Assembly (NCBI RefSeq): GCF_017352215.1 | Contig: NZ_CP071444.1 | Location: 930,001 to 994,000 of the forward strand | Direction of reading: 5' to 3' | Length of the DNA stretch: 64,000 nucleotides | Source: Alkalibacter rhizosphaerae | Lineage (GTDB): Bacteria; Bacillota; Clostridia; Eubacteriales; Alkalibacteraceae | Part shown: positions 1 to 64,000 of the stretch, piece by piece | How positions within the stretch are numbered: the stretch's first letter is position 1 | Layout: each line of letters starts with the position of its first letter | Made by a program: the position numbers and the translations under genes | The notes under the pieces: model-generated | Told to the model about the DNA's origin: nothing | Seen by the model: only the letters and a program-made list of their open reading frames with translations | Database searches by the model: none

Positions 1-779
1 TGACGGCGCTTGTCGCTACTTTGTTTTTCGGCTGTTCCAGCCCGTCCGACGACACTGACGACTCTTGGGGAGAGTTGGAAGAAAGAGGGACCATCATCGT
101 CGGCTTTGACGACACCTTTGTTCCCATGGGATTTAAAGACGGAAGCGGCACCATCGTCGGCTTCGATGTGGACCTGGCCAAAGAAGCCATCGGTCGAATG
201 GGTCTGGAAGCAGAATTTCAACCCATCGATTGGAACTTGAAAGAGACGGAGCTCAATTCCAAGAACATCGACTTGATCTGGAATGGATACACCATCACCG
301 ACGCGCGAAAAGAAAAAGTCAACTTCACTTCACCATATCTGGACAATCGACAGGTGATCGTGGTGCTTAGCGGCTCCGACATCGCAACAAAAGCAGGTCT
401 GGAAGGCCGGATCGTGGCAGCCCAGAATGCATCCAGCGCACTTGCCGCCATTACGGAAGAAGGAGCAGGCGCCACTTTTGACGGTGGAGAGCCCATTCTG
501 TTTGACACCTACAATGATGCCTTCATGGATCTGGAAGCCGGTCGAGTGGATGCTGTTGTAGCCGATGAGATCCTGGCACGCTATTATATCGCGGAGCGTG
601 GAGAAGAAAAATACACCGTACTGTCGGAAGATTTCGGCGATGAAGAATACGGCGTTGGCGTTCGCAAGACGGACGAGACCCTGTTGACCAAATTGAATGA
701 AGCACTGGATGCCATGAAAGAAGACGGCGCCGCTGCAACCATCTCCGAAAAATGGTTCGGAGAAAACATCGTTAAATAA
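1..779 (+). CDS. Polar amino-acid ABC transporter substrate-binding lipoprotein (5' partial)
   Basis: Extracytoplasmic solute receptor of an amino-acid ABC importer. The reading frame is already open at the window edge and enters with a hydrophobic stretch ending in a lipobox (LFFGC), so the true start and most of the signal peptide lie upstream. After the lipidated Cys comes a family 3 solute-binding fold: the segment starting GFDVDLAKEAIGRMG is the classic ligand-pocket region, and the C-terminus EKWFGENIVK is the usual ending. The permease and ATPase follow at 12 and 8 bases, forming a three-gene importer operon. Family assignment is firm. The exact amino acid cannot be told; the family spans Gln, Glu, His, Arg and cystine binders. 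Confidence 0.93.
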   Translation, partial: TALVATLFFGCSSPSDDTDDSWGELEERGTIIVGFDDTFVPMGFKDGSGTIVGFDVDLAKEAIGRMGLEAEFQPIDWNLKETELNSKNIDLIWNGYTITDARKEKVNFTSPYLDNRQVIVVLSGSDIATKAGLEGRIVAAQNASSALAAITEEGAGATFDGGEPILFDTYNDAFMDLEAGRVDAVVADEILARYYIAERGEEKYTVLSEDFGDEEYGVGVRKTDETLLTKLNEALDAMKEDGAAATISEKWFGENIVK

Positions 780-791
780 CAAGGAGATGCT

Positions 792-1433
792 ATGGATTAT
801 CTGATGGAAATGGCCCCGCTTATGCTGCAGGGATTACGCACCACCCTTTGGTTGTTCTTTTTGACGGCTCTAGGGTCCATACCCCTGGGGATGCTGGTTT
901 GCATCCTCCGGTTGTCCAAATTCAAACCCCTGCAAACGGCCATGCAGCTGTACATCCTGCTGATGCGGGGTACACCTTTGCTGCTCCAGCTGATTTTCAT
1001 TTTTTTCGGATTGCCGGTGATCGGCATCGTCATCAATCGGGAAGCGGCAGCCCTGTTGGCGTTCATCCTGAATTACGCCGCATACTTTGCAGAGATCTTT
1101 CGGGGAGGGATCCTCTCCGTCAGCCAGGGGCAATACGAAGCCAGTACTGTTCTGGGACTTTCCAAGTCTCAGACTTTCTTTGGGGTGATCCTTCCCCAGG
1201 TCATCAAACGGGTCCTTCCTCCGGGAGGAAACGAATTGATCACCCTGGTGAAAGATACCTCTCTGGCTTACATTCTAGGTTTGGGGGATGTCCTTCGGGC
1301 ATCCCGTACCCTGACCAATCAACAGGCATCCCTGGTGCCCTTGTTCGTTGCAGGATTCATCTACCTACTATTGGTGGGTGTGGTCACGTTGGCCCTGAAG
1401 AAAGCGGAAGTCCGCTTTGACTATTACAAGTAG
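792..1433 (+). CDS. Amino-acid ABC transporter permease
   Basis: Inner-membrane channel subunit of the HisM/GlnP type, 213 residues, usual for the family. It starts with an N-terminal membrane segment (residues about 12-35). The EAA-loop region that docks the ATPase is visible around residues 110-145 (GQYEASTVLGLS followed by LPQVIKRVLPPGGNE). A ribosome site AAGGAG lies eight bases before the ATG. It sits between the receptor gene and the ATPase gene in one operon and should work as a homodimer with them. No regulatory element is visible inside the operon. Confidence 0.94.
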   Translation: MDYLMEMAPLMLQGLRTTLWLFFLTALGSIPLGMLVCILRLSKFKPLQTAMQLYILLMRGTPLLLQLIFIFFGLPVIGIVINREAAALLAFILNYAAYFAEIFRGGILSVSQGQYEASTVLGLSKSQTFFGVILPQVIKRVLPPGGNELITLVKDTSLAYILGLGDVLRASRTLTNQQASLVPLFVAGFIYLLLVGVVTLALKKAEVRFDYYK

Positions 1434-1441
1434 GTGAAGCC

Positions 1442-2071
1442 ATGCTAAGCGTAAAAAATCTATCGAAAAGCTTCGGCGACAAGAAAGTGCTGGATCAAAT
1501 CAGTTTTGAAGTGAACAAGGGGGACATCGCCATCATCACCGGTCCGTCCGGCGTGGGCAAGACCACCCTGATCCGATGCCTGTCCGGACTGGAGACGTAC
1601 GACTCGGGGACCATTGACATGACGGAACGCCGTTCGGAAAAAGAACACCCGGTAGGATTGGTCTTTCAAAACTTCAACCTGTTTCCACACTTGAGCGCCT
1701 TGGAAAACATCACCTTTCCCCTGGTCAAAGTAAAAGGCTTGGACAAGGAAAAAGCCCGACAGGAAGGCATGGATATTTTGACTTCCCTGGGGCTGGACGG
1801 ATTGGAAAACAGCTATCCTTTCCAACTCTCCGGCGGTCAGCAGCAGCGAGTGGCCATCGGCCGTGCTTTGGCCATGGATCCGGAATATTTGTGTTTTGAC
1901 GAACCCACCTCGGCTCTGGATTCGAAACTGCGAGACAGCGTCGGCGAGATCCTTCAGGAGATCGCCGCTAGAGGGACCGGCGTCATCGTCATCACCCATG
2001 ACCGGGAATTTGCAGAAAAATTTTCCACCAGACTCTATGCCTTGGGAACGGATTTGGAACTGGTGAAGTAA
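1442..2071 (+). CDS. Amino-acid ABC transporter ATP-binding protein
   Basis: Cytoplasmic ATPase energising the importer encoded just upstream. Walker A is GPSGVGKTT at about residues 35-43, the signature is [14 protein letters not shown], Walker B is [10 protein letters not shown], and the switch His lies in VITHD. At 209 residues it is somewhat shorter than the usual 240-residue GlnQ type because the C-terminal tail is trimmed after the His loop. The start ATG is eight bases after the permease stop with a modest GTGAAG ribosome site. It is the last gene of the operon; a perfect 50-base palindrome follows it. Confidence 0.93.
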   Translation: MLSVKNLSKSFGDKKVLDQISFEVNKGDIAIITGPSGVGKTTLIRCLSGLETYDSGTIDMTERRSEKEHPVGLVFQNFNLFPHLSALENITFPLVKVKGLDKEKARQEGMDILTSLGLDGLENSYPFQLSGGQQQRVAIGRALAMDPEYLCFDEPTSALDSKLRDSVGEILQEIAARGTGVIVITHDREFAEKFSTRLYALGTDLELVK

Positions 2072-2090
2072 CGAATTGAAATGTAAAATG

Positions 2091-2152
2091 TTAAATGGGG
2101 ACGGTGACTTTTTTGCAAAAAAGTCACCGTCCCCATTTAACCGTCCCCATTT
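2091..2152. repeat. 50-bp perfect palindromic repeat, copy 1
   Basis: Positions 2091-2140 form a perfect inverted repeat with 25-base arms (TTAAATGGGGACGGTGACTT at the left end, reverse complement at the right), followed by an extra half-copy CCGTCCCCATTT at 2141-2152. Related copies occur at 15919, 16335 and 19752. The hairpin could terminate transcription of the ABC operon, but its recurrence marks it as a mobile or REP-like repeat. Similar GGGGACGG palindromes are known near REP-associated tyrosine transposases; none is present in this window. Confidence 0.9.
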
Positions 2153-2238
2153 CGTAAATGATTGTTCTTCAATTCAGCGCTTCTTTATAATATAATTCAT
2201 GTAAGGAAGCACTTCATAAAATATGACGGAATTTGGTG

Positions 2239-2925
2239 ATGAATGTGGCACATAACAATACTGTAAAAGAAAAGATACTCCATGCAACGAAAAACTTGTT
2301 CTACGAATTCGGCTATGAAAAGACAACGGCTCGCATGATTGCAGATCGAGTTTCCATGTATCACTCCAATATTTTTTATTATTTTCCAAACAAGCGATCT
2401 ATACTGAAACTGATCATCCGCAATTTTTTTCAAGAGATTCGTAAGCAGGTATTGAACCTGCAGATCGAACTTTCACCAGTTGAATTACTTCTATTTTATG
2501 TGTACATTCTAATGAAGTACTTGGAACTGGATGAAAAATTCAAACGACTGTACTACGAATCCACAGACGTGACGATCGAGGTATTGTACCAGGATTTCAT
2601 CATTCAGTTGTACCCGCTCGTAGACGGGAAGGCGAATTCGAAGGGGCAGGAACAGCAAAGAAAAGAATACTTTATGGACTTGGTGGTGTTGCTCAGCAGC
2701 GAAAAACAATTGGAGTTTTATAGAAAAAACAAGTTGATCGCCATTACGGAAGAGGAGATGCGAAATTATTTTACAAAACTAAACCTAAAACTGTTGGATA
2801 TTGATGAGGAAACCATCGAAACGTCCTTTGAAAAAATAGATCAATACATGAATCGGTTCGATTTTTCGACACTAAATATTTTTACCGATGACGTCGTGAT
2901 ATCTTTGATGGAAGAGGAAAAATAA
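2239..2925 (+). CDS. TetR/AcrR family transcriptional regulator
   Basis: DNA-binding repressor of about 228 residues. The N-terminal helix-turn-helix is clear: EKILHATKNLFYEFGYEKTT, then MIADRVSMYHSNIFYYFPNK, the latter carrying the Y-x-Y-F-x-N-K pattern typical of TetR recognition helices. The remainder is a variable ligand-binding domain. The ATG at 2239 is preferred over upstream in-frame TTG (2233) and GTG (2236) codons because an ACGGA ribosome-like site lies at suitable distance. It is convergent with the UroD-like operon, so it is a candidate to bind the large inverted repeat at 4388-4446; that link is inference. Confidence 0.88.
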   Translation: MNVAHNNTVKEKILHATKNLFYEFGYEKTTARMIADRVSMYHSNIFYYFPNKRSILKLIIRNFFQEIRKQVLNLQIELSPVELLLFYVYILMKYLELDEKFKRLYYESTDVTIEVLYQDFIIQLYPLVDGKANSKGQEQQRKEYFMDLVVLLSSEKQLEFYRKNKLIAITEEEMRNYFTKLNLKLLDIDEETIETSFEKIDQYMNRFDFSTLNIFTDDVVISLMEEEK

Positions 2926-2932
2926 TCACTAA

Positions 2933-2968
2933 AAAACGCAGATCTTTCGAATATAAGATCTGCGTTTT
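2933..2968. terminator. Bidirectional intrinsic terminator
   Basis: A 14-bp perfect stem (AAAACGCAGATCTT and its complement, eight-base loop) has A-rich and T-rich flanks. It lies between the convergent TetR gene and the small ORF that ends the UroD-like operon, so it can serve both. Confidence 0.85.
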
Positions 2969-2994
2969 GCTTTGCTTGAGTAACGATCAGCCGA

Positions 2995-3129
2995 TCAAGC
3001 GATAGTCATCAAGATGATCAATGCCTGTTCCATCCCTGCCAATCCTTCTTCAGAATCAATAAACTGAGAAAAGATGTTTTCTCTTGCCATTAGAAACAAT
3101 TTCTCCATTTCTGTGTTGTTTTCGTTCAT
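2995..3129 (-). CDS. Small protein of 44 residues downstream of the UroD-like gene
   Basis: Short ORF starting MNENNTEMEKLFLMARENIF and ending LIILMTIA. It has an excellent ribosome site (GGAGG, six bases before the ATG) and begins 15 bases after the stop of the UroD-like gene, so it is probably co-transcribed. The first half is charged and probably helical; the C-terminus is hydrophobic. No family is recognised. The strong ribosome site, operon position and terminator right after its stop support translation. Confidence 0.6.
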   Translation of the reverse strand: MNENNTEMEKLFLMARENIFSQFIDSEEGLAGMEQALIILMTIA

Positions 3130-3144
3130 GGTTGCTCCTCCTTC

Positions 3145-4317
3145 TTATTTATCATAAACGCCGTATTCTACGATGAATTCCGTGACGGCTTTCAAGTTTT
3201 CCGGCTTGGCATCGTTGGGTCCGGCCAATACTTTATCCGGAGCAAAAACAAAACCACCTCCTGGAGCCAAGTCGTCGATCAATCCTTTGGCCAAATCGAT
3301 GCATTCTTCCTTGGATGAATAATACAAATTGTTGGTTTTTAGTCCTCCTGCAATGCACATGGTGTCTCCCAACTTCTTCTTGGCGATACGCAAGTCGTCT
3401 TCCTCAAAGAAGCCAATGACATGACCTTTTGGCAAATCTTGCAGATAATCGTGCAAATGCATCCAGTTTTTCTCAAAAAGAATAAGAATTTTAAATCCGG
3501 CACCGGCAAAGGTCTCCACATATTTTTTGAAACTGGGCCAGTAAATTTTTTCGAATTCTTTCGGTCGGATGAACTGCGGCAAATGCAAAAACAGTTGGAT
3601 ATAGGATTCATCCGGATTTTTCCCCATCATGGAGCCAAAAGTGTATGGAATGAGGACTTCGCCCATAGCGTTGCAGGCCTGGGTCAATTTTTCCGGACGT
3701 TTTTTTATATCACTCATAATTCCTTTAAAATCGCGGAGGTAATCCATGATGATGTCTCCAGGCATGAATATGTTGGCCCCATTGGGAATAGGCAAACCGT
3801 GTTCTTCCCGATATCGTTTGGTCAACATTTCACGAGATTGTCCAAACTCAAGAAATTTCGTGATGGCATTGGCAAACTTTCCGAATTTTTCCTCCGTTGT
3901 GCCAGTTTGAAAAATAGCATGTTTTCTGGGTATGATCACATCCCGGAAAAAACGGGTAGGGTCTGCAATCAGGTCGTCGTATTCTTCAGCTGTCATAATT
4001 TCAGATTGTCCAGTAGCAATCTGTAACGTTTCCATCTCATTATTGTAGATTCCACCACCAAGGGCGGATACGAAGTTCATTGGAAACGTGACTCCAACTG
4101 ATAAAGCTGCGTCAAAAGGATAATCGGTCAATGTTTTTGAATAGGCTTGGTATTCCTTTTCCACATCTGAAAGTGCCTCCTTCAAAGTGATCCCACCATT
4201 ACTAAGGGCCCAGTTGTCTACCAAGCCATAGATTGGCACTCGATCCGGTTCCCGAAGCTCGATTGCATCATTCATTCGCGTAATTCTCTGATGGTATAAT
4301 TTCTCCATTTCACTCAC
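3145..4317 (-). CDS. Uroporphyrinogen decarboxylase (URO-D) family protein
   Basis: A 390-residue TIM-barrel protein of the URO-D superfamily, which includes heme-pathway HemE and the MtaA/CmuA/MtbA-type cobalamin:coenzyme M methyltransferases. Features are the N-terminal helix RITRMNDAIELREPDRVPIY, a central MPGDIIMDYLRDFKGI segment and the glycine-rich C-terminal APGGGFVFAPDKVL strand-loop. Such stand-alone clostridial members usually act in corrinoid-dependent methyl transfer rather than heme synthesis; no heme genes are nearby. The start is GTG at 4317, eight bases after AAGGAG; the in-frame ATG at 4308 is too far away. Its promoter overlaps a large inverted repeat, and a 44-residue ORF follows. 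The substrate is unknown. Confidence 0.82.
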   Translation of the reverse strand: MSEMEKLYHQRITRMNDAIELREPDRVPIYGLVDNWALSNGGITLKEALSDVEKEYQAYSKTLTDYPFDAALSVGVTFPMNFVSALGGGIYNNEMETLQIATGQSEIMTAEEYDDLIADPTRFFRDVIIPRKHAIFQTGTTEEKFGKFANAITKFLEFGQSREMLTKRYREEHGLPIPNGANIFMPGDIIMDYLRDFKGIMSDIKKRPEKLTQACNAMGEVLIPYTFGSMMGKNPDESYIQLFLHLPQFIRPKEFEKIYWPSFKKYVETFAGAGFKILILFEKNWMHLHDYLQDLPKGHVIGFFEEDDLRIAKKKLGDTMCIAGGLKTNNLYYSSKEECIDLAKGLIDDLAPGGGFVFAPDKVLAGPNDAKPENLKAVTEFIVEYGVYDK

Positions 4318-4387
4318 ACATATCGCTCCTTGTCATTTTATTCTTTGCACAACATAATATTGCACAAGAAGTGGCTTTTACGAATTC

Positions 4388-4446
4388 ATTATATTATACC
4401 TAGGTCAAATACGTCAATCACTTATTTGACCTAGGTATAATATAAT
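4388..4446 (-). promoter_or_regulatory. Promoter with 24-bp perfect inverted repeat operator
   Basis: Two 24-base arms (4388-4411 and 4423-4446) are exact reverse complements around an 11-base spacer. Each arm contains the self-palindromic core ACCTAGGT next to TTTGAC. On the minus strand a TTGACG box and a TATAAT box spaced by 18 bases lie inside it, reading towards the UroD-like gene. One operator arm therefore fills the spacer and the other covers the upstream side. The nearby TetR protein is the obvious candidate binder. Confidence 0.75.
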
Positions 4447-4466
4447 TTGTCAAAAAACAAAATAAT

Positions 4467-4494
4467 GCGATGACCTTATTAGAAAAGTCACCGC
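4467..4494 (-). terminator. Terminator of the fructose operon
   Basis: The stem GCGGTGAC/GTCATCGC, read on the minus strand, is followed by T-rich ATTATTTTGTTTTTTG. It lies about 20 bases after the EIIBC stop codon. Confidence 0.65.
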
Positions 4495-4512
4495 ACCGTG
4501 TTGATAAATGCC

Positions 4513-5898
4513 CTAAGATTTTTTCTTTAACGCTGCCAGCAAGAATCCACCGACCAGCGTTCCCGCAAGGATAGCAACAATGTACATGGGCAGGTTTCCT
4601 ACTGCATTTGGTATGGGTAGTACAAAGATTCCACCGTGTGGTACGGCTAAAGTGGCATTAAATAACATGGATAATGCGCCCGTAATTGCAGAACCTACCA
4701 TGATGGAAGGGATCACTCGAATGGGATCCGCTGCGGCAAATGGGATGGCGCCTTCCGTGATGAAAGATGCACCCAAAGCCCACGCAGCTTTTCCAGCCTC
4801 CCGTTCTTCTACCGTGTATTTGTTCTTTGCGATGACAGTAGATAAAGCGATTGCCAGTGGCGGAACCATCCCTGCGGCCATAACGGCAGCCATGACCATG
4901 GAAGGTTGTCCTGCCCCAATAGTAGCTGCACCAAAAGCATAAGCTGCCTTGTTGACCGGGCCACCCATGTCAAAGGCCATCATAAGACCGATGATTGCTC
5001 CAAGAACCATGGCGTTTGTTCCTTGCAGGCTTTCCAACCAAGCTATGAGCGCATCGTTGACGGCTTTCACCGGACCACCCAGTATGAAGATCATGATCAG
5101 TCCCATGATCAATGTGGAGAAAACTGGCAGTACCAAAACCGGCATTAAACCTTCCATGGATTTCGGCAGTTTTATTATTTTTTTCAACAATACCACAGTG
5201 TATCCACCGAGGAAGCCAGCCAGCATGCCGCCTAGAAATCCTGCGCCAAGATTGACGCTGATCAGACCTCCGACCATCCCAGGAACCAGGCCAGGACGAT
5301 CTGCTATGGAATAAGCGATGTATCCAGCTAGGATCGGAACCATCAAACCGAATGCACCGGTTCCTCCACCAATTTGCATCAGAGCCCAAGCAATGGTACC
5401 TTCTGTTTGGAAAGCAGTGATGCCAAATGCAAAGGAAAGGGCGATGAGGATCCCGCCGGCAACGACGAATGGTATCATGAAGGATACGCCGGTCATCAGG
5501 TGTTTGTACACACCAGTCTTCCCTTTGGAAGACGGTGCTTTTTCCGTTCCTTTGGACGTTTCGGTATCCGACGTTACTTCAATCTTTGGAGCCAACGGTT
5601 TTGCATCGACTGCTTGTTGAAGAAGTCCCTTTGCATCCTTAATGGCATCTTTCACGCTGGCTTCGATCACTGGTTTTCCTTCAAAACGGCTTTTGTCTAC
5701 ATTGGTATCTACCGCAAGGATCACCGCGTGGGCCTGTTTCACGTCCTCATCGGTCAATACGTTCTCTGCGCCGACGGAACCTTGGGTCTCGACTTTGACG
5801 TCCAAGTTCATTTCTTTTGCTGCGATTTGTAGTGCTTCTGCAGCCATGTAGGTATGGGCAATGCCAGTTGGACAAGATGTTACGGCTATGATTTTCAT
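4513..5898 (-). CDS. Fructose-specific PTS enzyme IIBC
   Basis: Membrane permease that imports fructose while phosphorylating it to fructose 1-phosphate. The N-terminal IIB domain (residues 1-100) has the phosphoryl Cys9 in VTSCPTGIAHTYMAAEAL. A charged linker (about 105-130) leads to the IIC domain (130-461) with eight or more membrane segments and the conserved GGPVNKAAYAFG motif. The IIA domain is not fused; it is the separate gene just upstream. The operon order fruR-fruK-IIA-IIBC is classical. Expected to be induced by fructose 1-phosphate through the DeoR-type regulator. Confidence 0.95.
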   Translation of the reverse strand: MKIIAVTSCPTGIAHTYMAAEALQIAAKEMNLDVKVETQGSVGAENVLTDEDVKQAHAVILAVDTNVDKSRFEGKPVIEASVKDAIKDAKGLLQQAVDAKPLAPKIEVTSDTETSKGTEKAPSSKGKTGVYKHLMTGVSFMIPFVVAGGILIALSFAFGITAFQTEGTIAWALMQIGGGTGAFGLMVPILAGYIAYSIADRPGLVPGMVGGLISVNLGAGFLGGMLAGFLGGYTVVLLKKIIKLPKSMEGLMPVLVLPVFSTLIMGLIMIFILGGPVKAVNDALIAWLESLQGTNAMVLGAIIGLMMAFDMGGPVNKAAYAFGAATIGAGQPSMVMAAVMAAGMVPPLAIALSTVIAKNKYTVEEREAGKAAWALGASFITEGAIPFAAADPIRVIPSIMVGSAITGALSMLFNATLAVPHGGIFVLPIPNAVGNLPMYIVAILAGTLVGGFLLAALKKKS

Positions 5899-5929
5899 AA
5901 TTTTTCCCTCCTATTAACTATAATTCAGG

Positions 5930-6379
5930 TTACTGAAATGATTGCAATAAAGCATCGTAGGTAGTGGCTTCCATCAGCTGATCACGAACTTCTTCGTGCA
6001 TCAACTTTCTGGAAAGTTCGGCCAAAACTTTTAAATGAACATCACTGGAAGCTTCCGGTACGGCGATCATAAAAAACAAATGCGCCGGTTTGTCGTCCAT
6101 GCTTTCATAGTCGATACCCGAAGTGCTTTTCCCGAAAGCCAGTGCCGCTTCTTTCACTGCCGTGCTTTTACCGTGGGGGATGGCAACGCCCATTCCGATC
6201 CCGGTGGAGAAATCGGCTTCTCGTTTCATCACTGCCTGAATAAAAACTTCCGCATCCGTAACAACTCCATCTTCTGCCAACAATGCTGTCAGTTCTTTGA
6301 TCACGTCTTCCTTGTTGTTGCTTTTCAGTTCAAAGGTTGCTCTTTCTTTTGACAACAGTTTTGTGATTTCCATTTTCAT
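5930..6379 (-). CDS. PTS fructose enzyme IIA domain protein
   Basis: Cytoplasmic phosphocarrier of 149 residues that passes phosphate from HPr to the IIB domain of the neighbouring IIBC protein. The phosphorylated His is His69 in GVAIPHGKST. It overlaps the end of fruK by four bases (ATGA), so the two are translationally coupled; a second in-frame ATG two codons later is an alternative start. Length and motifs match stand-alone IIA-Fru proteins. Confidence 0.94.
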   Translation of the reverse strand: MKMEITKLLSKERATFELKSNNKEDVIKELTALLAEDGVVTDAEVFIQAVMKREADFSTGIGMGVAIPHGKSTAVKEAALAFGKSTSGIDYESMDDKPAHLFFMIAVPEASSDVHLKVLAELSRKLMHEEVRDQLMEATTYDALLQSFQ

Positions 6380-7317
6380 ATCCTCCTAATTTTCATCAAA
6401 GCCCGTTCCATCAAGCTTTCTGCTTGGCTTAAATTACAGGCTTTCGTTCCTTCCAACATGACGGATGCTGCGCCGGCGCTTTGTGCCAGGGCCAGTGTAT
6501 TTATGTCGTCTCTTTCGTTCAGGATGCTGTAGACCAATGCAGCTACCATGGAATCTCCAGCACCTACGGTGCTTTTTACTGGAACCTGGAGTCCTTCTGC
6601 ACGATACGCGCCATTTGGAGTCAAGTAGATGCTTCCTTCAGAGCCCATGGACACCAAGATATTGTCGATACCCATTTCTTGGATTTCCTTTATTGCTTGA
6701 ACGATTTGTTCTTCTGTTTGTAAAGTGCGCCCAACCAGAGTGGAAAGTTCCTTTTCATTCGGCTTGATCACATCCGGGTGTTCGGTCAATGCTTCCCCCA
6801 GCAGTTTACCTTCTGCATCCACCACAACAGTGGCACCTTTCCGCTTTGCTAGGCCAGTCAAGGTTTTATAGATCGTGATGGGAACACCTTCTCCAACACC
6901 GCCGGCCAATACCACCAAGTCACCTTTCTTGATCGTTTGTTGAAACAAGGTCAAGAATTCTTCCAGTTCTTCCGGTGTGATGGCCCCACCGGGTTCGTTG
7001 ATGTCGGTAAATGTGCGTTTTTTTTCATCAACCAGTTTGATGTTGGTTCTTGTACCGGAAGATATAGAGATGAATCGATGATCGATCCCTTTGGTATCCA
7101 AATCTTTTTCAAAACGATCCCGAAGGTTGTTGCCCAAGAATCCTAGAGCAAGGGATTGGATACCGAATTCCTTGAGTACCTTGGAGACGTTAAGACCTTT
7201 CCCACCGATGTCATCCCTTGCAGCCTGGACGCGGTTTACTTCTCCTACAGCAAAGTTATTTACGACCAAAGTCTTATCCAATGCCGGGTTTAACGTGACG
7301 GTAATTACCATATGCAT
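6376..7317 (-). CDS. fruK: 1-phosphofructokinase
   Basis: Phosphorylates fructose 1-phosphate to fructose 1,6-bisphosphate, joining the imported sugar to glycolysis. It is a PfkB/ribokinase-fold protein of 313 residues. The first signature GGKGLNVSKVLKEFG lies around residues 37-51 and the second, KSTVGAGDSMVAAL with its catalytic Asp, near residue 250. The start could be the ATG at 7317 or the one two codons later (MVITVTLNPALD is the conserved beginning). It sits between the regulator and IIA genes. Confidence 0.95.
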   Translation of the reverse strand: MHMVITVTLNPALDKTLVVNNFAVGEVNRVQAARDDIGGKGLNVSKVLKEFGIQSLALGFLGNNLRDRFEKDLDTKGIDHRFISISSGTRTNIKLVDEKKRTFTDINEPGGAITPEELEEFLTLFQQTIKKGDLVVLAGGVGEGVPITIYKTLTGLAKRKGATVVVDAEGKLLGEALTEHPDVIKPNEKELSTLVGRTLQTEEQIVQAIKEIQEMGIDNILVSMGSEGSIYLTPNGAYRAEGLQVPVKSTVGAGDSMVAALVYSILNERDDINTLALAQSAGAASVMLEGTKACNLSQAESLMERALMKIRRI

Positions 7318-7335
7318 CCTCCTTTGCTCCTGTTA

Positions 7336-8094
7336 CTATTCCAAAATGAGTTTGATCCCATTTTCTCTGTAAGCTTTGATGATTTCAGATCCCAGTGTCT
7401 TTGTTGTGATGATGGCGGATATTTCTTTAATGGGCGAAACGACAGATAAGAGCACATTTCCGAATTTAGATGGATCTGCCAGAACGTAGGTTTTCTTGCC
7501 GGAAAGCAGCATGGCTCGTTTTGTGGTGGCCTCTACCAGATTCGGTGTGGTCAGTCCATCCTTTAGTGCAATGCCATTCATTCCAAGGAAGACTTTGTCT
7601 GGCTTGAACTGCCGAAGGGTCTGTTCGCAAATAGGGCCTACCATGCTGCGGGTGTTGCTTCGAAAAGTTCCCCCGGTCAGGATGATCTCCACCTGCTCTT
7701 TTTCTGACATTGCTCTGGCCACGTCGATGGAGTTGGTCAGGACTGTTATGTTTTTTGCGGTTATATTCTTTGCCAATTCCAGTGTGGTGGTTCCGGAGTC
7801 GATCAGGATGTTGTCGCCATCGTGGACCATCGAAGCAGCTAGTTTTCCAATGAGGACTTTATCATCTTGATGAGAGTCTTCTTTTTCTTGGAAAGTTGGT
7901 TCCATATGAGCTTTCGGATTTCTGACTGCACCGCCATGGGCCCGTATCAGCATGCCTTTTTCTTCCATATCCTGAAGATCTCGACGAATGGTGGATTCGC
8001 TGACACCAAATCGTTCCGTCAATTCGGATACTTTCACGCTGTTTTCATCTTCTAAAATTTGGATAATTGTTTGATATCGTTCTTCCGCAAACAT
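7336..8094 (-). CDS. fruR: DeoR-family regulator of the fructose operon
   Basis: Repressor with an N-terminal winged helix-turn-helix (MFAEERYQTIIQILEDENS, then VSELTERFGVSESTIRRDLQ) and a C-terminal sugar-phosphate sensor domain related to ribose-5-phosphate isomerase (LIDSGTTTLELAKNI is its conserved loop). The start at 8094 has a GGAGGTG ribosome site; longer upstream reading would run through the promoter. As first gene of the fru operon it is autoregulated. The likely inducer is fructose 1-phosphate, by analogy with other FruR proteins. Confidence 0.9.
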   Translation of the reverse strand: MFAEERYQTIIQILEDENSVKVSELTERFGVSESTIRRDLQDMEEKGMLIRAHGGAVRNPKAHMEPTFQEKEDSHQDDKVLIGKLAASMVHDGDNILIDSGTTTLELAKNITAKNITVLTNSIDVARAMSEKEQVEIILTGGTFRSNTRSMVGPICEQTLRQFKPDKVFLGMNGIALKDGLTTPNLVEATTKRAMLLSGKKTYVLADPSKFGNVLLSVVSPIKEISAIITTKTLGSEIIKAYRENGIKLILE

Positions 8095-8116
8095 TTTACA
8101 CCTCCATTTGTGGCTA

Positions 8117-8171
8117 ATTATGATTGTTTGTGCTTGATTATGATTATATATCGTCATTTCGCTTCTGTCAA
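8117..8171 (-). promoter_or_regulatory. fru operon promoter with direct-repeat operator
   Basis: On the minus strand TTGACA (8166-8171) and TATAAT (8143-8148) are separated by 17 bases, a near-perfect sigma-A promoter. Two exact copies of ATCATAAT start 20 bases apart (8117-8124 and 8137-8144), covering the -10 box and the start region. This is the pattern expected for DeoR-type repressor binding. Confidence 0.8.
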
Positions 8172-8242
8172 TACCAATGTAACCGTTTTATTTATAATTT
8201 TTCATTCATAAACGGTCATTTATTATGAATTTCTGTAAAAAA

Positions 8243-8266
8243 AACTAATGAGATATTCCATTAGTT
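8243..8266 (-). terminator. Minus-strand intrinsic terminator upstream of the fru promoter
   Basis: The stem AACTAATG/CATTAGTT (8 bp, 8-base loop) is followed on the minus strand by eight T residues. It lies about 70 bases upstream of the fru promoter, so it ends whatever is transcribed from the 8270-8460 stretch or reads through from the methyltransferase operon. Confidence 0.65.
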
Positions 8267-8463
8267 CGCACTTGTACAAACAAACGGGCTACCCGATCAG
8301 GGTGATGTCTCTTGGTTCCGGCTACAACAAGTGGCGCAACAGAACAAAAGCTAGCGCCTATTCCAGCACGGAAAACTTTTGAGGGATGCTGGAGTGTGCA
8401 ATGTATTATTTGAACAGGTTCGGGATCTATGATGAATTAGATAAAACGGCAGGCAAAATTTAA
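8248..8463 (+). pseudogene. Degenerate 71-codon ORF interrupted by TGA
   Basis: An ATG at 8248 opens a frame that reads 44 codons to a TGA at 8380-8382, then continues in the same frame for 26 sense codons to a TAA at 8461-8463, directly at the start of a terminator hairpin. The peptide contains YPIRVMSLGSGYNKW, which faintly recalls the SLGTG strand-loop of patatin-like phospholipases, and ends YYLNRFGIYDELDKTAGKI. There is no good ribosome site, and the ATG lies inside another hairpin. Most likely this is the decayed 3' part of a plus-strand gene. The patatin resemblance is a weak guess. Confidence 0.35.
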
Positions 8464-8498
8464 AGGCCTGTTCCATCACAAGTGATGAAACAAGCCTT
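8463..8498. terminator. Terminator after the methyltransferase gene
   Basis: A long hairpin (16-17 pairs with two T/C changes, stem AAGGCTTGTTTCATCAC on the minus strand, four-base loop) stands 14 bases after the methyltransferase stop. It abuts the stop of the degenerate plus-strand ORF, so it may act in both directions. Confidence 0.75.
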
Positions 8499-8511
8499 AT
8501 CTGCACATTTT

Positions 8512-9246
8512 TTATTTCTTCGCCCGGCCGCGAACCACCATTTGATGAGAAGTTCTCTCATCGTAAGGCTTCTTCATGAAATCGCCGAAGATCTCCACTT
8601 CCTGGAATCCGGTTTTCTCCATCAATTCCGACATCCGTTTTGATGTCAGCGGGAAAATAGTGGCATGGTCTTCCAGTGTTTGTCCATCCACCGTCAGCTT
8701 TCTCGTGTAAAGGATCTTGTCCGAGTCTTTCTGATAGGCATACAACCGCCGGTAGGACAATTCCTCCACACTGTTGATCATGATGGTGGGAAGGCTGGTA
8801 ATATGTTCATTCAAGATCCGATCGTAATTGGCGATCTGGATCACCAATCGTCCATCGGGTCGAAGGACTTTGAAACATCCCGTCAAAAACTTCTCCATGT
8901 CTTCCATGCTGTCCAAATGGACCATGCTGTTGTCGATGCAATAGACCAAGTCAAAATCCTTCTCCAGTTCTTTCACTTGGACCATGCTCTTTTGGACCAC
9001 ATCCATTTGGATATTGTCTTTTTCGACTCGCTTCTTGCAAGCCTCTACCATGGAGGATTTTCCATCCATGGCCGTAACATCGAATCCCAACTGGGCCAAG
9101 GCGGCAGCATATCCACCAGTGGCGCAAGCCACCTCCAATACCGATTCCCCATCGCGTCCCAATGTCTTTTTCAAAAAATTCATCTGAGGTGCCTGCACCG
9201 GAAAAATATCATCATAATGTTTTGCGATCTCTTCATTGAATCCCAT
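8512..9246 (-). CDS. Class I SAM-dependent methyltransferase
   Basis: A 244-residue soluble enzyme with the Rossmann-like methyltransferase fold. Motif I VLEVACATGGYAAALAQLG (about residues 38-56) binds S-adenosylmethionine; motif II is VTAMDGKSSMVE and the post-motif region is DLVYCIDNSMVHL. The ATG at 9246 is six bases after AGGAGGG; the upstream TTG is less likely. The pgsA stop is two bases away, so they form one unit. The substrate is unknown. Confidence 0.85.
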   Translation of the reverse strand: MGFNEEIAKHYDDIFPVQAPQMNFLKKTLGRDGESVLEVACATGGYAAALAQLGFDVTAMDGKSSMVEACKKRVEKDNIQMDVVQKSMVQVKELEKDFDLVYCIDNSMVHLDSMEDMEKFLTGCFKVLRPDGRLVIQIANYDRILNEHITSLPTIMINSVEELSYRRLYAYQKDSDKILYTRKLTVDGQTLEDHATIFPLTSKRMSELMEKTGFQEVEIFGDFMKKPYDERTSHQMVVRGRAKK

Positions 9247-9248
9247 GA

Positions 9249-9791
9249 TCAACCCTCCTGACTGATTTTCTGCTTCATCTTTTTATATGTAAAAATGTAA
9301 CTGATCAGCGCCACCACTTTTAAAGCAATGGTCGCATACATCAATGCCAGCACCCATCCATTCCCCGGCAGGAAAAAGGTGAGGACGATGGCAAGGGTAA
9401 ACAATACGGTGGCGGTTTTTCCAAAATAGTTTGCGGGAATGACCACCCGCTCCTTTTTATTGTACAAAATCAAACCCATGATGATCATGAAAGCTTCCTT
9501 GACCAGCACGATGACGGGAATAAACCAGGGTATGTCCCCCGCATAATAGAAACTCACGATCACAGTCACCAACATCAACTTGTCCGCCAAAGGGTCCATG
9601 ACTTTTCCCAGTTCCGTGACCACGTTGTACTTCCGTGCGATCTGGCCGTCGATCAGATCCGTGAAGGATGCAACGGCGTATATGCCCAGGGCCACAAATC
9701 GGCTTTGGTCCATGTCGGAGAAAAACACCGCCACAAACACCGGGATCAATGCCAGTCGAATAAACGTCAAAATATTTGGTACGTGTTTCAT
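9249..9791 (-). CDS. pgsA: CDP-diacylglycerol--glycerol-3-phosphate 3-phosphatidyltransferase
   Basis: Integral membrane enzyme making phosphatidylglycerol phosphate, the first committed step of phosphatidylglycerol and cardiolipin synthesis. The CDP-alcohol phosphotransferase motif D-x2-DG-x2-AR-x8-G-x3-D-x3-D is complete (TDLIDGQIAR ... GKVMDPLADK, about residues 45-73). Several hydrophobic helices follow. 180 residues is the usual length. It starts 14 bases after the YgiQ-type gene, suggesting co-transcription. Confidence 0.94.
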   Translation of the reverse strand: MKHVPNILTFIRLALIPVFVAVFFSDMDQSRFVALGIYAVASFTDLIDGQIARKYNVVTELGKVMDPLADKLMLVTVIVSFYYAGDIPWFIPVIVLVKEAFMIIMGLILYNKKERVVIPANYFGKTATVLFTLAIVLTFFLPGNGWVLALMYATIALKVVALISYIFTYKKMKQKISQEG

Positions 9792-9805
9792 GAGTCGCCT
9801 CCCGA

Positions 9806-11722
9806 TCAGGTTTTCTTTTTTCTTCGGTTGTTTCGTTTGGATGATGACTTTGACGATGATCCCCCTTTACGGGATGATGCCGATTTTGCTGCCGGCTTTC
9901 CACCGGTCCCCTGCCTGGGTTTGCCTCCTCTGGCCTCGTCTCGGACCAAGGCTTTCTTTGAGGTCCCGACCAGATCACTTCGTCCGCTTTTTTCCAATGC
10001 TTCCAGTACCAGTTTCCGGTTCTGGGGTTTCTTGTACTGGATCAGAGCTCGCTGCATGGCTTTTTCATGGGGATCCGTCGGAACGTATACAGGATCCATG
10101 GTCCTTGGATCGATGCCGGTATAAAACATGCAGGTGGACATGGTCCCCGGTGTGGGATAGAAATCCTGGACCTGCTCCGGATGGGCTCCCGTATCCCGAA
10201 GGTATTCCGCCAGCTCCACCGCTTCCTTCAAGGTGGATCCCGGATGGGAACTCATCAGATAGGGGACCAGATATTGCTTTTTCCCCAATTTGTCGTTGAC
10301 TCTCTGATACTTTTCTATAAAGCGGTCATAGATCTTTCGACCCGGCTTGCCCATATGGTCCAAAACATTTTGGGAAACGTGTTCCGGGGCGATCTTCAAC
10401 TGGCCGCTGATGTGATGCTCGCAGAGCTCGTTGAAAAAGGTGTCGTCCCGGTCCATCATAAGGTAATCATACCTCAATCCGGAACGTATAAACACTTTTT
10501 TTACTCCGGGAAGGTGTCGAAGCTTGCGCAGCAATTCCAGGTAGTCCCTGTGGTCCACGATCAGCTGGTTGCAGGGTTCCGGGAAGAGACACTGCTTGTC
10601 GGGACAGACGCCGTGCTTTTCCTGTTTCACACAAGCAGGGTGGCGAAAGTTTGCTGTAGGACCTCCAACATCGTGGATGTATCCTTTAAAATCCGGATCT
10701 GCCAAAATCTTCTCCGCCTCCGCCAGAATGGATCCATGACTACGGGATTGGACCCTGCGACCTTGATGGAAAGTCAATGCGCAAAAATTGCAACTGCCAA
10801 AACATCCCCGATTGCTGATCAGGCTGTACTTCACTTCCGTAATGGCAGGAATGCCACCGGCTTTTTCATACATGGGGTGTGCTCCCCTGGCAAAAGGCAG
10901 GTCGTAGATGTCGTCCAGCTCCAGTCGACTCATGGGAGCGGCAGGGGGATTTTGTATCACGTACCAGTCCCGGTAGGGCTCCACCAGAGGCTTTGCCGTC
11001 AGGGCGTCCATGTTTTTGTATTGGATCATGAAACTCTCTGCGTATTTCTTCTTGTTCTCGAGGATGGTATCGTATGCCGGCAGCCAAATGGGTTCGTAAG
11101 GCCGGCTCTTGTCTTTTGTTTTATAAACAGTACCCGGTATGAACGTCAATTCCTCCACGGGAAGTCCGCTTTCCAACCCTTCTGCGATCTGGATGATCTG
11201 CTTTTCCCCCATGCCGTAGACGATGAGATCCGCCTTGGCATCCAGCAGGATGGAGCGGCGAACCTTCCCGGACCAGTAGTCGAAATGGGCCATGCGGCGA
11301 AGGCTGGCCTCGATGCCTCCCAGTATGATGGGGGTCTGATTGTAAAGCTCCCGAAGGATGCTGGAATAGGTAATGACGGCCCGGTCCGGCCGGTGTCCGC
11401 TTTTTCCTCCCGGAGAATACAGGTCCTCTTTGCGTCGACGCTTGGCCACAGTATAATGATTTACCATGGAATCGATGTTGCCGGAAGTGACCAAAAACCC
11501 CAATCTGGGTTCCCCCAAGACTTTAAAAGCGTTCTTATCTTTCCAATCCGGCTGGGCCATGATCCCCACCCGGTATCCACGCCGCTCCAGCACCCGGCCG
11601 ATGACAGCCGTTCCAAAGGATGGATGATCCACGTAGGCATCTCCCGACACCAGAATAAAATCCAGCTGGTCCCATCCTCTTTTTATACAATCTTCCCGAT
11701 CGACGGGCAAAAATTCATTCAT
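9806..11722 (-). CDS. YgiQ-family radical SAM protein
   Basis: A 638-residue radical S-adenosylmethionine enzyme. The [4Fe-4S] motif C-x3-C-x2-C is seen in [17 protein letters not shown] around residue 308. Upstream is the long N-terminal domain typical of YgiQ ([20 protein letters not shown] near residues 37-56). The C-terminal DUF3362-like part ends in a Lys/Ser/Arg-rich tail (last 60 residues, [20 protein letters not shown]) that is low-complexity and probably flexible. The function of the family is not established. It heads the unit with pgsA and the methyltransferase. Confidence 0.9.
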
Positions 11723-11835
11723 TGTTCATTCCTCATTTTTTCTACAAGTCCCTGAGACTCGTTTGTATTCTAATTTACTATTGTATCATATTTGTCGGCA
11801 AAGTATAATGGGCTTAATGCGAGGAGGCAGTACTC

Positions 11836-12576
11836 ATGAAAAGAAATGTAAAAATAACGTTGCAATACGACGGCGGCCGCTACAAGGGTTGGCAAAAGCT
11901 GGGGGACAACCCCAACACTATCCAGCAGAAATTGGAGGACATCCTGGAAAAGAAGGTGGGACGAAACATTCCCGTCATCGGATCGGGACGAACGGACGCC
12001 GGTGTCCATGCCCTTGGACAAGTAGCCAATTTCCATTTGGTCACCGATGAAACGGCCAGTCAGATCCAAGACTACATCAACGCCTATCTGCCTGGAGACA
12101 TTGCCGTGACGGAAGCAATTTTTGTTCCGGAGGCTTTCCACAGCCGCTACCATGTGAAGGAAAAAATCTATTCCTACCGGATCCACAATGATGCCATTCC
12201 TTTCGTCTTCGATCGGAAATACTGCCACCACGTTCCGGAGCCGCTTCGGTTGGAGCCCATGCGGGAAGCCATGGCCATGCTGGAAGGCACCCACGACTTT
12301 CTTGGGTTTTCTTCCTTGAAAAAAACGAAGAAATCCACTACTCGGACCCTTCACTCTCTTACCCTGGAAAAGGAGGGACCCAAACTGCGATTCATTTTTC
12401 AGGGAGACGGTTTTTTGCTCCATTCCATCCGCATCATGATGGGCACCTTGTTGGAAGTGGGTTTTGGCACCATGAAACCAAAGGAGATCGAAGAGATTTT
12501 CATAAAAAAAGTCCGCCGGGAAGCCGGATTCACCGTACCGCCCCAGGGACTGTTTTTGGAAGAAGTTCGCTATTGA
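11836..12576 (+). CDS. truA: tRNA pseudouridine(38-40) synthase
   Basis: Isomerises uridines 38-40 in the tRNA anticodon arm. Catalytic Asp54 lies in GSGRTDAGVHALGQ. The family start ITLQYDGGRYKGWQ and the RSFLGFSS-like motif (THDFLGFSS) are both present. At 246 residues it is full length. A GAGGAGG ribosome site lies about nine bases upstream of the ATG. It is a lone plus-strand gene whose stop touches that of the minus-strand VOC gene. Confidence 0.95.
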   Translation: MKRNVKITLQYDGGRYKGWQKLGDNPNTIQQKLEDILEKKVGRNIPVIGSGRTDAGVHALGQVANFHLVTDETASQIQDYINAYLPGDIAVTEAIFVPEAFHSRYHVKEKIYSYRIHNDAIPFVFDRKYCHHVPEPLRLEPMREAMAMLEGTHDFLGFSSLKKTKKSTTRTLHSLTLEKEGPKLRFIFQGDGFLLHSIRIMMGTLLEVGFGTMKPKEIEEIFIKKVRREAGFTVPPQGLFLEEVRY

Positions 12577-12945
12577 TCAACCTTCTTTGACGAATTGTAC
12601 CTTCATGCCGTTGGGATCCAAAACAAAAAAGAATTCCGTATTGGCGTTGGGCTTGATGGGACCGCTGTGAACGGCGTATCCCTTCTGGCTCACTTCCTTG
12701 ATCTTCTCTTCGATGTCATCAATGGAAAAACCCATGGACATGTGATCCGGATACTCCAGCCTTGCCTTGTTGGTCCGATCAAAGATCAATTCCACCTTTG
12801 TTCCTTCTTCATCGCCTAAAAAAACGATCTCCGTTGTAGGCGATGGATTGAATCGGCGCTGTTCCTTCAGTCCAACGATGTCCGTGTAAAACTTCACGGA
12901 CTTTTCCATATTTACCACCTTAAAGGTATACCATAAAAAACTCAT
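12577..12945 (-). CDS. VOC (glyoxalase/bleomycin-resistance fold) family protein
   Basis: A 122-residue paired beta-alpha-beta-beta-beta protein. The first half-site begins FLWYTFKVVNMEKSVKFYTD (substrate-side His replaced by Tyr near residue 6). Glu residues in TKVELIF (about 54) and the terminal FFVLDPNGMKVQFV give the usual metal-ligand pattern. It resembles lactoylglutathione lyase-like proteins, but the substrate cannot be assigned. It overlaps the thioesterase gene by four bases, so the two are coupled. Confidence 0.82.
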   Translation of the reverse strand: MSFLWYTFKVVNMEKSVKFYTDIVGLKEQRRFNPSPTTEIVFLGDEEGTKVELIFDRTNKARLEYPDHMSMGFSIDDIEEKIKEVSQKGYAVHSGPIKPNANTEFFFVLDPNGMKVQFVKEG

Positions 12946-13379
12946 TTGCTTTCCTCCTTCTTATTTAACGTTGTCATCAACAACATTTCATACACTTCGG
13001 GAAATCGGCGCCTCAACCGAATGGGATGGAGCTGCTCATCCACAAAAGCGTGTTTTGTAGATCCGGTGGCGTGGATGGTGATTCCGTCCTCCCCATAGAT
13101 GGTGTAGACAATGCTCATGCGCACTCCCGTCATCTCCGTGATCACCATATCGATCTGAAAGGCATCCCCAAACCGAAGGGGGATCTTGTACTTACACTCT
13201 GCATGGAGCACCGGGATCATTAATCCCATTTCTTCCAGTCTGTCGTATGGCAATCCCAGGTTTTCCAACAAATGGATCCGGGCTTCCTCCATCATTCGGA
13301 TGTAGTTGGCGTGATGGACGATCCCCATTTTGTCCGTTTCGTAATAGAATACTTTTCTATGATATCGATCTTTTTTCAT
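12942..13379 (-). CDS. Acyl-CoA thioesterase (YbgC/FadM-like, hotdog fold)
   Basis: A 145-residue single hotdog-domain protein that hydrolyses acyl-CoA or related thioesters. The active-site signature is YETDKMGIVHHANYIRMMEE (about residues 13-32), with the catalytic Asp in the position usual for the 4HBT family. It lies in a compact minus-strand run TtcA-like, thioesterase, VOC. The preferred acyl chain is unknown. Confidence 0.88.
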   Translation of the reverse strand: MKKDRYHRKVFYYETDKMGIVHHANYIRMMEEARIHLLENLGLPYDRLEEMGLMIPVLHAECKYKIPLRFGDAFQIDMVITEMTGVRMSIVYTIYGEDGITIHATGSTKHAFVDEQLHPIRLRRRFPEVYEMLLMTTLNKKEESK

Positions 13380-13391
13380 TGGGATCTCTCC

Positions 13392-14219
13392 TTAAGCTTC
13401 GTCGTAGTGTTCCAAAAAATGATGCCGCTCCCCTTTGGATCGATACCCGATGACCGTATCCAGATTCACATTGTGCATGCTGGTAAAAATATTCTGATCC
13501 GTTCCAGGATGATCCATATTGAGCTGGCGGATCAATTTCTTTACGACCTGCCGCTTGGAACCCCCCTCTTCGTCTGTATGGCAATTCTGGGTCAGGGGAC
13601 AGGCGCATTTGATGAATTCCAGCCCGTTGTAGCGCTTCCATGCCAGCACATCGGATTCCCGCACCATGTACATGGGCCGGATCAATTCCATCCCTTCAAA
13701 ATTTTTGCTTTTCAATTTAGGCATCATGGTCTTGATCTCTGCGCTGTAGAGCATGCTCATCATGGTGGTCTCGATGACATCGTCAAAATGATGTCCCAGG
13801 GCGATCTTGTTGCAGCCCAACTCCTTTGCACGAGAATACAGATACCCCCGCCGCATGCGGGCGCACAAATAACAGGGCGATTGTTCCATGGACGATACCA
13901 CATTATAGATGGGAGATGAAAAAACCGTCAGTGGAACACCCAAAAGTTCCGTATTGTGCTCGATGACTTTTCTATTTATTTCATTATACCCTGGATCCAT
14001 GCTCAAAAACACCAGCTCAAAATGGTACTTCCCGTGCTTTTGGAGGATCTGCATGGCTTTGGCCATGAGCATGGAGTCCTTTCCCCCGGAGAGACATACG
14101 GCGATCTTGTCCCCTTCTTTGATGAGATCGTATTCCACCACGGCCTTGACGAATCGGTTCCAGATCTCTTTTCGGTATTTTTTGATGATGCTTCGTTCCA
14201 CCAATTGCTTTTTATCCAT
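13392..14219 (-). CDS. TtcA-like tRNA 2-thiolation / PP-loop ATPase
   Basis: A 275-residue adenylating enzyme with the PP-loop SGGKDSMLMA (about residues 44-53). Two conserved Cys in PCYLCARMRRGYLY and further Cys in CACPLTQNC are consistent with an iron-sulfur cluster, as in TtcA (2-thiocytidine 32 of tRNA). The segment IALGHHFDDVIETTMM is the family's metal/nucleotide region. A related TtuA/TtcA role or another thiolation substrate is possible. It has no clear operon partner beyond the downstream thioesterase. Confidence 0.85.
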   Translation of the reverse strand: MDKKQLVERSIIKKYRKEIWNRFVKAVVEYDLIKEGDKIAVCLSGGKDSMLMAKAMQILQKHGKYHFELVFLSMDPGYNEINRKVIEHNTELLGVPLTVFSSPIYNVVSSMEQSPCYLCARMRRGYLYSRAKELGCNKIALGHHFDDVIETTMMSMLYSAEIKTMMPKLKSKNFEGMELIRPMYMVRESDVLAWKRYNGLEFIKCACPLTQNCHTDEEGGSKRQVVKKLIRQLNMDHPGTDQNIFTSMHNVNLDTVIGYRSKGERHHFLEHYDEA

Positions 14220-14333
14220 TCTGCTGTATTTCCTTTCCTTTGATCCTTTTGTTTTCCTGCCCTTGTCGGGGCCATATGAAATACTATATCACAAAACAAT
14301 TCTTTTTTTCATCCATATCTTGGCAAAAGAAAA

Positions 14334-14353
14334 GTCCGGGCAATTGCCCGGAC
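14334..14353 (-). terminator. Terminator of hsp20
   Basis: The perfect 20-base palindrome GTCCGGGCAATTGCCCGGAC is followed on the minus strand by TTTTCTTTT, 25 bases after the hsp20 stop. Confidence 0.85.
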
Positions 14354-14377
14354 CGTATTTTGTCGTAGCTTGTGTAG

Positions 14378-14824
14378 TTATTCGATTTCGATGGTTTTGT
14401 CGACGGCTCCGTCTTCTTTCTTCGCGACAGTGATTCGAAGAACGCCTTCATCCAACTTGGCTTTGATGTCGTCACCGGATGCATTTTCCAGATACAGGTT
14501 TCTGCACATGGATTCCACCCGTCGTTCCTTGTGGATGTAGTTTTTCTTTTCTTCATCCACTTTTTCTTCCCGCTTGACGGAAATGGCCAATCGTCCCCGG
14601 TCGAAAGACAATTGGATCTCTTCCTTCTTCACACCGGGCATGTCCGCTTCAATGGTATAGGATTTTTCATCCTCCTGCACATCGACTTTGAAAGTGTCCA
14701 ATGCAAAGTTTCTCGTCGGCATCCAGTTGCCGCCGAAAAAGTCGTCAAGCATGTTGTGGGCATCCCCAAAGCCAGTGTCAAACAAGCTGGTCTCTTTTCT
14801 GTTGAATGGTATCAAACCTGCCAT
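14378..14824 (-). CDS. Hsp20/alpha-crystallin small heat-shock protein
   Basis: ATP-independent holdase chaperone of 148 residues that forms oligomers and binds unfolding proteins. The alpha-crystallin domain spans about residues 40-135, with the A-x-x-x-n-GvL motif in LDEGVLRITVAKKE. The ATG at 14824 has an AAAGGAG site nine bases upstream; the three preceding in-frame codons (TTG TTG ATC) are part of that leader. A CIRCE element stands 31 bases upstream, so the gene should be controlled by HrcA and heat. Confidence 0.94.
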   Translation of the reverse strand: MAGLIPFNRKETSLFDTGFGDAHNMLDDFFGGNWMPTRNFALDTFKVDVQEDEKSYTIEADMPGVKKEEIQLSFDRGRLAISVKREEKVDEEKKNYIHKERRVESMCRNLYLENASGDDIKAKLDEGVLRITVAKKEDGAVDKTIEIE

Positions 14825-14854
14825 GATCAACAACTCCTTTACATATATTTTTGA

Positions 14855-14881
14855 TTAGCACTCTCGACCTTAGAGTGCCAA
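14855..14881 (-). promoter_or_regulatory. CIRCE operator (HrcA binding site)
   Basis: TTAGCACTC, nine bases, GAGTGCCAA: only one change from the consensus TTAGCACTC-N9-GAGTGCTAA. It lies just upstream of hsp20. Confidence 0.92.
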
Positions 14882-14922
14882 CCCTATTATATATGATATC
14901 CAGCTCACTGCGACTTTAAACA

Positions 14923-15363
14923 TCAATCCTCGATTTTTTTAATGGCATCTCCCTTATGGACGATGCCGGACTCCACGACTTTTGCGAATGCGGCATGCTT
15001 GTCCAGACCGCAATTGCCTTCTTTAATGAAGACTGGACAATTGTCGTAGCATTTCTTTCCGGCCACAGTGATCACCAGTATGCAATCCCCCGTCTTTAGA
15101 CGATCCCCCACTTGGAGACGGGTAAGATCCAAGTGGGAAATCAGGAGATTTTCCTTGAATCGGGTAATGCAAAATCCTTTCGCTTGATGGATCTTCCCCC
15201 GGTCTTGGGCCTCCTGTTCCATCAAGGTGACCTGCAGGTTTTCTTCCTGTCCTTCAAAGGCAGAACCGACGATCCCTTTATCCACTTGAAGTTCCAGTTG
15301 GTCCACTTCCTGACGCTTTCCATCTTTTGCGCTTTTTATGGAACATTTTTCGATTTGACTCAT
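14923..15363 (-). CDS. MOSC domain-containing protein
   Basis: A 146-residue compact protein made of the C-terminal MOSC domain of molybdenum-cofactor sulfurases, thought to bind or hand over sulfur. The conserved Cys in AGKKCYDNCPVF (about residue 107) is the expected sulfur carrier, and the segment VESGIVHKGDAI is the family ending. The start at 15363 follows AAAGGAG; ten upstream in-frame codons lack a ribosome site. It stands alone between hsp20 and the secreted protein. Confidence 0.85.
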   Translation of the reverse strand: MSQIEKCSIKSAKDGKRQEVDQLELQVDKGIVGSAFEGQEENLQVTLMEQEAQDRGKIHQAKGFCITRFKENLLISHLDLTRLQVGDRLKTGDCILVITVAGKKCYDNCPVFIKEGNCGLDKHAAFAKVVESGIVHKGDAIKKIED

Positions 15364-15448
15364 TTTTTCTCCTTTCTGCCATCTTTGTGACACAGAAGGC
15401 CTTTAGAATACAAGTATAGAAACAATATAACACAAGGAGGAAACAAAA

Positions 15449-15904
15449 ATGAAAAATTCAAAGAAAATTTTGGCAGCAGCTTTGGTCCTGGTACTTCTCG
15501 GTGGCGGAGGCGCAGTATACGCAGCAACAACCGCATCGAACTTGGATGTTTTGGCCGATGCGACTGGTAAGAGCGTAGAGGCAATCGTGGAAGATCGGGA
15601 AGAGGGCGAGACCCTTGGTAGCATCGCAGCAGAGGAAGGCAAACTAGAAGAATTCAAAGCAGGAATGCTGGAAAATCGCAAAGCCGTCATCGCACAGCGA
15701 GTGGAAGAAGGCCGATTGACGCAAGAGGAAGCAAACGAGATCCAGGCAACGATGGAAGAGAACATCGCCAATTGTGATGGAACCGGAACCGGCATGAACC
15801 TGGGCCAAGAAAACGGTTTGGGCTTTGGCCGACAAATGGGTGGCAACCGAACCGGTACCCAAGCAGGCAGCGGATTTGGCAACGGAATGAGAAACGGTAG
15901 ATAA
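15449..15904 (+). CDS. Secreted DUF2680-like protein with Gly/Met/Arg-rich tail
   Basis: A 151-residue exported protein. Signal peptide residues 1-27 (MKNSKKILAAALVLVLLGGG, likely cut near VYA-AT). The middle (about 30-108) is helical and acidic and contains a repeat-like motif NLDVLADATGKSVEAIVED, then EEGRLTQEEANEIQATM, typical of DUF2680-type proteins. The tail from about 110 is rich in Gly, Asn, Met and Arg. A CAAGGAGG ribosome site precedes the ATG. The function is unknown. Confidence 0.75.
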   Translation: MKNSKKILAAALVLVLLGGGGAVYAATTASNLDVLADATGKSVEAIVEDREEGETLGSIAAEEGKLEEFKAGMLENRKAVIAQRVEEGRLTQEEANEIQATMEENIANCDGTGTGMNLGQENGLGFGRQMGGNRTGTQAGSGFGNGMRNGR

Positions 15905-15918
15905 TTGCAGCATGGTTA

Positions 15919-15964
15919 AAATGGGGACGGTGACTTTTTTCAAAAAAAGTCACCGTCCCCATTT
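15919..15964. repeat. Palindromic repeat, copy 2
   Basis: AAATGGGGACGGTGACTTTT and its complement form a 46-base near-perfect palindrome between the convergent secreted-protein and NifX-like genes. It matches the 2091 copy in sequence and probably ends both transcripts. Confidence 0.9.
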
Positions 15965-15979
15965 ATATTTGCATTTCTT

Positions 15980-16309
15980 TTAGTGCTGGCAGACCACGCC
16001 GGAAGATACCAGGCTTCCATTGGCATAGGCATCTGCCGCTTTCTTGGCGTCACCGACTGCACCAGTCACCACCGTGATCCCATGCTGGTTGAAGATGTCA
16101 ATGGCTCCGCCGCCCATTCCTCCTGCAATGATCACATCGATCCCAAGATCATGTAGAAAATTAGGCAGGAATCCTGGCTTATGTCCGGGATTTTTTACTG
16201 ATTCTCCACTGACCACCAATCCATCCACAACATCAAATACTTCAAAGGTTTCACAGTGTCCAAAGTGCTGGGATACAATCTTGTTTTCACTAGCAACTGC
16301 TATTTTCAT
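15980..16309 (-). CDS. NifX/NifB-like dinitrogenase iron-molybdenum cofactor family protein
   Basis: A 109-residue RNase-H-like fold protein (Nitro_FeMo-Co family). Its start MKIAVASENKIVSQHFGHCE with His-Phe-Gly-His-Cys is the metal/cofactor site, and IIAGGMGGGAIDIFNQHGI is the conserved glycine-rich loop. In the absence of nif genes such proteins are thought to chaperone iron-sulfur or related clusters. A GAGGAGGAAAAGT leader gives a strong ribosome site. It is the last gene of the Mrp/NifX cluster but is separated from mrp by a palindromic repeat. Confidence 0.9.
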   Translation of the reverse strand: MKIAVASENKIVSQHFGHCETFEVFDVVDGLVVSGESVKNPGHKPGFLPNFLHDLGIDVIIAGGMGGGAIDIFNQHGITVVTGAVGDAKKAADAYANGSLVSSGVVCQH

Positions 16310-16334
16310 ACTTTTCCTCCTCGTCGTTTTTGTT

Positions 16335-16372
16335 GGGGACGGTGACTTTTTTGCAAAAAAGTCACCGTCCCC
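16335..16372. repeat. Palindromic repeat, copy 3
   Basis: A 38-base perfect palindrome (GGGGACGGTGACTTTTTT on the left arm) inside the cluster, between the Mrp ATPase and the downstream NifX-like gene. It could act as an intra-operon terminator or processing site. Confidence 0.9.
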
Positions 16373-16380
16373 ATTTCTGC

Positions 16381-17157
16381 TTATTTTTCCAAAACCTTGG
16401 CGAACTCCTCAAACCAGTTTTCTTTCACCATTTCGATCAGCCCTTTGTCACAGAGATCGGCGATGATCGGATCCACCGGTATCTTTTCCAATAAAGGCAC
16501 GCCATACTGTTCTGCTACAGCCTCCATGTTGCTTTTCCCGAAAATCTCATGGACGGACCCGCAATCGGGGCACTTGAAATATGACATGTTTTCCACCAGG
16601 CCTAAAATGGGAATATTCATTTTTTGGGCCATTTTTACGGCTTTAGCCACCACCATGTTCACCAGTTCCTGGGGTGATGCTACAACGACAATGCCATCCA
16701 AAGGAAGAGACTGAAAAACAGTAAGTGGAACATCCCCCGTTCCCGGCGGCAGATCTACAAACATATAGTCCACATCTTCCCAAATGACTTCGCTCCAAAA
16801 TTGCTTGACGGTCCCTGCTATGATGGGACCTCTCCAAACCACCGGATCCGTCGCATCCGATAACAAGAGGTTGACGGACATGATCTGGATACCGGATTTG
16901 CTCATCACCGGGAGCAATCCTTCTTCTGTCGCACCTGCTGGACCTTTCAATCCAAAGGATTTGGGGATGGATGGACCCGTGATATCCGCATCCAAAATGG
17001 CCACCTGATGACCTCTGCGCTGCATGATCACCGCCATCAGACTGGTGACCAGGGATTTCCCTACACCACCTTTTCCGCTGACCACACCGATCACTTTTTT
17101 CACACTGCTTTTTTCATGAAGCTCTACTGAAAATTCGTTTTTTTTGTCTGCATTCAT
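16381..17157 (-). CDS. Mrp/NBP35-family ATP-binding protein
   Basis: A cytosolic P-loop ATPase of 258 residues that binds and transfers iron-sulfur clusters. The deviant Walker A SGKGGVGKSLVTSLMAV is at about residues 28-44, the DADITGPSIPK switch at about 57, PPGTGD at about 117, and the cluster-binding CxxC in YFKCPDCGSVHEIFG near residue 196. It follows the ferredoxin-MinD gene at 32 bases and sits in a Fe-S/NifX cluster, which supports a role in cluster assembly for an unidentified metalloenzyme. Confidence 0.93.
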   Translation of the reverse strand: MNADKKNEFSVELHEKSSVKKVIGVVSGKGGVGKSLVTSLMAVIMQRRGHQVAILDADITGPSIPKSFGLKGPAGATEEGLLPVMSKSGIQIMSVNLLLSDATDPVVWRGPIIAGTVKQFWSEVIWEDVDYMFVDLPPGTGDVPLTVFQSLPLDGIVVVASPQELVNMVVAKAVKMAQKMNIPILGLVENMSYFKCPDCGSVHEIFGKSNMEAVAEQYGVPLLEKIPVDPIIADLCDKGLIEMVKENWFEEFAKVLEK

Positions 17158-17189
17158 TTGCTGTTCTCCCTTTTGTTTTTGATTGATTG

Positions 17190-18095
17190 CTATCTTAATT
17201 CATTTGAACCTTGGATCCGCCAGAAGACCCCCATGGTTTTTTCATATACATCTCTGATGGCGATCCCGGCAGGTCCGGTTTCTCCCGCCATGGTCTTTCC
17301 TTGATTGACCGCCTCTACAACTTTCTGGTCAAATGGTATCTCCCCCACCAAGGGGATCTGATTGTTTTGACAATACCTTCGGATCTCTTCCGTTTTTTCC
17401 TTGTTGGTGTCCGCCTTGTTGATGCACAAAGCCACTGGCGTTTGAAATTTTGAAGCAGTGGCAACGATTCGATCCAGATCACTAAGACCGGAGACCGACG
17501 GTTCCGCCACTACCAATACCATGTGGACACCGCTGATGCTGGCTATGACTGGACACCCGATCCCGGGAGAACCGTCCAGAATGGCAAACCCTTCCTTTGG
17601 TGCCGCTTTGATCAGGTTCTGCTTGACTTCCGACACCAGTTTCCCGGAAGTCCCGCTGCCCATTTTCAAGGTAGCGGTGGAAAAGACACGGCCATTTCGA
17701 AACAATTCCAATGCTCCATCTACGCTGGGCATCATGGAAACGGCACCTACCGGGCAGACGTAAACGCAGACTCCGCAGCCTTCGCATCCAAAATCGCTCA
17801 CTTTATACTGGTCTTTATTTTCATTCGTAGACGGTAAAAAATCGATGGCGTCAAAAACGCAGTTGCGCTGGCACAATCCACAATTGATGCACGTTTCGCT
17901 GTCGATGAGGGCTTTGTCCATCCCCATATAATCGAATCGCTCCGGGGCATTGGCTTGCTTCAATACCAAATGCATATTGGGTGCATCCACATCACAATCC
18001 GCTACTGCCTTGGCTTGGGACAATTCCACAAAGGTACCGGCCACTGTCGTTTTCCCGGTTCCACCTTTACCGCTCAATACCAACAACTGTTTCAT
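17190..18095 (-). CDS. MinD/ParA-type ATPase with inserted 2[4Fe-4S] ferredoxin domain (second of pair)
   Basis: A soluble 301-residue P-loop ATPase. Walker A LSGKGGTGKTTVAGTFVEL is at residues 6-24. A bacterial ferredoxin module is inserted at about 63-110 with two C-x2-C-x2-C-x3-C sets (CINCGLCQRNC and CEGCGVCVYVC, each completed by CP or CVF). The catalytic GSPGIGCPV loop follows. The start at 18095 has a GGAGGTG site; the longer frame has none. It overlaps the upstream paralogue by 29 bases. Such pairs occur in many anaerobes; the role, probably electron- or cluster-linked, is not established. Confidence 0.9.
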   Translation of the reverse strand: MKQLLVLSGKGGTGKTTVAGTFVELSQAKAVADCDVDAPNMHLVLKQANAPERFDYMGMDKALIDSETCINCGLCQRNCVFDAIDFLPSTNENKDQYKVSDFGCEGCGVCVYVCPVGAVSMMPSVDGALELFRNGRVFSTATLKMGSGTSGKLVSEVKQNLIKAAPKEGFAILDGSPGIGCPVIASISGVHMVLVVAEPSVSGLSDLDRIVATASKFQTPVALCINKADTNKEKTEEIRRYCQNNQIPLVGEIPFDQKVVEAVNQGKTMAGETGPAGIAIRDVYEKTMGVFWRIQGSNELR

Positions 18096-18951
18096 GTCCC
18101 ACCTCCTTTGCGATCCTCGATGCCATTTCTTCGAAAATGGTCCGGTATTCTTCCTTTTCCCAAACGACGATCTTTCCATCAGAATTCAACTTGCCCAGTT
18201 CCGGATCAAAATCAAGTTTTGCCAGTATGGGGATTTTGTTTTCTTCGCAATATTTCTCCGACGGATTCTTCGAATCGGTGCACTTGTTCAAAACGACGCC
18301 ATAGGGTATGTGAAACAAAGATACCAATTCATGGACCAAGGCCAGATTATGGGCGCCAAAAATAGTCGGTTCCGCCACCAATACACAGTAATCTGCATCC
18401 TTGATGCTTTCCATGACGATGCAAGCACTTCCAGGTGGACAGTCGGTCATCACCAGTCTTTTTTCCTTGTGGCTTTTTTTCAACAATTCCTTGATGATGG
18501 GGATACCGGATGCTTTTCCAATTTCCAAACTGCCTGAATAAACGTGGATCCCTTGATGTTTTCCTGTACTCACCGTTCCCACCGTCGAATTATTGAAGGT
18601 GATGGCATTGGTGGGGCATACAAGTCCGCAACCCAAACAGCTATGACAGATGTTTTCAAATACTTTTACCTTTTCATTGATGTAGGCCAGTGCATAAAAA
18701 CGACAGAAATCCACACATTCCCTGCAACCGTTGCACAAATCATCATTAACCTGTGGAATGGGGGAATATACCTGGGTCTTTGCTTCTTTTTCCATGGGAA
18801 AATACAAATGTCCGTTTGGTTCTTCCACATCGCAATCCACGTATGCACTATCGGCTTGAAGGGCCGCCAAATTTACGGAAACCAGGGTTTTCCCAGTACC
18901 ACCCTTTCCGCTAAGCACGGCAATTCGAAACCCTTTTTCTTTATTTTCCAT
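18067..18951 (-). CDS. MinD/ParA-type ATPase with inserted 2[4Fe-4S] ferredoxin domain (first of pair)
   Basis: A paralogue of the next gene, 294 residues. Walker A LSGKGGTGKTLVSVNLAAL is near residues 14-32. The ferredoxin insert contains CNGCRECVDFC and CHSCLGCGLVCP. The DCPPGSACIVMES loop matches the MinD switch II. It overlaps the preceding NifX-like gene by 11 bases and the following paralogue by 29, so the two ATPases are probably made together and may form a heterodimer. Confidence 0.9.
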   Translation of the reverse strand: MENKEKGFRIAVLSGKGGTGKTLVSVNLAALQADSAYVDCDVEEPNGHLYFPMEKEAKTQVYSPIPQVNDDLCNGCRECVDFCRFYALAYINEKVKVFENICHSCLGCGLVCPTNAITFNNSTVGTVSTGKHQGIHVYSGSLEIGKASGIPIIKELLKKSHKEKRLVMTDCPPGSACIVMESIKDADYCVLVAEPTIFGAHNLALVHELVSLFHIPYGVVLNKCTDSKNPSEKYCEENKIPILAKLDFDPELGKLNSDGKIVVWEKEEYRTIFEEMASRIAKEVGHETVVGIER

Positions 18952-19300
18952 GATATCCCGGATGGATCTCTTCCAAAAGATCCAGTTCCGTTTCCTGAAA
19001 TGCTTTGATATTCTCCAACATGTCTTCGCTCTTCGTCCGAAAAATTTCGATGCCTGCCGGTTCTAGGACCTGGGCCGCGTTCTCCCCGCAACGAGGTGCC
19101 AAAACGGCTTTTACGCCTTTATCCACCAACAGCTGAGCTGCTTTGATCCCCGCTCCACCAGGACTATTTGCCGCCGTATTTTCCATAAAATGAAGTTCTT
19201 CGCTCAGTGTGTCAAAAATGGCGTACCACGGAGCTCTTCCAAACGAGGGACAAATGCCTGCTTCGGATCTTTGTTCATTTGCCGGTATTGCGATTTTCAT
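18941..19300 (-). CDS. NifX/NifB-like cofactor-binding family protein
   Basis: A 119-residue Nitro_FeMo-Co-fold protein starting MKIAIPANEQRSEAGICPSF and with SPGGAGIKAAQLLVDKGVKA as the glycine-rich loop. The His-Phe-Gly-His-Cys motif of the other NifX copy is replaced here by CPSFGRAPWY, so its metal site differs. The start at 19300 follows GGAGAG; it overlaps the DUF134 gene by 26 bases. The C-terminal tail (EDMLENIKAFQETELDLLEE) is helical. Confidence 0.87.
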   Translation of the reverse strand: MKIAIPANEQRSEAGICPSFGRAPWYAIFDTLSEELHFMENTAANSPGGAGIKAAQLLVDKGVKAVLAPRCGENAAQVLEPAGIEIFRTKSEDMLENIKAFQETELDLLEEIHPGYHGK

Positions 19301-19646
19301 TGTCTTCCACTCTCCTTCTTCTACAATATCCACACCCTGGACGGTCCACGTCTTCACATATCCGGTATTCTCCACCTTCAATACGCAAGACCCTTCCTTC
19401 CACCAGGGACTGTGCCAATTTTTTTCTTGCTTCGTTGTATATGCGCTGCACCGTTGTTCGTGCAACATTCATTTGGTTTGCACAATCTTCCTGCATCAAC
19501 CCTTCCAGGTCGATAAGTCGAATGGTTTCATATTCATCCACGGTCATGATTACCGGTTCCAGCATATTTCCGGATGCATCCATGGGGCCGAATCGCTTGC
19601 TGTCCGGCACGCCACAAACTCTTCTCCATTTGATCGGTCTTGGCAT
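19275..19646 (-). CDS. DUF134 (UPF0251) family DNA-binding protein
   Basis: A 123-residue protein starting MPRPIKWRRVCGVPDSKRFG, the family signature, with a sigma-70 region 4-like helix-turn-helix (MTVDEYETIRLIDLEGLMQE, then MNVARTTVQRIYNEARKKLA). Cys residues at the C-terminus (ICEDVDRPGCGYCRRR) may bind metal. The start has an AAAGGAG site. It is the first gene of the NifX/MinD/Mrp cluster and probably its regulator: a perfect 11-bp inverted repeat brackets its promoter. Confidence 0.9.
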   Translation of the reverse strand: MPRPIKWRRVCGVPDSKRFGPMDASGNMLEPVIMTVDEYETIRLIDLEGLMQEDCANQMNVARTTVQRIYNEARKKLAQSLVEGRVLRIEGGEYRICEDVDRPGCGYCRRRRVEDNENRNTGK

Positions 19647-19671
19647 TTTATCTCCTTTCCATCCAGTTATG

Positions 19672-19720
19672 GACATATGTTCTTTACTATGTATTATACG
19701 CCGTTGTGAACATATGTCAA
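19672..19720 (-). promoter_or_regulatory. Promoter and palindromic operator of the DUF134/NifX/Mrp cluster
   Basis: On the minus strand TTGACA (19715-19720) and TATAAT (19693-19698) are spaced by 16 bases. The exact inverted repeat GACATATGTTC/GAACATATGTC (19672-19682 and 19708-19718) covers the -35 box on one side and the start of transcription on the other, a geometry typical of autorepression. Confidence 0.85.
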
Positions 19721-19751
19721 TAAACAATGCAAAAAAAGAACGGAGGACGGC

Positions 19752-19797
19752 GAAATGGGGACGGTGACCTTTGCAAAAAAGTCACCGTCCCCATTTC
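19752..19797. repeat. Palindromic repeat, copy 4
   Basis: GAAATGGGGACGGTGAC and its complement enclose a slightly mismatched centre. It lies between the start of the DUF134 cluster and the end of the downstream amino-acid ABC operon and is the fourth copy of the family first seen at 2091. Confidence 0.88.
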
Positions 19798-19811
19798 CAC
19801 CATCTCTACAT

Positions 19812-20543
19812 TCAGACCAGGATCTCTCCTAAAAAAGCCTGCAATCGTTCATGTTTTGGATTTTCAAAGATCTCTTCTGGCGTTCCTTCCTCTGCGACAA
19901 GTCCGTCATGGAGAAAAATCACCCGGTCTGCCACTTCCTTGGCAAAACCCATTTCGTGGGTGACCACGATCATGGTTCGACCCTCTTCCGCCAGGTCTTT
20001 CATGACTTTCAGCACCTCGCCCACCAACTCCGGATCTAATGCGGAAGTGGGCTCGTCAAACAAGATGACCCGTGGTTCCATGGCCAGGGATCGTGCAATG
20101 GCCACCCGCTGCTGCTGTCCACCGGAAAGCATCTCCGGATAAACGTCCGCTTTATCGGCGATCCCGACTTTTTCAAGCAACTCCATGGCCAGCTTACGCG
20201 CCTTATCCTTCTCCATCTTTTTCACCGTTACCGGCCCTTCCATGACGTTTTCGATAACGCTCATGTGGGGAAAAAGATTGAATCGCTGGAACACCATGCC
20301 CACCTTTTGACGGATCTTGTTGATGCCGTCTTCGGTTTCATCCACCGGCTCTCCGTCGATCCAGATCTCCCCTTCCGTTTTTTTCTCCAAATAATTGATG
20401 CATCGAAGGAGGGTGCTTTTCCCGGAGCCGCTGGCTCCGATCAAGCAGACCACATCGCTTTCCTCTACGGTCAAATCAATGCCCTTCAATACTTCCAAAT
20501 CACCAAAATACTTGTGTAGATCTTTTATTTCGATCATGCTCAT
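19812..20543 (-). CDS. Polar amino-acid ABC transporter ATP-binding protein
   Basis: A 243-residue GlnQ/HisP-type ATPase. Walker A is [18 protein letters not shown], the signature is [17 protein letters not shown], Walker B is [14 protein letters not shown], and the His switch is in [16 protein letters not shown]. It overlaps the permease stop by four bases. It is the third gene of the second amino-acid importer (receptor, permease, ATPase). Confidence 0.95.
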
Positions 20544-21211
20544 CCTCGAACACCTACTTTCAATTTCGTTTCCAGTCGCTGCAGCAGGTTGGCCAGACCC
20601 ATGGTAATGATCAGGTAATAGGATCCTGCCACAAAGAAGATGGGAAATACATCAAAGGTGGCTGCAACGTATTGACGTGCCAGCAACATGGTCTCTGTAA
20701 TGGTGATGACACTGGCCAGTGACGAATCTTTCACGGCTATGATGAATTGATTTCCCAAGGCCGGAATGGAACGTCGAAAGGCCTGGGGCAAAACCACTCG
20801 TCTCAAAGCCTGTACCCTGGTCATACCAAGAGATCTGGCAGCCTCCCGCTGACCAAAGTGGATCGATTCAATGGCCCCTCGAAATATTTCACTGATGTAA
20901 GCTCCGTTGTGAAGGGCCAATCCGATGACGGCCGATGGGAACCGGTCGATCTCGATGCCCATTCCAGGCAGTCCGTAAAAGATGAACCACAGCTGCAGCA
21001 GCAATGGTGTCCCTCGAATTATGGTGATGTATATGTTCATAAGAAATGTCAGCGGCTTCTTCTTGGCCAACTTCAATACCGCCACAAGCAAACCGATGAC
21101 TGTACCCAGCAGAATGGACAAGAATGCCAATTGCAGGGTGGTGATCACGCCTGGTATGAATTTAGGCGTGAATTCTACGACCGTTTTAAAAAAATCAATG
21201 ATTGGATCCAT
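20540..21211 (-). CDS. Polar amino-acid ABC transporter permease
   Basis: A 223-residue membrane subunit with an N-terminal hydrophobic segment (about 20-45) and the family loop [20 protein letters not shown] followed by [17 protein letters not shown]. It is the partner of the ATPase that overlaps its end and of the receptor gene 104 bases upstream, from which it is separated by a hairpin. Confidence 0.94.
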
Positions 21212-21260
21212 AACTTCTCCTTTTCAAATCTATCTCATTTTTTTCGATTTCAAGCTTATT

Positions 21261-21294
21261 TTTCCCCGCACCGACCAATGTCGATGCGGGGAAA
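21261..21294 (-). terminator. Intra-operon hairpin between receptor and permease genes
   Basis: The stem CCCCGCA...TGCGGGG with extra inner pairs (TCGAC/GTCGG) reads towards the permease and is followed by A-rich rather than T-rich sequence. It may protect or attenuate the transcript so the receptor is made in excess, a common arrangement in ABC importers. Confidence 0.55.
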
Positions 21295-21314
21295 CAAAGC
21301 TTTCTAGTTGCTTT

Positions 21315-22112
21315 TTAGTATTGGATCTCCAACAAATTGACATCAAACCATTTCTCACTGATCTGTGCATAGGTCCCATCTTCAATGATCTCCGCCAATG
21401 CTCCATTTACCGCTTCCAGAAGATCCGTGTCTTCTTTTCGAATGGCAATGGCGATATCTTCACTGTATAGCATATCGCCTACTGGCTCAATCTCCACTCC
21501 GTATTCCTTGGGTGCCTGAAGTCCCACAAATATACCGGTGACCAATCCATCGGAACGACCTTGTTCCGCACTCATAAAATTGTCCACATCACTGGAGAAT
21601 TGAAGAATTTCTTCAATATTGTCCATGTCCTGCAATGCTTCATGGAAGGTGGTCCCCGTCACGACACCTACCTTTCCATCGACCAGGTCTTCAATGCTGG
21701 TCAACCCGGAATCGACCGGCGCAAAGAATTGTGCTCCATCATAATAATACGGATCCGTGAAGTTCACTTGTTCCAATCGGTCCGGTGTTATGGCCATGGA
21801 ACCGATGATCATGTCAAATCGATTTCCAGTAAGACCTCCAACGATGCCGTCCCACTCCGTCGTGATGGGAACGGCAGTGACTCCCAGTTTCTCTGCAATG
21901 GCGTTGGCGATGTCGATGTCGAATCCTGCAAGATCTCCATTGTCATCGATAAAGTTGAAAGGCGGATAAGCACCCGTCATGGCGAAGCTCATTTCCCCTT
22001 CCTCCAAGATCCGTTCATAAGTGGTTTGGTCTTCATCCCCACCGGAACATCCCACCAACATGGCAAGACTCAACAATACGACCAACAGCATGATTCCAAT
22101 TTTCTTTGTCAT
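21315..22112 (-). CDS. Polar amino-acid ABC transporter substrate-binding lipoprotein
   Basis: A 265-residue receptor with a lipoprotein signal peptide (LLSLAMLVGC lipobox, Cys about residue 22). The family 3 binding-protein core has the ligand segment DLAGFDIDIANAIAEKLGV and ends with ISEKWFDVNLLEIQY. The start at 22112 has a GGGGGA ribosome site. It is not a duplicate of the importer at the start of the window, although of the same class. The specific amino acid is unknown. A structured leader lies upstream. Confidence 0.93.
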   Translation of the reverse strand: MTKKIGIMLLVVLLSLAMLVGCSGGDEDQTTYERILEEGEMSFAMTGAYPPFNFIDDNGDLAGFDIDIANAIAEKLGVTAVPITTEWDGIVGGLTGNRFDMIIGSMAITPDRLEQVNFTDPYYYDGAQFFAPVDSGLTSIEDLVDGKVGVVTGTTFHEALQDMDNIEEILQFSSDVDNFMSAEQGRSDGLVTGIFVGLQAPKEYGVEIEPVGDMLYSEDIAIAIRKEDTDLLEAVNGALAEIIEDGTYAQISEKWFDVNLLEIQY

Positions 22113-22195
22113 TTCTTTTCCCCCTATTGTCATTTTATTCAGTTCATACACTTCTATTGCATGGCTTTTGGCCAAAATAGACACGGCAAGCAAAT

Positions 22196-22500
22196 AAAAA
22201 ACACTCCAACTCTATAAATATAGAGTTAGAGTGCATAAGCTTCCCTGAATCATCCAACATCAGTTCACTTCACACCACCTGTCGCATTTGCGGTGGGTAG
22301 TATGGGTTATGACCTTTTGATCCTAACCAGGCCCCAGTTCTACAACGACGATTTTTCCACAGGATTTTCATTTGTTCCCCTTTGGTTCGGATGCTTTTAT
22401 CGATCCCCACGCCGTCAGACACGTGAACGGACTCAAACATCAATTACTGATCCTGCTTACTTCACCAGTTGTTTGGGCTATTCTTTTATAATAACTTACC
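22196..22500 (-). ncRNA. Candidate structured RNA (about 300 nt) with own promoter and terminator
   Basis: A promoter directly after the YraQ-like permease stop (22507-22535) and a strong terminator (22202-22233 plus T6) bound a roughly 300-nt unit that holds no convincing protein. It can fold locally: on the minus strand GGTTAGGATC-AAAA-GGTCATAACC makes a compact hairpin and CCACCGC-AAAT-GCGACAGGTGG another, and GTTCAC near the 5' side can pair with GTGAAC near the 3' side. A-rich single-stranded runs (GATAAAAGC, AAAGGGGAACAAATGAAAATCC in part) alternate with stems. It may be a free RNA or the leader of the amino-acid ABC operon. I matched it to no riboswitch class by eye; T-box, SAM, lysine and cobalamin signatures were considered and do not fit. 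Confidence 0.5.
22202..22233 (-). terminator. Terminator ending the 300-nt leader RNA
   Basis: The stem CACTCTAACTCTATA/TATAGAGTTGGAGTG (minus strand, one internal mismatch) is followed by six T residues, 90 bases before the receptor start. Its sequence closely resembles the hairpin at 24208-24239. Confidence 0.85.
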
Positions 22501-22506
22501 TTTTGC

Positions 22507-22535
22507 ATTATAACACTTCTTGTTTTTTTCGTCAA
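22507..22535 (-). promoter_or_regulatory. Promoter of the 300-nt RNA
   Basis: TTGACG (22530-22535) and TATAAT (22507-22512) are separated by exactly 17 bases on the minus strand, starting 13 bases after the permease stop codon. Transcription should begin near 22500. Confidence 0.8.
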
Positions 22536-22548
22536 CTATGCGCAATTA

Positions 22549-23088
22549 TCAGCTGTTCATCTTCACGGCCGTTGCGTAGATCTGGTCCACTTCCTCTTTG
22601 CTGGTGCTTTTGTCCACCAGATGCGCGATGATAAAGATACCCACCATGCTGGCAATCAGGCGGGTGACGGCAAACCTCGTTCCCAATGCCGTCAACTCAA
22701 ATAGAAACATGGGGATCTTGGTGGTGGACCAAGCTCCGATAAAAATCAAAACGTTGGTGAATTTTACCCCTTTTTTCATAAATACGCCTGCCAGGGGAAA
22801 TGCTCCGTACAGAGGACCGGCTGCCGCAGATCCAATAAAAATGGATATAAGGACACCCTTTAAACCACTGCCTTCCCCCATATATTTCATCATGGTTTCT
22901 TTGGGGACCCATACATCCAACAACCCCAGCAGGATGAATATGGGCGGAAGGACCGAAAGCAGTTCCTTGAAACTATACCCGATGGTGTCCAACGCCTTTT
23001 CTCCAGTAGTTGGGGAAAATAGGTACAGTCCGATGGTGACAAGCACCATGACCAACGTGAACCGATATCTCTTTAAAAAGTTCTTCAT
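22549..23088 (-). CDS. Permease, YraQ/DUF318-type, C-terminal half-like
   Basis: A 179-residue membrane protein with about four to five hydrophobic helices, the family G-x-G motif (MKYMGEGSGLKGVLIS) and the conserved small-residue stretch FIGSAAAGPLYGAFPLAGVF. It is the second of two adjacent half-size proteins that together resemble one full YraQ/ArsP-type permease. The four-base overlap (23085-23088) indicates a coupled heteromeric unit. The transported substrate is unknown; related proteins move organoarsenicals or thiosulfate-like ions. Confidence 0.8.
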   Translation of the reverse strand: MKNFLKRYRFTLVMVLVTIGLYLFSPTTGEKALDTIGYSFKELLSVLPPIFILLGLLDVWVPKETMMKYMGEGSGLKGVLISIFIGSAAAGPLYGAFPLAGVFMKKGVKFTNVLIFIGAWSTTKIPMFLFELTALGTRFAVTRLIASMVGIFIIAHLVDKSTSKEEVDQIYATAVKMNS

Positions 23089-23570
23089 ATCTCTCCCATC
23101 ACCTTTCCAATAATAAATGCCACTACAAAAGCATATAAAAATGCCAAGATATTTCTTTTGAAAGTAACCTTTTTCCCGAAAAATTTAGTCTCCAATGGGA
23201 CGGTCACAACGCCCACCATCATCAGGCTGGATACGAAGGCCCCCACCTGCATGTATCCGGCCCCTCCATGCAGCAACAGGGCCGCTGTTGGAAATGCGAT
23301 AAATCCTGGAATGAGGGTGATCCCCCCAACAATGGCAGCCAGTGCAACACCCAACCAACCGGATCCGCTGCCGATAAACCTGCTGATGGTTTGGGGATCA
23401 ATGACGGCCAACATGACCCCAACCAATATAATGATCCCAATAAATTGGGGCATCATATTCTCGATGGACTTTACCGCCTTCATCACACTTTTTTTCGTCT
23501 TCATTTTATCCTTGCTATAGGACAAAATCAGCAATCCGATCGCCAATAAATAAAACATTGCTGTTTGCAT
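23085..23570 (-). CDS. Permease, YraQ/DUF318-type, N-terminal half-like
   Basis: A 161-residue membrane protein with the matching half-motif SRFIGSGSGWLGVALAAIVG and GFIAFPTAALLLHGGAGYMQ. It starts with a hydrophobic helix (residues 2-18) and has about four further segments. It precedes its partner gene with an ATGA overlap and follows the PadR gene by 69 bases, forming a regulator-permease operon. Confidence 0.8.
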   Translation of the reverse strand: MQTAMFYLLAIGLLILSYSKDKMKTKKSVMKAVKSIENMMPQFIGIIILVGVMLAVIDPQTISRFIGSGSGWLGVALAAIVGGITLIPGFIAFPTAALLLHGGAGYMQVGAFVSSLMMVGVVTVPLETKFFGKKVTFKRNILAFLYAFVVAFIIGKVMGEI

Positions 23571-23639
23571 TCTTCTCCTCCTTGTTATCCCTTATCCTTT
23601 TTCAACTTCATCTAACAAATCAACACAAGATCCTACCGG

Positions 23640-24026
23640 TTATTCTGCCTCGTCATCCAGACCGCAGTTCTTTTCGTATACTTCTAAAAATCGTTGGATC
23701 CGCTTTTTCCTTTCCTGAAAAACCATATGCCATTCATTCAAGTCCGATACTCCCTGCGGGGTGATCTCGTAGACCCGTCGATTGGGTCCTCCCTCTCCCT
23801 CTTCCCACTTGGAGATGACCAGACCGCTCTTTTCCATTTTTCGCAAGGTTCGGTACAAGGTGCTGGCATTGAGTTCGTTCGTGTCAAATCCCAGCTGTTC
23901 CAACTGCTCCATCAAACCATACCCATGTGCGCACTGCTTTTTCAACAACAGCAGCAAGCTTGCTTCCAAAAACATTCCCATTCTATGGTCTTTCCCGGGA
24001 CAATGAAACGTTTTGTCATGGTCCAC
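23640..24026 (-). CDS. PadR-family transcriptional regulator
   Basis: A 128-residue winged-helix regulator: LEASLLLLLKKQCAHGYGLM, then NELNASTLYRTLRKMEKSGL and RRVYEITPQGVSDLNEW are the PadR signatures. The N-terminus HCPGKDHR carries Cys and His residues that could sense metal or redox. The start is a GTG at 24026, eight bases after AGAAGG; no closer ATG fits. Probable control target: its own operon with the two permease halves. Upstream the motif AACTATAT occurs twice as a direct repeat near 24075-24100. Confidence 0.88.
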   Translation of the reverse strand: MDHDKTFHCPGKDHRMGMFLEASLLLLLKKQCAHGYGLMEQLEQLGFDTNELNASTLYRTLRKMEKSGLVISKWEEGEGGPNRRVYEITPQGVSDLNEWHMVFQERKKRIQRFLEVYEKNCGLDDEAE

Positions 24027-24137
24027 TTATAAAACCTTCTTTCCTGGATAATTTTTATCTATGTGCACTTCGTATATAGTTGTCATGAATATAGTTTACA
24101 TGCATCTATTCCGTCTGTCAATATACCCTTCGCTTTT

Positions 24138-24166
24138 TTGACAGACTTTTCTTGCTATGATACAAT
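24138..24166 (+). promoter_or_regulatory. Promoter of ablB
   Basis: TTGACA (24138-24143), 17 bases, TACAAT (24161-24166). The predicted start near 24173 leaves only about 35 bases before a terminator hairpin. Confidence 0.75.
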
Positions 24167-24207
24167 ATGCCACGAATTCCATTTGAAACAGTGAATCAGA
24201 TATAAGG

Positions 24208-24250
24208 CACACCAACTCCATCTTTATAGAGTCAGTGTGATCTTTTTTTT
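24208..24250 (+). terminator. Leader terminator in front of ablB
   Basis: An interrupted stem CACAC..ACTC / GAGT..GTGTG at 24208-24239 is followed by eight T residues (24243-24250 with TC before). It lies between the promoter and the ablB start, so it must be read through or regulated for expression. It is similar in sequence to the terminator at 22202-22233 on the other strand. Confidence 0.65.
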
Positions 24251-24284
24251 ACTGAATATTATCGATACGAAGGAAGTGCATTCA

Positions 24285-25136
24285 ATGAAAGACACCATCA
24301 CCACGTTTTCAAAAAGTCTGATACAACATGGAAAGGAAAGCGATCGACTCTATCTAATGCGGCTGGATCCTGAAGAAGATGCCGGTTTTATTCGAGATTT
24401 GGAAGATCTGGCATTAAAAAGACAATACGGAAAAATTGTTGCTAAAGTCCCTGCAACCGCTGAAGGCTTTTTTCTGGAATCTGGATTCGTCAAAGAAGCA
24501 GAAGTCCCTTCCTACTTTGACAACATGGAAGACTGCCTCTTCATGGCAAAATATTACGATCATCGCCGGGCTAGAGACCGCTCCAAAGCTGTAGTGGACG
24601 AAGTTCTTCAAACGGCTCTAAGCAAAGAAGGCAGCAAAAATTGCTCTCTCGACCCATTGGATCCGAATATGGAACTTCGTCCATGTACCAAAGACGATGC
24701 AAAATCCATGGCCCAACTCTACAAAAAGGTTTTTGCTACTTATCCATTCCCCATAGACCGAGCATCCTACCTGAAAGAAACCATGGTTGAAGACACCCGA
24801 TATTATGGTATATTCAAAGACGACATTCCTGTCGCCCTTGCCAGTGTGGATCAGGATCCAATCAACCGCACCGGCGAATTGACGGATTTTGCCACAGATT
24901 CGGATCATCAGGGTGAATCACTGGCAACGCGATTGTTGTACAGGATGGAAGAAGACATGAAAAACAAAGGGTACGAAACCCTCTATACCATCACAAGATC
25001 CACCTCCTTGGGAGTCAACACCATATTTGCCAAATCCGATTACGAATTCACCGGAACCCTGATCAACAACACCCAAATATCCGGAAGAGTGGAGAGCATG
25101 AATGTATGGCATAAAAAAGTGCAGCAATCAACTTGA
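24285..25136 (+). CDS. ablB: Putative beta-lysine N6-acetyltransferase
   Basis: A 283-residue GNAT enzyme that acetylates beta-lysine to the compatible solute N6-acetyl-beta-lysine. The N-terminal AblB-specific domain carries YGKIVAKVPATAEGFFLESG and DNMEDCLFMAKYY; the C-terminal GNAT core has FATDSDHQGESLATRLLYRM as acetyl-CoA loop and the SLGVNTIFAKSDYEFTGTL ending. The start at 24285 follows AAGGAAG. The usual partner ablA (lysine 2,3-aminomutase) is not in the window, so ablB stands alone here. A leader terminator suggests regulated expression. Confidence 0.88.
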   Translation: MKDTITTFSKSLIQHGKESDRLYLMRLDPEEDAGFIRDLEDLALKRQYGKIVAKVPATAEGFFLESGFVKEAEVPSYFDNMEDCLFMAKYYDHRRARDRSKAVVDEVLQTALSKEGSKNCSLDPLDPNMELRPCTKDDAKSMAQLYKKVFATYPFPIDRASYLKETMVEDTRYYGIFKDDIPVALASVDQDPINRTGELTDFATDSDHQGESLATRLLYRMEEDMKNKGYETLYTITRSTSLGVNTIFAKSDYEFTGTLINNTQISGRVESMNVWHKKVQQST

Positions 25137-25147
25137 TTGCTGCACTT
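25117..25147. terminator. Terminator after ablB
   Basis: AAGTGCAGCAATCAA and its complement with a one-base loop form a 15-bp stem that includes the ablB stop codon, followed by TTTTTTC. The opposite strand may use it for the AI-2E-type gene. Confidence 0.8.
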
Positions 25148-25184
25148 AACTTTTTTCTACCACTATCCCTGGCTCTTTCAATAT

Positions 25185-26321
25185 CTACTTTTCACAAATC
25201 GAATCTTCTCCCCGCTCCAAGCGATGATCGATCCATTCTCCAAAGAGGGAATACAGCAAAGCAAATGTTGGAACACCCATGAGCATCCCGACGATGCCGT
25301 ATAACCCGGCGCCAAGAATGATGGACACCAAGACCCACAAACCAGGTAGACCAACTGTATTGCCCAACACCTTGGGTTTGATGACATTGCCGTCCAACTG
25401 CTGGAGAGCAATGATGAAGAAAAAGAACATCAAGGCTTTGATGGGATCTACGATCATGATGATGAAAATCGCAGGCACGGCTCCGATAAAAGGCCCCACG
25501 ATGGGGATCAGGTTGGTCAATCCGATGATGACAGTGACCAGTAAAACGTAAGGCATGTTCATCAAATTCATGGATATGAAGCAGATGAGTGCAATGATGC
25601 TGGAATCGATGACGTTTCCCGTGATGAATCGGTTGAAAACATGATTGGTCCGACGGGCGATCTCCATGAATTTTCCGAAAAACCGTCGAGGACAAACGGC
25701 CTCGGAAAGTCGTACCATTTGTTCCAGCAGCACATCTTTTCCATAGAGAAAATAAACGGAAATGATCAAGCCAATGATCCAGTTGTACAAACCAGAAGTA
25801 AGTCCCAGCAAGTAATTTCCGATGATGGGGATCCATCGGGTCACCGCCTGGTTCAATGTCGCATTTAAATTTTGCAGCAGGTCGCTGTCGTACCAGTCGA
25901 TCATTTCCTGAAGACCAAATGTTTCATCCAGATAATTGGCCCAACCTTCCACCGTGACAATATAGTTGGGAATGTTTTCGATAAGCTGGGTGATACTTCC
26001 CACCAACTGGGGGATGATGAATCGAACCAATACCCCGCCCGTTACGATCACCAAGAGGTAGGTGGATAGAATGGACAAACCTGCAGCCACCTTCTTGCCG
26101 GTAGCTCCTTTCTTTTCCATAGGATAAAAGATTCGTTTTCGAAAGCCCTTGTATGGAATATTGAGCAAATAGGCGATCACAAACCCGAAAATCAACGGCC
26201 GGGTGATCCGATGAAGCTTTTCAAGTATGGCGGATACCACCTCCAAGTTGGTCAAGGCGACATAAAGCACGATGCCATAAGTGATGATCAAGAAATACTG
26301 TTTGAATTTCGTCTTGTCCAA
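25185..26321 (-). CDS. AI-2E family (PerM-like) transporter
   Basis: A 378-residue integral membrane protein of the TqsA/PerM family. Several hydrophobic segments start at residues 9-30 and 33-55; the conserved PxxGP-type loop is GLTNLIPIVGPFIGAVPAIF near residue 290. Some members export autoinducer-2, others are Na+/H+ antiporters, so the substrate is open. It is monocistronic, with a shared terminator on its 3' side. Confidence 0.88.
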   Translation of the reverse strand: MDKTKFKQYFLIITYGIVLYVALTNLEVVSAILEKLHRITRPLIFGFVIAYLLNIPYKGFRKRIFYPMEKKGATGKKVAAGLSILSTYLLVIVTGGVLVRFIIPQLVGSITQLIENIPNYIVTVEGWANYLDETFGLQEMIDWYDSDLLQNLNATLNQAVTRWIPIIGNYLLGLTSGLYNWIIGLIISVYFLYGKDVLLEQMVRLSEAVCPRRFFGKFMEIARRTNHVFNRFITGNVIDSSIIALICFISMNLMNMPYVLLVTVIIGLTNLIPIVGPFIGAVPAIFIIMIVDPIKALMFFFFIIALQQLDGNVIKPKVLGNTVGLPGLWVLVSIILGAGLYGIVGMLMGVPTFALLYSLFGEWIDHRLERGEDSICEK

Positions 26322-26433
26322 AGCCTTCTCCTTTCGAACTATCTTAATGCCTCTTGTTTGTGTTCCTTGTTACATTATACCGTAATGCCGTGCACATGGT
26401 AAACAGAAAGAAATTCCGATCAACCCTATTTGC

Positions 26434-26470
26434 AAAAAAGCCCTGGAAGCGGTAAATCCGCCACCAGAGC
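26434..26470 (-). terminator. Terminator of the MscS gene
   Basis: A 13-position stem (GCTCTGG...CCAGGGC, one mismatch) with loop ATTTA is followed on the minus strand by TTTTTT, 18 bases after the stop. Confidence 0.85.
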
Positions 26471-26487
26471 AATCCGTTGGTGCTGCA

Positions 26488-27312
26488 TCATTTTTTTTCA
26501 CTCCAGAATTCGGGAATGCCGTCCAAATGAACGTCCATTTGGGGATACGGGATCCCAATATCATGTTCATCAAATGCCAGCTTCACTTTTTCCATGGTGT
26601 CAAAATATATGGTCCAATAATCTGCCGCATTGCACCAGACCCTGTAATAAAAATTGACAGAACTGGCATCGTGCTGTCCCAATACGATCATGGGTTCCGG
26701 CTCGTCCAGTACCAGGGGATCCTTATCGGCGATCTCCTGAAGTAAACTTTTAACCTTTGAGATGTCATCATCGTAACCAACACCAAAGACCAGATCCACC
26801 CTTCTGGTGGGTTTTGCAGAGTAGTTCACCGTTCCGCTATTGGACATGTTGCTATTGGGTACAATGATTTTTTTATTGTCCGGGGTGATCAAGATCGTAT
26901 AAAACATCTGGATCTCCTCAACGGTTCCGGAATACCCGGCTGCATCGATATAATCTCCCACCTTATAGGGTTTCAGCAGCAAGATCAAAACACCGCCGGC
27001 AAAGTTGGACAAGCTACCCTGCAGTGCCAGACCAACAGCCAAACCCGCAGAACCCAATATGGCTATAAAGGATGTCATCTGAGCACCCAGCATGGATGCG
27101 ATGCTGATCCCCAACATCACCAGCAAGGTCACTTTGATCAATGACAACAAAAATGGTCGAAGGGAAACATCCACATTTTTTGCCTCAAAAGCCTTTTTCA
27201 AAAAACGCATCAAAAATTTGATGAGGATCCATCCCGCAACGAGAACGACCAGCGCCAGCGGCAGTTTCCCGCTAAATGCAGTGACCTGTTCCCAAATAAA
27301 ATTCCAATCCAT
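26488..27312 (-). CDS. Small-conductance mechanosensitive channel (MscS family)
   Basis: A 274-residue membrane channel that opens on hypo-osmotic stress. Three N-terminal helices lead to the pore helix region SFIAILGSAGLAVGLALQGS (Gly/Ala-rich TM3, about residues 73-92) and the beta domain NFAGGVLILLLKPYKVGDYI. The C-terminal alpha/beta domain is complete and ends FDEHDIGIPYPQMDVHLDG. It is a single-gene unit. Confidence 0.94.
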   Translation of the reverse strand: MDWNFIWEQVTAFSGKLPLALVVLVAGWILIKFLMRFLKKAFEAKNVDVSLRPFLLSLIKVTLLVMLGISIASMLGAQMTSFIAILGSAGLAVGLALQGSLSNFAGGVLILLLKPYKVGDYIDAAGYSGTVEEIQMFYTILITPDNKKIIVPNSNMSNSGTVNYSAKPTRRVDLVFGVGYDDDISKVKSLLQEIADKDPLVLDEPEPMIVLGQHDASSVNFYYRVWCNAADYWTIYFDTMEKVKLAFDEHDIGIPYPQMDVHLDGIPEFWSEKK

Positions 27313-27715
27313 ACATTTCCTCCTATCCTAAATCTAATGCTTGTTGTACGCGTATCACGGCATCCTGCACGGCCTGAAGAATTTTTTAGTTTTCCTTCCT
27401 TTAACCGTCATACTTTCTAACAGTATACTAGAATCAATACAAGAACTCAACGCATGTACCTGCTCCAATCGAACCAGGAAATAACATCACCATTGCTTCC
27501 CACCACCTAAAATTTAAAACAAGAAAGAATTCCTTCGCTGCCCCGAAAGAATTCTCCCCGAACCAATATTATTTTGGGTGCATATTACAGCACCTTCCCA
27601 TAACCCATTCAAATATAACACCTGCGCCAACTTACAAAAATCAAAAGCCAGTTCCTTTCCATTATACTATTGCCCCTAGGACAATTCAAATACAATTCCA
27701 TCGGTTGACCTTGGA
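27313..27715. other. 403-bp intergenic region, only a terminator recognised
   Basis: Between the start of the MscS gene and the end of the AEC gene. A minus-strand hairpin at 27526-27555 (AGAATTC-T-TTCG / CGAA-G-GAATTCT, six-base loop, then TTCTTGTTTT) probably ends the AEC transcript about 160 bases after its stop. The MscS promoter should lie at the low-coordinate end; no clear -35/-10 pair was found. No plausible ORF or RNA was seen in the rest. Confidence 0.5.
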
Positions 27716-28663
27716 TCAAAGAATCCCCAAGGTCTTAAGTCCAAAAATGAATAATGTAGTAGAAAAAACAGAAAACAAGGTTGTGGTCATGATGATGCTG
27801 GAGGCCAACTCTCCGTCTCCATCCATAGTCATTGCGAAAATAAAAGATACCGTTGAAGTAGGTACGCCAAATAGGACGTAAATGTTCAGTAGATCCGCCC
27901 CATCAAACCCCATCATAAATCCAGCAGCCACGGCCAAGGTCGGAAAAATCACTAATTTACACGCTACTGCCCAAGCCGTAGCTCGGATTTTGCGACCCAC
28001 TTTTTGCAAATCAAACGATGCTCCTATGGAGAGCAACGCCAATGGAGTGGCCATTGACTGCACATAGTCGATGGTTTTCAAGGTAAAATCCGGTATAGGC
28101 GGATTCAGCCAAACCGCCAATATACCAAAAGAAATTCCAATGATCATGGGGTTACTTGCCAGGTCTTTCATACTGCTTCCTATACTGATTTTCCCAGTAC
28201 CTTCTGGCTTGTTAAAGGCAAATATAACAAGTGAAAGAATATTGTACAGGGGGATGGTTAAGGCTAAAACCATAGGTGGTTTTGCTCCCAGGCTCCCCAA
28301 GATGTTCTCAATAAGGGAAAACCCCACATATAAAAAATTACCTCGAAAAGATCCTTGTATAAAAGTACCCCGCTGGTCCGGATGGATCCCTACGAGGTAG
28401 GAAATCAGCCATGCAACACCAACACTGCAAACGATGGCTGCCGCAACAAAAGTAAAAAAGCGCAGATCCACGATTTTTTCGATGTCCATGTTGCGGACAT
28501 CATTAAAGAGCTTCAACGGCAGAGCTATGTAAAAGACCAAGCGATTAGCTTTTTTTACAAATTCCTGATCAATAAAATCAACCCGCCGCAAAATATATCC
28601 TGTCAAAATGACTAGAAAAATGGGTAAGGCCACTCCCAAACTGAACACCAGATTCTGAAACAT
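27716..28663 (-). CDS. AEC (auxin efflux carrier) family transporter
   Basis: A 315-residue membrane protein with about ten hydrophobic helices, the family start FSLGVALPIFLVILTGYILR and the proline-containing half-helix VFGVPTS-like segment (LFGVPTSTVSFIFAM near residue 276). Bacterial members carry malate, other dicarboxylates or amino acids. The start at 28663 is chosen because a GGAAAGGTGG ribosome site lies just upstream. It is divergent from a LysR gene, which probably controls it. Confidence 0.87.
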   Translation of the reverse strand: MFQNLVFSLGVALPIFLVILTGYILRRVDFIDQEFVKKANRLVFYIALPLKLFNDVRNMDIEKIVDLRFFTFVAAAIVCSVGVAWLISYLVGIHPDQRGTFIQGSFRGNFLYVGFSLIENILGSLGAKPPMVLALTIPLYNILSLVIFAFNKPEGTGKISIGSSMKDLASNPMIIGISFGILAVWLNPPIPDFTLKTIDYVQSMATPLALLSIGASFDLQKVGRKIRATAWAVACKLVIFPTLAVAAGFMMGFDGADLLNIYVLFGVPTSTVSFIFAMTMDGDGELASSIIMTTTLFSVFSTTLFIFGLKTLGIL

Positions 28664-28902
28664 CCTTTTCCCACCACCTTTCCAAATCATGTATTCATTA
28701 TACCCGCATCACCAATTCCTGGAAAGGTTCCTTGCCGATTTCTTTAATGAGAACTTTTAGCGACAATGCTACTTCCTCCTACGATGAACGCATGACCCTG
28801 TTGGACTTTTTCGTTGCCCATAGTATACTATTAATGTAGGCACTGCGCCCATTCAAAAAATACATGACCCTATAGTCTTGAACTATGGGCAGGAGGATGA
28901 CC
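28664..28902. promoter_or_regulatory. Divergent control region between AEC and LysR genes
   Basis: It contains the 12-base palindrome ATAGTATACTAT (28820-28831) and a second partly matching inverted pair around CTATAGTCTTGAACTATGGG (about 28870-28890). Both resemble LysR half-sites and lie just upstream of the LysR gene. No gene was found in it. Confidence 0.6.
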
Positions 28903-29814
28903 ATGGATCTGAAACACCTGGAATACATCGTAGCTGTACACGACGAAGGCAGCATCTCCAAAGCCGCGAAAAAATGTTTTGTATCTCAGCCCACCCTGAG
29001 TATCCATTTAAAAAAATTGGAGGCAGAGCTGGGTCTTCCCTTGTTCGACCGACACGGTTTGCGCACCATTCCCACCCAGGCCGGGATCCTTTATGTAGAA
29101 ACGGCCAAGCAGATCCTGGAGCTGAAAAGGACCCTTTACTCCCAGTTGGAATCCTTTTCCCAGCCGGAAACCAATAGGATCGCCCTTGGTCTCTTTCAAA
29201 ACATCGGCAGCAAAATGATCGCGGAAGTATACCCTCGGTTCAAAGACCGTTATCCCCGCATTCGTCTGGACATCAACGACGGGCGATACCGAACCCTTCG
29301 TACAGGCCTGTTGGGTGAAGCTTTGGATCTTGCCATCATTACCATCGTCCAGCGGGAAGAGGACTTCTCCTATGAAGAAATCAAGAAAGAACCCTTCCTT
29401 TTGGCCTGCGCCGTCGACCAATGCCCCGACTCCATTCTTCCCATGATGCAGACAAGGGAAGGTCTCTTTTCCTTTATCCAAAACAAACACTTTATACTGG
29501 CTCCAGACGATACCATTCGCCGAGAAGTGGAAAATCAATTTTTCACCGCATCAGGTTTTCGACCTCAAACTTATGACCAGGTCCACAACATCCACACCAC
29601 CCTGGACATGGTGGAAAAAGGCTTGGGTGTGGCACTGATCCCTGCCGGTTTTTTTGATCCTGCAAAATCCATTCGCCCCATACCTGTACCGGAAAATCCT
29701 TCCTGGACTTTGGTTGCTGCAACAAAAAAAGGAAGGGTTTTATCCCCTTCCTTAAAAGTACTGCTTCAGTTGATCCGTGCTTACTATACCCAGGAAAACC
29801 ATTACCGGTATTAA
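28903..29814 (+). CDS. LysR-family transcriptional regulator
   Basis: A 303-residue regulator. The N-terminal helix-turn-helix is MDLKHLEYIVAVHDEGSISK followed by KCFVSQPTLSIHLKKLEAE; the C-terminal part is the periplasmic-binding-like effector domain. The ATG at 28903 has AGGAGG six bases upstream. It is divergent from the AEC carrier and converges by four bases with the corrinoid gene. Effector unknown; likely the AEC substrate or a precursor. Confidence 0.92.
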   Translation: MDLKHLEYIVAVHDEGSISKAAKKCFVSQPTLSIHLKKLEAELGLPLFDRHGLRTIPTQAGILYVETAKQILELKRTLYSQLESFSQPETNRIALGLFQNIGSKMIAEVYPRFKDRYPRIRLDINDGRYRTLRTGLLGEALDLAIITIVQREEDFSYEEIKKEPFLLACAVDQCPDSILPMMQTREGLFSFIQNKHFILAPDDTIRREVENQFFTASGFRPQTYDQVHNIHTTLDMVEKGLGVALIPAGFFDPAKSIRPIPVPENPSWTLVAATKKGRVLSPSLKVLLQLIRAYYTQENHYRY

Positions 29815-30446
29815 TGCATCCACTCTTCAGCAATACGGACACCTTCCGTTGCATTGGTAGTGAAGGCATCGGCGCCAATGTACTCGCAAGCATCTTTTGT
29901 TACCGGATTGCCGCCGATGATGATCTTTAGATCATCACGCAGTCCCTCTTCTATCAGCGCATCCACGGTTTGCTTCATGGCTTCCAATGCCAGGGTCAAT
30001 ACTCCGCTCATGCCCAGCACATCCGGTCGGACTTCCCGAACCTTTTCTACAAAGGCCTCCGGCCGCTGGTCGATGCCGATATCATGAACTTCAAAACCGA
30101 CGGCTTCCGCCATTCCCCGGTAAATGTTTTTACCAATATCATGCAAGTCACCCTGCACGGTACCGATGACCATCACGCCGATTTTTTCCCGCTTGCTTTT
30201 CTTGATGATGGGTTTAAGCAGATCCATGGATTCTGTCATCAATTCCCCGGCAAAGATCAGATCACCTACAAAATAATCTCCTCGTTCGAAACGGTCCCCA
30301 ACGATGGCCATTCCTTCCTGACAAGCCTGGATCACTGCATCCACTTCGTCCCCTGTCGGATCCATTTTTACAAACTCTTTTAAAAACGCCACGACCTGAT
30401 CTTCATGAAGATCCCCCAAGTCTTGCGTCAATCGTTTCAATTCCAT
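29811..30446 (-). CDS. Corrinoid (cobalamin-binding) methyltransferase protein
   Basis: A 211-residue methyl carrier. The N-terminal helical B12-binding cap is about residues 1-85, and the Rossmann B12 domain has the lower-ligand motif D-x-H-x2-G in GDLHDIGKNI (His102). The C-terminal IIIGGNPVTKDACEYIGADA is the usual GG loop. Such proteins work with a substrate:corrinoid methyltransferase and a corrinoid:carrier methyltransferase; neither is adjacent. The UroD-like protein at 3145 is a conceivable but distant partner. Confidence 0.93.
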   Translation of the reverse strand: MELKRLTQDLGDLHEDQVVAFLKEFVKMDPTGDEVDAVIQACQEGMAIVGDRFERGDYFVGDLIFAGELMTESMDLLKPIIKKSKREKIGVMVIGTVQGDLHDIGKNIYRGMAEAVGFEVHDIGIDQRPEAFVEKVREVRPDVLGMSGVLTLALEAMKQTVDALIEEGLRDDLKIIIGGNPVTKDACEYIGADAFTTNATEGVRIAEEWMH

Positions 30447-30469
30447 TTATAACCCTCCCAATTTTTGCA

Positions 30470-30512
30470 TTAAGTATACTTAAATTTAATCACAATGCTT
30501 GTGATAAGTCAA
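30470..30512 (-). promoter_or_regulatory. Corrinoid gene promoter with two palindromic operators
   Basis: On the minus strand TTGACT (30507-30512), 17 bases, TTAAAT (30484-30489). The spacer contains ATCACAA-TGC-TTGTGAT (30489-30505), a 7+7 inverted repeat, and the start region carries the 14-base palindrome TTAAGTATACTTAA (30470-30483). Confidence 0.75.
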
Positions 30513-30535
30513 CAAGAAATTGCAATTTTACTGCA

Positions 30536-30826
30536 TTAATCCAATTTTATGGTATCGACCACCATTTCCACGATCTCAACTTGGGGGGTCGTTTCCACCA
30601 ATTGAAGGATCTTCTCCAGGCGATTCTCCAAGTCTTGGGCGTGATTTGCACCAAATGCACATCCGATCTCGCTTTGGTCCCACAGGTCCTGGGCTCCGGC
30701 TTCCACCACGGAAACCCTGTATCTATTTCTGATTTTTTCCATCAAACCCTTGATGATCCGCCGCTTTTCCTTCAAACTTCCAGACTCCAGGATCCGAAGC
30801 TTAAAGACGCATCCCATGACGAACAT
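30536..30826 (-). CDS. DUF503 (YlxP-like) domain protein
   Basis: A 96-residue small protein starting MFVMGCVFKLRILESGSLKE with the family motif SLKEKRRIIKGLMEKIRNRY and VAEAGxQDLW-like VVEAGAQDLWDQSEIGCAFG. YlxP homologues often lie in translation operons, but here it overlaps the 3' end of aguB by 26 bases. A GGAGG site lies eight bases before the ATG. The function is unknown, possibly ribosome-related. Confidence 0.85.
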   Translation of the reverse strand: MFVMGCVFKLRILESGSLKEKRRIIKGLMEKIRNRYRVSVVEAGAQDLWDQSEIGCAFGANHAQDLENRLEKILQLVETTPQVEIVEMVVDTIKLD

Positions 30827-31697
30827 GATCTTCGCCTCCGTCCATGGTCAAAATGGGTCCGTACAGATCCGGCCTTCGGTCCCGGAACAATCCCCACTCC
30901 AACCGTTGCTCCATCAGCTGGTCCAGGTCAAATTCCACCACCAGCACATCTTCCGATTCCCGGTCGCAAGAAGCCAGCATTTCTCCCGTAGGGCCGGCGA
31001 TAAAGGAAGACCCGTAAAAATCTAAAAATCCGTCGTCCATTTCTTCCCGGCCGATCCGGTTGCTGGCCACCACGGGCACCAGATTGCAGGCTGCATGACC
31101 GATCATGCACCGTTGCCAGTGGTCTTTGGAATCCACCTGGGGACTCTCCGGTTCCGATCCGATGGCTGTGGGATACAGCAAGATCTCCGCACCCTTCAGC
31201 GCCATGACGCGGGCCGCTTCCGGAAACCATTGGTCCCAACAGATGCCGACGCCAATGCGGCCGTAGGTTGTGTCCCACACTTTGAAACCCGTATCTCCCG
31301 GATTGAAATAGTACTTTTCCTCGTATCCGGGACCGTCCGGGATGTGACTCTTCCGGTAGGTCCCTAACAGGGATCCATCTGCATCCACCATGGCCATGGT
31401 ATTGTACAGTGCGTTGTTTTTTTGTTCATAGAAACTGACCGGCAGCACCACTTTCAGCTCCCGGGCCAACTCCCGAAACCGCTTGATGGCGGGATTTTCT
31501 TCCAAGGTCGTGGCCAAATTGTAGAACTCCGGCTTTTCTTTCTGGCAAAAATATGGCGTTTCAAAGAGTTCCTGGATCAGGACGATGTTGGCTCCCTCTC
31601 CCACGGCCTTTCGGATCAATCCCTCTGCGCGTTCTATGTTTTCGTCGATGTTCCAGCTGCACGCCATCTGAGTGGCAGCCACCTTTACCTTTCTCAT
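30801..31697 (-). CDS. aguB: N-carbamoylputrescine amidase
   Basis: A 298-residue nitrilase-superfamily enzyme that converts N-carbamoylputrescine to putrescine, CO2 and ammonia. The Glu-Lys-Cys triad is visible: Glu in LIQELFETPYF, Lys in GTYRKSHIPDGPGYEEKYYF and Cys in GVGICWDQWFPE. The start at 31697 follows GGAGGAAAGAGC and overlaps aguA by four bases. The longer upstream reading frame is aguA in another frame and is not coding. Confidence 0.95.
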   Translation of the reverse strand: MRKVKVAATQMACSWNIDENIERAEGLIRKAVGEGANIVLIQELFETPYFCQKEKPEFYNLATTLEENPAIKRFRELARELKVVLPVSFYEQKNNALYNTMAMVDADGSLLGTYRKSHIPDGPGYEEKYYFNPGDTGFKVWDTTYGRIGVGICWDQWFPEAARVMALKGAEILLYPTAIGSEPESPQVDSKDHWQRCMIGHAACNLVPVVASNRIGREEMDDGFLDFYGSSFIAGPTGEMLASCDRESEDVLVVEFDLDQLMEQRLEWGLFRDRRPDLYGPILTMDGGEDHVRHGMRL

Positions 31698-32722
31698 GCT
31701 CTTTCCTCCTTTGCTGCTTTCGGGATCTGCTGGGTGATGCAATGGACGTTTCCGCCTTCTTTCACCAGGGACCACCCGTTCACCGTTGCGATCCCACGCT
31801 GGGGAAATGCATCCTTCAACACTTCCATCGCCTTTTGGTCCGTTTGGGCGGCGTCTCCGCCAAATACGGGAAGGATCAGACCGTCGTTGACAAAGTAGAA
31901 ATTCAAATAGCTCAAGGTGGCCCGTTTGCCCCGGTAGGTTGCATAAGGAGGTTGTTCGATCTCCACCACTTCCAGCCTTCTGCCCCTGGCATCCACTTCC
32001 CGGTCCAATACTTCCAGACATCGCCGGGTGATGGCGTAGTTGGGATCCTTCGGGTCGCGGCACACCTGCAGGAGCACTTTCCCCGGAGCGGCAAAACAGG
32101 CGATGTTGTCGATGTGCCCGTCCGTCTCGTCTCCATCCAGGCCTTCTTCCAGCCAGATCACTTTCTTTGCTCCCAGATGATCTTTCAATGCCTCTTCGAT
32201 GGCTTCCATGCTCATCCCAGGGTTTCGATTGGGGTTTAGCAGACATTCCTTGGTGGTCAGGATGGTGCCTTCTCCGTCGGAATGGATGGACCCTCCCTCC
32301 AGCACCAGGTCGGGACGCTCACGAGCAATATCCGTCATAGCCAAAATCTTCTCCCCCAAGGCGTCATCCAGATCATAGGGTTGGTATTTTTCGCCCCAGG
32401 CATTGAATTTCCAATCCACACCAAGACGACTGCCGTCTTTGTCCACAATAATAGTAGGAACACTGTCCCGCGCCCAAGCATCGTTATGGGGGATGGGGTA
32501 AAGATCGATGTCTTCTCCCAATCGTTTTCGTAGTGCTCCCATTTCCTCGGGGTCCACGATCAATCCCACCGGCTCAAAAGCTTGGATGGCTCGGATGGTT
32601 TCTTCATAACCGTCGCAGACTTCCGTGTAATTGTCCGGATGGACCAGGGAATCGGCAACAGGCCATTGCAGGATGGTTTTTTCGTGGGTCTCCCATTCTG
32701 CAGGCATTCTTCTTTCAAACAT
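31694..32722 (-). CDS. aguA: Agmatine deiminase
   Basis: A 342-residue guanidino-group hydrolase that turns agmatine into N-carbamoylputrescine and ammonia. The five-bladed propeller family signatures are present: start MPAEWETHEKTILQWP, NDAWARDSVPTIIVD, EGGSIHSDGEGT, the DGDETDGHIDN loop, and the C-terminal catalytic Cys in EGGNVHCITQQIP. It overlaps aguB by four bases, so both steps from agmatine to putrescine are made together. No agmatine:putrescine transporter is adjacent. Confidence 0.95.
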   Translation of the reverse strand: MFERRMPAEWETHEKTILQWPVADSLVHPDNYTEVCDGYEETIRAIQAFEPVGLIVDPEEMGALRKRLGEDIDLYPIPHNDAWARDSVPTIIVDKDGSRLGVDWKFNAWGEKYQPYDLDDALGEKILAMTDIARERPDLVLEGGSIHSDGEGTILTTKECLLNPNRNPGMSMEAIEEALKDHLGAKKVIWLEEGLDGDETDGHIDNIACFAAPGKVLLQVCRDPKDPNYAITRRCLEVLDREVDARGRRLEVVEIEQPPYATYRGKRATLSYLNFYFVNDGLILPVFGGDAAQTDQKAMEVLKDAFPQRGIATVNGWSLVKEGGNVHCITQQIPKAAKEERA

Positions 32723-32863
32723 AAAGGCTGCTCCTTTTCATAGATATAGTCAATTTGCTTTGGTTTTCAAATTTGTTGCCTTTCCGGTTCTGAGATTCTC
32801 TCTTTCTGCAGATTCTTGCATTTTGTTGTATAATGGAAGCAAGATATGAGAAAGGAGCACGCC

Positions 32864-33322
32864 ATGGAACCGAAACTGATCAAACAAGAGGACCAACCCG
32901 TACTTTGCATTCGCACCACCACCAACACCACGGATCTGTATCCTACGGTGGATGCCCTGACGGAGCAGCTGGAAAAGCACTGCACCAATTTTCAAGTCAC
33001 ACCCACTGGCGTCGTCTATACGGCCTATTCCAATTTCGAAAATAAAAATTTTGATTTGGAAGTGGGGATCCCGACAGACAAGATCTATCCCGGTCTTGAA
33101 AACATTCTTTCCACCATCATCCCCGCAGGCACCTATCTGCAAGCCATCTACAAGGGCCCCTATCGAAAGATGCGCCCTTTTTACGCCATGTTGAACGACT
33201 GGCTCAAGGAGGCCGGTTACAAAAGCGGCGAAGTCAACTACGAGCGGTATCTGAACTCCACCAAGGATGTGGAGGAAGAAGAGCTCCTGACGGAGGTCCT
33301 CCTTCCTGTAGAACCGATCTAG
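32864..33322 (+). CDS. GyrI-like / effector-binding (AraC E-bind) domain protein
   Basis: A 152-residue single-domain protein (SOUL/GyrI superfamily) starting MEPKLIKQEDQPVLCIRTTT, with the family VVYTAYSNFENKNFDLEVGI and GTYLQAIYKGPYRKM strands. No DNA-binding domain is attached, so it is a free ligand-binding domain, as in many Firmicutes. The start at 32864 has an AAAGGAG site and a TATAAT box 30 bases upstream. Ligand and role unknown. Confidence 0.82.
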   Translation: MEPKLIKQEDQPVLCIRTTTNTTDLYPTVDALTEQLEKHCTNFQVTPTGVVYTAYSNFENKNFDLEVGIPTDKIYPGLENILSTIIPAGTYLQAIYKGPYRKMRPFYAMLNDWLKEAGYKSGEVNYERYLNSTKDVEEEELLTEVLLPVEPI

Positions 33323-33657
33323 CCCTTCCAGTCAAAGGACGTGCCACACTTGGGGCAAGTGGCCTTGATCTTCCCTTTACCAATGGGTAGGCGCAGCTTG
33401 CTCCGGCATTTGGGGCAGGTCCCCAGGCGGTGGTCCACCAGACGGAGGACCTTCTCCTTGTCCAGACCCACCACTACTTCATCTCCTATAAGAAAAGACG
33501 GAACGCCTCGAAGGTTCCGGCTGGCCATTTCCTGTTGGGCCGCCGGATCTTTGCTGGCGTTTTTTTCTTGGTAGTGGATCCCTTCCTCCCGCAAAAAAGC
33601 TTTCGCCTGGGTGCAATAAGGACAAGTATCCGTAGTATACAACACGACTTTTTTCAT
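33319..33657 (-). CDS. Glutaredoxin-like protein with C-terminal zinc ribbon
   Basis: A 112-residue fusion. The N-terminal glutaredoxin/NrdH fold has the redox pair CPYC in TDTCPYCTQAKAFL and the cis-Pro region RGVPSFLIGDEVV. From about residue 80 two CPKC pairs (CPKCRSKLRL and CPKCGTSFDW) form a zinc ribbon. The start at 33657 has an AGAGGTG site; eight more upstream codons are less likely. It converges with the GyrI-like gene by four bases. The zinc ribbon may target it to a partner or a nucleic acid. Confidence 0.85.
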   Translation of the reverse strand: MKKVVLYTTDTCPYCTQAKAFLREEGIHYQEKNASKDPAAQQEMASRNLRGVPSFLIGDEVVVGLDKEKVLRLVDHRLGTCPKCRSKLRLPIGKGKIKATCPKCGTSFDWKG

Positions 33658-33731
33658 GACAAGCACCTCTTTTCTTTTCATTCTCCTATCGGTTATATAT
33701 CCCCTTTTTCAAGGGCTTTCAAACGGGTTTT

Positions 33732-34307
33732 TCAAAGGATCTGCAAGGTCCCTTTGGGCAGGGACAGGACCTGTTCGATGAGAACGGCCATCACTTTTGG
33801 GTCCTCCATCCCCTCCTGGTACAGATCTGCAATGCCTCCGATGAGGATCTTCAAGGTGTATTCCGGATATTCGATCTGAAGGACTCCTTCCTTCATCCCC
33901 TGGCTTATCAAATCTTTGGTATGGTAAATGGCCGATTCCACCAATTTGTTTTTTACCAGCTCAAAGACGCCGGGGTTGGTGTTGGACAAAGCCATCAAGG
34001 TGGCGTTCTTTCGGATCACTCCAAAATAAAGGCCTAAAATATTGGAAAGCTTCTCCAAAAAATCCTGTTTCTCGTCTTCGAGGATCTCCATGAGCATCCG
34101 GTCCGTCTCCATGGCCAGCCCTTCCACCACCGCTTCCACCAATTCTTCCTTGGAAGAAAAGTAGTAGTAGACCAGCCCTTTGGTCACTTTCGCCTTTTGG
34201 GCGATCTTGGCCATGGAGGTCCGCTCCACCCCCAATTCTTCGAAAAGGGTTTTGGCTGCTCCAACGATCTCCATTCTTCGTATTTCCGGTTCTTTCGTGA
34301 TTCGCAT
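33732..34307 (-). CDS. TetR/AcrR family transcriptional regulator
   Basis: A 191-residue repressor with an N-terminal HTH (MEIVGAAKTLFEELGVERTS, then KAKVTKGLVYYYFSSKEEL). It follows the large ABC permease gene by 11 bases and is the last gene of that operon. The operon promoter contains a partly palindromic TGACTGACCGATAGTCA, a plausible site for this repressor. Confidence 0.92.
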   Translation of the reverse strand: MRITKEPEIRRMEIVGAAKTLFEELGVERTSMAKIAQKAKVTKGLVYYYFSSKEELVEAVVEGLAMETDRMLMEILEDEKQDFLEKLSNILGLYFGVIRKNATLMALSNTNPGVFELVKNKLVESAIYHTKDLISQGMKEGVLQIEYPEYTLKILIGGIADLYQEGMEDPKVMAVLIEQVLSLPKGTLQIL

Positions 34308-34318
34308 GGCCTTCTCCT

Positions 34319-37300
34319 CTATTCTACGGATTTCAGCGATTCCACCATGTCGATGTTTCGCAGTTTATAAAACATGAGCACATTGACCAAAACAGCAAAG
34401 ATCAGGGTCAAAGCAATGGAAAAAAGGTAACTGGACCAATGGATGATCTTTCCGAACATCATATTGTCCACTTCCATGGTATCCATGACGAACTTGTGAA
34501 GGACAAATCCCAGTCCCAAGCCGGCCACGGTGCCAATGAAGGACAGGACCAGATTCTCCCGATAAACATAGGCGGATACTTCCTTGCTGCGGAAGCCCAA
34601 TACCTTGATGGTGGCGATCTCCCGGATCCGCTCCGTGATGTTGATGTTAGTCAGATTGTAAAGCACCACAAAGGCCAAGGCACCGGCGGACAGGATCAGC
34701 ACCAATACCACATAATCCAAACTTCCCATGGTATCGTAAAACTCCTTTCGGAAGGTATCCGTCAGAGATACTGCCAACACCCCTTCCCTGGAGAGAAGTT
34801 TTTCCTTGAAGGGCCCTTCCTGAAAGGCCACTCCTTCCGCCCGATTGAAGATCCCCCCATTATAAACAGGACTTCTCAGGGTCACCTGATCAAAGTATTC
34901 CGGAGACATGAATATGTTGTGTCCCAGGTAGTTTTCCGCCAAACCGGCAACAGTGAATTGGTAGACCCGGTTGTCCGTATCCCGGTACTCCAATACGTCT
35001 CCTTCTTCGATATCCAGCAATTTCGCCAGTTTTTCCGTAATGACGGCCCCATCCGTTCCCAGCACGTAGGGTTCCTTGCCGATCCGTTGATGAAGGTCGA
35101 AGAAACGGGGAAACAGACCCAGATCTTCTGGGATGTAGAGACTTGCTTCAAACTCCCGACCTCCCTTTTCTGAGTAGACGGAAACGGATTCCAGATGGAT
35201 GGCACCGTACTCCTCCACGTCCGGATTATCTTGGAGCAGTGGGTCAAATCCTTCAAATTTTTCGTTGTCCGGATCGGCCACGACCACCCCGTCGTAGAGG
35301 AACACTTCATCGAACTGAACATCGGATATGGCATTGACGGAATCCCGGATGCCAAAACCGGTGAGCAGCAATGCACTGCAGCCGGCGATGCCGATGACGG
35401 TCATGAGAAACCGTCTTTTATATCGGAAAATATTTCGGGCAGTGACCTTTTGGATGAAACTCATCCGATCCCACAAGAGCGTAAACCGCTCCAAAAGGAT
35501 CCGTTTCCCCGGTGGAGGCGCTTTCGGCTGCATCAAGGTAGCCGGTGTGGACCGCAGGGTGGACAAGCTGGCCCCCACTGCCGCCACCGTTGTTGTCAAT
35601 GTGGCTATGGCCAGGGACAGCAAGGCGTAATTCAAATGATAGGGACTGCGCATGACGGGGATGTTGTACATCCCTCCGTACACCGTCATGATGAGCCGGG
35701 GAAACAACTGAAATCCCAGGGAAAATCCCAAGACGGCGCCAGCCGTGCTGGCCACCATGGAATAGATCAGGTATTTGGAAGAGATCCTTCCTGTCCCATA
35801 CCCCAGGGCTTTGAGTGTCCCGATCTGGGTCCGCTCTTCGTCCACCATTCTGGTCATGGTGGTCAGGCATACCAAGGCTGCCACCAAAAAGAAGAACAAA
35901 GGAAAAATCTTTGCTACGGCTCCGATTCGGTCGGCGTCGTCTCCATACCCTGAATAGCCGGGATTTCCTTCCCTGGTGAAAACAAACCATTCTTTGGGAA
36001 GTTCCAACAACTGGCGTTGGGCATCCTTGATCTTTTCTTCCGCATCGGCAATTTGGGCCAGGGCGTCTTTTTCTTCTTCCAGGAAGACCTTCCAACCATC
36101 ATCCAATTCAACCTGGGCTTTCTCCAATTGTAGATACCCCTCATTGATGGACGTTTCCAGTTGAGCCTTGGCTTCTTCCAGCTCTTCTTTTCCTTGACGA
36201 ACTTTCAGATTTCCTTCCTCGATCTGCATTTTCGCCTGATCCAGCTCTACTTTCCCCGAGTCGATCTCTTCCCGGCCTTCCTGGAGTTCCGCCACACCTT
36301 GTTCATAGGCTTTCAGACCAGCACTGTATTCCACTCTGGCCTCTTCCAACTGTCGATTTCCTTCTTCCCACTGGGCCATTCCTGTTTCATAGTTTTCTTC
36401 CAGGGTGGCGATGGCTCCGTTGAGGGAGTCTCGAATACCGGTGATGGTGTTTGGATCCGTCGCTCGAAGCACTTGTGCCAGCGCAGGAGAGATGGCCTCG
36501 ATCTCGATCATCAAGGCTTCGTATTCTTCCGGTGTTGGAAGCTCCGAATCCTCCGGCAGACCATCCCGTACTTCCTTGAGAGCGTCGATGGTCACCGCTA
36601 AAGCGTCCAGTTGGGTCTTGGCATTGTCCAGATCCGCCTGACCCGTTTCGATGCGGATCTCGGCGTCATCCAGCTGAAACTTTGCTTCGATCAAATCCAT
36701 TCGCCCGTCTTGGTAGGTATTGTAACCTTCCAACCATTCTGTGTACCCGTCGATGTACTGTATGGTGGCATATTCCAGCTGGGCCTGGGAGGCTTTGAGC
36801 TGATTTTCACCGCTTTCGATCTCCTGTTTGTATCGGGCCTCTTCCTCCTCCAGTTTTCGGTAGCCGTTGTCGATCTCCTGCTGGGCGGATTCCAGTTCTT
36901 CCCTGGCTTCCTCCAACTGGTTTTGAGCGTCTTCCTTTTCTGCCAGGAAAATGTCTCTGTTTTCTTCCAATTCCCGCCGCAACACTCCCGTCTCCCGGGC
37001 CATTGCCGTTTCTCCAAGGGTTTCCAAGGCATTTTCCGGCCGTCGGACCACTTCCTTGTACTCCTGGGAATAAGCTTGCTTTTGATCTGCATTTTTTACA
37101 CGAATGTAAGCCTCGTTGTAAAACTCCATGGCAAAGTCGGATTCCATGATGTAGGCAAAGGAATCAAGAGAACCGTCCCCAATATTCGTCTGGCCCCGTT
37201 CGAAGGTGATATACAGGGGCGATCGGACAAAACCCACTACTGTAAAGGTTTTTGTATAGAAAAAGTCTTCCCAGCTTTCCTCTTTGGGCAGGACCAGCTC

Positions 37301-37777
37301 CACTTTCGATCCCAATTCCAGCTCCACCGATCCATACATGCTTTTTTCCAGAAGGATCTCCCCGGATCTTTCCGGCATCCGACCTTCCTCCAAATAAGGG
37401 ATATTCAGTTCCTTGCCATTTTTCCCTTCCTGGTCTTTCCAGCTCAAGACCTTGACGATGGAAAGCTGGCCCCCCGGCATGGTCATGAACAGATCTTTGG
37501 AGTACCCATATTGGACCTGTTCCACGTCGTCAATGGTTTCCATGGATCTTTTGTCTTCCTCTTTAAAACCCAAAGGTGAAATGATCCGATAATCTCCCAA
37601 CTCCTGGTCCTTGAAATACTCGTCGGCAGAGAGGATCATGTCCGGTTTGGTGGCGTTGATTCCCGCAAAAAAGCTGACCCCCAAAAAAATGATGGCCATG
37701 ACCGACAGAAAACGTCCTTTCCCCCGCAGGATGGACCGAAACAGGTTCTTCCAGAAGGCTCCGTTTTTCATCACCAT
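34319..37777 (-). CDS. FtsX/MacB-type ABC transporter permease with long coiled coil
   Basis: A very large (1152-residue) membrane protein. N-terminal helix at about 18-40, then an extracytoplasmic domain, a long Glu/Gln/Leu-rich coiled coil from about 265 to 610 (heptad-like runs such as LEEAREELESAQQEIDNG), a first FtsX domain with three helices around 650-790, a second periplasmic domain, and a second FtsX domain ending near the C-terminus. It pairs with the adjacent ATPase, whose end it overlaps by seven bases. Such proteins are usually lipoprotein or peptide efflux machines; the substrate is unknown. Confidence 0.88.
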   Translation of the reverse strand: MVMKNGAFWKNLFRSILRGKGRFLSVMAIIFLGVSFFAGINATKPDMILSADEYFKDQELGDYRIISPLGFKEEDKRSMETIDDVEQVQYGYSKDLFMTMPGGQLSIVKVLSWKDQEGKNGKELNIPYLEEGRMPERSGEILLEKSMYGSVELELGSKVELVLPKEESWEDFFYTKTFTVVGFVRSPLYITFERGQTNIGDGSLDSFAYIMESDFAMEFYNEAYIRVKNADQKQAYSQEYKEVVRRPENALETLGETAMARETGVLRRELEENRDIFLAEKEDAQNQLEEAREELESAQQEIDNGYRKLEEEEARYKQEIESGENQLKASQAQLEYATIQYIDGYTEWLEGYNTYQDGRMDLIEAKFQLDDAEIRIETGQADLDNAKTQLDALAVTIDALKEVRDGLPEDSELPTPEEYEALMIEIEAISPALAQVLRATDPNTITGIRDSLNGAIATLEENYETGMAQWEEGNRQLEEARVEYSAGLKAYEQGVAELQEGREEIDSGKVELDQAKMQIEEGNLKVRQGKEELEEAKAQLETSINEGYLQLEKAQVELDDGWKVFLEEEKDALAQIADAEEKIKDAQRQLLELPKEWFVFTREGNPGYSGYGDDADRIGAVAKIFPLFFFLVAALVCLTTMTRMVDEERTQIGTLKALGYGTGRISSKYLIYSMVASTAGAVLGFSLGFQLFPRLIMTVYGGMYNIPVMRSPYHLNYALLSLAIATLTTTVAAVGASLSTLRSTPATLMQPKAPPPGKRILLERFTLLWDRMSFIQKVTARNIFRYKRRFLMTVIGIAGCSALLLTGFGIRDSVNAISDVQFDEVFLYDGVVVADPDNEKFEGFDPLLQDNPDVEEYGAIHLESVSVYSEKGGREFEASLYIPEDLGLFPRFFDLHQRIGKEPYVLGTDGAVITEKLAKLLDIEEGDVLEYRDTDNRVYQFTVAGLAENYLGHNIFMSPEYFDQVTLRSPVYNGGIFNRAEGVAFQEGPFKEKLLSREGVLAVSLTDTFRKEFYDTMGSLDYVVLVLILSAGALAFVVLYNLTNINITERIREIATIKVLGFRSKEVSAYVYRENLVLSFIGTVAGLGLGFVLHKFVMDTMEVDNMMFGKIIHWSSYLFSIALTLIFAVLVNVLMFYKLRNIDMVESLKSVE

Positions 37778-38472
37778 TCGATCCCTTCCACAGCCACCGG
37801 ATTTTTATTGATCACAAAGTCACGGACTTTTCCGCTTTTCATTTTGATCACTTTATCCGCCATCTGGGCGATGGCGGCGTTATGGGTTATGACAATGACC
37901 GTCATGTCTTGATTCCTCGATGTATCCTGGAGGAGCTGGAGGATGGATTTTCCCGTTTCATAATCCAGAGCTCCTGTAGGTTCGTCGCAGAGGAGCATCT
38001 TGGGATTCTTTGCCAGAGCCCGGGCAATGGCCACCCGTTGTTGTTCACCGCCGGAGAGCTGGGAGGGAAAGTTGTCCTTCCGGTCCTGCAAGCCCACCAT
38101 GTTGAGTACCGTGTCCACATTCATGGGATCTTTGGAAATCTGGGTGGCCAGCTCCACATTTTCCCGTGCTGTCAAGTTTTGGACCAGGTTGTAAAACTGG
38201 AAGACAAATCCGATGTCGAACCGTCGATACTCTGTCAGCATCCGTTCGTTGAACCGGGCCAGATCGGCACCATCCACAGTGATGCTTCCTGAATCGAAGT
38301 GATCCATCCCTCCCAGCAAGTTCAACACCGTGGTCTTTCCAGCGCCGGAAGCTCCCAATACTACGGCAAAATCTCCTTTTTCTATTTCAAAATCGACGCC
38401 GTCCACCGCTTTGATGACCACTTCCCCCATGGTATAGGTTTTGACCACGTCCTTCAATTGTATAAAAGCCAT
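37771..38472 (-). CDS. MacB/LolD-type ABC transporter ATP-binding protein
   Basis: A 233-residue ATPase: Walker [19 protein letters not shown], signature [18 protein letters not shown], Walker [15 protein letters not shown], His switch [17 protein letters not shown]. The start at 38472 has a GGAGGTGCAG leader. It is the first gene of an ATPase-permease-TetR operon, a common efflux layout. Confidence 0.94.
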
Positions 38473-38505
38473 TTCTGCACCTCCTGCATTCATTCTACTA
38501 GCTTT

Positions 38506-38533
38506 ATTTTATCACTGACTGACCGATAGTCAA
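38506..38533 (-). promoter_or_regulatory. Promoter of the ABC-TetR operon with embedded operator
   Basis: TTGACT (38528-38533), 16 bases, TAAAAT (38506-38511) on the minus strand; the spacer and -35 hold the imperfect palindrome GACTgaccgatAGTC, suited to TetR repression. Confidence 0.65.
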
Positions 38534-38548
38534 TAACAAATCAAAAAA

Positions 38549-38568
38549 GAAACCCCCTTAGGGGTTTC
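38549..38568 (-). terminator. Terminator of glnN
   Basis: The stem AAACCCC/GGGGTTT with loop CTTA or TAAG is followed by CTTTTTTG on the minus strand, about 20 bases after the glnN stop. Confidence 0.85.
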
Positions 38569-38587
38569 CTGCCCGGCACCGGTCAAT

Positions 38588-40675
38588 TCATACACGGAAA
38601 AGCAGATCGCCGTATGTAGGGAACGGCCACGCTTCTTCCGATACCAGGGTCTCCAATTCGTCGCAAGGTTTTCGAAGGACCTCCATTGCAGGACACACCT
38701 CGAACTTGTAAGCTTTGGACTCTTCTTTGATGTCTTTCACTTCATGGGTCTTGGCCAGAGCCTCTTCCAAAGCTTCCAGCCCTACTACCGCAGCGTCGTA
38801 GGCTTTGGTGATCCGATCCAGTTGCTTCTTTTGTCCATCCAACGGTGCACTGGGAAGGATCGACGCTATGCTGCTGATATCCCGGGCCAGCTCCGCTCCA
38901 TAGTTCATGACGGCCGGCATGATCTCCCGCTTTGCAACCTGGATCATGGTCAAGGCTTCGATGTTGATTGTTTTTGCGTATTCTTCAAACATGATCTCTT
39001 GTCTGGCCAGGATCTCCCCCTTGGAGAATACGCCATGCTTTATAAACACGTCCATGTTTTTCTCGTGACTGAACACTTCAATGGCTTCCACCGATGTTTT
39101 GATGTTGGGAAGGCCCCGTTTTTCCGCCTCACGGATCCAGCTTTCATCGTAGCCGTCTCCGTCAAAGATGACCTTAAAGTTTTCCTTGACCAGCTTTTCA
39201 ATGATGGCGCTGAGTTCGCCGTGAAAGTCTTCCGCCTTTTCCAAGCCGTCGGCGATCTCCGAAAGCACTTCCGCCACGATAGTGTTCAAGACGATGTTAG
39301 GGCCGGAGATGGACATGGTGGATCCCAGCATACGGAATTCAAACTTGTTTCCCGTAAAGGCGAAGGGAGACGTCCGGTTTCGGTCCGTTACATCCTTTTC
39401 AAACTTGGGAAGGGTCTTCACCCCAAGGTCCATGCAGGTATGTCCCGTACAAGAAGTAAGTGCCCCGTTCTTGATCTGCTCGATGATGTCCGTCAACTGC
39501 TCTCCCAGGAAGATGGAGATGATGGCCGGGGGTGCTTCATTGGCACCAAGCCGGTGGTCGTTGCCTGGAGATGCTGCAGCCAGTCGCAAGAGAGGTGCAT
39601 ATCGGTTGACGGCGGCGATGACGGCCACCAGGAAGGTCAGGAATTGTGCATTTTCATGAGGCGTCTCTCCCGGTTCCAGCAGGTTCATCTTGTCCGTGCC
39701 CATGGACCAGTTGTTGTGTTTCCCGGATCCGTTGACTCCGGCAAAGGGCTTTTCATGAAGAAGGCAAGCCAGATCGTGTCGATTTGCCACCTTGATCAGG
39801 GTATCCATGACCAGTTGGTTGTGGTCCACGGCAATGTTGGTGGTGGTGAAGATGGGGGCCATTTCGTGCTGGGCCGGCGCCACTTCGTTGTGTTTTGTTT
39901 TGGAAGAGATCCCCAGTTTCCATAATTCTTCGTCCAATTCTTTCATGAAATTGGAGATCCGATCCTTGATGGAACCAAAGTAATGATCGTCCAGCTCCTG
40001 GCCTTTCGGCGGTAATGCACCAAAGAGGGTCCTTCCGGTAAAAATCAGGTCTTTTCGCTGCTGGTACAACTTTTTGTCCACGATGAAGTATTCCTGCTCC
40101 GGTCCTACTGTGGATGTGACCTTTTGGGTATTGTCGTCTCCAAAGAGACGAAGGATCCGCACCGCCTGGGTAGACAAGGCTTCCATGGAGCGTAGCAAGG
40201 GGGTCTTCTTGTCCAAGGCCTCTCCGGAATAGGCACAAAACGCCGTGGGGATGTACAAGGTCCCGTCTTTTACAAAAGCAGGAGAAGTGGCATCCCAGGC
40301 CGTATACCCTCTGGCTTCAAAAGTTGCCCGCAGCCCTCCGTTTGGGAAAGAGGAAGCATCCGGTTCCCCCTGGATCAACTGTTTTCCCGAGAACTCCATA
40401 ATGACCCGGCCATCCCCGGTGGGTTCGATGAAACTGTCATGCTTTTCCGCCGTTTTGCCGGTCATGGGTTGGAACCAGTGGGTATAATGAGTGGCCCCTT
40501 TTTCCACCGCCCAATCCTTCATGGCGTTGGCCACTACTTCCGCCACTGCCGGCGTCAACTCTTCCCCATAGTCCAAGGTCCTCTTCAACTTCTTGAAGGT
40601 GTCCTTGGGCAGACGTTCCTTCATGGTCACTTCGCTGAATACATTGCTACCAAAAATTCTCGACGTGTTGTTCAT
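38588..40675 (-). CDS. glnN: Glutamine synthetase type III
   Basis: A 695-residue ammonia-assimilating enzyme that makes glutamine from glutamate, ATP and ammonia. Type III signatures are present: [15 protein letters not shown] near residue 70, [13 protein letters not shown], the metal-binding [14 protein letters not shown], and the C-terminal GS fold. A GGGAGG ribosome site precedes the ATG. It is a single gene with a leader terminator, so it is probably regulated by nitrogen supply at the RNA level. Confidence 0.95.
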
Positions 40676-40715
40676 TTTTATTCCTCCCTACATTTAAGAT
40701 CTGCAAATGCAAAAA

Positions 40716-40819
40716 GGCGCTCTCAACTGTGTTGAGAACGCCATTGTTCCGATGAATATGTTGTTTTCTTGTTTTTCTTTATGATATTGGATTATAACAC
40801 GTATATTTATTCCGCGCAA
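40716..40819 (-). promoter_or_regulatory. glnN promoter and leader terminator
   Basis: Promoter TTGCGC (40814-40819), 17 bases, TATAAT (40791-40796). About 45-75 bases into the transcript a hairpin GGCGTTCTCAAC/GTTGAGAGCGCC (40716-40742, ACA loop) is followed by five T residues, an attenuator position. No two-hexaloop ANTAR antiterminator pattern is evident. Confidence 0.7.
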
Positions 40820-40842
40820 GCTTTTTTTGATCGTTTTTTTCG

Positions 40843-42234
40843 TCAGACTTCTCTGGTCTCCAACTCCCGTTTGTCGTCCCGAATAAACAACCCCATGATC
40901 AGGGAGATGACGCTGACTGCCGCCATGACGCCAAATGTGACATTGATACCGAAAATGCTTCCATTGGAAATGCTGGCTCCCATCAAAATACTGACAAATA
41001 CGGCCGTAGAGATGGATGCGCCAACTTGCCGGACCGTGTTCATAGCTGCCGTTCCGTGAGGAATCAGCGCGTACTCCAACTGGTTCAAGCCCAAGGTGGA
41101 CAAGGGGGTGGTGATCAGCGCCAAGCCTGCCATCCGGAATGCAAACACGATGGTCAGGTACATAAAGGACGTTTCCATGGTCAATCGGGCAAAGAACAAA
41201 CTGGATATGGCTACAACGACAAGGCCGATGAGACTCATCAATCGGGCCCCGATCATGTCGAAAAGCCTTCCGGAGATCAAACTGATGACCCCCATGATGG
41301 CCGCACCCGGAAAGATCATAAGACCGGATTGGAGTGCGGTCATGCCCAGAGTGTTTTGCATGAACATGGGCAACAACACCTCTGAAGCAATCAAAGTTCC
41401 AAACATGATGGTGGTGATGACCACTGATAAGGTGAATTTGGTGTTTTTAAAGACTCGCAGATCCAACATGGCGTGTTCCATGGAAAACTGCCGTTTGGAA
41501 AAAAAGACCAAACTCAACAAACCGACGATCAGGGTCCCCAGGACCACGCTGTTTGTCCATCCCAGAGAACCAGCCATGCTGGCGCCGTACAAAATGCCGC
41601 CGAAGCCCAGGGTGGACAGGATCATGGACAAAATATCCACTTTCGGATTGGCTTGCTGGGTAACATCCCGAATGGTAAAGAAAGCAAAGGCCAAATCCAC
41701 AATAGCCACAATAAGGATCACCCAAAAGATGGCTTTCCAGGAAAAGAAATCAACAATGATCCCTGAAATGGTGGGACCTACGGCCGGTGCAAAGGAAATG
41801 ACCATTCCTACAGCTCCCATGACCTGTCCCCGTTTATGCTTGGGATAGATGATCATCAGGACAGTCTGCATGAGGGGCATCAAAATACCGGCTCCCATGG
41901 CTTGGATCACTCGGGCCAACATGAGCAAGGGAAAACTATGAGCCACTATGGCAATAACAGAACCAATGGCGACAAAGCTCATGGCCGCAAAAAACAGATG
42001 TCTGGTCGTGAATTTTTCGATCAAGAACGCCATGATGGGGATCATGACCCCGTTGACCAGCATGAAACCGGTGGTCAGCCACTGGGCGGTGCTTTCGCTG
42101 ATGCTCAACTCCTTCATGATATGAGGTATGGCGGTCAGCAACAAAGATGTGTTCAATATGGCGATGATGGCCCCCAGGATCAATGCGATCACCATGGGTA
42201 GCTTGTGCTGGGGTATTTCATTTTGATGTTTCAT
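40843..42234 (-). CDS. MFS multidrug efflux transporter (DHA2 family)
   Basis: A 463-residue membrane protein with 12-14 hydrophobic helices. Family motif A appears in GRLFDMIGARLMSLIGL and the drug:H+ antiporter motif C region in GMVISFAPAVGPTISGIIVD. The first helix starts at residue 14. It resembles the EmrB/QacA group; no EmrA-type partner is present. Drug range unknown. Confidence 0.9.
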   Translation of the reverse strand: MKHQNEIPQHKLPMVIALILGAIIAILNTSLLLTAIPHIMKELSISESTAQWLTTGFMLVNGVMIPIMAFLIEKFTTRHLFFAAMSFVAIGSVIAIVAHSFPLLMLARVIQAMGAGILMPLMQTVLMIIYPKHKRGQVMGAVGMVISFAPAVGPTISGIIVDFFSWKAIFWVILIVAIVDLAFAFFTIRDVTQQANPKVDILSMILSTLGFGGILYGASMAGSLGWTNSVVLGTLIVGLLSLVFFSKRQFSMEHAMLDLRVFKNTKFTLSVVITTIMFGTLIASEVLLPMFMQNTLGMTALQSGLMIFPGAAIMGVISLISGRLFDMIGARLMSLIGLVVVAISSLFFARLTMETSFMYLTIVFAFRMAGLALITTPLSTLGLNQLEYALIPHGTAAMNTVRQVGASISTAVFVSILMGASISNGSIFGINVTFGVMAAVSVISLIMGLFIRDDKRELETREV

Positions 42235-42335
42235 ATGTTATCCTCCGAATTCCATTTAACTACACTTAATTTCTATATTCTACATGAAGTCGTGAGTCAA
42301 GTAAATGTTTTCCATCTAATTTTCTACAAAAAACA

Positions 42336-42365
42336 ACTCATCTCCAGATGTCACGGGAGATGAGT
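42336..42365 (-). terminator. Terminator of the taurine/nitrate-type ABC operon
   Basis: The stem ACTCATCTCC/GGAGATGAGT, read on the minus strand, is followed by TTGTTTTTTG about 14 bases after the ATPase stop. Confidence 0.85.
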
Positions 42366-42378
42366 GTGTTCTATTCCC

Positions 42379-43158
42379 TTATTCGTCCTGATAGTGGATC
42401 AAGTCGATGATCTCATCCTTTACGTCAAAATACGATTCGTCGTATTTTCGATGTCTCGCATCCTGTCGGAACACCTTGTAGGTGAAGTCCACTTGAAACT
42501 CCTTGAGGATCCGCCCCGGCCGGTCGCTCATGACCAGGACTCGGGTGCCCAGGGACAAGGCTTCATCGATATCATGGGTGATGAGAAAAATGGTGCTCTT
42601 GTTTTTCTGCCAGATCTCCCGGATCAATCCCTGCATGTCCACCCGTGTCATGGCATCCAGGGCCCCGAAAGGTTCATCCATCAAAATCACCGCCGGTTCA
42701 TTTGCCAGTGCTCTGGCAAGTTCCGCCCGCTGCTTCATTCCTCCGGATAGCTCAAAGATCCATTTGTCTTCAAAACCTGTCAGCTTGACCTGCCCCAGAA
42801 AATGATCGCTGACTTCCCGGATCTTTTCTTCCGATACTCCTCGCATTCGAGGTCCGAACTCCACATTTTTTCGCAGATTCATCCAAGGATAGAGTGTAGG
42901 CGACTGAAAAACCACGCCCCGATGCCAATCGGGACCCTTGATGGGTTCTCCCTGCATCAGGCATTGCCCCGTCGTCGGCGCCAAATACCCGGCAATGATT
43001 TTAAGCAGGGTACTTTTTCCACATCCGGAGGGTCCAAGAAGGCAAACGAATTCTCCCTCTTTCAGTTCCAGATTGATGTCGGCCAAAGCCAGTACGGGGC
43101 CGGCCTGGGTCTGGTATTCCAAGGATAGATTTTCGATGCGAATAAGCGGTTCGTTCAT
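42379..43158 (-). CDS. Nitrate/sulfonate/taurine-type ABC transporter ATP-binding protein
   Basis: A 259-residue ATPase: Walker A GPSGCGKSTLLKIIAGYLAP, signature LSGGMKQRAELARALANE, Walker B ILMDEPFGALDAMTR, His switch FLITHDIDEALSLGTRV. It belongs to the SsuB/TauB class and is the third gene of the permease-receptor-ATPase operon. Confidence 0.94.
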   Translation of the reverse strand: MNEPLIRIENLSLEYQTQAGPVLALADINLELKEGEFVCLLGPSGCGKSTLLKIIAGYLAPTTGQCLMQGEPIKGPDWHRGVVFQSPTLYPWMNLRKNVEFGPRMRGVSEEKIREVSDHFLGQVKLTGFEDKWIFELSGGMKQRAELARALANEPAVILMDEPFGALDAMTRVDMQGLIREIWQKNKSTIFLITHDIDEALSLGTRVLVMSDRPGRILKEFQVDFTYKVFRQDARHRKYDESYFDVKDEIIDLIHYQDE

Positions 43159-43177
43159 ATTTATACCTCTGTCTTTT

Positions 43178-44218
43178 TTAGTCCATCATCTCTACGGCCA
43201 TCTCGATATACTTGGGATTGACGTAAGTATTGAATGCTTCCTGATCCGGCGCCTGATCTATGGATTCCTGTTCCTCCAGGAAATCTGCCGTATCCTTCAT
43301 GATGACGGCAAAGTGTCCCGGGTTCCCGGTGGTTCCGAAATAGTCTTCTCCCAGCAGTTCCTGGGGTGTCTTCCAAATGGATCCCTGCATTTGCATCAGG
43401 GCATCTTCTGGTGTGATCTCCAGTTCCTCCGCCACGATGCGGGCACCTTCCTGAGCATCTGCCCGGTAAATGTCACCGGCTTTGGCCAGATTCATCAGCA
43501 TTCCTGCCGTCAATTCCGGATACTTTTCCGTAAAGCCTTTTCGACCGACGACGACGTTGGCCGTAATGAAACCTTTCTCCGCCATGTCCTGACTGGTCAC
43601 CAGGGGAAACCCGGTTTGCAGCAGTACTCCAAGAGATGGCTGCCAGGTGTAGGCGGCCTTGATGTCTCCCCGCTCCCAGGCTGCAACGATCTCTGCCGTT
43701 TGCATGTCCAAAAGCTCCACATCGTTTTCAATGCCTGCCAATTTCAAGGTGTTGAGCAAAATATAATGGGCTGTGGATGCAAAGGGAGTCGCAATTCGCT
43801 CTCCTGCCAGATCTTCCACCTTTTCAATGCCGGAATCGTTCTTAACAGCCAAGGCTTCGATATCTCCCAGGATCTCATGGATCCAGATCATTTCTACATC
43901 CAAGTCTCTGGCCAGGGAAACGATGGCATTGGTATTTCCCATGCTGGCAAAATCAATACTTCCAGAAGCAAGGGCCTGGTTGGCCTCCACGCCGGAATCA
44001 AAGATGATGTACTTGCATTCGATTCCCATCTCTCCGAAGTGATCGTCCAGCAACCCTTCTGCTATGGCCAATGTCTGATCGTTGGGAACCCGCAAGACAC
44101 CGATGTTGATCACTTCCGGCAGTGCTTCATCGTCTCCGTCTCCAGAACAACCTACCATGGAAAATGCAAGCAAAAGCACCAGCAACAACACAAATCCCCG
44201 TTTCCATTGTTTTTTCAT
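43178..44218 (-). CDS. TauA-like ABC transporter substrate-binding lipoprotein
   Basis: A 346-residue receptor with a lipoprotein signal peptide (LLLAFSMVGC lipobox). The segments QALASGSIDFASMGNTNA and ERIATPFASTAHYILL are typical of taurine/sulfonate-binding proteins (the latter matches the TauA family motif with Ser-Thr-Ala-His-Tyr). It lies in an operon with a permease and ATPase in a sulfur-rich region; taurine or another sulfonate is the best guess for the ligand, but nitrate or a pyrimidine precursor cannot be excluded. Confidence 0.85.
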   Translation of the reverse strand: MKKQWKRGFVLLLVLLLAFSMVGCSGDGDDEALPEVINIGVLRVPNDQTLAIAEGLLDDHFGEMGIECKYIIFDSGVEANQALASGSIDFASMGNTNAIVSLARDLDVEMIWIHEILGDIEALAVKNDSGIEKVEDLAGERIATPFASTAHYILLNTLKLAGIENDVELLDMQTAEIVAAWERGDIKAAYTWQPSLGVLLQTGFPLVTSQDMAEKGFITANVVVGRKGFTEKYPELTAGMLMNLAKAGDIYRADAQEGARIVAEELEITPEDALMQMQGSIWKTPQELLGEDYFGTTGNPGHFAVIMKDTADFLEEQESIDQAPDQEAFNTYVNPKYIEMAVEMMD

Positions 44219-44241
44219 TTACTTTCCCTCTCCCTTTTTCA

Positions 44242-45018
44242 TTATATATAGCCTCTCCAGAAGACCAATTTTCTCTCAATATACTTCAAACCCGAATCGA
44301 TGAGGATCCCCGTTGCTCCCATAAAGAGGATGCCCACAAAAATCACATCGCTTTTCAAAAAGTTGGAAGCATCCAGCACCATCCATCCGATGCCGGAGGT
44401 TGCGGCCACCATTTCCGAAGCAACCAGGGTGGTGTAGGCAAATCCCATGGCGGTACGAACTCCGATGAGGATCTCCGGAAGACAGGCCGGCATGACGATC
44501 TTGAAAAAAATCTGTTTTTGACTGGCTCCAAGGGACCTTGCACTGAGCAAATAATCCTGTTTGATGTTGTTGACAGCAGAAACACATGCAATATAGATCG
44601 GTGCAAACCCTGCGAGGAACAGCAGCATGATCTTTGATTCATTGTCGATCCCCAACCATAAGACCAGCAAAGTATAATAGGCAAGTGGCGGCAAGGGTCG
44701 ATAAAATTCCACGACGGAATCGATGACTGCTCTAACCTTGCTGAAATATCCGCTGAGCAAGCCCAAAGGCACGCCGGTAAGGATGGCCAGACCCATGGCG
44801 GAAAACAGCCGCTGAAAGCTGGCCCCCAAATGGGACCAGATGCTGATTTTATTGTATCCATTCTGCAGGATGGATTGGAAGGTATCCCAAACTTTCATGG
44901 GAGAAGGAAACAAGGTGGAAGAAACCAGTTTGAAGCGGGTCACCAGATACCAGCTCAATAATATGACCGTCCAGGTGACAACCGTGATTATTTTCTCCGT
45001 TCGCGTTCTGTTTTTCAT
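44242..45018 (-). CDS. SsuC/TauC-type ABC transporter permease
   Basis: A 258-residue membrane protein. The first helix is at about residues 12-30; the family loop ARSLGASQKQIFFKIVMPA precedes CLPEILIGVRTAMGFAYTTL. The ATG at 45018 is chosen because AAAGGCGG lies at suitable distance; fifteen upstream in-frame codons have no ribosome site. First gene of the operon. Confidence 0.9.
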   Translation of the reverse strand: MKNRTRTEKIITVVTWTVILLSWYLVTRFKLVSSTLFPSPMKVWDTFQSILQNGYNKISIWSHLGASFQRLFSAMGLAILTGVPLGLLSGYFSKVRAVIDSVVEFYRPLPPLAYYTLLVLWLGIDNESKIMLLFLAGFAPIYIACVSAVNNIKQDYLLSARSLGASQKQIFFKIVMPACLPEILIGVRTAMGFAYTTLVASEMVAATSGIGWMVLDASNFLKSDVIFVGILFMGATGILIDSGLKYIERKLVFWRGYI

Positions 45019-45082
45019 CCCGTCCCGCCTTTCCATTCCAAGATCGATCTTAAATAATATCATAACATAAAATTTCTTATAA

Positions 45083-45117
45083 GAATAACCTTGTCTGGTA
45101 AAACGACAAGGCTATTC
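45083..45117 (-). terminator. Terminator of the CoA-disulfide reductase gene
   Basis: The stem GAATAGCCTTGTC/GACAAGGTTATTC (one mismatch, loop GTTTTACCA) lies 37 bases after the stop. The following T-tract is poor, so strength is uncertain. Confidence 0.6.
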
Positions 45118-45153
45118 CAAATGATTTGAAAAATCTTTCAGGTGCACATTTTT

Positions 45154-46887
45154 TTAGTTGAAGTTGTACTTGGTAACGATTTTTTCCCTGTCTGTCGTCT
45201 GATCATTGAAATATTCAAAGTAGCAAATTCCCAGGTACGAACCGGAAATGTTCTTTGCATTGGTGTAGCCGCTGTTGTTGAGGGCCATCAATGCATTGTA
45301 GCTTCTTTGGCTGCTTCGGCAATGGAGGTAGACAGGAACGTCTCTTGGGATCTCGTCCATTCTACCACGGATCTCGCTGAGAGGGATGTTGACGGCATTG
45401 ACCAAGTGGCCAGCTTCAAATTCTCTCTTCTCTCGCACGTCGACGATGAAAGCATTGCTCTCCACCAGGCCGCGAACTTCGTCCACTTTCACCTGCTCGA
45501 AGTCTCCGTTCAGCAGATTCAAGGCTACCAGGGCCGCATGATTGGTCACGTCTTTCGCCGTACCGAATGGAGGAGCGTAGCATAGTTCCATTTCTTTCAG
45601 ATCTTCCAGGGTTCCACCCAGCATGACCATGGTGGCGATGACATCGATGCGCTTGTCAACATTACCCTTGCCGATGGCTTGGGCTCCCAGGATCTTTCCA
45701 GTAGGTACTTCGTAAACCAGTTTGAAGTGCATGGGGTTTGCTCCAGGCATCAAACCGACTTTGTCGCCAGGAATGACATACACAAAGTCATATTTGAATC
45801 CGGCTTTTTCCGCTGCTTTTGCCGTCAATCCAGTGGATGCGCCATTCATGTTGAAGATCTTGACGCAGGAAGAACCGACGACGCCTGTGTTTCTATGAGG
45901 CTTTCCATACATGTGGTCTGCAGCTGCTCTTGCCTGTCGTTGTGCCGGTCCGGCCAAAGGCAATCTGGTTTTTTGGTGAGTAATCTTGTGGAAAGTTTCA
46001 ATGGCGTCTCCCACTGCGTAAATATCCTTGTCGTTGGTGAGGTAGTTGTGATCCACCAGGATCCCGCCTGTTTCTCCCAATTCCAATCCGGCATCTACTG
46101 CCAGAGTGACTTCCGGACGAACGCCGATGGCCATAACAACCGCTTGGGCTTTGACGGTTTTTCCGCTGTTCAGTTCAATGGATTCCGGTCCAATTTTTTT
46201 CAATCCGTCGTTGAGGATCAAGTTGACCCCGTGATCCATCATTTCCTTGTGGAAGATTTGAGCCATGTCATAGTCAAAAGGTGCCATGATTTGATCCATG
46301 GCTTCCACCAAGGTCACGTTGAATCCGGCTTCCTTCAAGTTTTCCGCAACTTCCACGCCGATGAAGCCCCCGCCGATAACAGCAACGTCATTGACTTCCG
46401 CCATGTCTACATCCATATTGCTCAAGGCTTTGACTTTGCTCTTGACAAATTTGTTCAATTTGTCGATGTCAACGACGTTACGTACGACGAAAACATTGGG
46501 TCCGTCGATGCCTTCGATGCTTTTCGGCAAGATGGGGTTTGCTCCCGGAGACAAGAACAGCTTGTCGTATTTCTCCGTGTATACTTTGCCTGTATCCAAT
46601 TCTTTTACATCAATCGTTTTTTCTTCCCGATTGATTTTGACGACTTCCGTCAACACTCTTGCTTCGATGTTGTATTGGTTTTTAAACACTACCGGATCCA
46701 TCAATACCAGATCTTCGCTGTTTGGCACTGCACCACTCAAGTGGTACGGCAAACAGCAGTTGGAAAAGCTGACATTGGGACCACGCTCAAACATGATCAC
46801 TTCTGCCGATTCATCGATTCTTCGTACTCTTGCTGCAACAGATGCGCCGCCGGCGACTCCGCCAACAATCAATACTCTTTTTCCCAT
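45154..46887 (-). CDS. CoA-disulfide reductase-like FAD enzyme with C-terminal rhodanese domain
   Basis: A 577-residue pyridine-nucleotide disulfide oxidoreductase. FAD-binding GxGxxG-like IVGGVAGGASVAARVRR is near residues 7-23, and the active-site Cys44 lies in SFSNCCLPYHLSG. The second nucleotide-binding fold is VAVIGGGFIGVEVAENLKEA. From about residue 470 there is a rhodanese domain with active Cys in LHCRSSQRSYNALM. It reduces CoA disulfide or CoA persulfide using NAD(P)H; fusion to a rhodanese suggests sulfane-sulfur handling. The usual Cys-Gly of the motif is Cys-Cys here. Confidence 0.9.
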   Translation of the reverse strand: MGKRVLIVGGVAGGASVAARVRRIDESAEVIMFERGPNVSFSNCCLPYHLSGAVPNSEDLVLMDPVVFKNQYNIEARVLTEVVKINREEKTIDVKELDTGKVYTEKYDKLFLSPGANPILPKSIEGIDGPNVFVVRNVVDIDKLNKFVKSKVKALSNMDVDMAEVNDVAVIGGGFIGVEVAENLKEAGFNVTLVEAMDQIMAPFDYDMAQIFHKEMMDHGVNLILNDGLKKIGPESIELNSGKTVKAQAVVMAIGVRPEVTLAVDAGLELGETGGILVDHNYLTNDKDIYAVGDAIETFHKITHQKTRLPLAGPAQRQARAAADHMYGKPHRNTGVVGSSCVKIFNMNGASTGLTAKAAEKAGFKYDFVYVIPGDKVGLMPGANPMHFKLVYEVPTGKILGAQAIGKGNVDKRIDVIATMVMLGGTLEDLKEMELCYAPPFGTAKDVTNHAALVALNLLNGDFEQVKVDEVRGLVESNAFIVDVREKREFEAGHLVNAVNIPLSEIRGRMDEIPRDVPVYLHCRSSQRSYNALMALNNSGYTNAKNISGSYLGICYFEYFNDQTTDREKIVTKYNFN

Positions 46888-47048
46888 GGAAACATCCTCC
46901 TCTAAATTATATTGTCATTCGTTTGTATATTAACGAACAGTATCACATTCAGTATAGTTCATTTTTAGTTGGATCTTTAATTGTAATTTCTTATGCTGCA
47001 TTAAACTTTGCTATAGTTTTATACAATACTAATCCATAAACAGGAAAA

Positions 47049-47083
47049 GGGGCATGGCCTGGGTCCTCCCAAAACCATGCCTC
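47049..47083 (-). terminator. Terminator of the tandem rhodanese gene
   Basis: The stem GGGGCATGG/CCATGCCTC (17-base loop with further pairing) is 15 bases after the stop, with TTTTCC following on the minus strand. Confidence 0.75.
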
Positions 47084-47097
47084 TGTAATGAGTGTTC

Positions 47098-48066
47098 TTA
47101 TTCGGTTACTACCGGGAATCCTTTGTTGGCCCAGCCAGAAGGTGCATTTGCTTCCATTCCCATACCGCCGTTCAAGGATACAGCGTCATATCCCAACAGT
47201 CTCAAGATTGCAGTTGCTTGTCCGGCAGTTTGTCCGGTGTAGCAGTATACAACGATTGTTTTGTCCATAGGAAGAGTATTGAAGCTTTCTTGCATTCCTT
47301 TTCCAAAAGGAATGTTTGTTGCTGTTTCAATGTGTCCTTTCGCAAAGTCTTCTGCTTTTCGGATGGACAGGAATACAACAGACTCGTCTTTTGCATCCAA
47401 TGCTGCTTTCGCATCGTCTTCAGAAATTTTGTAGTTTGCATAGGTGGTTCCGGCTACATCTGCCAAACCATTGTAATACTCATCCATTGCTGCCTGGATG
47501 TCCGGATCGATGGTGGTGTTTCCATCCAAAGTGGCTGCTTCTGTAACGGTAACATCCGCTACGCCTTCTACTTTGCTGATTCCAAGGTTCCAACCCAAGT
47601 TGACGGATTTTGCGTCAAATCCGGCTACGTTCAAGGTTGCAACAGCTTGTCCGGCAGTTTGTCCGGTATAGCAGTATACATAAACGGTTTTGCCCGAAGG
47701 GATCTTGGACAGGTTGGCTGCAATATCAGCTCCCCAAGGAACGTTGACGGCACCCTTGATGTGTCCTTCTCCGTATACATCCGGTTGTCGGATGTCCAAA
47801 ACGACCATGTCTTCGCCAGCTTTTACTTTTTCAACAAAAGCATCTTGGGCGATCTTGTAAACATCGTCCGGCATTTCTGCAAAATATGCCATTGCTGCGT
47901 CTTCTACCACATTGGTTTCTACTGCGCCGTTGTCACCATTGTCGCCATTGTCTCCAGCATCTCCGTTGTCTCCATTGTCTCCAGCATCTCCGTTGGATCC
48001 GCAAGCTGCGAACGTCACGATCATCATCAATGCAAGCAACAATACCAGTAGTCTTCTTTTTTTCAT
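47098..48066 (-). CDS. Tandem rhodanese lipoprotein
   Basis: A 322-residue exported sulfurtransferase. Signal peptide residues 1-20 with lipidated Cys21 (TFAACG); residues 24-46 are a flexible Gly-Asp-Asn repeat linker. Two rhodanese domains each carry the same active-site loop VYCYTGQTAGQA (Cys131 and Cys274) and the HIKGAVNVPWG / HIETATNIPFG strand motifs. Both domains keep their Cys, unlike many tandem rhodaneses in which the first is inactive. Membrane-anchored outside the cell, it may take sulfane sulfur such as thiosulfate or polysulfide. It is upstream of the CoA-disulfide reductase with a separate terminator. Confidence 0.92.
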   Translation of the reverse strand: MKKRRLLVLLLALMMIVTFAACGSNGDAGDNGDNGDAGDNGDNGDNGAVETNVVEDAAMAYFAEMPDDVYKIAQDAFVEKVKAGEDMVVLDIRQPDVYGEGHIKGAVNVPWGADIAANLSKIPSGKTVYVYCYTGQTAGQAVATLNVAGFDAKSVNLGWNLGISKVEGVADVTVTEAATLDGNTTIDPDIQAAMDEYYNGLADVAGTTYANYKISEDDAKAALDAKDESVVFLSIRKAEDFAKGHIETATNIPFGKGMQESFNTLPMDKTIVVYCYTGQTAGQATAILRLLGYDAVSLNGGMGMEANAPSGWANKGFPVVTE

Positions 48067-48252
48067 TCGGTGTTTCCCCCTTGTTTTATGTTATTTCTTT
48101 AACGACTTCATTATAACAAAGATTTCACAAGTCGTGTTCTAAGAAAAACTGATGCACTATTAGTATTATCAATACTGGCGTTTTTTCTGTATCTTTGCCT
48201 CCTCTTCCGTTAAAATGGTAGAGGGAACAAAAGACGAACAAGGAGATCGACC

Positions 48253-49806
48253 ATGAACAACTTTAAACATCATCTAAAGACCCATCCATGGATCTACATA
48301 TATCTGAGTCTCTATTTTCTGGCCAGCGCCTTCTTGCTGACCCGCTTTCCGACCATGCATTCCGATGAACCCTGGTTGGGGGCCCTGTCCCGATCCATGC
48401 TCATGCAAGGAGACTACGGCGTCACGGAACCTTTCTTCGATGTGTACAGCCGGAATCCCCATGCCATCCGCCTGCTTTTTCACGGCCTTCAATCCATGGT
48501 GATCCATTTTTTTGGTTTCGGACTCTATCCGCTTCGAATGATCTCCCTGGTTTTTGGCCTGGGTACCCTGGGAATGGCATACGCCATTGGTTTCAACATC
48601 CTTCAAAACCAAAAGAAAGCGCTTCTGATCACCCTAATCCTCTCGTTGGACATCTGGTTCATCTATGCCTCCCATTTTGCCAGACAGGAGATCATCCTGG
48701 TTTTCTTGCTGCTGACCGCTGTGGCCCTTCTGCTGAAAGACCCACCCCATCATACCTGGAGGCGGGATGTGCTCGTGGGTGTCATCCTGGGACTGGCCAT
48801 CGGCGTTCATCCCAACTGCTTCCTTCTGTCCCTGGTCCTGGGAAGCATGTACCTGTATTTTATTTATAAAAAAGAACTCCAATGGAAGAACCTGTGGATC
48901 CTCATGGGCGTCGTTGCCGTATTTGCCTTGATTTTTGTGGCGCTCAGCTTTTCCTTCGATCCCAACTACATCCAAAATTACCTCCAAAGCGGTAGAAAAT
49001 TTGGCGTCCATCGGTCCCTGTTGGAGAAATTCGGTGCTCTGGGTACTTTCTTTGCAGATCTTTGGCAGGGCAAGGGATTGACCTATTATATCCCCGACAT
49101 TCGGATCACCCTGACCCTCTTTATATTGACCATCCTCCTATCGTTGGGAACTATTTTAAAAAAAAGGCCCGGATCGAAACAAAAATACACCATTCTATTC
49201 TCTTTGGCTACGGCGGCGATCCTTTTGGGTCTGGTACTGATCGGACGGTTCAACCCCACCAGCGTGGTATTTCTGTTTCCCTTTCTCTATCTGCTTGCAG
49301 GGCTTATAGTTTTGGACCGTTTTGGATCCAAAGGAGTGCTTCTCTTGTTGATCCCCATCCTCGTCAACCTGTGGATCAATGCCCCGGATCCTTCCAGCAC
49401 CTATGCCCAATACGAAACCCAGGTAGCAGCATATGTGGATCCGGATGATAAAAGCCTGGCCAACTTGAACCTTGGTTTCTATTTCGAAGAAGGATCCCTC
49501 CTGGACTACCGAAACCTCCGATATTACCGGGAAGCCGGACTGACCCTGGAAGAGTATATCACTACCCGGGAGATTGAATACATCCTCTACTCCGATGAAC
49601 TGGATGCCATCAACGACAAAAAACCCGCATACAACACCGTATACGGGAATCCTGATTTTTATTATGATGAACTGAAGATTTTCTTGCAGGACCACTGCCA
49701 GCTGGTGGGAAGCTTCGAAAATCCCACTTACGGCACCCACATCGCCAACTGGATGGACCAGCGGCCCTGGCAAATCTCCGTATTCAAAGTGACAACCACT
49801 CCGTGA
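48253..49806 (+). CDS. GT39-type membrane glycosyltransferase (PMT/ArnT-like)
   Basis: A 517-residue integral membrane enzyme with about ten helices and the catalytic Asp-Glu near the first loop (FPTMHSDEPWLGALSRSM, Asp about residue 38). It transfers a sugar from a lipid-linked donor to a protein, lipid or glycan. A CAAGGAG ribosome site precedes the ATG. It is convergent with the ABC operon, overlapping its end by 23 bases. The acceptor is unknown; the downstream GT2 and DegT genes on the opposite strand suggest a glycan pathway nearby. Confidence 0.82.
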   Translation: MNNFKHHLKTHPWIYIYLSLYFLASAFLLTRFPTMHSDEPWLGALSRSMLMQGDYGVTEPFFDVYSRNPHAIRLLFHGLQSMVIHFFGFGLYPLRMISLVFGLGTLGMAYAIGFNILQNQKKALLITLILSLDIWFIYASHFARQEIILVFLLLTAVALLLKDPPHHTWRRDVLVGVILGLAIGVHPNCFLLSLVLGSMYLYFIYKKELQWKNLWILMGVVAVFALIFVALSFSFDPNYIQNYLQSGRKFGVHRSLLEKFGALGTFFADLWQGKGLTYYIPDIRITLTLFILTILLSLGTILKKRPGSKQKYTILFSLATAAILLGLVLIGRFNPTSVVFLFPFLYLLAGLIVLDRFGSKGVLLLLIPILVNLWINAPDPSSTYAQYETQVAAYVDPDDKSLANLNLGFYFEEGSLLDYRNLRYYREAGLTLEEYITTREIEYILYSDELDAINDKKPAYNTVYGNPDFYYDELKIFLQDHCQLVGSFENPTYGTHIANWMDQRPWQISVFKVTTTP

Positions 49807-50494
49807 TTTGGGCGACGGCTTCTTCCGTCGGCCCTTTTTTTTCGTTCTGATAGATCTTTGTGATCTTTCCCCGGTTCATCACCAGGATCCGATCGGAAAG
49901 GATCAGGGCCTCCCTTACATCATGGGTGACAAAGAGAACGGTGGTCCCGGTCTGCTCCCACACCTGCAAAAAAGACTGTTGAAGGGACTGCTTGGTCTGT
50001 GCATCCAGACTGCCGAAAGGCTCGTCCATGAGCAGCATCCGGGGGGAGGTCACCAAGGCCCTGGCGATGGCGCCCCGCTGTTTCATTCCACCGGACAAGG
50101 CTCCCGGATAGTGGTTTTCATACCCCTCCAGCTTCATCATGGCGATGTAATGCCCCGCCAGTTTGTTTCTTTGCAGAGGATCCTTCACCGATCCTTCCAG
50201 GGGAAAGGACACGTTTTGTTCCAAAGTTCGCCATGGAAAGAGTTGATCGAATTCCTGAAAAACCATGACCGCCTCTTTGAAGGGCTTCTCTACGGATCTC
50301 CCGTCGAATTCCAGCAGGCCTCCATCCCGAGGGATGAATCCCCCCACCAGGTTCAAAAGGGTGGTTTTTCCGCATCCGGAAGGTCCCACGATGCAGACGA
50401 ATTCCCCCGCATCCACCTCCAGATCCACATGATCCACCACGACCATCCCGTCGTAGGATTTGGTCAAACCTTCGATTTTCAACAAAGGGCTCAT
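49784..50494 (-). CDS. Nitrate/sulfonate-type ABC transporter ATP-binding protein
   Basis: A 236-residue ATPase: Walker A GPSGCGKTTLLNLVGGFI, signature LSGGMKQRGAIARALVTS, Walker B LLMDEPFGSLDAQTK, His switch FVTHDVREALILSDRI. The start at 50494 overlaps the permease stop (ATGA). Last gene of a six-gene coupled operon that begins with a DegT aminotransferase. Its final codons overlap the end of the GT39 gene. Confidence 0.93.
   Translation of the reverse strand: MSPLLKIEGLTKSYDGMVVVDHVDLEVDAGEFVCIVGPSGCGKTTLLNLVGGFIPRDGGLLEFDGRSVEKPFKEAVMVFQEFDQLFPWRTLEQNVSFPLEGSVKDPLQRNKLAGHYIAMMKLEGYENHYPGALSGGMKQRGAIARALVTSPRMLLMDEPFGSLDAQTKQSLQQSFLQVWEQTGTTVLFVTHDVREALILSDRILVMNRGKITKIYQNEKKGPTEEAVAQITEWLSL
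49810..49842 (+). terminator. GT39 terminator placed inside the opposing ATPase gene
   Basis: GGGCGACGG-CTTCTT-CCGTCGGCCC, then T8, read on the plus strand starting four bases after the GT39 stop. It is made of coding sequence for the ATPase C-terminus on the other strand. Confidence 0.75.
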
Positions 50495-51267
50495 TGGGAC
50501 ATCCCCCATTTCTTCACCGTTCTATTTTCCACCTGGGAGAAAAAGACGTCTTCCACCAGCATGCCGATAAGAATGATGACCACCAATCCGGCAAAAAGGC
50601 CCGGGGTGTCCATAAAGACCCGCTTGTTGAAGATGTACCAGCCGATGCCCCCTTTTCCTCCCGTGGCGCCGAAGATCATCTCCGCACTGATGGCGGCCCG
50701 CCAGGCTCTGGCCCATCCGATCTTCAGACCCGACAATCCAAAAGGCAGGGATGCCGGGATATAGATCCTCCTCATCCGCTTGCCCAGAGAATACTCATAA
50801 TTCTTCCCGATCTTCTGGTAGATCAACGGCACGGATTTGAATCCGGACTTCAAGTTCAACAGCAAGGGCCATACCACAGAATGAACGATGATGATGATGA
50901 CCGCTTTGCTTCCCGTACCGAACCACAAAATGACCAAAGGCAGCAAGGCAATGCCCGGCAAGGGGTGAAAAATGGAAACCAGGGTGTCCGACAGGGCATC
51001 CATGGATCCGTTGATGATGGACAGGGTGGAAAGGGCCAATGCCAGCACCAGGGCAAGAAACAAACCCCACAGGATCATTCCCAGAGAAAATGCTGTCTGC
51101 TGTACAATATCTCCGGAGATGATGGATTCAGCCAGAGCTTTTCCGATATCCACCAGGCTGGGAAAGGCCAGGGGGGAAGCACCGCCAAATCGGGCAAAAA
51201 TCTCCCAAGCCACCAGCAGCAGCAGACCCCACATCCATTTTTTCACCAAGGGCTTCTTATTCTTCAT
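50491..51267 (-). CDS. Nitrate/sulfonate-type ABC transporter permease
   Basis: A 258-residue membrane subunit with about six helices and the coupling loop KIGKNYEYSLGKRMRRIYIP followed by ASLPFGLSGLKIGWARAWRA. It overlaps the receptor gene by 11 bases and the ATPase by four. Function: import channel for the ligand of the adjacent receptor. Confidence 0.91.
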   Translation of the reverse strand: MKNKKPLVKKWMWGLLLLVAWEIFARFGGASPLAFPSLVDIGKALAESIISGDIVQQTAFSLGMILWGLFLALVLALALSTLSIINGSMDALSDTLVSIFHPLPGIALLPLVILWFGTGSKAVIIIIVHSVVWPLLLNLKSGFKSVPLIYQKIGKNYEYSLGKRMRRIYIPASLPFGLSGLKIGWARAWRAAISAEMIFGATGGKGGIGWYIFNKRVFMDTPGLFAGLVVIILIGMLVEDVFFSQVENRTVKKWGMSQ

Positions 51268-52219
51268 ACAGGGTCCCTTCCCATAAGATCTCCTCTACGG
51301 ATCCGTACATTTTTTCGATGTATTCCGATTCCAGCATGAAATCCCCAAAGCGCTTCATCCCTTTTGCCGTAGTAGAAAACTCCGCTTCCGGATCCGTTAG
51401 ATATCCATAAATGGTATCTTCGTCCATGTCGTAGTACTTGGTCAACAAGGCCGCCGCTTCTCTGGGTTTTTCATTGATGTAGTCCACAGACTTCTGGATC
51501 CCCTTGACAAAGGCCTGATAGGCCTCCGGGTCCTCTTCGTGAAAATCAGCAGTGGTGGCCCCGATGATGAAGCTGAACTCCTGGCCGAAGGCTTCTTTCC
51601 CGTCCAGGATCAAATGAAATCCTTCCTGATCCAGTTCCTGTTCCAAATAGGGAGTGGAGGTGAAATGGGCACTGACTTCACTGCCGGAAAAGAGGGCTTG
51701 TACCCCATCGGGATGAGAGAGGGTCACCAAACGATCGTCAAAACGCTTGGGATCGCCAAATTCCCGCTTGCTGGCCATGGACAACAAAATATGCTGGACA
51801 CTACCCGGTTGTGGCAGGGCGATCCGATGTTCCGACCCGATCCCTTCCAGGGAAGGGATCTCCTCTTTGGCCACCAGGCCAACAGGGACATAAGACAAAC
51901 CCGTTGCGATCTTCCAGTCCATCCCCTTGTCCCATCCGATCAAAAATGGAGGGATGGCCATGAATCCCACATCCAGTTCCCCGGCGATCATGGCTTCTCG
52001 GATGGCCGCCGTATTGGCCAGCTGTTCCCAAACCACCGTGGCGCCCTCCAGCTCTTCTTCGATGTACTTCATTTCCTTCATGACCTGCACCGGTGCATAA
52101 GCGATGCCGTATTGTTCCGCGATCCGAATGGTTTTTTCTCCATCGGTTTCAGAACTGCAGCCTTGCATCAAGAACATGAAAATCAATAATACCAATAAGA
52201 TCCTGTTTCTTTTATTCAT
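51257..52219 (-). CDS. Nitrate/sulfonate-type ABC transporter substrate-binding lipoprotein
   Basis: A 320-residue receptor with a lipobox (FLMQGC, Cys about residue 21). Core segments: RIAEQYGIAYAPVQVMKEMK, IREAMIAGELDVGFMAIPPF and PGSVQHILLSMA are typical of the NMT1/SsuA fold. It is clearly different from the TauA-like receptor at 43178. Start ATG overlaps the stop of the intact ATP-grasp frame in an ATGA, which ties this transporter to the glycan-type genes upstream. Ligand unknown. Confidence 0.88.
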   Translation of the reverse strand: MNKRNRILLVLLIFMFLMQGCSSETDGEKTIRIAEQYGIAYAPVQVMKEMKYIEEELEGATVVWEQLANTAAIREAMIAGELDVGFMAIPPFLIGWDKGMDWKIATGLSYVPVGLVAKEEIPSLEGIGSEHRIALPQPGSVQHILLSMASKREFGDPKRFDDRLVTLSHPDGVQALFSGSEVSAHFTSTPYLEQELDQEGFHLILDGKEAFGQEFSFIIGATTADFHEEDPEAYQAFVKGIQKSVDYINEKPREAAALLTKYYDMDEDTIYGYLTDPEAEFSTTAKGMKRFGDFMLESEYIEKMYGSVEEILWEGTLYEE

Positions 52220-53456
52220 CTCTCATCACCTCGTTGTCTTTTCAATGGGATCACCAAATTTTCCATTTTTTCGTTCCACAGGCCCATCTTTTGGTAGGCC
52301 GCTTCCAGTCGACGATCCAGTTCTTCCGGACCCTCTGCCTCCAACACCATGTATCCGGCCCTTGCCGTGGCGTTTTCGATGGTACCCAGGACATCCCCAC
52401 CCGGACATTGTAACCTGCATCCAACATCCCCGGCAGCCGGCGGATCTCTTCCAGGTTTCCTGCTTTCATCACCTTTCCCGCTTCTGCAAAAAAGAGCTGG
52501 GTGCTGACGACGCATTTTTGACGGCGAAGGATGGGGGCTTCCCCCATCTTTCCGGTCAGGGAAAATTGGATGACCCTCTCCAACAGATCAAAACCGGTGA
52601 TCCATGGAATGAACACCTCTTCGTAGGCCCCGCCGATGCGACAAGCCACTTCGTTGACCATCAGTCCCTTTTTGCCGATCAGCATCTGGACATAGATGGG
52701 GCCGTTTTTTATACCAAAGCGCTCCTGGATGGTCCTTGTCCAGTGGGCCGCCTCTTCCAAATACTTTTCCTGGTGTTTGGAAGGGTATTCATGGGAATAG
52801 CAGATCCCGATATGCTTTCCCCGGGCGAAGGTCTTTCGATCCGTCATGGTCAATATGGTGGTTTTCCCCTGTTGGACCCATCCACTGATGGTCACTTCAT
52901 CGCTGACATAGTAGGATTCCAGCAAGGCTTCCTTTTCCTTGGAATAGGAGAGGGTCTCCTGGATGTTTTCCAATACCTGCTCTTTGCTTTCCACCCGAAA
53001 GACGCCACGTTGGCCTTGAGAGTCCAATGGCTTCAATACCGCCGGATAGGAGACCTGGTCCAGTTCTTCCATGGTAGGGTCTTTGGTGATATAGACAAAA
53101 GGCGCCGTTGGGATCCCATATTCCAGAAATAGATCCTTCATGACCCGCTTGTTGGTGACTTTTGTCGCCGTTTCCACATCCAGAAAAGCCGGCAAACCAA
53201 GGGCATGTGCCACTTTTGCCACCGTATAGACAGGCTGGTCCGTACCGGTGGTCATAATGCCGTTCACCTTGTATTTTTTTGCGACGGACCAATTGGCCTC
53301 CCAGTCGAAAGTGCTGATTTTTTCATGGATGTCCGCAAAAGATTTCCCTGGCGGCTCTTCCAGATAATCGGTCAAGATCACTTCATGTCCCAAGTCTTTC
53401 GCTTTTTTTATGGCGTTGATCTGATTGTTTCCTCCACCGAGGACCTGCAATATCAT
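52216..53456 (-). CDS. ATP-grasp enzyme with apparent frameshift near its 3' end
   Basis: About 414 residues if the frame is restored. N-terminal preATP-grasp fold (MILQVLGGGNNQINAIKKAK), ATP-grasp core with YPAVLKPLDSQGQRGVF and metal-binding EVACRIGGAYEEVF. Related to carbamoyl-phosphate synthase-like and PylC-like ligases, which join an acid to an amine or amino acid. At about 52403-52408 the run GTGGGGAT shifts the frame: the continuing frame turns into Trp/Arg-rich nonsense ending at 52251, whereas the +1 frame (DVLGTIENATARAGYMVLE) continues the family C-terminus to a stop at 52216 that overlaps the next start. Hence either a one-base sequence error or a young mutation. Confidence 0.8.
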
Positions 53457-54151
53457 ATCCTGTTTCCTTTCTTCTTTTTCCACCCATACTGCACAAAAAG
53501 ACGGAGAAATAGCCGGATCAGTTTGCCTGCATCGTAGTTGGATGTTCCATAAGGCCGTTCCCTGTAAGTGATGGCAACGTTGGCCATGTTTTTGGTATGA
53601 TCCAAAAGAATGGCAGTGATGTAGACGAACTCCCTGTCATCCTGGACCACCATGTCCGAAATCCACTTCTTCATGATCCGAAAAGAACCCACTTTCACAT
53701 CTTTTGATTTTTTGAGGACCCAGGTAAAAAAAAGGTCCACCAGTTTGGACCCAAAAGCCCGATGGACGGGATACCCGTCTCGGGTGGGCAAACCATATAC
53801 TACATCATATCCTTCCTGGATCTTGTCCCACAAAAGGAGGATCTCTTCCGGATCCTGCTGAAGGTCATCGTCCATGGTCACGACACAAGTCCCTTTTGCC
53901 AGGGCCATGCCGTCCTTGATGGATCGTTGCTGTCCCAAATTTTTATCGTGGATCAAATAGTGAAGATTCGGCAGGGCCATCGCTACTTTTTCGATGATCG
54001 AAACGGTGGCGTCGGTGGAACCGTCGTCCACCAGGATCACTTCCACCTTACCCTCTTCCAAAATCGAAAAACAGCCCTCCACCACTTCTTCAATGGACCT
54101 TTCTGCATTATAAGTGGGGATCACCACAGAGATCTCAACGGTCATATTCAT
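53453..54151 (-). CDS. Glycosyltransferase family 2 (dolichol-phosphate mannosyltransferase-like)
   Basis: A 232-residue GT-A enzyme. The nucleotide-sugar site SVVIPTYNAERSIEEVVEGC is at residues 8-27, the first Asp is in LVDDGSTDAT and the DxD-like metal site is VVTMDDDLQQDP. No long membrane helices follow, so it is the soluble DPM1-like form. It probably moves a sugar from NDP-sugar to a lipid or other acceptor, which could feed the GT39 enzyme nearby. It overlaps the ATP-grasp start by four bases and the DegT gene by 17. Confidence 0.9.
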   Translation of the reverse strand: MNMTVEISVVIPTYNAERSIEEVVEGCFSILEEGKVEVILVDDGSTDATVSIIEKVAMALPNLHYLIHDKNLGQQRSIKDGMALAKGTCVVTMDDDLQQDPEEILLLWDKIQEGYDVVYGLPTRDGYPVHRAFGSKLVDLFFTWVLKKSKDVKVGSFRIMKKWISDMVVQDDREFVYITAILLDHTKNMANVAITYRERPYGTSNYDAGKLIRLFLRLFVQYGWKKKKGNRI

Positions 54152-55289
54152 GCTCCAAGACTTCCAGCAGGGCCTTGGACACCTGCATCATTTCCTCCAT
54201 GGTCATTGCCGTAAAAAGGGGCAGACGAAGGAGACATTCCCCCGCCATTCGGGTGACGGGCAGGTCTTCCGGTGCATACCCCAGTTTTGCACCCATAGGC
54301 GAAACATGAAGGGGAACAAAATGGATGACGGCGCCGATCCCCTGTTCCTGGAGTCGTTGCCGGACCCGGTCCCGAGTGGATCCATCGTGAAAGAGAACAT
54401 AAAAGTTGTGATAGTTGGATGTGACATCTTCCGGTATGGTGGACATTCCACGAAGCAACCCTCGATCCACCATGGGTGAGATCTGCTGCTGGTATCCATG
54501 ATAGATCGAACTTCTCCGCTTATGGATCTGGTCCATTTCCTCCAACTGGGCGTTCAATACGGCCATTAAAAGTTCCGAGGGAGCATAGCTGGACCCTTCC
54601 CCCACCCAGGTGTATTGATTCACTTCACCCTTGATGAACTGGATCCGGTTGGTGCCCTTTTGCCGATAGATCTCCGCTTTTTCCAGCAGATCCTCATTGG
54701 GTTTTCGGATGGAGATGGCCCCTCCCTCTCCGCTGACCAGGTTCTTGGTCCCGTGAAAGCTGAAACATCCCATCTCCCCCCAAGTCCCCAGGGGTTTTTC
54801 TTTATAGGTGGATCCCAGGGCCTGGGCCGCATCCTCTACAACGACCAAACCTCGATCTCTTGCCAGATCCACCAGCCGGTCCATGGGGCAGCAGACACCT
54901 CCGTAATGAACGGGCATCAGCATTTTCGTCTTCCCGGTGATACGTTTTTCCACGTCCTCCAGATCCATGCAAAGGGTCTCCTCCTCCACATCGCAAAACA
55001 CGGGGATCCCTCCTCGAAGCAACACCGCATTGGCAGTGGACGGAAAGGTATAGGAGGGCATGATCACTTCGTCTCCCGGGCAGATCTTTGCCAAAGCAAC
55101 GGCCAGCTCCAGGGCATGGGTTCCGGAAGTGACGCTTCGAACAGACGTGCCTGAAAGCCTGTCCTCCAAAAAATCACAGACCCTTGCGTCGAAAACACCG
55201 TCTCCTGCAATGTTTCCGCCTTCCAGGGCCTCTTTTAGATATAACATCTCTTTTCCTGTCAAATACAGCTTGTTGTAAGGTATGTTCAT
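54135..55289 (-). CDS. DegT/DnrJ/EryC1-family sugar aminotransferase (RffA/WecE-like)
   Basis: A 384-residue PLP enzyme. The PLP Lys lies in CFSFHGTKNLVSGEGGAI (about residue 182), the PLP-stacking region in EDAAQALGSTYKEKP, and TSGTHALELAVALAK is the cofactor phosphate loop. The beginning IPYNKLYLTGKEMLYLKEAL is typical of dTDP-4-amino-4,6-dideoxygalactose transaminases. It makes an amino sugar nucleotide. First gene of the coupled operon; the next genes are GT2, ATP-grasp and an ABC importer. Confidence 0.92.
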   Translation of the reverse strand: MNIPYNKLYLTGKEMLYLKEALEGGNIAGDGVFDARVCDFLEDRLSGTSVRSVTSGTHALELAVALAKICPGDEVIMPSYTFPSTANAVLLRGGIPVFCDVEEETLCMDLEDVEKRITGKTKMLMPVHYGGVCCPMDRLVDLARDRGLVVVEDAAQALGSTYKEKPLGTWGEMGCFSFHGTKNLVSGEGGAISIRKPNEDLLEKAEIYRQKGTNRIQFIKGEVNQYTWVGEGSSYAPSELLMAVLNAQLEEMDQIHKRRSSIYHGYQQQISPMVDRGLLRGMSTIPEDVTSNYHNFYVLFHDGSTRDRVRQRLQEQGIGAVIHFVPLHVSPMGAKLGYAPEDLPVTRMAGECLLRLPLFTAMTMEEMMQVSKALLEVLEHEYDR

Positions 55290-55375
55290 TTTTCCTGCCG
55301 TTAGTTGGCTTCCTCCTTGTTTTTTTCGCCGTCATCTTTTACAATGGGTGTATTAACTCGAATGTAGGTGATTTC

Positions 55376-55587
55376 ATGAAATCCATAGACTGCCTGGGGA
55401 CATGTGTCCCATACCTGTTTTAAAATCCAAAAAGGAACTGGCCAAGATGAAAAGCGGCGACGTGCTCAAGATCGTCACCGACCACAGCTGCGTGTTGGAA
55501 TCGGTGACCCATCAATTCAAGAAGTGTCACATCCGTCACGAAGAAGTCATCAACGGCGTATGGGAGATCTACATCACCAAATCCTAG
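55376..55587 (+). CDS. TusA/SirA-like sulfur carrier with apparent frameshift
   Basis: A small sulfur-relay protein of about 70 residues. ATG 55376 with AGGTG six bases upstream opens MKSIDCLGT, the family start; the signature MCPIPVLKSKKELAKMKSGD continues in the next frame from 55402. The frames would join if GGGG at 55396-55399 had one more G (giving DCLGDMCPIPVL). The conserved Cys of CPIP is the persulfide carrier. Alternatively translation starts at 55402 and lacks the first strand. It converges with the LysR gene by four bases. A promoter TTGTTT-17-TACAAT lies just upstream. Confidence 0.75.
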
Positions 55588-56480
55588 CACAAGCTTTTTT
55601 GGGCGATGTTTTGAAAATATTTGTTGAACTCTTTCAGTACAGGATTTTCGTTGATTTTTTTATGATAGATCAAAAACATGTCGTATTCGATGCTGAAATC
55701 GACGATGTTTACGAGCCTCAGTTCTTTTCGATAAAGATCTTTTTTGATGGCTACATAGGGTAAAAAACCAATGCCGAATTCATTGAGGACCGATTCCTTC
55801 ACCGATTCCATGGAATCGCTGTTGTACAGTATTTTAAGATCGTCTATGGAACAGCCTGCCTGCTGCAGCTTGTCTTTGAGCATCTCCTTGACGTACATCT
55901 TGTCGTTGAGCATGATGAAAGGATAATTGACCAGCTCTTCCGCCTGGATGCTTTCCGGTATGGCGTAATTTGGAGAAGAGACCAGCACCAGTTTGTCCAC
56001 GCCAATCTTGAAAGAAGACAATTCCTTGTTTTGAGGTTTTCCGTAGATCACCCCAAAGTCGCTGATCCCGTTGACCAGGTTCTCTTCGATCTTTTCCGCT
56101 TCATTGGAATTAAGCTGATAGTCGTTTTTAGGAAACTTGTTTTTCATTTTGTACATGACACAGGGCATGGAGTAATTGGTGATGGACCAGTTTGCCTCAA
56201 TCTTGATGCTGTGGATGTTTTGCTCTTCTTCCCGTAGATGCTCGATCATGGCATCATAGGTACGAACGATGCTGTCGGCATACTTGTATACGATCTGGCC
56301 CTTTTCCGTCAGCTCCACTCCCTTGTTGCTGCGATTCAACAACTGACAGCCCAGGCTGTCCTCCAATTTGGAGATCTGCTGACTCAATGCAGATTGGGAT
56401 ATATGGGCGCTGTTGGCCACTTTTGAGATGCTTTTGGCACCAGCTACTTTATAAAAATATTCCAAAGCTTCAATGTGCAT
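55584..56480 (-). CDS. LysR-family transcriptional regulator
   Basis: A 298-residue regulator with an HTH MHIEALEYFYKVAGAKSISK followed by SAHISQSALSQQISKLEDSL and a standard effector domain. The start at 56480 has a GTGAGG site; 43 further upstream codons are unlikely. It is divergent from the YeeE pair and convergent with TusA, so sulfur (thiosulfate or cysteine precursor) control of these transporters is a reasonable inference. Confidence 0.9.
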   Translation of the reverse strand: MHIEALEYFYKVAGAKSISKVANSAHISQSALSQQISKLEDSLGCQLLNRSNKGVELTEKGQIVYKYADSIVRTYDAMIEHLREEEQNIHSIKIEANWSITNYSMPCVMYKMKNKFPKNDYQLNSNEAEKIEENLVNGISDFGVIYGKPQNKELSSFKIGVDKLVLVSSPNYAIPESIQAEELVNYPFIMLNDKMYVKEMLKDKLQQAGCSIDDLKILYNSDSMESVKESVLNEFGIGFLPYVAIKKDLYRKELRLVNIVDFSIEYDMFLIYHKKINENPVLKEFNKYFQNIAQKSLC

Positions 56481-56632
56481 GGCTCTCATCCTCACTTTAC
56501 GGTAACAATTACAATTATTATACCATAACCAACGTTTCTTGACATGTCCGATTACTGGAAAGCTACACATTATATTGAACGCGTATGATTGTGATATAAT
56601 AAGGCACACATATACAAAAAGGAGAACACCTC

Positions 56633-57283
56633 ATGATGTCAGACCCACGAAAAAAAAATCGACCCAACCAACCGCGAACCGGTTTGCTGCTTTTAACCGC
56701 ATGCGTGATCATTGGTGTTTTTTTTGCCTTCCGGTCTCCCCTGCATGCATTCTACTGGTTCAGCGGACTGGGTTTTGGATATGTTCTCCAAAAATCCCGT
56801 TTTTGCTTCACTGCTGGTTTTCGCGATCCCCATCTGTTGGGCAGCACCATCATAACGCAATCGGTTTTGATCGCATTGGGACTTACGACTATAGGCTTCA
56901 CGATCATCAAATACGCTTATGTACTTCTTTCACTCCCCATTCCAGGGATGGATTACATCCACCCAATAGGAATATACACCCTCTTGGGCGGCATACTGTT
57001 CGGTGTAGGCATGGTGGTTGCAGGAGGATGCGCTTCCGGCGTCCTCATGCGAGTAGGCGACGGATTCCTGATCCAGATGGTGGTCTTGCTTTTCTTTGTC
57101 ATTGGATCCTTGCTGGGGGTTCGGGACCTGCCTTGGTGGAAATCCGGTTTTTCCCTGGTGGAAAACGGGATCTTCCTTCCTGACCTGTTTGGATGGCCCC
57201 TTGCACTGGGGATCCAGCTTTTTGTATTGGCATTGCTTTACCGGTTTGCCAAGAACTGGGAAGAAAAAAAGATGAATGAATAG
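56633..57283 (+). CDS. YeeE/YedE (thiosulfate uptake) family protein, first half-type
   Basis: A 216-residue membrane protein with about five helices. Conserved Cys-containing loops YVLQKSRFCFTAGFRD and VVAGGCASGVLMRVGDG are the sulfur-path residues of the family. An AAAGGAG site precedes the ATG pair. A second half-type protein follows at 29 bases. With TusA and the LysR regulator beside it, thiosulfate import is likely. Confidence 0.88.
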   Translation: MMSDPRKKNRPNQPRTGLLLLTACVIIGVFFAFRSPLHAFYWFSGLGFGYVLQKSRFCFTAGFRDPHLLGSTIITQSVLIALGLTTIGFTIIKYAYVLLSLPIPGMDYIHPIGIYTLLGGILFGVGMVVAGGCASGVLMRVGDGFLIQMVVLLFFVIGSLLGVRDLPWWKSGFSLVENGIFLPDLFGWPLALGIQLFVLALLYRFAKNWEEKKMNE

Positions 57284-57312
57284 GATCTCGAAAACTGGAA
57301 GGGGTGAACTCC

Positions 57313-57843
57313 ATGAAGACGGTCACAAAGTTTATGCAAAAAAAAATACATGATCCATGGACCTATTTCAAGGGGGCGCTCCTCTTGACCTTGCTCCAGA
57401 TCCTGACTTTGCTGATCACAAAAAATGCATGGGGTGTCACGACGGCATTTATACACTGGGGCGCCTGGATCTACGAAGCCCTTGGCGGCGATGTATCCTC
57501 CTGGGCATATTTCAACACCAGGCCTTATCGGCAGATCTACGCCAACGGTTTCTTGAAAGACCCGGGGACCCTTCGGAATATCGGCATCATCCTTGGTGCC
57601 GCCCTGGCCGCTTTGTTGGCCGGTCAATTTCGACTCAAAAGGATCAAATCCTTCAAACAACTGGTAACGGCGGCAGCAGGCGGCCTCCTCATGGGATATG
57701 GTGCCGGGATCGCTTCCGGGTGCAACATCGGGGCCTTTTACAGCGGCATCGCCTCCTTGTCCCTGTCGGGATGGATCTTTGGCATCGGCCTTTTTATCGG
57801 AGCCTATTTTGGCGCCAAACTGATCATTCGACTTTTTGTTTGA
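57313..57843 (+). CDS. YeeE/YedE family protein, second half-type
   Basis: A 176-residue membrane protein starting MKTVTKFMQKKIHDPWTYFK with the conserved MGYGAGIASGCNIGAFYSGI loop. The start ATG at 57313 has AAGGGGTG upstream; an in-frame GTG at 57304 is less likely. It completes the transporter together with the preceding gene. Confidence 0.88.
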   Translation: MKTVTKFMQKKIHDPWTYFKGALLLTLLQILTLLITKNAWGVTTAFIHWGAWIYEALGGDVSSWAYFNTRPYRQIYANGFLKDPGTLRNIGIILGAALAALLAGQFRLKRIKSFKQLVTAAAGGLLMGYGAGIASGCNIGAFYSGIASLSLSGWIFGIGLFIGAYFGAKLIIRLFV

Positions 57844-57867
57844 CATTATCTATCTCCCAAAAAAACA

Positions 57868-57900
57868 CAAGGGACGCAAACGATACGTTTGCGTCCCTTG
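57868..57900. terminator. Bidirectional terminator between yeeE pair and AGCS
   Basis: CAAGGGACGCAAACG-ATA-CGTTTGCGTCCCTTG: 15 perfect pairs. On the minus strand TGTTTTTTT follows, so it chiefly ends the symporter transcript. Confidence 0.9.
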
Positions 57901-57907
57901 CCTTTGA

Positions 57908-59380
57908 TCAGCTTACCAGATCCTTGGCTTGCTCCCTGTTTAAATCCTCATAGGCTGAAAGCAAGGGTGCTTCCGTGCCTTTTTTCTTTCGGATGTTTCG
58001 ATCCACATAATCCGCCGTGATGCGAAGGACCGTATTGCTCAAAAGAAGGACCCCGATCAAGTTGGGGATGGCCATCAATCCGTTCAAGGTATCGGAAATG
58101 TTCCATACCAGATCCAGGCTCATGGTCGCCCCGATCACGATGAAAATGATGAACAGCACCTTGTAAACGATGGTGAATCCGCTGCCGAACAAATACTCTG
58201 CCGCCTTCGTCCCGTAAAAAGACCAACCCAGAATGGTGGAGAAGGCAAAAAGTAAAATGGCAAGAGATACGAATTCACCGGCAAAGCCGCCAAATCCATG
58301 AGTGAATGCGGCGCTGACCAGAGGAACTCCCGACTCCCCCGTTTCCAATGCTCCCGTGGATAAAATGACAAAAGCCGTCAGGGTACACACGATGATGGTA
58401 TCAAAAAACACTTCGAAGATCCCCCACATTCCTTGGATCACCGGCTCCTTCACATCGGAAGACGAGTGCACCATGACCGAAGAACCCAAGCCTGCTTCAT
58501 TGGAGAAAACGCCCCGCTTGAATCCCATGGTGATGGCCTGTCGAACCATGGCGCCGCTGATGCCGCCAGCCACGGCATCAAATCCGAAGGCCTTGGTGAA
58601 GATCTCTCCAAACACTTCCGGGATCATGGCTGCGTTGACTATCATGATAACCACACTTCCCAGGATGTAGGCCAATGCCATAAATGGAACGATCCGCTCC
58701 GTCACCTGGCCGATCCGCTTGATGCCGCCGACGATGACCAGACTGGCCACTGCCGCCACTACCAACCCTGTTGCCAGAGGTGGTACACCAAAAGATCCTT
58801 CCAATGCGCTGGCAATGGAATTGACCTGGGTCATGTTTCCGATGCCGAAAGACGCCAGCATGCAGAAAAGGGCAAAAATCACCGCCAGGGGTTTGGAAAA
58901 GCCATGCAATCCTTTTTTATCCTTCAGCCCGTTTTCCAAATAGTACATGGGTCCGCCGGACCACTCGCCTTTTTTGTTCTTTTTTCGATAGTAGATGCCC
59001 AGAACATTTTCCGAAAAGTTGGTCATCATCCCAAAAAACGCGGAGATCCACATCCAAAACACCGCTCCAGCGCCGCCGACGGTGATGGCCGTCGCCACAC
59101 CGGCAATGTTTCCTGTCCCGATGGTTGCGGCCAATGCCGTAGATAATGCCTGAAACTGAGAAATCGATTTTTCATCCTTGCTTTTCGTTACCGATTTCTT
59201 GGTAAAAATAGCTTTGAAAGTTTCATCATTTACATGTTTTGCCCGCCGCACTTGAAAAAACTTCGTGCGAACCGTCATGTAAATACCCGTACTGATGATC
59301 AGTACCAGCATGGGGACCCCCCATACCAGACTGTTGATGGTGCTGTTGATCGAAGTGACACTATTGATGAATCCTTCCAT
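57908..59380 (-). CDS. Sodium:alanine symporter (AGCS family)
   Basis: A 490-residue transporter with about eleven helices. The family segment YYRKKNKKGEWSGGPMYYLE lies near residue 130, and GFKRGVFSNEAGLGSSVMVH near 285 is the AGCS signature around the substrate site. Single gene. The promoter lies in a short palindrome just upstream (59411-59429). Confidence 0.93.
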   Translation of the reverse strand: MEGFINSVTSINSTINSLVWGVPMLVLIISTGIYMTVRTKFFQVRRAKHVNDETFKAIFTKKSVTKSKDEKSISQFQALSTALAATIGTGNIAGVATAITVGGAGAVFWMWISAFFGMMTNFSENVLGIYYRKKNKKGEWSGGPMYYLENGLKDKKGLHGFSKPLAVIFALFCMLASFGIGNMTQVNSIASALEGSFGVPPLATGLVVAAVASLVIVGGIKRIGQVTERIVPFMALAYILGSVVIMIVNAAMIPEVFGEIFTKAFGFDAVAGGISGAMVRQAITMGFKRGVFSNEAGLGSSVMVHSSSDVKEPVIQGMWGIFEVFFDTIIVCTLTAFVILSTGALETGESGVPLVSAAFTHGFGGFAGEFVSLAILLFAFSTILGWSFYGTKAAEYLFGSGFTIVYKVLFIIFIVIGATMSLDLVWNISDTLNGLMAIPNLIGVLLLSNTVLRITADYVDRNIRKKKGTEAPLLSAYEDLNREQAKDLVS

Positions 59381-59410
59381 ACTTTTCCCCTTTCTAATTC
59401 CATTTAAAAA

Positions 59411-59429
59411 TATGCTATATTATAGCATA
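59411..59429 (-). promoter_or_regulatory. Palindrome over the -10 box of the symporter gene
   Basis: TATGCTATA-A-TATAGCATA on the minus strand: a perfect 9+1+9 palindrome containing a TATAAT hexamer, 31 bases upstream of the ATG. It may be an operator. Confidence 0.55.
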
Positions 59430-59500
59430 TATATACAAGTCTGTGGTCTGTTTTTTGAATAATCAGAAAATAGGAACGACAAAATCATGAAACGACAAAA

Positions 59501-59523
59501 CCGACGAAGCATGGCTTCATCGG
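59501..59523 (-). terminator. Terminator of the HerA-like gene
   Basis: The stem CCGATGAAGC/GCTTCGTCGG with a CAT loop is followed by TTTTGTC on the minus strand, 18 bases after the stop. Confidence 0.8.
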
Positions 59524-59540
59524 TTTGTAGATCTGTTTGA

Positions 59541-61940
59541 TCATACCGTTTCCACGGGCATCCACAGGATCCCCACCTGATGTACTGTAATATTGGTTCC
59601 AGTGGCACGAATATCCACTTGTTCCAGGTTTTCTCCCGCAGCTTCGTATTGTTCCATCAGATTGTCCACTTCCTTTTGCAGCCGGGCTTCCAGCTCCTGG
59701 ATCTGCTGCTCTACTGCCGCCAGGTTTTCCTGGGCCTGCTCGATGGAATCCCCGCTTTGGAATGCTCGACCTGTGCTCTTCATGGCCGTCCCGATCTTGG
59801 ACACGGAGGTGGCCGTCAATTTTTTCTTGCCGAACAAGGCACCCAAAAGAGCACTTCCAGCCGACACCACTGCATCCATTTTCTTTTGCTTGGACTGGGC
59901 GGCGCTTTTTTCCACTGCCTGCAGGGCCCTTCGCTGACGGTCCTGTAAGGTATTGAATTTGCTCTCGTATTTCTGCCGAAGGGCCTCTACTTTCAAATCC
60001 CTTTCTTCATGGGCCGCATGCTGCAACCGGGCCAGAAAATCCCGTTGTTCTTCTTCCGGTCGGGAAACCATTTTCAACTGGGGATCGTACCAGAGTTTTA
60101 GACCCATGTTGGTTCGAACATGGGTGACGAACAGCTTTTTCCATTTATCCAAATTCTTTGGATTGGCTGCCAGAGGATTCAATCGATCAAAGCTGGCCCC
60201 TTCCATTCCCCGGTCCTCCAAAGCTTCCAGACGGACCGGTTCTTCCAGGCCATATGCGTCGTTCCAGTCCACCGGTACAGGCCCTTCCTTGATGGGGGTG
60301 ACGCATAGGATCTCCTTCGCCTCCGCCACTTTGTATTTCGTACTGTTGTAGCTGGCCTGGCCGATGCCCACCAACACGGGTTCATAAACAAAGGAATCCG
60401 GATCCAATGCCGTATATTGAAAAAACTGGGGGATCGTTGGATCCAGTACTGGCGCCTCCTGGGATGATTCCAATCGTTTTCCTTTTTGTGCCATATTATC
60501 TTCTTTATCCGATGTTACCCCAATCACTTTGGGGCTTTGGTCCAGGGGCAGGTTGCGGATCTGGTCCGGCGTCATGGGGCCTGCCAGGTAACTCATGACC
60601 CATCGGGTCTGAAAGATCTCCGGCTCGTTTTCATGTACACTGTGAAGGTAGAAAGTCCGTTGCCCCAACCCGGCCAACAGCTGCTCCGTTTCCTGCTTGT
60701 TGAATACCCCGCCGCTGGCAGCGCCTTCCAGGCCCGCCAGAACCCGGTCCTTGTCCCTTTCCGTCTGCAACCGTCCGATAAACCAGGTGCCGATGTTGCT
60801 CAAGGCCTTGTAATCCAGGTCCACCGGGTTCTGGGTGGACAAGATCAACCCCAGACCAAAGGCCCTGGCCTGCTTCAGCAAAGTCAACAAGGGTGTTTTG
60901 GAGGGTGGATTGGCTGTGGGGGGAAGATAGCCGAAGAGCTCATCCATGTAGAGGATCGCCCGGAGGCTTCCCGTTCCGGACTGGGTCCGCATCCATCCCA
61001 CCAGTTCATTTAACAGCATGGTGACAAAAAACATCCGTTCTCGATCTGACAGATGAGCAATGGAAAAAACAGAGATCCGCGGCTTGCCTTCCTCGTTGTG
61101 GAGAAAATCCGGGATGGACAGGGGATCTCCCTCCATCCAGGCCTGAAATCCCGGAGAAGCCAGCAAGTTGTTTATTTTCATGGCCAGTTCAAAACGTTCT
61201 TTGGAAGGATAGAAGCTCTCCATGTCCAGGACACCTACTTTTTCCAAGGGCGGATTTTGGACGGCTCCAATGAGTTCCTCCATGGTCAGGCCTCGACCCT
61301 GCCTCCAGTAGTGATCCATGATGCTGGCCAGCAATATATGTTCTTTCCCGGTCAGAGGATCCGACTCCATGCCCACCAGAGTCAGCACTCCGGTCACCGT
61401 GGTCTGAAGCTGTTCCCGATATCCGTCCGGATCGTTGTCTGGGCCATTTAAGGGCGGTTCAAAGGAGCGGACGGCCTGGACACCGATGCCGGCAGAGCTT
61501 CCCGGAGTGTATACTCGAATGTCTATATTATTCCGCATCTGCTGGATCCGCTGGGGATCCTGTCCCCAATCTGCCAATCCTTTTCGCCACAGGTCTGCCT
61601 GGGCTTTTGCATATGCCTCCGGATCCATCCCTTTATTGGCGGCTTCCGACGGAGATACCCAGGGCATGAAATCCTCTTTGGACAAGTCCGGAAAGGTCAA
61701 AGCCAGGTTGGACAGATCCCCTTTCGGGTCGATTGCAATAACGGGGATCTTGTCCATGGCCGCTTCTTCCATAAGGGCAACGCCCAATCCCGTCTTTCCA
61801 CTTCCCGTCATGCCGATGATGGCGGCGTGGGTAGTCAGGTCTTTCGACTTGATGAGGGTCAGATCCTCCAACAATTTCTTTTCTTTCATGTCATAGGTTT
61901 TCCCCAAATAAAAGATCCCCATTTTTTCATAGTCCTGCAT
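59541..61940 (-). CDS. HerA-like P-loop ATPase (DUF853-related)
   Basis: A 799-residue soluble ATPase. Walker A IGMTGSGKTGLGVALMEEAA is near residues 42-61, with IPVIAIDPKGDLSNLALTFP after it; RAILYMDELFGYLPPTANPP is the extended Walker B. Residues about 640-770 are a Glu/Gln/Lys-rich coiled coil. Family members act as DNA translocases; the usual NurA nuclease partner is not here. The start at 61940 has AAGGGG nine bases upstream. It stands alone; no other phage-defence component was seen beside it. Confidence 0.82.
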   Translation of the reverse strand: MQDYEKMGIFYLGKTYDMKEKKLLEDLTLIKSKDLTTHAAIIGMTGSGKTGLGVALMEEAAMDKIPVIAIDPKGDLSNLALTFPDLSKEDFMPWVSPSEAANKGMDPEAYAKAQADLWRKGLADWGQDPQRIQQMRNNIDIRVYTPGSSAGIGVQAVRSFEPPLNGPDNDPDGYREQLQTTVTGVLTLVGMESDPLTGKEHILLASIMDHYWRQGRGLTMEELIGAVQNPPLEKVGVLDMESFYPSKERFELAMKINNLLASPGFQAWMEGDPLSIPDFLHNEEGKPRISVFSIAHLSDRERMFFVTMLLNELVGWMRTQSGTGSLRAILYMDELFGYLPPTANPPSKTPLLTLLKQARAFGLGLILSTQNPVDLDYKALSNIGTWFIGRLQTERDKDRVLAGLEGAASGGVFNKQETEQLLAGLGQRTFYLHSVHENEPEIFQTRWVMSYLAGPMTPDQIRNLPLDQSPKVIGVTSDKEDNMAQKGKRLESSQEAPVLDPTIPQFFQYTALDPDSFVYEPVLVGIGQASYNSTKYKVAEAKEILCVTPIKEGPVPVDWNDAYGLEEPVRLEALEDRGMEGASFDRLNPLAANPKNLDKWKKLFVTHVRTNMGLKLWYDPQLKMVSRPEEEQRDFLARLQHAAHEERDLKVEALRQKYESKFNTLQDRQRRALQAVEKSAAQSKQKKMDAVVSAGSALLGALFGKKKLTATSVSKIGTAMKSTGRAFQSGDSIEQAQENLAAVEQQIQELEARLQKEVDNLMEQYEAAGENLEQVDIRATGTNITVHQVGILWMPVETV

Positions 61941-62033
61941 GGTATATCGCCCCTTAATTGTAAATATTCGTTTTTTCTCTATATTCATTGTAGCACAAGG
62001 TCTTCTCTTTTTTCGTGTCCAAACAAAAAAAGC

Positions 62034-62049
62034 AGAAGGTTTGCCTTCT
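62034..62049 (-). terminator. Terminator of the ars operon
   Basis: AGAAGG-CAAA-CCTTCT, then GC and seven T residues on the minus strand, overlapping the arsC stop region. Confidence 0.75.
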
Positions 62050-62446
62050 ACTTTTCTGCTTCGATCCGACGGATCAGTTCTTCCACTTTCACCTGGATCA
62101 GATCCCTGGTTTTTTCATAATCCTCCAAAGGTCCGCCGGACGGGTCATCCAGACCCCAGTCTTCCCGATGGCTGCAGGGGATGTAGGGACACTCCACATT
62201 GCAGCCCATGGTGATCAGATAGTCCACTTCCGCCGGGATCTCCTCCAGCAGCTTGGGACGATGCCCCTCCATGGAGACGCCGGCATTTTCCATGGCCTTT
62301 ACCGCCAGGGGCTTCACCTCCGGATAATTTTCCGTACCGGCGGAATAGGCTACCATTATGTGGCTTCCCAGGTGATTGGCCCAGGCCTCCGCCATTTGGG
62401 ACCGGCATGAATTGTGAACGCAGATGAATGCGACGGTTTTTTTCAT
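62048..62446 (-). CDS. arsC: Arsenate reductase (thioredoxin-coupled, LMW-PTP fold)
   Basis: A 132-residue enzyme that reduces arsenate to arsenite. The P-loop with the nucleophilic Cys9 is ICVHNSCRSQMAEAW; the redox Cys pair is in MGCNVECPYIPC. The ATG at 62446 is used because a second ATG two codons upstream abuts the GAGGAAG site. Last gene of the arsR-acr3-arsC operon. Confidence 0.94.
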   Translation of the reverse strand: MKKTVAFICVHNSCRSQMAEAWANHLGSHIMVAYSAGTENYPEVKPLAVKAMENAGVSMEGHRPKLLEEIPAEVDYLITMGCNVECPYIPCSHREDWGLDDPSGGPLEDYEKTRDLIQVKVEELIRRIEAEK

Positions 62447-62464
62447 ATACATCTTCCTCTCTAT

Positions 62465-63523
62465 TTACAGTGTTTCTTCTATAAACCAATGTCTGGTGGA
62501 ATTGGCGATCTTCACCAGGGTCAACATCACCGGTACTTCCACTAAAACTCCCACAACGGTGACCAAGGCCGCCCCGGATTGCAGTCCAAACAGGCTGATG
62601 GCCACCGCCACTGCCAGTTCAAAGAAATTGGAGGCGCCGATCATCCCGCAGGGTGCGGCAATGTCGTGGGGCAATTTGACGATCTTTGCCCAAAAATAGG
62701 TGATGAAAAAGATGAAGAAAGTCTGGATGATCAAGGGCACGGCGATCAGCAGAATGTTTAGCGGATTTTCAATGATCACCCTGCCCTGGAAGGCAAAGAG
62801 AATGATCAAGGTCAGCAACAACCCGGTGATGGTCACATTGCTGAATTTGGGGATATAGGTATTTTCAAAATAATCCAATCCCCTGTTTTTCGTAATGACA
62901 TTTCTGGAGACCACTCCCGCCACCAGGGGAATGACCACAAATAGTACGATGGACAAAAACAAGGTCCCCCACGGAACGGTAAGGCCTGTGACCCCCAGCA
63001 AAAATGCCACGATGGGTACAAAGGCGATGAGGATGATCAAATCATTGGTGGCCACCTGGACCAAGGTATATGCCGGATTTCCTTTGGTCAACTGGCTCCA
63101 GACGAAAACCATGGCCGTACAAGGAGCTGCACCCAGCAGCACGGCGCCGGCCAGGTACTGCTTTGCCAACTCTCCGTCGATAAATCCCGAGAAGATCCCA
63201 TGAAAAAACAAATAGGCGAATCCAAACATGGTGAAGGGCTTGATCAACCAGTTGATGATCCAGGTCACAAACAGACCTTTCGGGTTTTCCCCCACCTTCT
63301 TCACGCTTTTAAAGTCCACCTTCAGCATCATTGGATAAATCATCAACCAAATCAATACCGCCACGGGCAAAGACACGTTTTCCACTTCGAATTGCTGTAA
63401 AAATGCAGGAACTTGTGGCAAATATACCCCGATGAGTACGCCGGCAACCATGCAGAGGGCCACCCATAGGGACAAGTATCGCTCAAAAAAACTAATGGCA
63501 GAGTTTGTTTCTTTCTTTTTCAA
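62465..63523 (-). CDS. acr3: ACR3-family arsenite efflux transporter
   Basis: A 352-residue membrane carrier with ten helices that exports arsenite. The conserved Cys in LGAAPCTAMVFVWSQL and the following half-helix are the arsenite path; AAPCGMIGASNFFELAVA is the second repeat of the broken helix. It lies 13 bases after arsR. Confidence 0.95.
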   Translation of the reverse strand: MKKKETNSAISFFERYLSLWVALCMVAGVLIGVYLPQVPAFLQQFEVENVSLPVAVLIWLMIYPMMLKVDFKSVKKVGENPKGLFVTWIINWLIKPFTMFGFAYLFFHGIFSGFIDGELAKQYLAGAVLLGAAPCTAMVFVWSQLTKGNPAYTLVQVATNDLIILIAFVPIVAFLLGVTGLTVPWGTLFLSIVLFVVIPLVAGVVSRNVITKNRGLDYFENTYIPKFSNVTITGLLLTLIILFAFQGRVIIENPLNILLIAVPLIIQTFFIFFITYFWAKIVKLPHDIAAPCGMIGASNFFELAVAVAISLFGLQSGAALVTVVGVLVEVPVMLTLVKIANSTRHWFIEETL

Positions 63524-63536
63524 TGCATCACCTTCT

Positions 63537-63860
63537 TCATGATTTTTTGCACCCCAATGGGTTTTCTTCCAGACAAATGCAGTCTCCGGTAGAAGAACCC
63601 AGCAAGGACAGCATTTCCACCAAAGTGGTCCATTCTTTCTCGTTCAAAGAATAATGGCTCCATGTCCCTTCTTTTCGAACATTCACCAGGCCACAGTCCA
63701 TGAGCACCTTCATGTGATGGGACAGCGTAGGCTGGGTGAAGGTGAAATGAGGAAGGATCTCACAGGCACAGCGCTCTCCGCAAGACAAAATCTCCACGAT
63801 CTTGATCCGATGGGGATCCGACAACCCTTTCAATATTTTTGACAATCCTTCATGATCCAT
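63537..63860 (-). CDS. arsR: ArsR-family arsenite-responsive repressor
   Basis: A 107-residue winged-helix repressor starting MDHEGLSKILKGLSDPHRIK. The metalloid site Cys-x-Cys is in CGERCACEILPHF at about residues 27-39, and the recognition helix is FTQPTLSHHMKVLMD. It controls the ars operon, of which it is the first gene. Confidence 0.95.
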   Translation of the reverse strand: MDHEGLSKILKGLSDPHRIKIVEILSCGERCACEILPHFTFTQPTLSHHMKVLMDCGLVNVRKEGTWSHYSLNEKEWTTLVEMLSLLGSSTGDCICLEENPLGCKKS

Positions 63861-63902
63861 AAATCAGCCTCCCATCTTTTATATAGACAACTATCTATGT
63901 AT

Positions 63903-63931
63903 AGAATAAACCATGCCAGTACAACGGTCAA
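63903..63931 (-). promoter_or_regulatory. ars operon promoter
   Basis: TTGACC (63926-63931), 17 bases, TATTCT (63903-63908) on the minus strand; the TA-rich ATAGATAGTTGTCTAT just downstream (about 63883-63898) is a likely ArsR site. Confidence 0.7.
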
Positions 63932-64000
63932 TCGTTTCTAAAAAAACTTAACATACAATTAACATTCGATCCCATTTCCTTTTCCACAACAAATAATCGG
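63932..64000. other. Window edge, no gene recognised
   Basis: The last 69 bases upstream of the ars promoter are AT-rich; nothing convincing is seen before the window ends. Confidence 0.4.

Follow-up and report, generated by a model that had tools for sequence, protein, structure and literature searches.

The leader RNA described here probably represents a new riboswitch-like class that acts in cis through transcription termination and controls the accumulation of protective solutes, as judged from sequence comparison among its relatives. It is located on the minus strand of the window, the 64,000-nucleotide stretch of the Alkalibacter rhizosphaerae genome that was analyzed, ahead of an amino-acid ABC importer operon (Table 1). 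In many anaerobic bacteria, genes for the uptake or synthesis of protective solutes lie downstream of the RNA, and they are therefore probably switched by it under osmotic stress. A structured RNA that exhibits such covariation, occurs in 26/397 other genomes of a phylum-wide sample, and has no Rfam 15 match is a rare find today. This one leader would tie together several otherwise separate osmoprotection systems, and therefore offers a direct route to osmotic-stress sensing in anaerobes, acetogens included. It also gives a clue to what unassigned amino-acid ABC importers and a new fusion enzyme may do, and the specificity of the fold, the gene set, and the switch model allows tests by in vitro transcription.

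The Leader Unit

A promoter-to-terminator unit of about 300 nt without a protein, as claimed by the first-pass annotation, is present on the minus strand at 22535-22195, and 24 copies retain this unit. The sigma-A promoter with 17-base spacing that was claimed after the permease stop is found as TTGACG-17-TATAAT at 22535-22507, an 11/12 match to the consensus with TG ahead of the -10 element; the stop preceding the leader RNA is that of an ArsP-like half-permease (22549-23088). The strong hairpin and T-run, which had been placed some 90 bases before an amino-acid receptor gene, correspond to a terminator at 22234-22201 on the minus strand with 15 pairs and a loop of 4, followed by the T-run, and the gene for a family-3 solute-binding lipoprotein follows 83-90 nt after its end, with a likely ATG at 22112. 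No ORF of at least 60 aa, the length limit used, occurs on the strand of the RNA, which excludes a long translated ORF.

Pattern counts alone are not above chance, with 3 promoter-like sites in the region vs 1.8 in shuffles and 1 terminator-like pattern vs 1.1, and the unit is regarded as not due to chance because it is conserved in relatives. A promoter-like site (at least 9/12) is observed within 90 nt before the 5' motif of the RNA in 24/24 close copies, where 5.8 are expected from shuffles. Furthermore, the fold stability of 22500-22196 exceeds that of 100/100 shuffles (z -3.44).

Table 1. Features of the leader RNA locus and its surroundings, in window coordinates.
Feature	Position	Strand	Description
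Sigma-A type promoter	22507..22535	-	-35 TTGACG, 17-nt spacer, -10 TATAAT
Conserved leader RNA	22195..22500	-	Predicted start ~22500; 3' end in T-run past terminator
Conserved 5' motif GUGAAGUA	22458..22465	-	Columns 5-12 of alignment A3
P1 5' strand	22450..22457	-	Pairs with 22358-22365; covariation scan, pair counts
P2 hairpin	22399..22432	-	5' strand 22420-22432, 3' strand 22399-22411; helix 1
P1 3' strand	22358..22365	-	Covariation scan, pair counts
GAAAAA(C/U) joining segment, 5' to 3' domain	22351..22357	-	Conserved
Proposed P4 5' strand (UAGAACUGGGG)	22332..22342	-	Among the most conserved segments
P5 hairpin	22305..22328	-	Helices 2-3
P6 hairpin	22271..22304	-	Helix 4
P7 hairpin with internal loop	22237..22270	-	Helices 5-6
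Terminator left arm	22221..22236	-	CACUCUA nearly invariant in family; 22221-22231 doubles as proposed P4 3' strand
Terminator right arm	22199..22214	-	T-run directly after
Downstream gene 1: family-3 solute-binding lipoprotein, amino-acid ABC importer	21315..22112	-	PF00497, 144.9 bits
Downstream gene 2: ABC permease	20540..21211	-	TIGR01726, 110.4 bits vs cut-off 42.2
Downstream gene 3: ABC ATPase, GlnQ/TcyN-like	19812..20543	-	Best NCBIfam matches, under cut-offs
Truncated second leader before ablB	24138..24250	+	Promoter-like TTGACA..GATACAAT and family-type terminator kept, rest gone
ablB, putative beta-lysine N-acetyltransferase	24282..25136	+	TIGR03827, 306 bits vs cut-off 205

Distribution of the RNA

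Searching 101 genomes (this one and 100 relatives) by blastn at E<=1 gave matches in 78/101, mostly at chance level. Strong partial matches came from members of the same genus, family, and order. A profile search of the fetched loci yielded 24 full copies, namely that of the window and 23 from relatives; the same-genus genome G001 holds two full copies and G002, also of the genus, one partial copy.

More distant copies were sought with a covariance model, R1, which comprises the 3' part and the terminator (148 positions); its E-values are rough, and since stricter filters apply in large searches, misses are no proof of absence. The order sample gave matches in 21/67 genomes at E<=0.1, 18 of them at E<1e-20; the remaining three are two matches at chance level and the decayed copy of G002. 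Many weak R1 rows of this sample are antisense matches of the palindromic terminator. In the phylum sample, matches at E<=0.1 occur in 36/398 genomes and those below 1e-5 in 27 (this genome included), which places the RNA, at E<1e-5, in 26/397 other genomes of this phylum-wide sample. The class sample provided 18/391 genomes at E<=0.001, with 13 below 1e-5.

An exact-pattern scan of named genomes found 35 stretches, with members in Acetobacterium wieringae, paludosum, bakii, and dehalogenans, Thermincola ferriacetica, Fusibacter, Maledivibacter halophilus, Anaerosacchariphilus, and MAGs labelled Fusobacteriia and Spirochaetia; 21/35 were taken as loci already counted, and the other 14 were added as new copies. 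A similarity search for the RNA in plasmid and phage DNA returned no match. The resulting set of 78 copies consists of 24 close ones, 33 from the phylum sample, the Acetobacterium-type locus L148, 14 from the pattern scan, and 6 from the class sample, the last being strong new copies with the weak loci L206-L209 left out.

A Covarying Two-Domain Fold

The fold was derived from an alignment, A3, of 51 diverse full-length copies. It excludes L146 and L147 (weak R1 matches with no 5' motif seen and no matching gene), L122 (shortened 5' half), L171 (a run of N), and near-duplicate copies. RNAalifold predicts 51 pairs on A3, with compensatory change in 40/51. On this structure, 93.1% of cells are paired vs 75.8% in shuffled and 36-46% in slid alignments, and the covariation score is 0.583 vs 0.266, with 0/500 shuffles as high. 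Covariation among relatives, the check attached to the original claim, thus came out in favor of the RNA, with 505 cells in which both sides are altered vs 165 in shuffles. A structure-free covariation scan found the same helices again and, beyond them, P1 (columns 13-20 with 192-199) and P1b (columns 27-29 with 185-187). The cells of P1 and P1b are paired in 78.7% of cases vs 49.9% shuffled and at most 52% slid, and their covariation score is 0.764 vs 0.252; 11 of their pairs carry a double change, a number equal to the shuffle count.

Comparison thus shows a two-domain fold with heavy covariation for the leader RNA. The 5' domain comprises P1, P1b, and P2 together with the conserved GUGAAGUA, AGUA, and GAG segments, and the 3' domain carries GAACUGGGG at its head, followed by P5-P6-P7, with GAAAAA joining it to the 5' domain. 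The pairing of the ends through GTTCAC/GTGAAC that had been claimed is not borne out: both stretches exist, but relatives place them in separate local helices, P2 and P7, and the long-range pairing was rejected as absent from the top covarying pairs. Two further candidates were also dropped. A GGCUU x GUGAG pairing, obtained by RNAalifold with the 24 close copies only, was replaced by P5/P6/P7 with 51 sequences, and the close set pointed to an antiterminator pairing GAGUUA x UAACUC that the window copy lacks.

Some copies deviate from this scheme. In L137, L139, and L145, the core is changed (CUGGGG replaced) along with the terminator arm (CUAGUC, not CUAACUC), and these copies are possibly a sub-class with other specificity. 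The copy at L122 (6042-6200), before ablA, has a much shortened 5' domain with 3' domain and terminator present, and is perhaps a minimal version of the RNA.

Genes Behind the RNA

Reference proteins were compared with the sequence that follows each of the 78 copies, over at most 3.5 kb, and osmoprotection-type genes were found downstream on the same strand in 74/78, a count uncorrected for relatedness. The targets are family-3 binding proteins (30 copies), AblA (27), AblB as first gene (3), the ProV-like ATPase of a glycine betaine ABC transporter (8), the BCCT carrier (6), and none (4); the family names were taken from representatives, with TIGR03820 for AblA, TIGR03827 for AblB (three proteins), TIGR01186 for ProV, TIGR00842/PF02028 for BCCT, PF04069 for OpuAC, and PF00497. 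Two of the misses, L146 and L147, are weak matches lacking the 5' motif, and the other two, L170 and L202, lie before a fusion of a PLP enzyme with a GNAT acetyltransferase. For phylum-sample loci with E<=2.8e-5, a target gene is present in 31/31.

AblA makes beta-lysine, and AblA and AblB together give N-epsilon-acetyl-beta-lysine, a compatible solute according to the available text of PMC9337991. In the order, AblB is over its cut-off in 17/67 genomes, and in 13/17 of these ablA or ablB directly follows the RNA; of the other four, two keep a decayed remnant there (G002 and this genome, G000) and two have no copy there (G005 and G006). Several genomes (among them G001, G031, G035, G041, G195, and G111) carry two copies before two different targets. 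The predicted gene families have osmoprotection as their common theme, with family-3 importers presumably counting among the osmoprotection genes; in the window, the binding protein scores below every cut-off of the substrate-naming NCBIfam models. The fusions of a PLP enzyme (PF00291) with GNAT behind the RNA are encoded at L202 1631-3007 and L170 6049-7353, and their leader makes them candidate makers of an acetylated osmolyte.

These targets bear on what the RNA was first taken to be. A new RNA with the nature of a riboswitch or attenuator stands in kind, given the absence of an Rfam match, the strong covariation, and the cis position in 74/78 copies. Amino-acid sensing as such, which had been named with it, is unsupported because the same RNA also precedes genes for glycine betaine ABC transporters, BCCT carriers, and beta-lysine osmolyte synthesis.

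Relation to Known RNA Families

The comparison with Rfam that the first-pass annotation had named as a check was run by cmscan, and none of 4227 Rfam 15 families matches at the RNA in the window at the gathering threshold. The same holds for the RNA in 10 close loci (one from this genome) and 18/34 distant loci. At permissive settings, Rfam 15 gave only a sub-threshold sno_ncR3 match (E 8.1) for the window copy and only CopA (E 1.9), likewise sub-threshold, for a distant copy, and nothing convincing for the decayed G002 copy. Among individual families, the c-di-AMP riboswitch RF00379 has no match at the RNA, its matches in this genome lying elsewhere only; Na+-I (RF03071) matches neither at the RNA nor anywhere in this genome (G000); and the T-box RF00230 is absent at the RNA, with T-boxes found elsewhere in two of the same loci.

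The RNA therefore appears to be an undescribed class, within the limits of the open full-text literature, where no report of such an RNA was recognized; subscription papers and supplements were beyond reach, and an unseen report is possible. Its nearest counterparts are the proX, opuB, and trpB motifs, which are tentatively set apart here by their published descriptions. The proX (PMC8632094) and opuB (PMC11109978) motifs are likewise riboswitch candidates before betaine or compatible-solute transporter genes, but are described mainly from Spiribacter and saltwater samples and from Enterobacteriaceae, with translational control proposed. The trpB motif (PMC11109978) is described as a terminator-bearing leader of Firmicutes and Fusobacteria that mostly precedes an amino-acid-type ABC transporter; unlike the present RNA, which has more helices, it has at least two hairpins and sometimes precedes trpB, a gene that is first behind none of the 78 copies.

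A Proposed Switch Between P4 and the Terminator

The left arm of the terminator seems to be conserved beyond the needs of the hairpin. In the 39 rows that A3 retains without the 12 found by a pattern requiring the left arm, CACTCTA is present in 36/39 and the right arm TAGAGTG in 22/39; because R1, the source of most of these rows, contains both terminator arms and 12/51 rows were found by the left-arm pattern, this invariance is partly a selection effect. The left arm is complementary to the conserved head of the 3' domain; NRGARCUGGGG would pair with CUCUAACUCUN around a central C.A step, in a helix termed P4 whose register was taken from the covariation scan.

The cells of P4 are paired in 94.6% of cases vs 88.4% shuffled and 32-64% slid, and double-change cells number 29 vs 11.6 in shuffles. 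On 2/5 measures, the changed-pair and pair-type counts, there is no clear win over shuffles (26 and 160 of 500). P4 is mostly invariant in the family. On a tree built without the P4 columns, both ends of the outer pair 224-401 change on 2 branches, with pairing kept on 1, which is background-like; on each of the two branches on which column 229 changes, 396 changes with it. With the right arm left out, energy folding shows no dominant partner of the left arm, and the probability of P4 has a median of 0.08 over 51 copies (0.02 for the window), exceeding 0.5 in 13/51. In the full transcript, the terminator is predicted to be dominant, with a mean probability of 0.93.

An ON switch is suggested by the ability of the terminator left arm to pair with the conserved GAACUGGGG strand. 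The P4 helix and the ON direction are likely, and are stated no more firmly because the tree test is background-like and the energy weight is small; a helix that is weak alone could be usable by a ligand-dependent switch. In the proposed mechanism, RNA polymerase transcribes the leader, and if no signal is present the very stable terminator would form and the operon would be off. Binding of the signal would let P4 (NRGARCUGGGG with CUCUAACUCUN) close the 3' domain, bringing P5-P6-P7 into a junction. P4 would then occupy the left arm and exclude the terminator, and transcription would continue into the operon, which in this genome is that of the amino-acid ABC importer.

Which Signal Is Read

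The RNA most likely responds to a marker of osmotic state. Intracellular K+ or Na+ is the best fit to an ON switch and c-di-AMP the best fit to the gene set, and we place a monovalent cation slightly ahead of c-di-AMP.

An ON riboswitch that senses K+/Na+ or ionic strength, with a logic like that of Na+-I and an unrelated fold, is put forward tentatively. Na+-I (the DUF1646 motif, RF03071) is described in the available text of PMC9337991 as having an aptamer that overlaps the terminator, ON logic, and ablA as a target, the last in Dehalobacter; the overlap of a proposed aptamer helix with the terminator predicts ligand-ON here as well, both features being only proposed for the new RNA. The target classes would also be useful at high salt. 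Against this reading, the RNA (~250 nt) greatly exceeds the 55 positions of the RF03071 model, and of the RF03071 copies in five Acetobacterium-type genomes, 4 precede rnfC and 1 a Na+/H+ antiporter gene, with G046 holding both RNAs before separate targets. Because of these separate targets, Na+ would already have its own sensor in Acetobacterium-type genomes.

As a side observation, the new RNA and Na+-I are nearly complementary over 17 Acetobacterium-type genomes: an RF03071 match of at least 40 bits is found in 4/4 genomes without the new RNA (one at 40.2, just under the cut-off) and in 1/13 with it. Replacement of the RNA by Na+-I was rejected as a same-gene swap, because RF03071 serves rnfC and a Na+/H+ antiporter in these genomes. 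Carried further, the cation reading would make this large riboswitch an RNA osmosensor that turns on compatible-solute uptake and synthesis upon reading K+/Na+, with the PLP/acetyltransferase fusion among its targets as an osmolyte-making enzyme; this full picture is speculative.

A second c-di-AMP riboswitch class of unrelated architecture, in which high c-di-AMP would favor the terminator (OFF), is possible but somewhat doubtful. c-di-AMP is a lead because the canonical c-di-AMP riboswitches of this genome precede similar gene types. There are three (L188, L196, and L198), of which one stands before a glutamate 2,3-aminomutase-like gene and the other two before family-3 binding-protein genes that are neighbours; as RF00379 and the new RNA thus stand before related genes in one genome, two RNA classes serve related gene types. 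Within the genus, RF00379 copies precede the glutamate 2,3-aminomutase-like gene in 3/3 genomes and family-3 binding-protein genes in 2/3. The known class (ydaO-yuaA) is likewise a leader before amino-acid transporter and osmotic-stress genes, and is described in the available text of PMC7266159 with amino-acid transporters and osmotic-shock genes. An RF00379 match was found in 0/17 Acetobacterium-type genomes searched, and the new RNA in 13/17.

The two RNAs differ, however, in helices and conserved motifs and give no covariance match: R1 against 12 loci fetched with RF00379 (10 over its cut-off) and the RF00379 model against the RNA both found nothing at E<=10. Since 3/10 RF00379 loci (L185, L187, and L189) have no reference gene within ~1.5 kb, the gene sets overlap only partly, and a K+ transporter was recognized as first gene in 0/78 copies, whereas the known class is described with K+ transporters. 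Furthermore, the proposed overlap of P4 and terminator suggests ON rather than OFF, and c-di-AMP riboswitches are described as OFF switches in the available text of PMC9337991, opposite to the direction predicted here.

Two identities considered around these riboswitches were rejected. Homology to the c-di-AMP riboswitch had been raised by similar short words seen by eye in RF00379 copies, and model comparison found nothing. The aminomutase-like gene behind one RF00379 copy of this genome is not taken as ablA, as it scores 476 on the AblA model vs a cut-off of 525; on the glutamate 2,3-aminomutase model it reaches 635 bits vs a cut-off of 650, just under. Beta-glutamate may be the osmolyte behind this c-di-AMP riboswitch.

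A leader read by a protein antiterminator, by an osmolyte such as glycine betaine or N-acetyl-beta-lysine, or by an amino acid is rather unlikely. Protein or metabolite sites could be provided by the conserved purine-rich motifs that lie in no predicted helix (GUGAAGUA, AGUA, and GAAAAA), and the target genes handle such solutes. However, these solutes differ (betaine, beta-lysine, and amino acids), and one product as ligand therefore explains only some targets; a two-domain covarying fold of ~250 nt would also be unusual as a protein site. A free trans-acting small RNA merely near these genes, which would account for the own promoter and the strong, predictedly dominant terminator, is very improbable and, having been suggested by the first-pass annotation, is unsupported as the main role because the copies track downstream gene types, lying upstream and on the same strand of a narrow gene set in 74/78 cases across different neighbourhoods, and in several genomes twice before two different targets.

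A Decayed Second Leader and Its Neighbourhood

A second leader, on the plus strand before ablB, gives a weak profile match in its terminator part only, and this copy has decayed. No AblA over the cut-off is found in this genome. In G002, of the same genus, the leader before ablA (L055 5980-6500) has its terminator kept, and a repeat-like insertion of ~350 bp replaces P6/P7 as judged by eye. Between the two leaders of the window, at 22549-23570 and 23640-24026, lie two adjacent half-size ArsP-like permeases, of which the second is just below the Pfam cut-off, and a PadR-type regulator.
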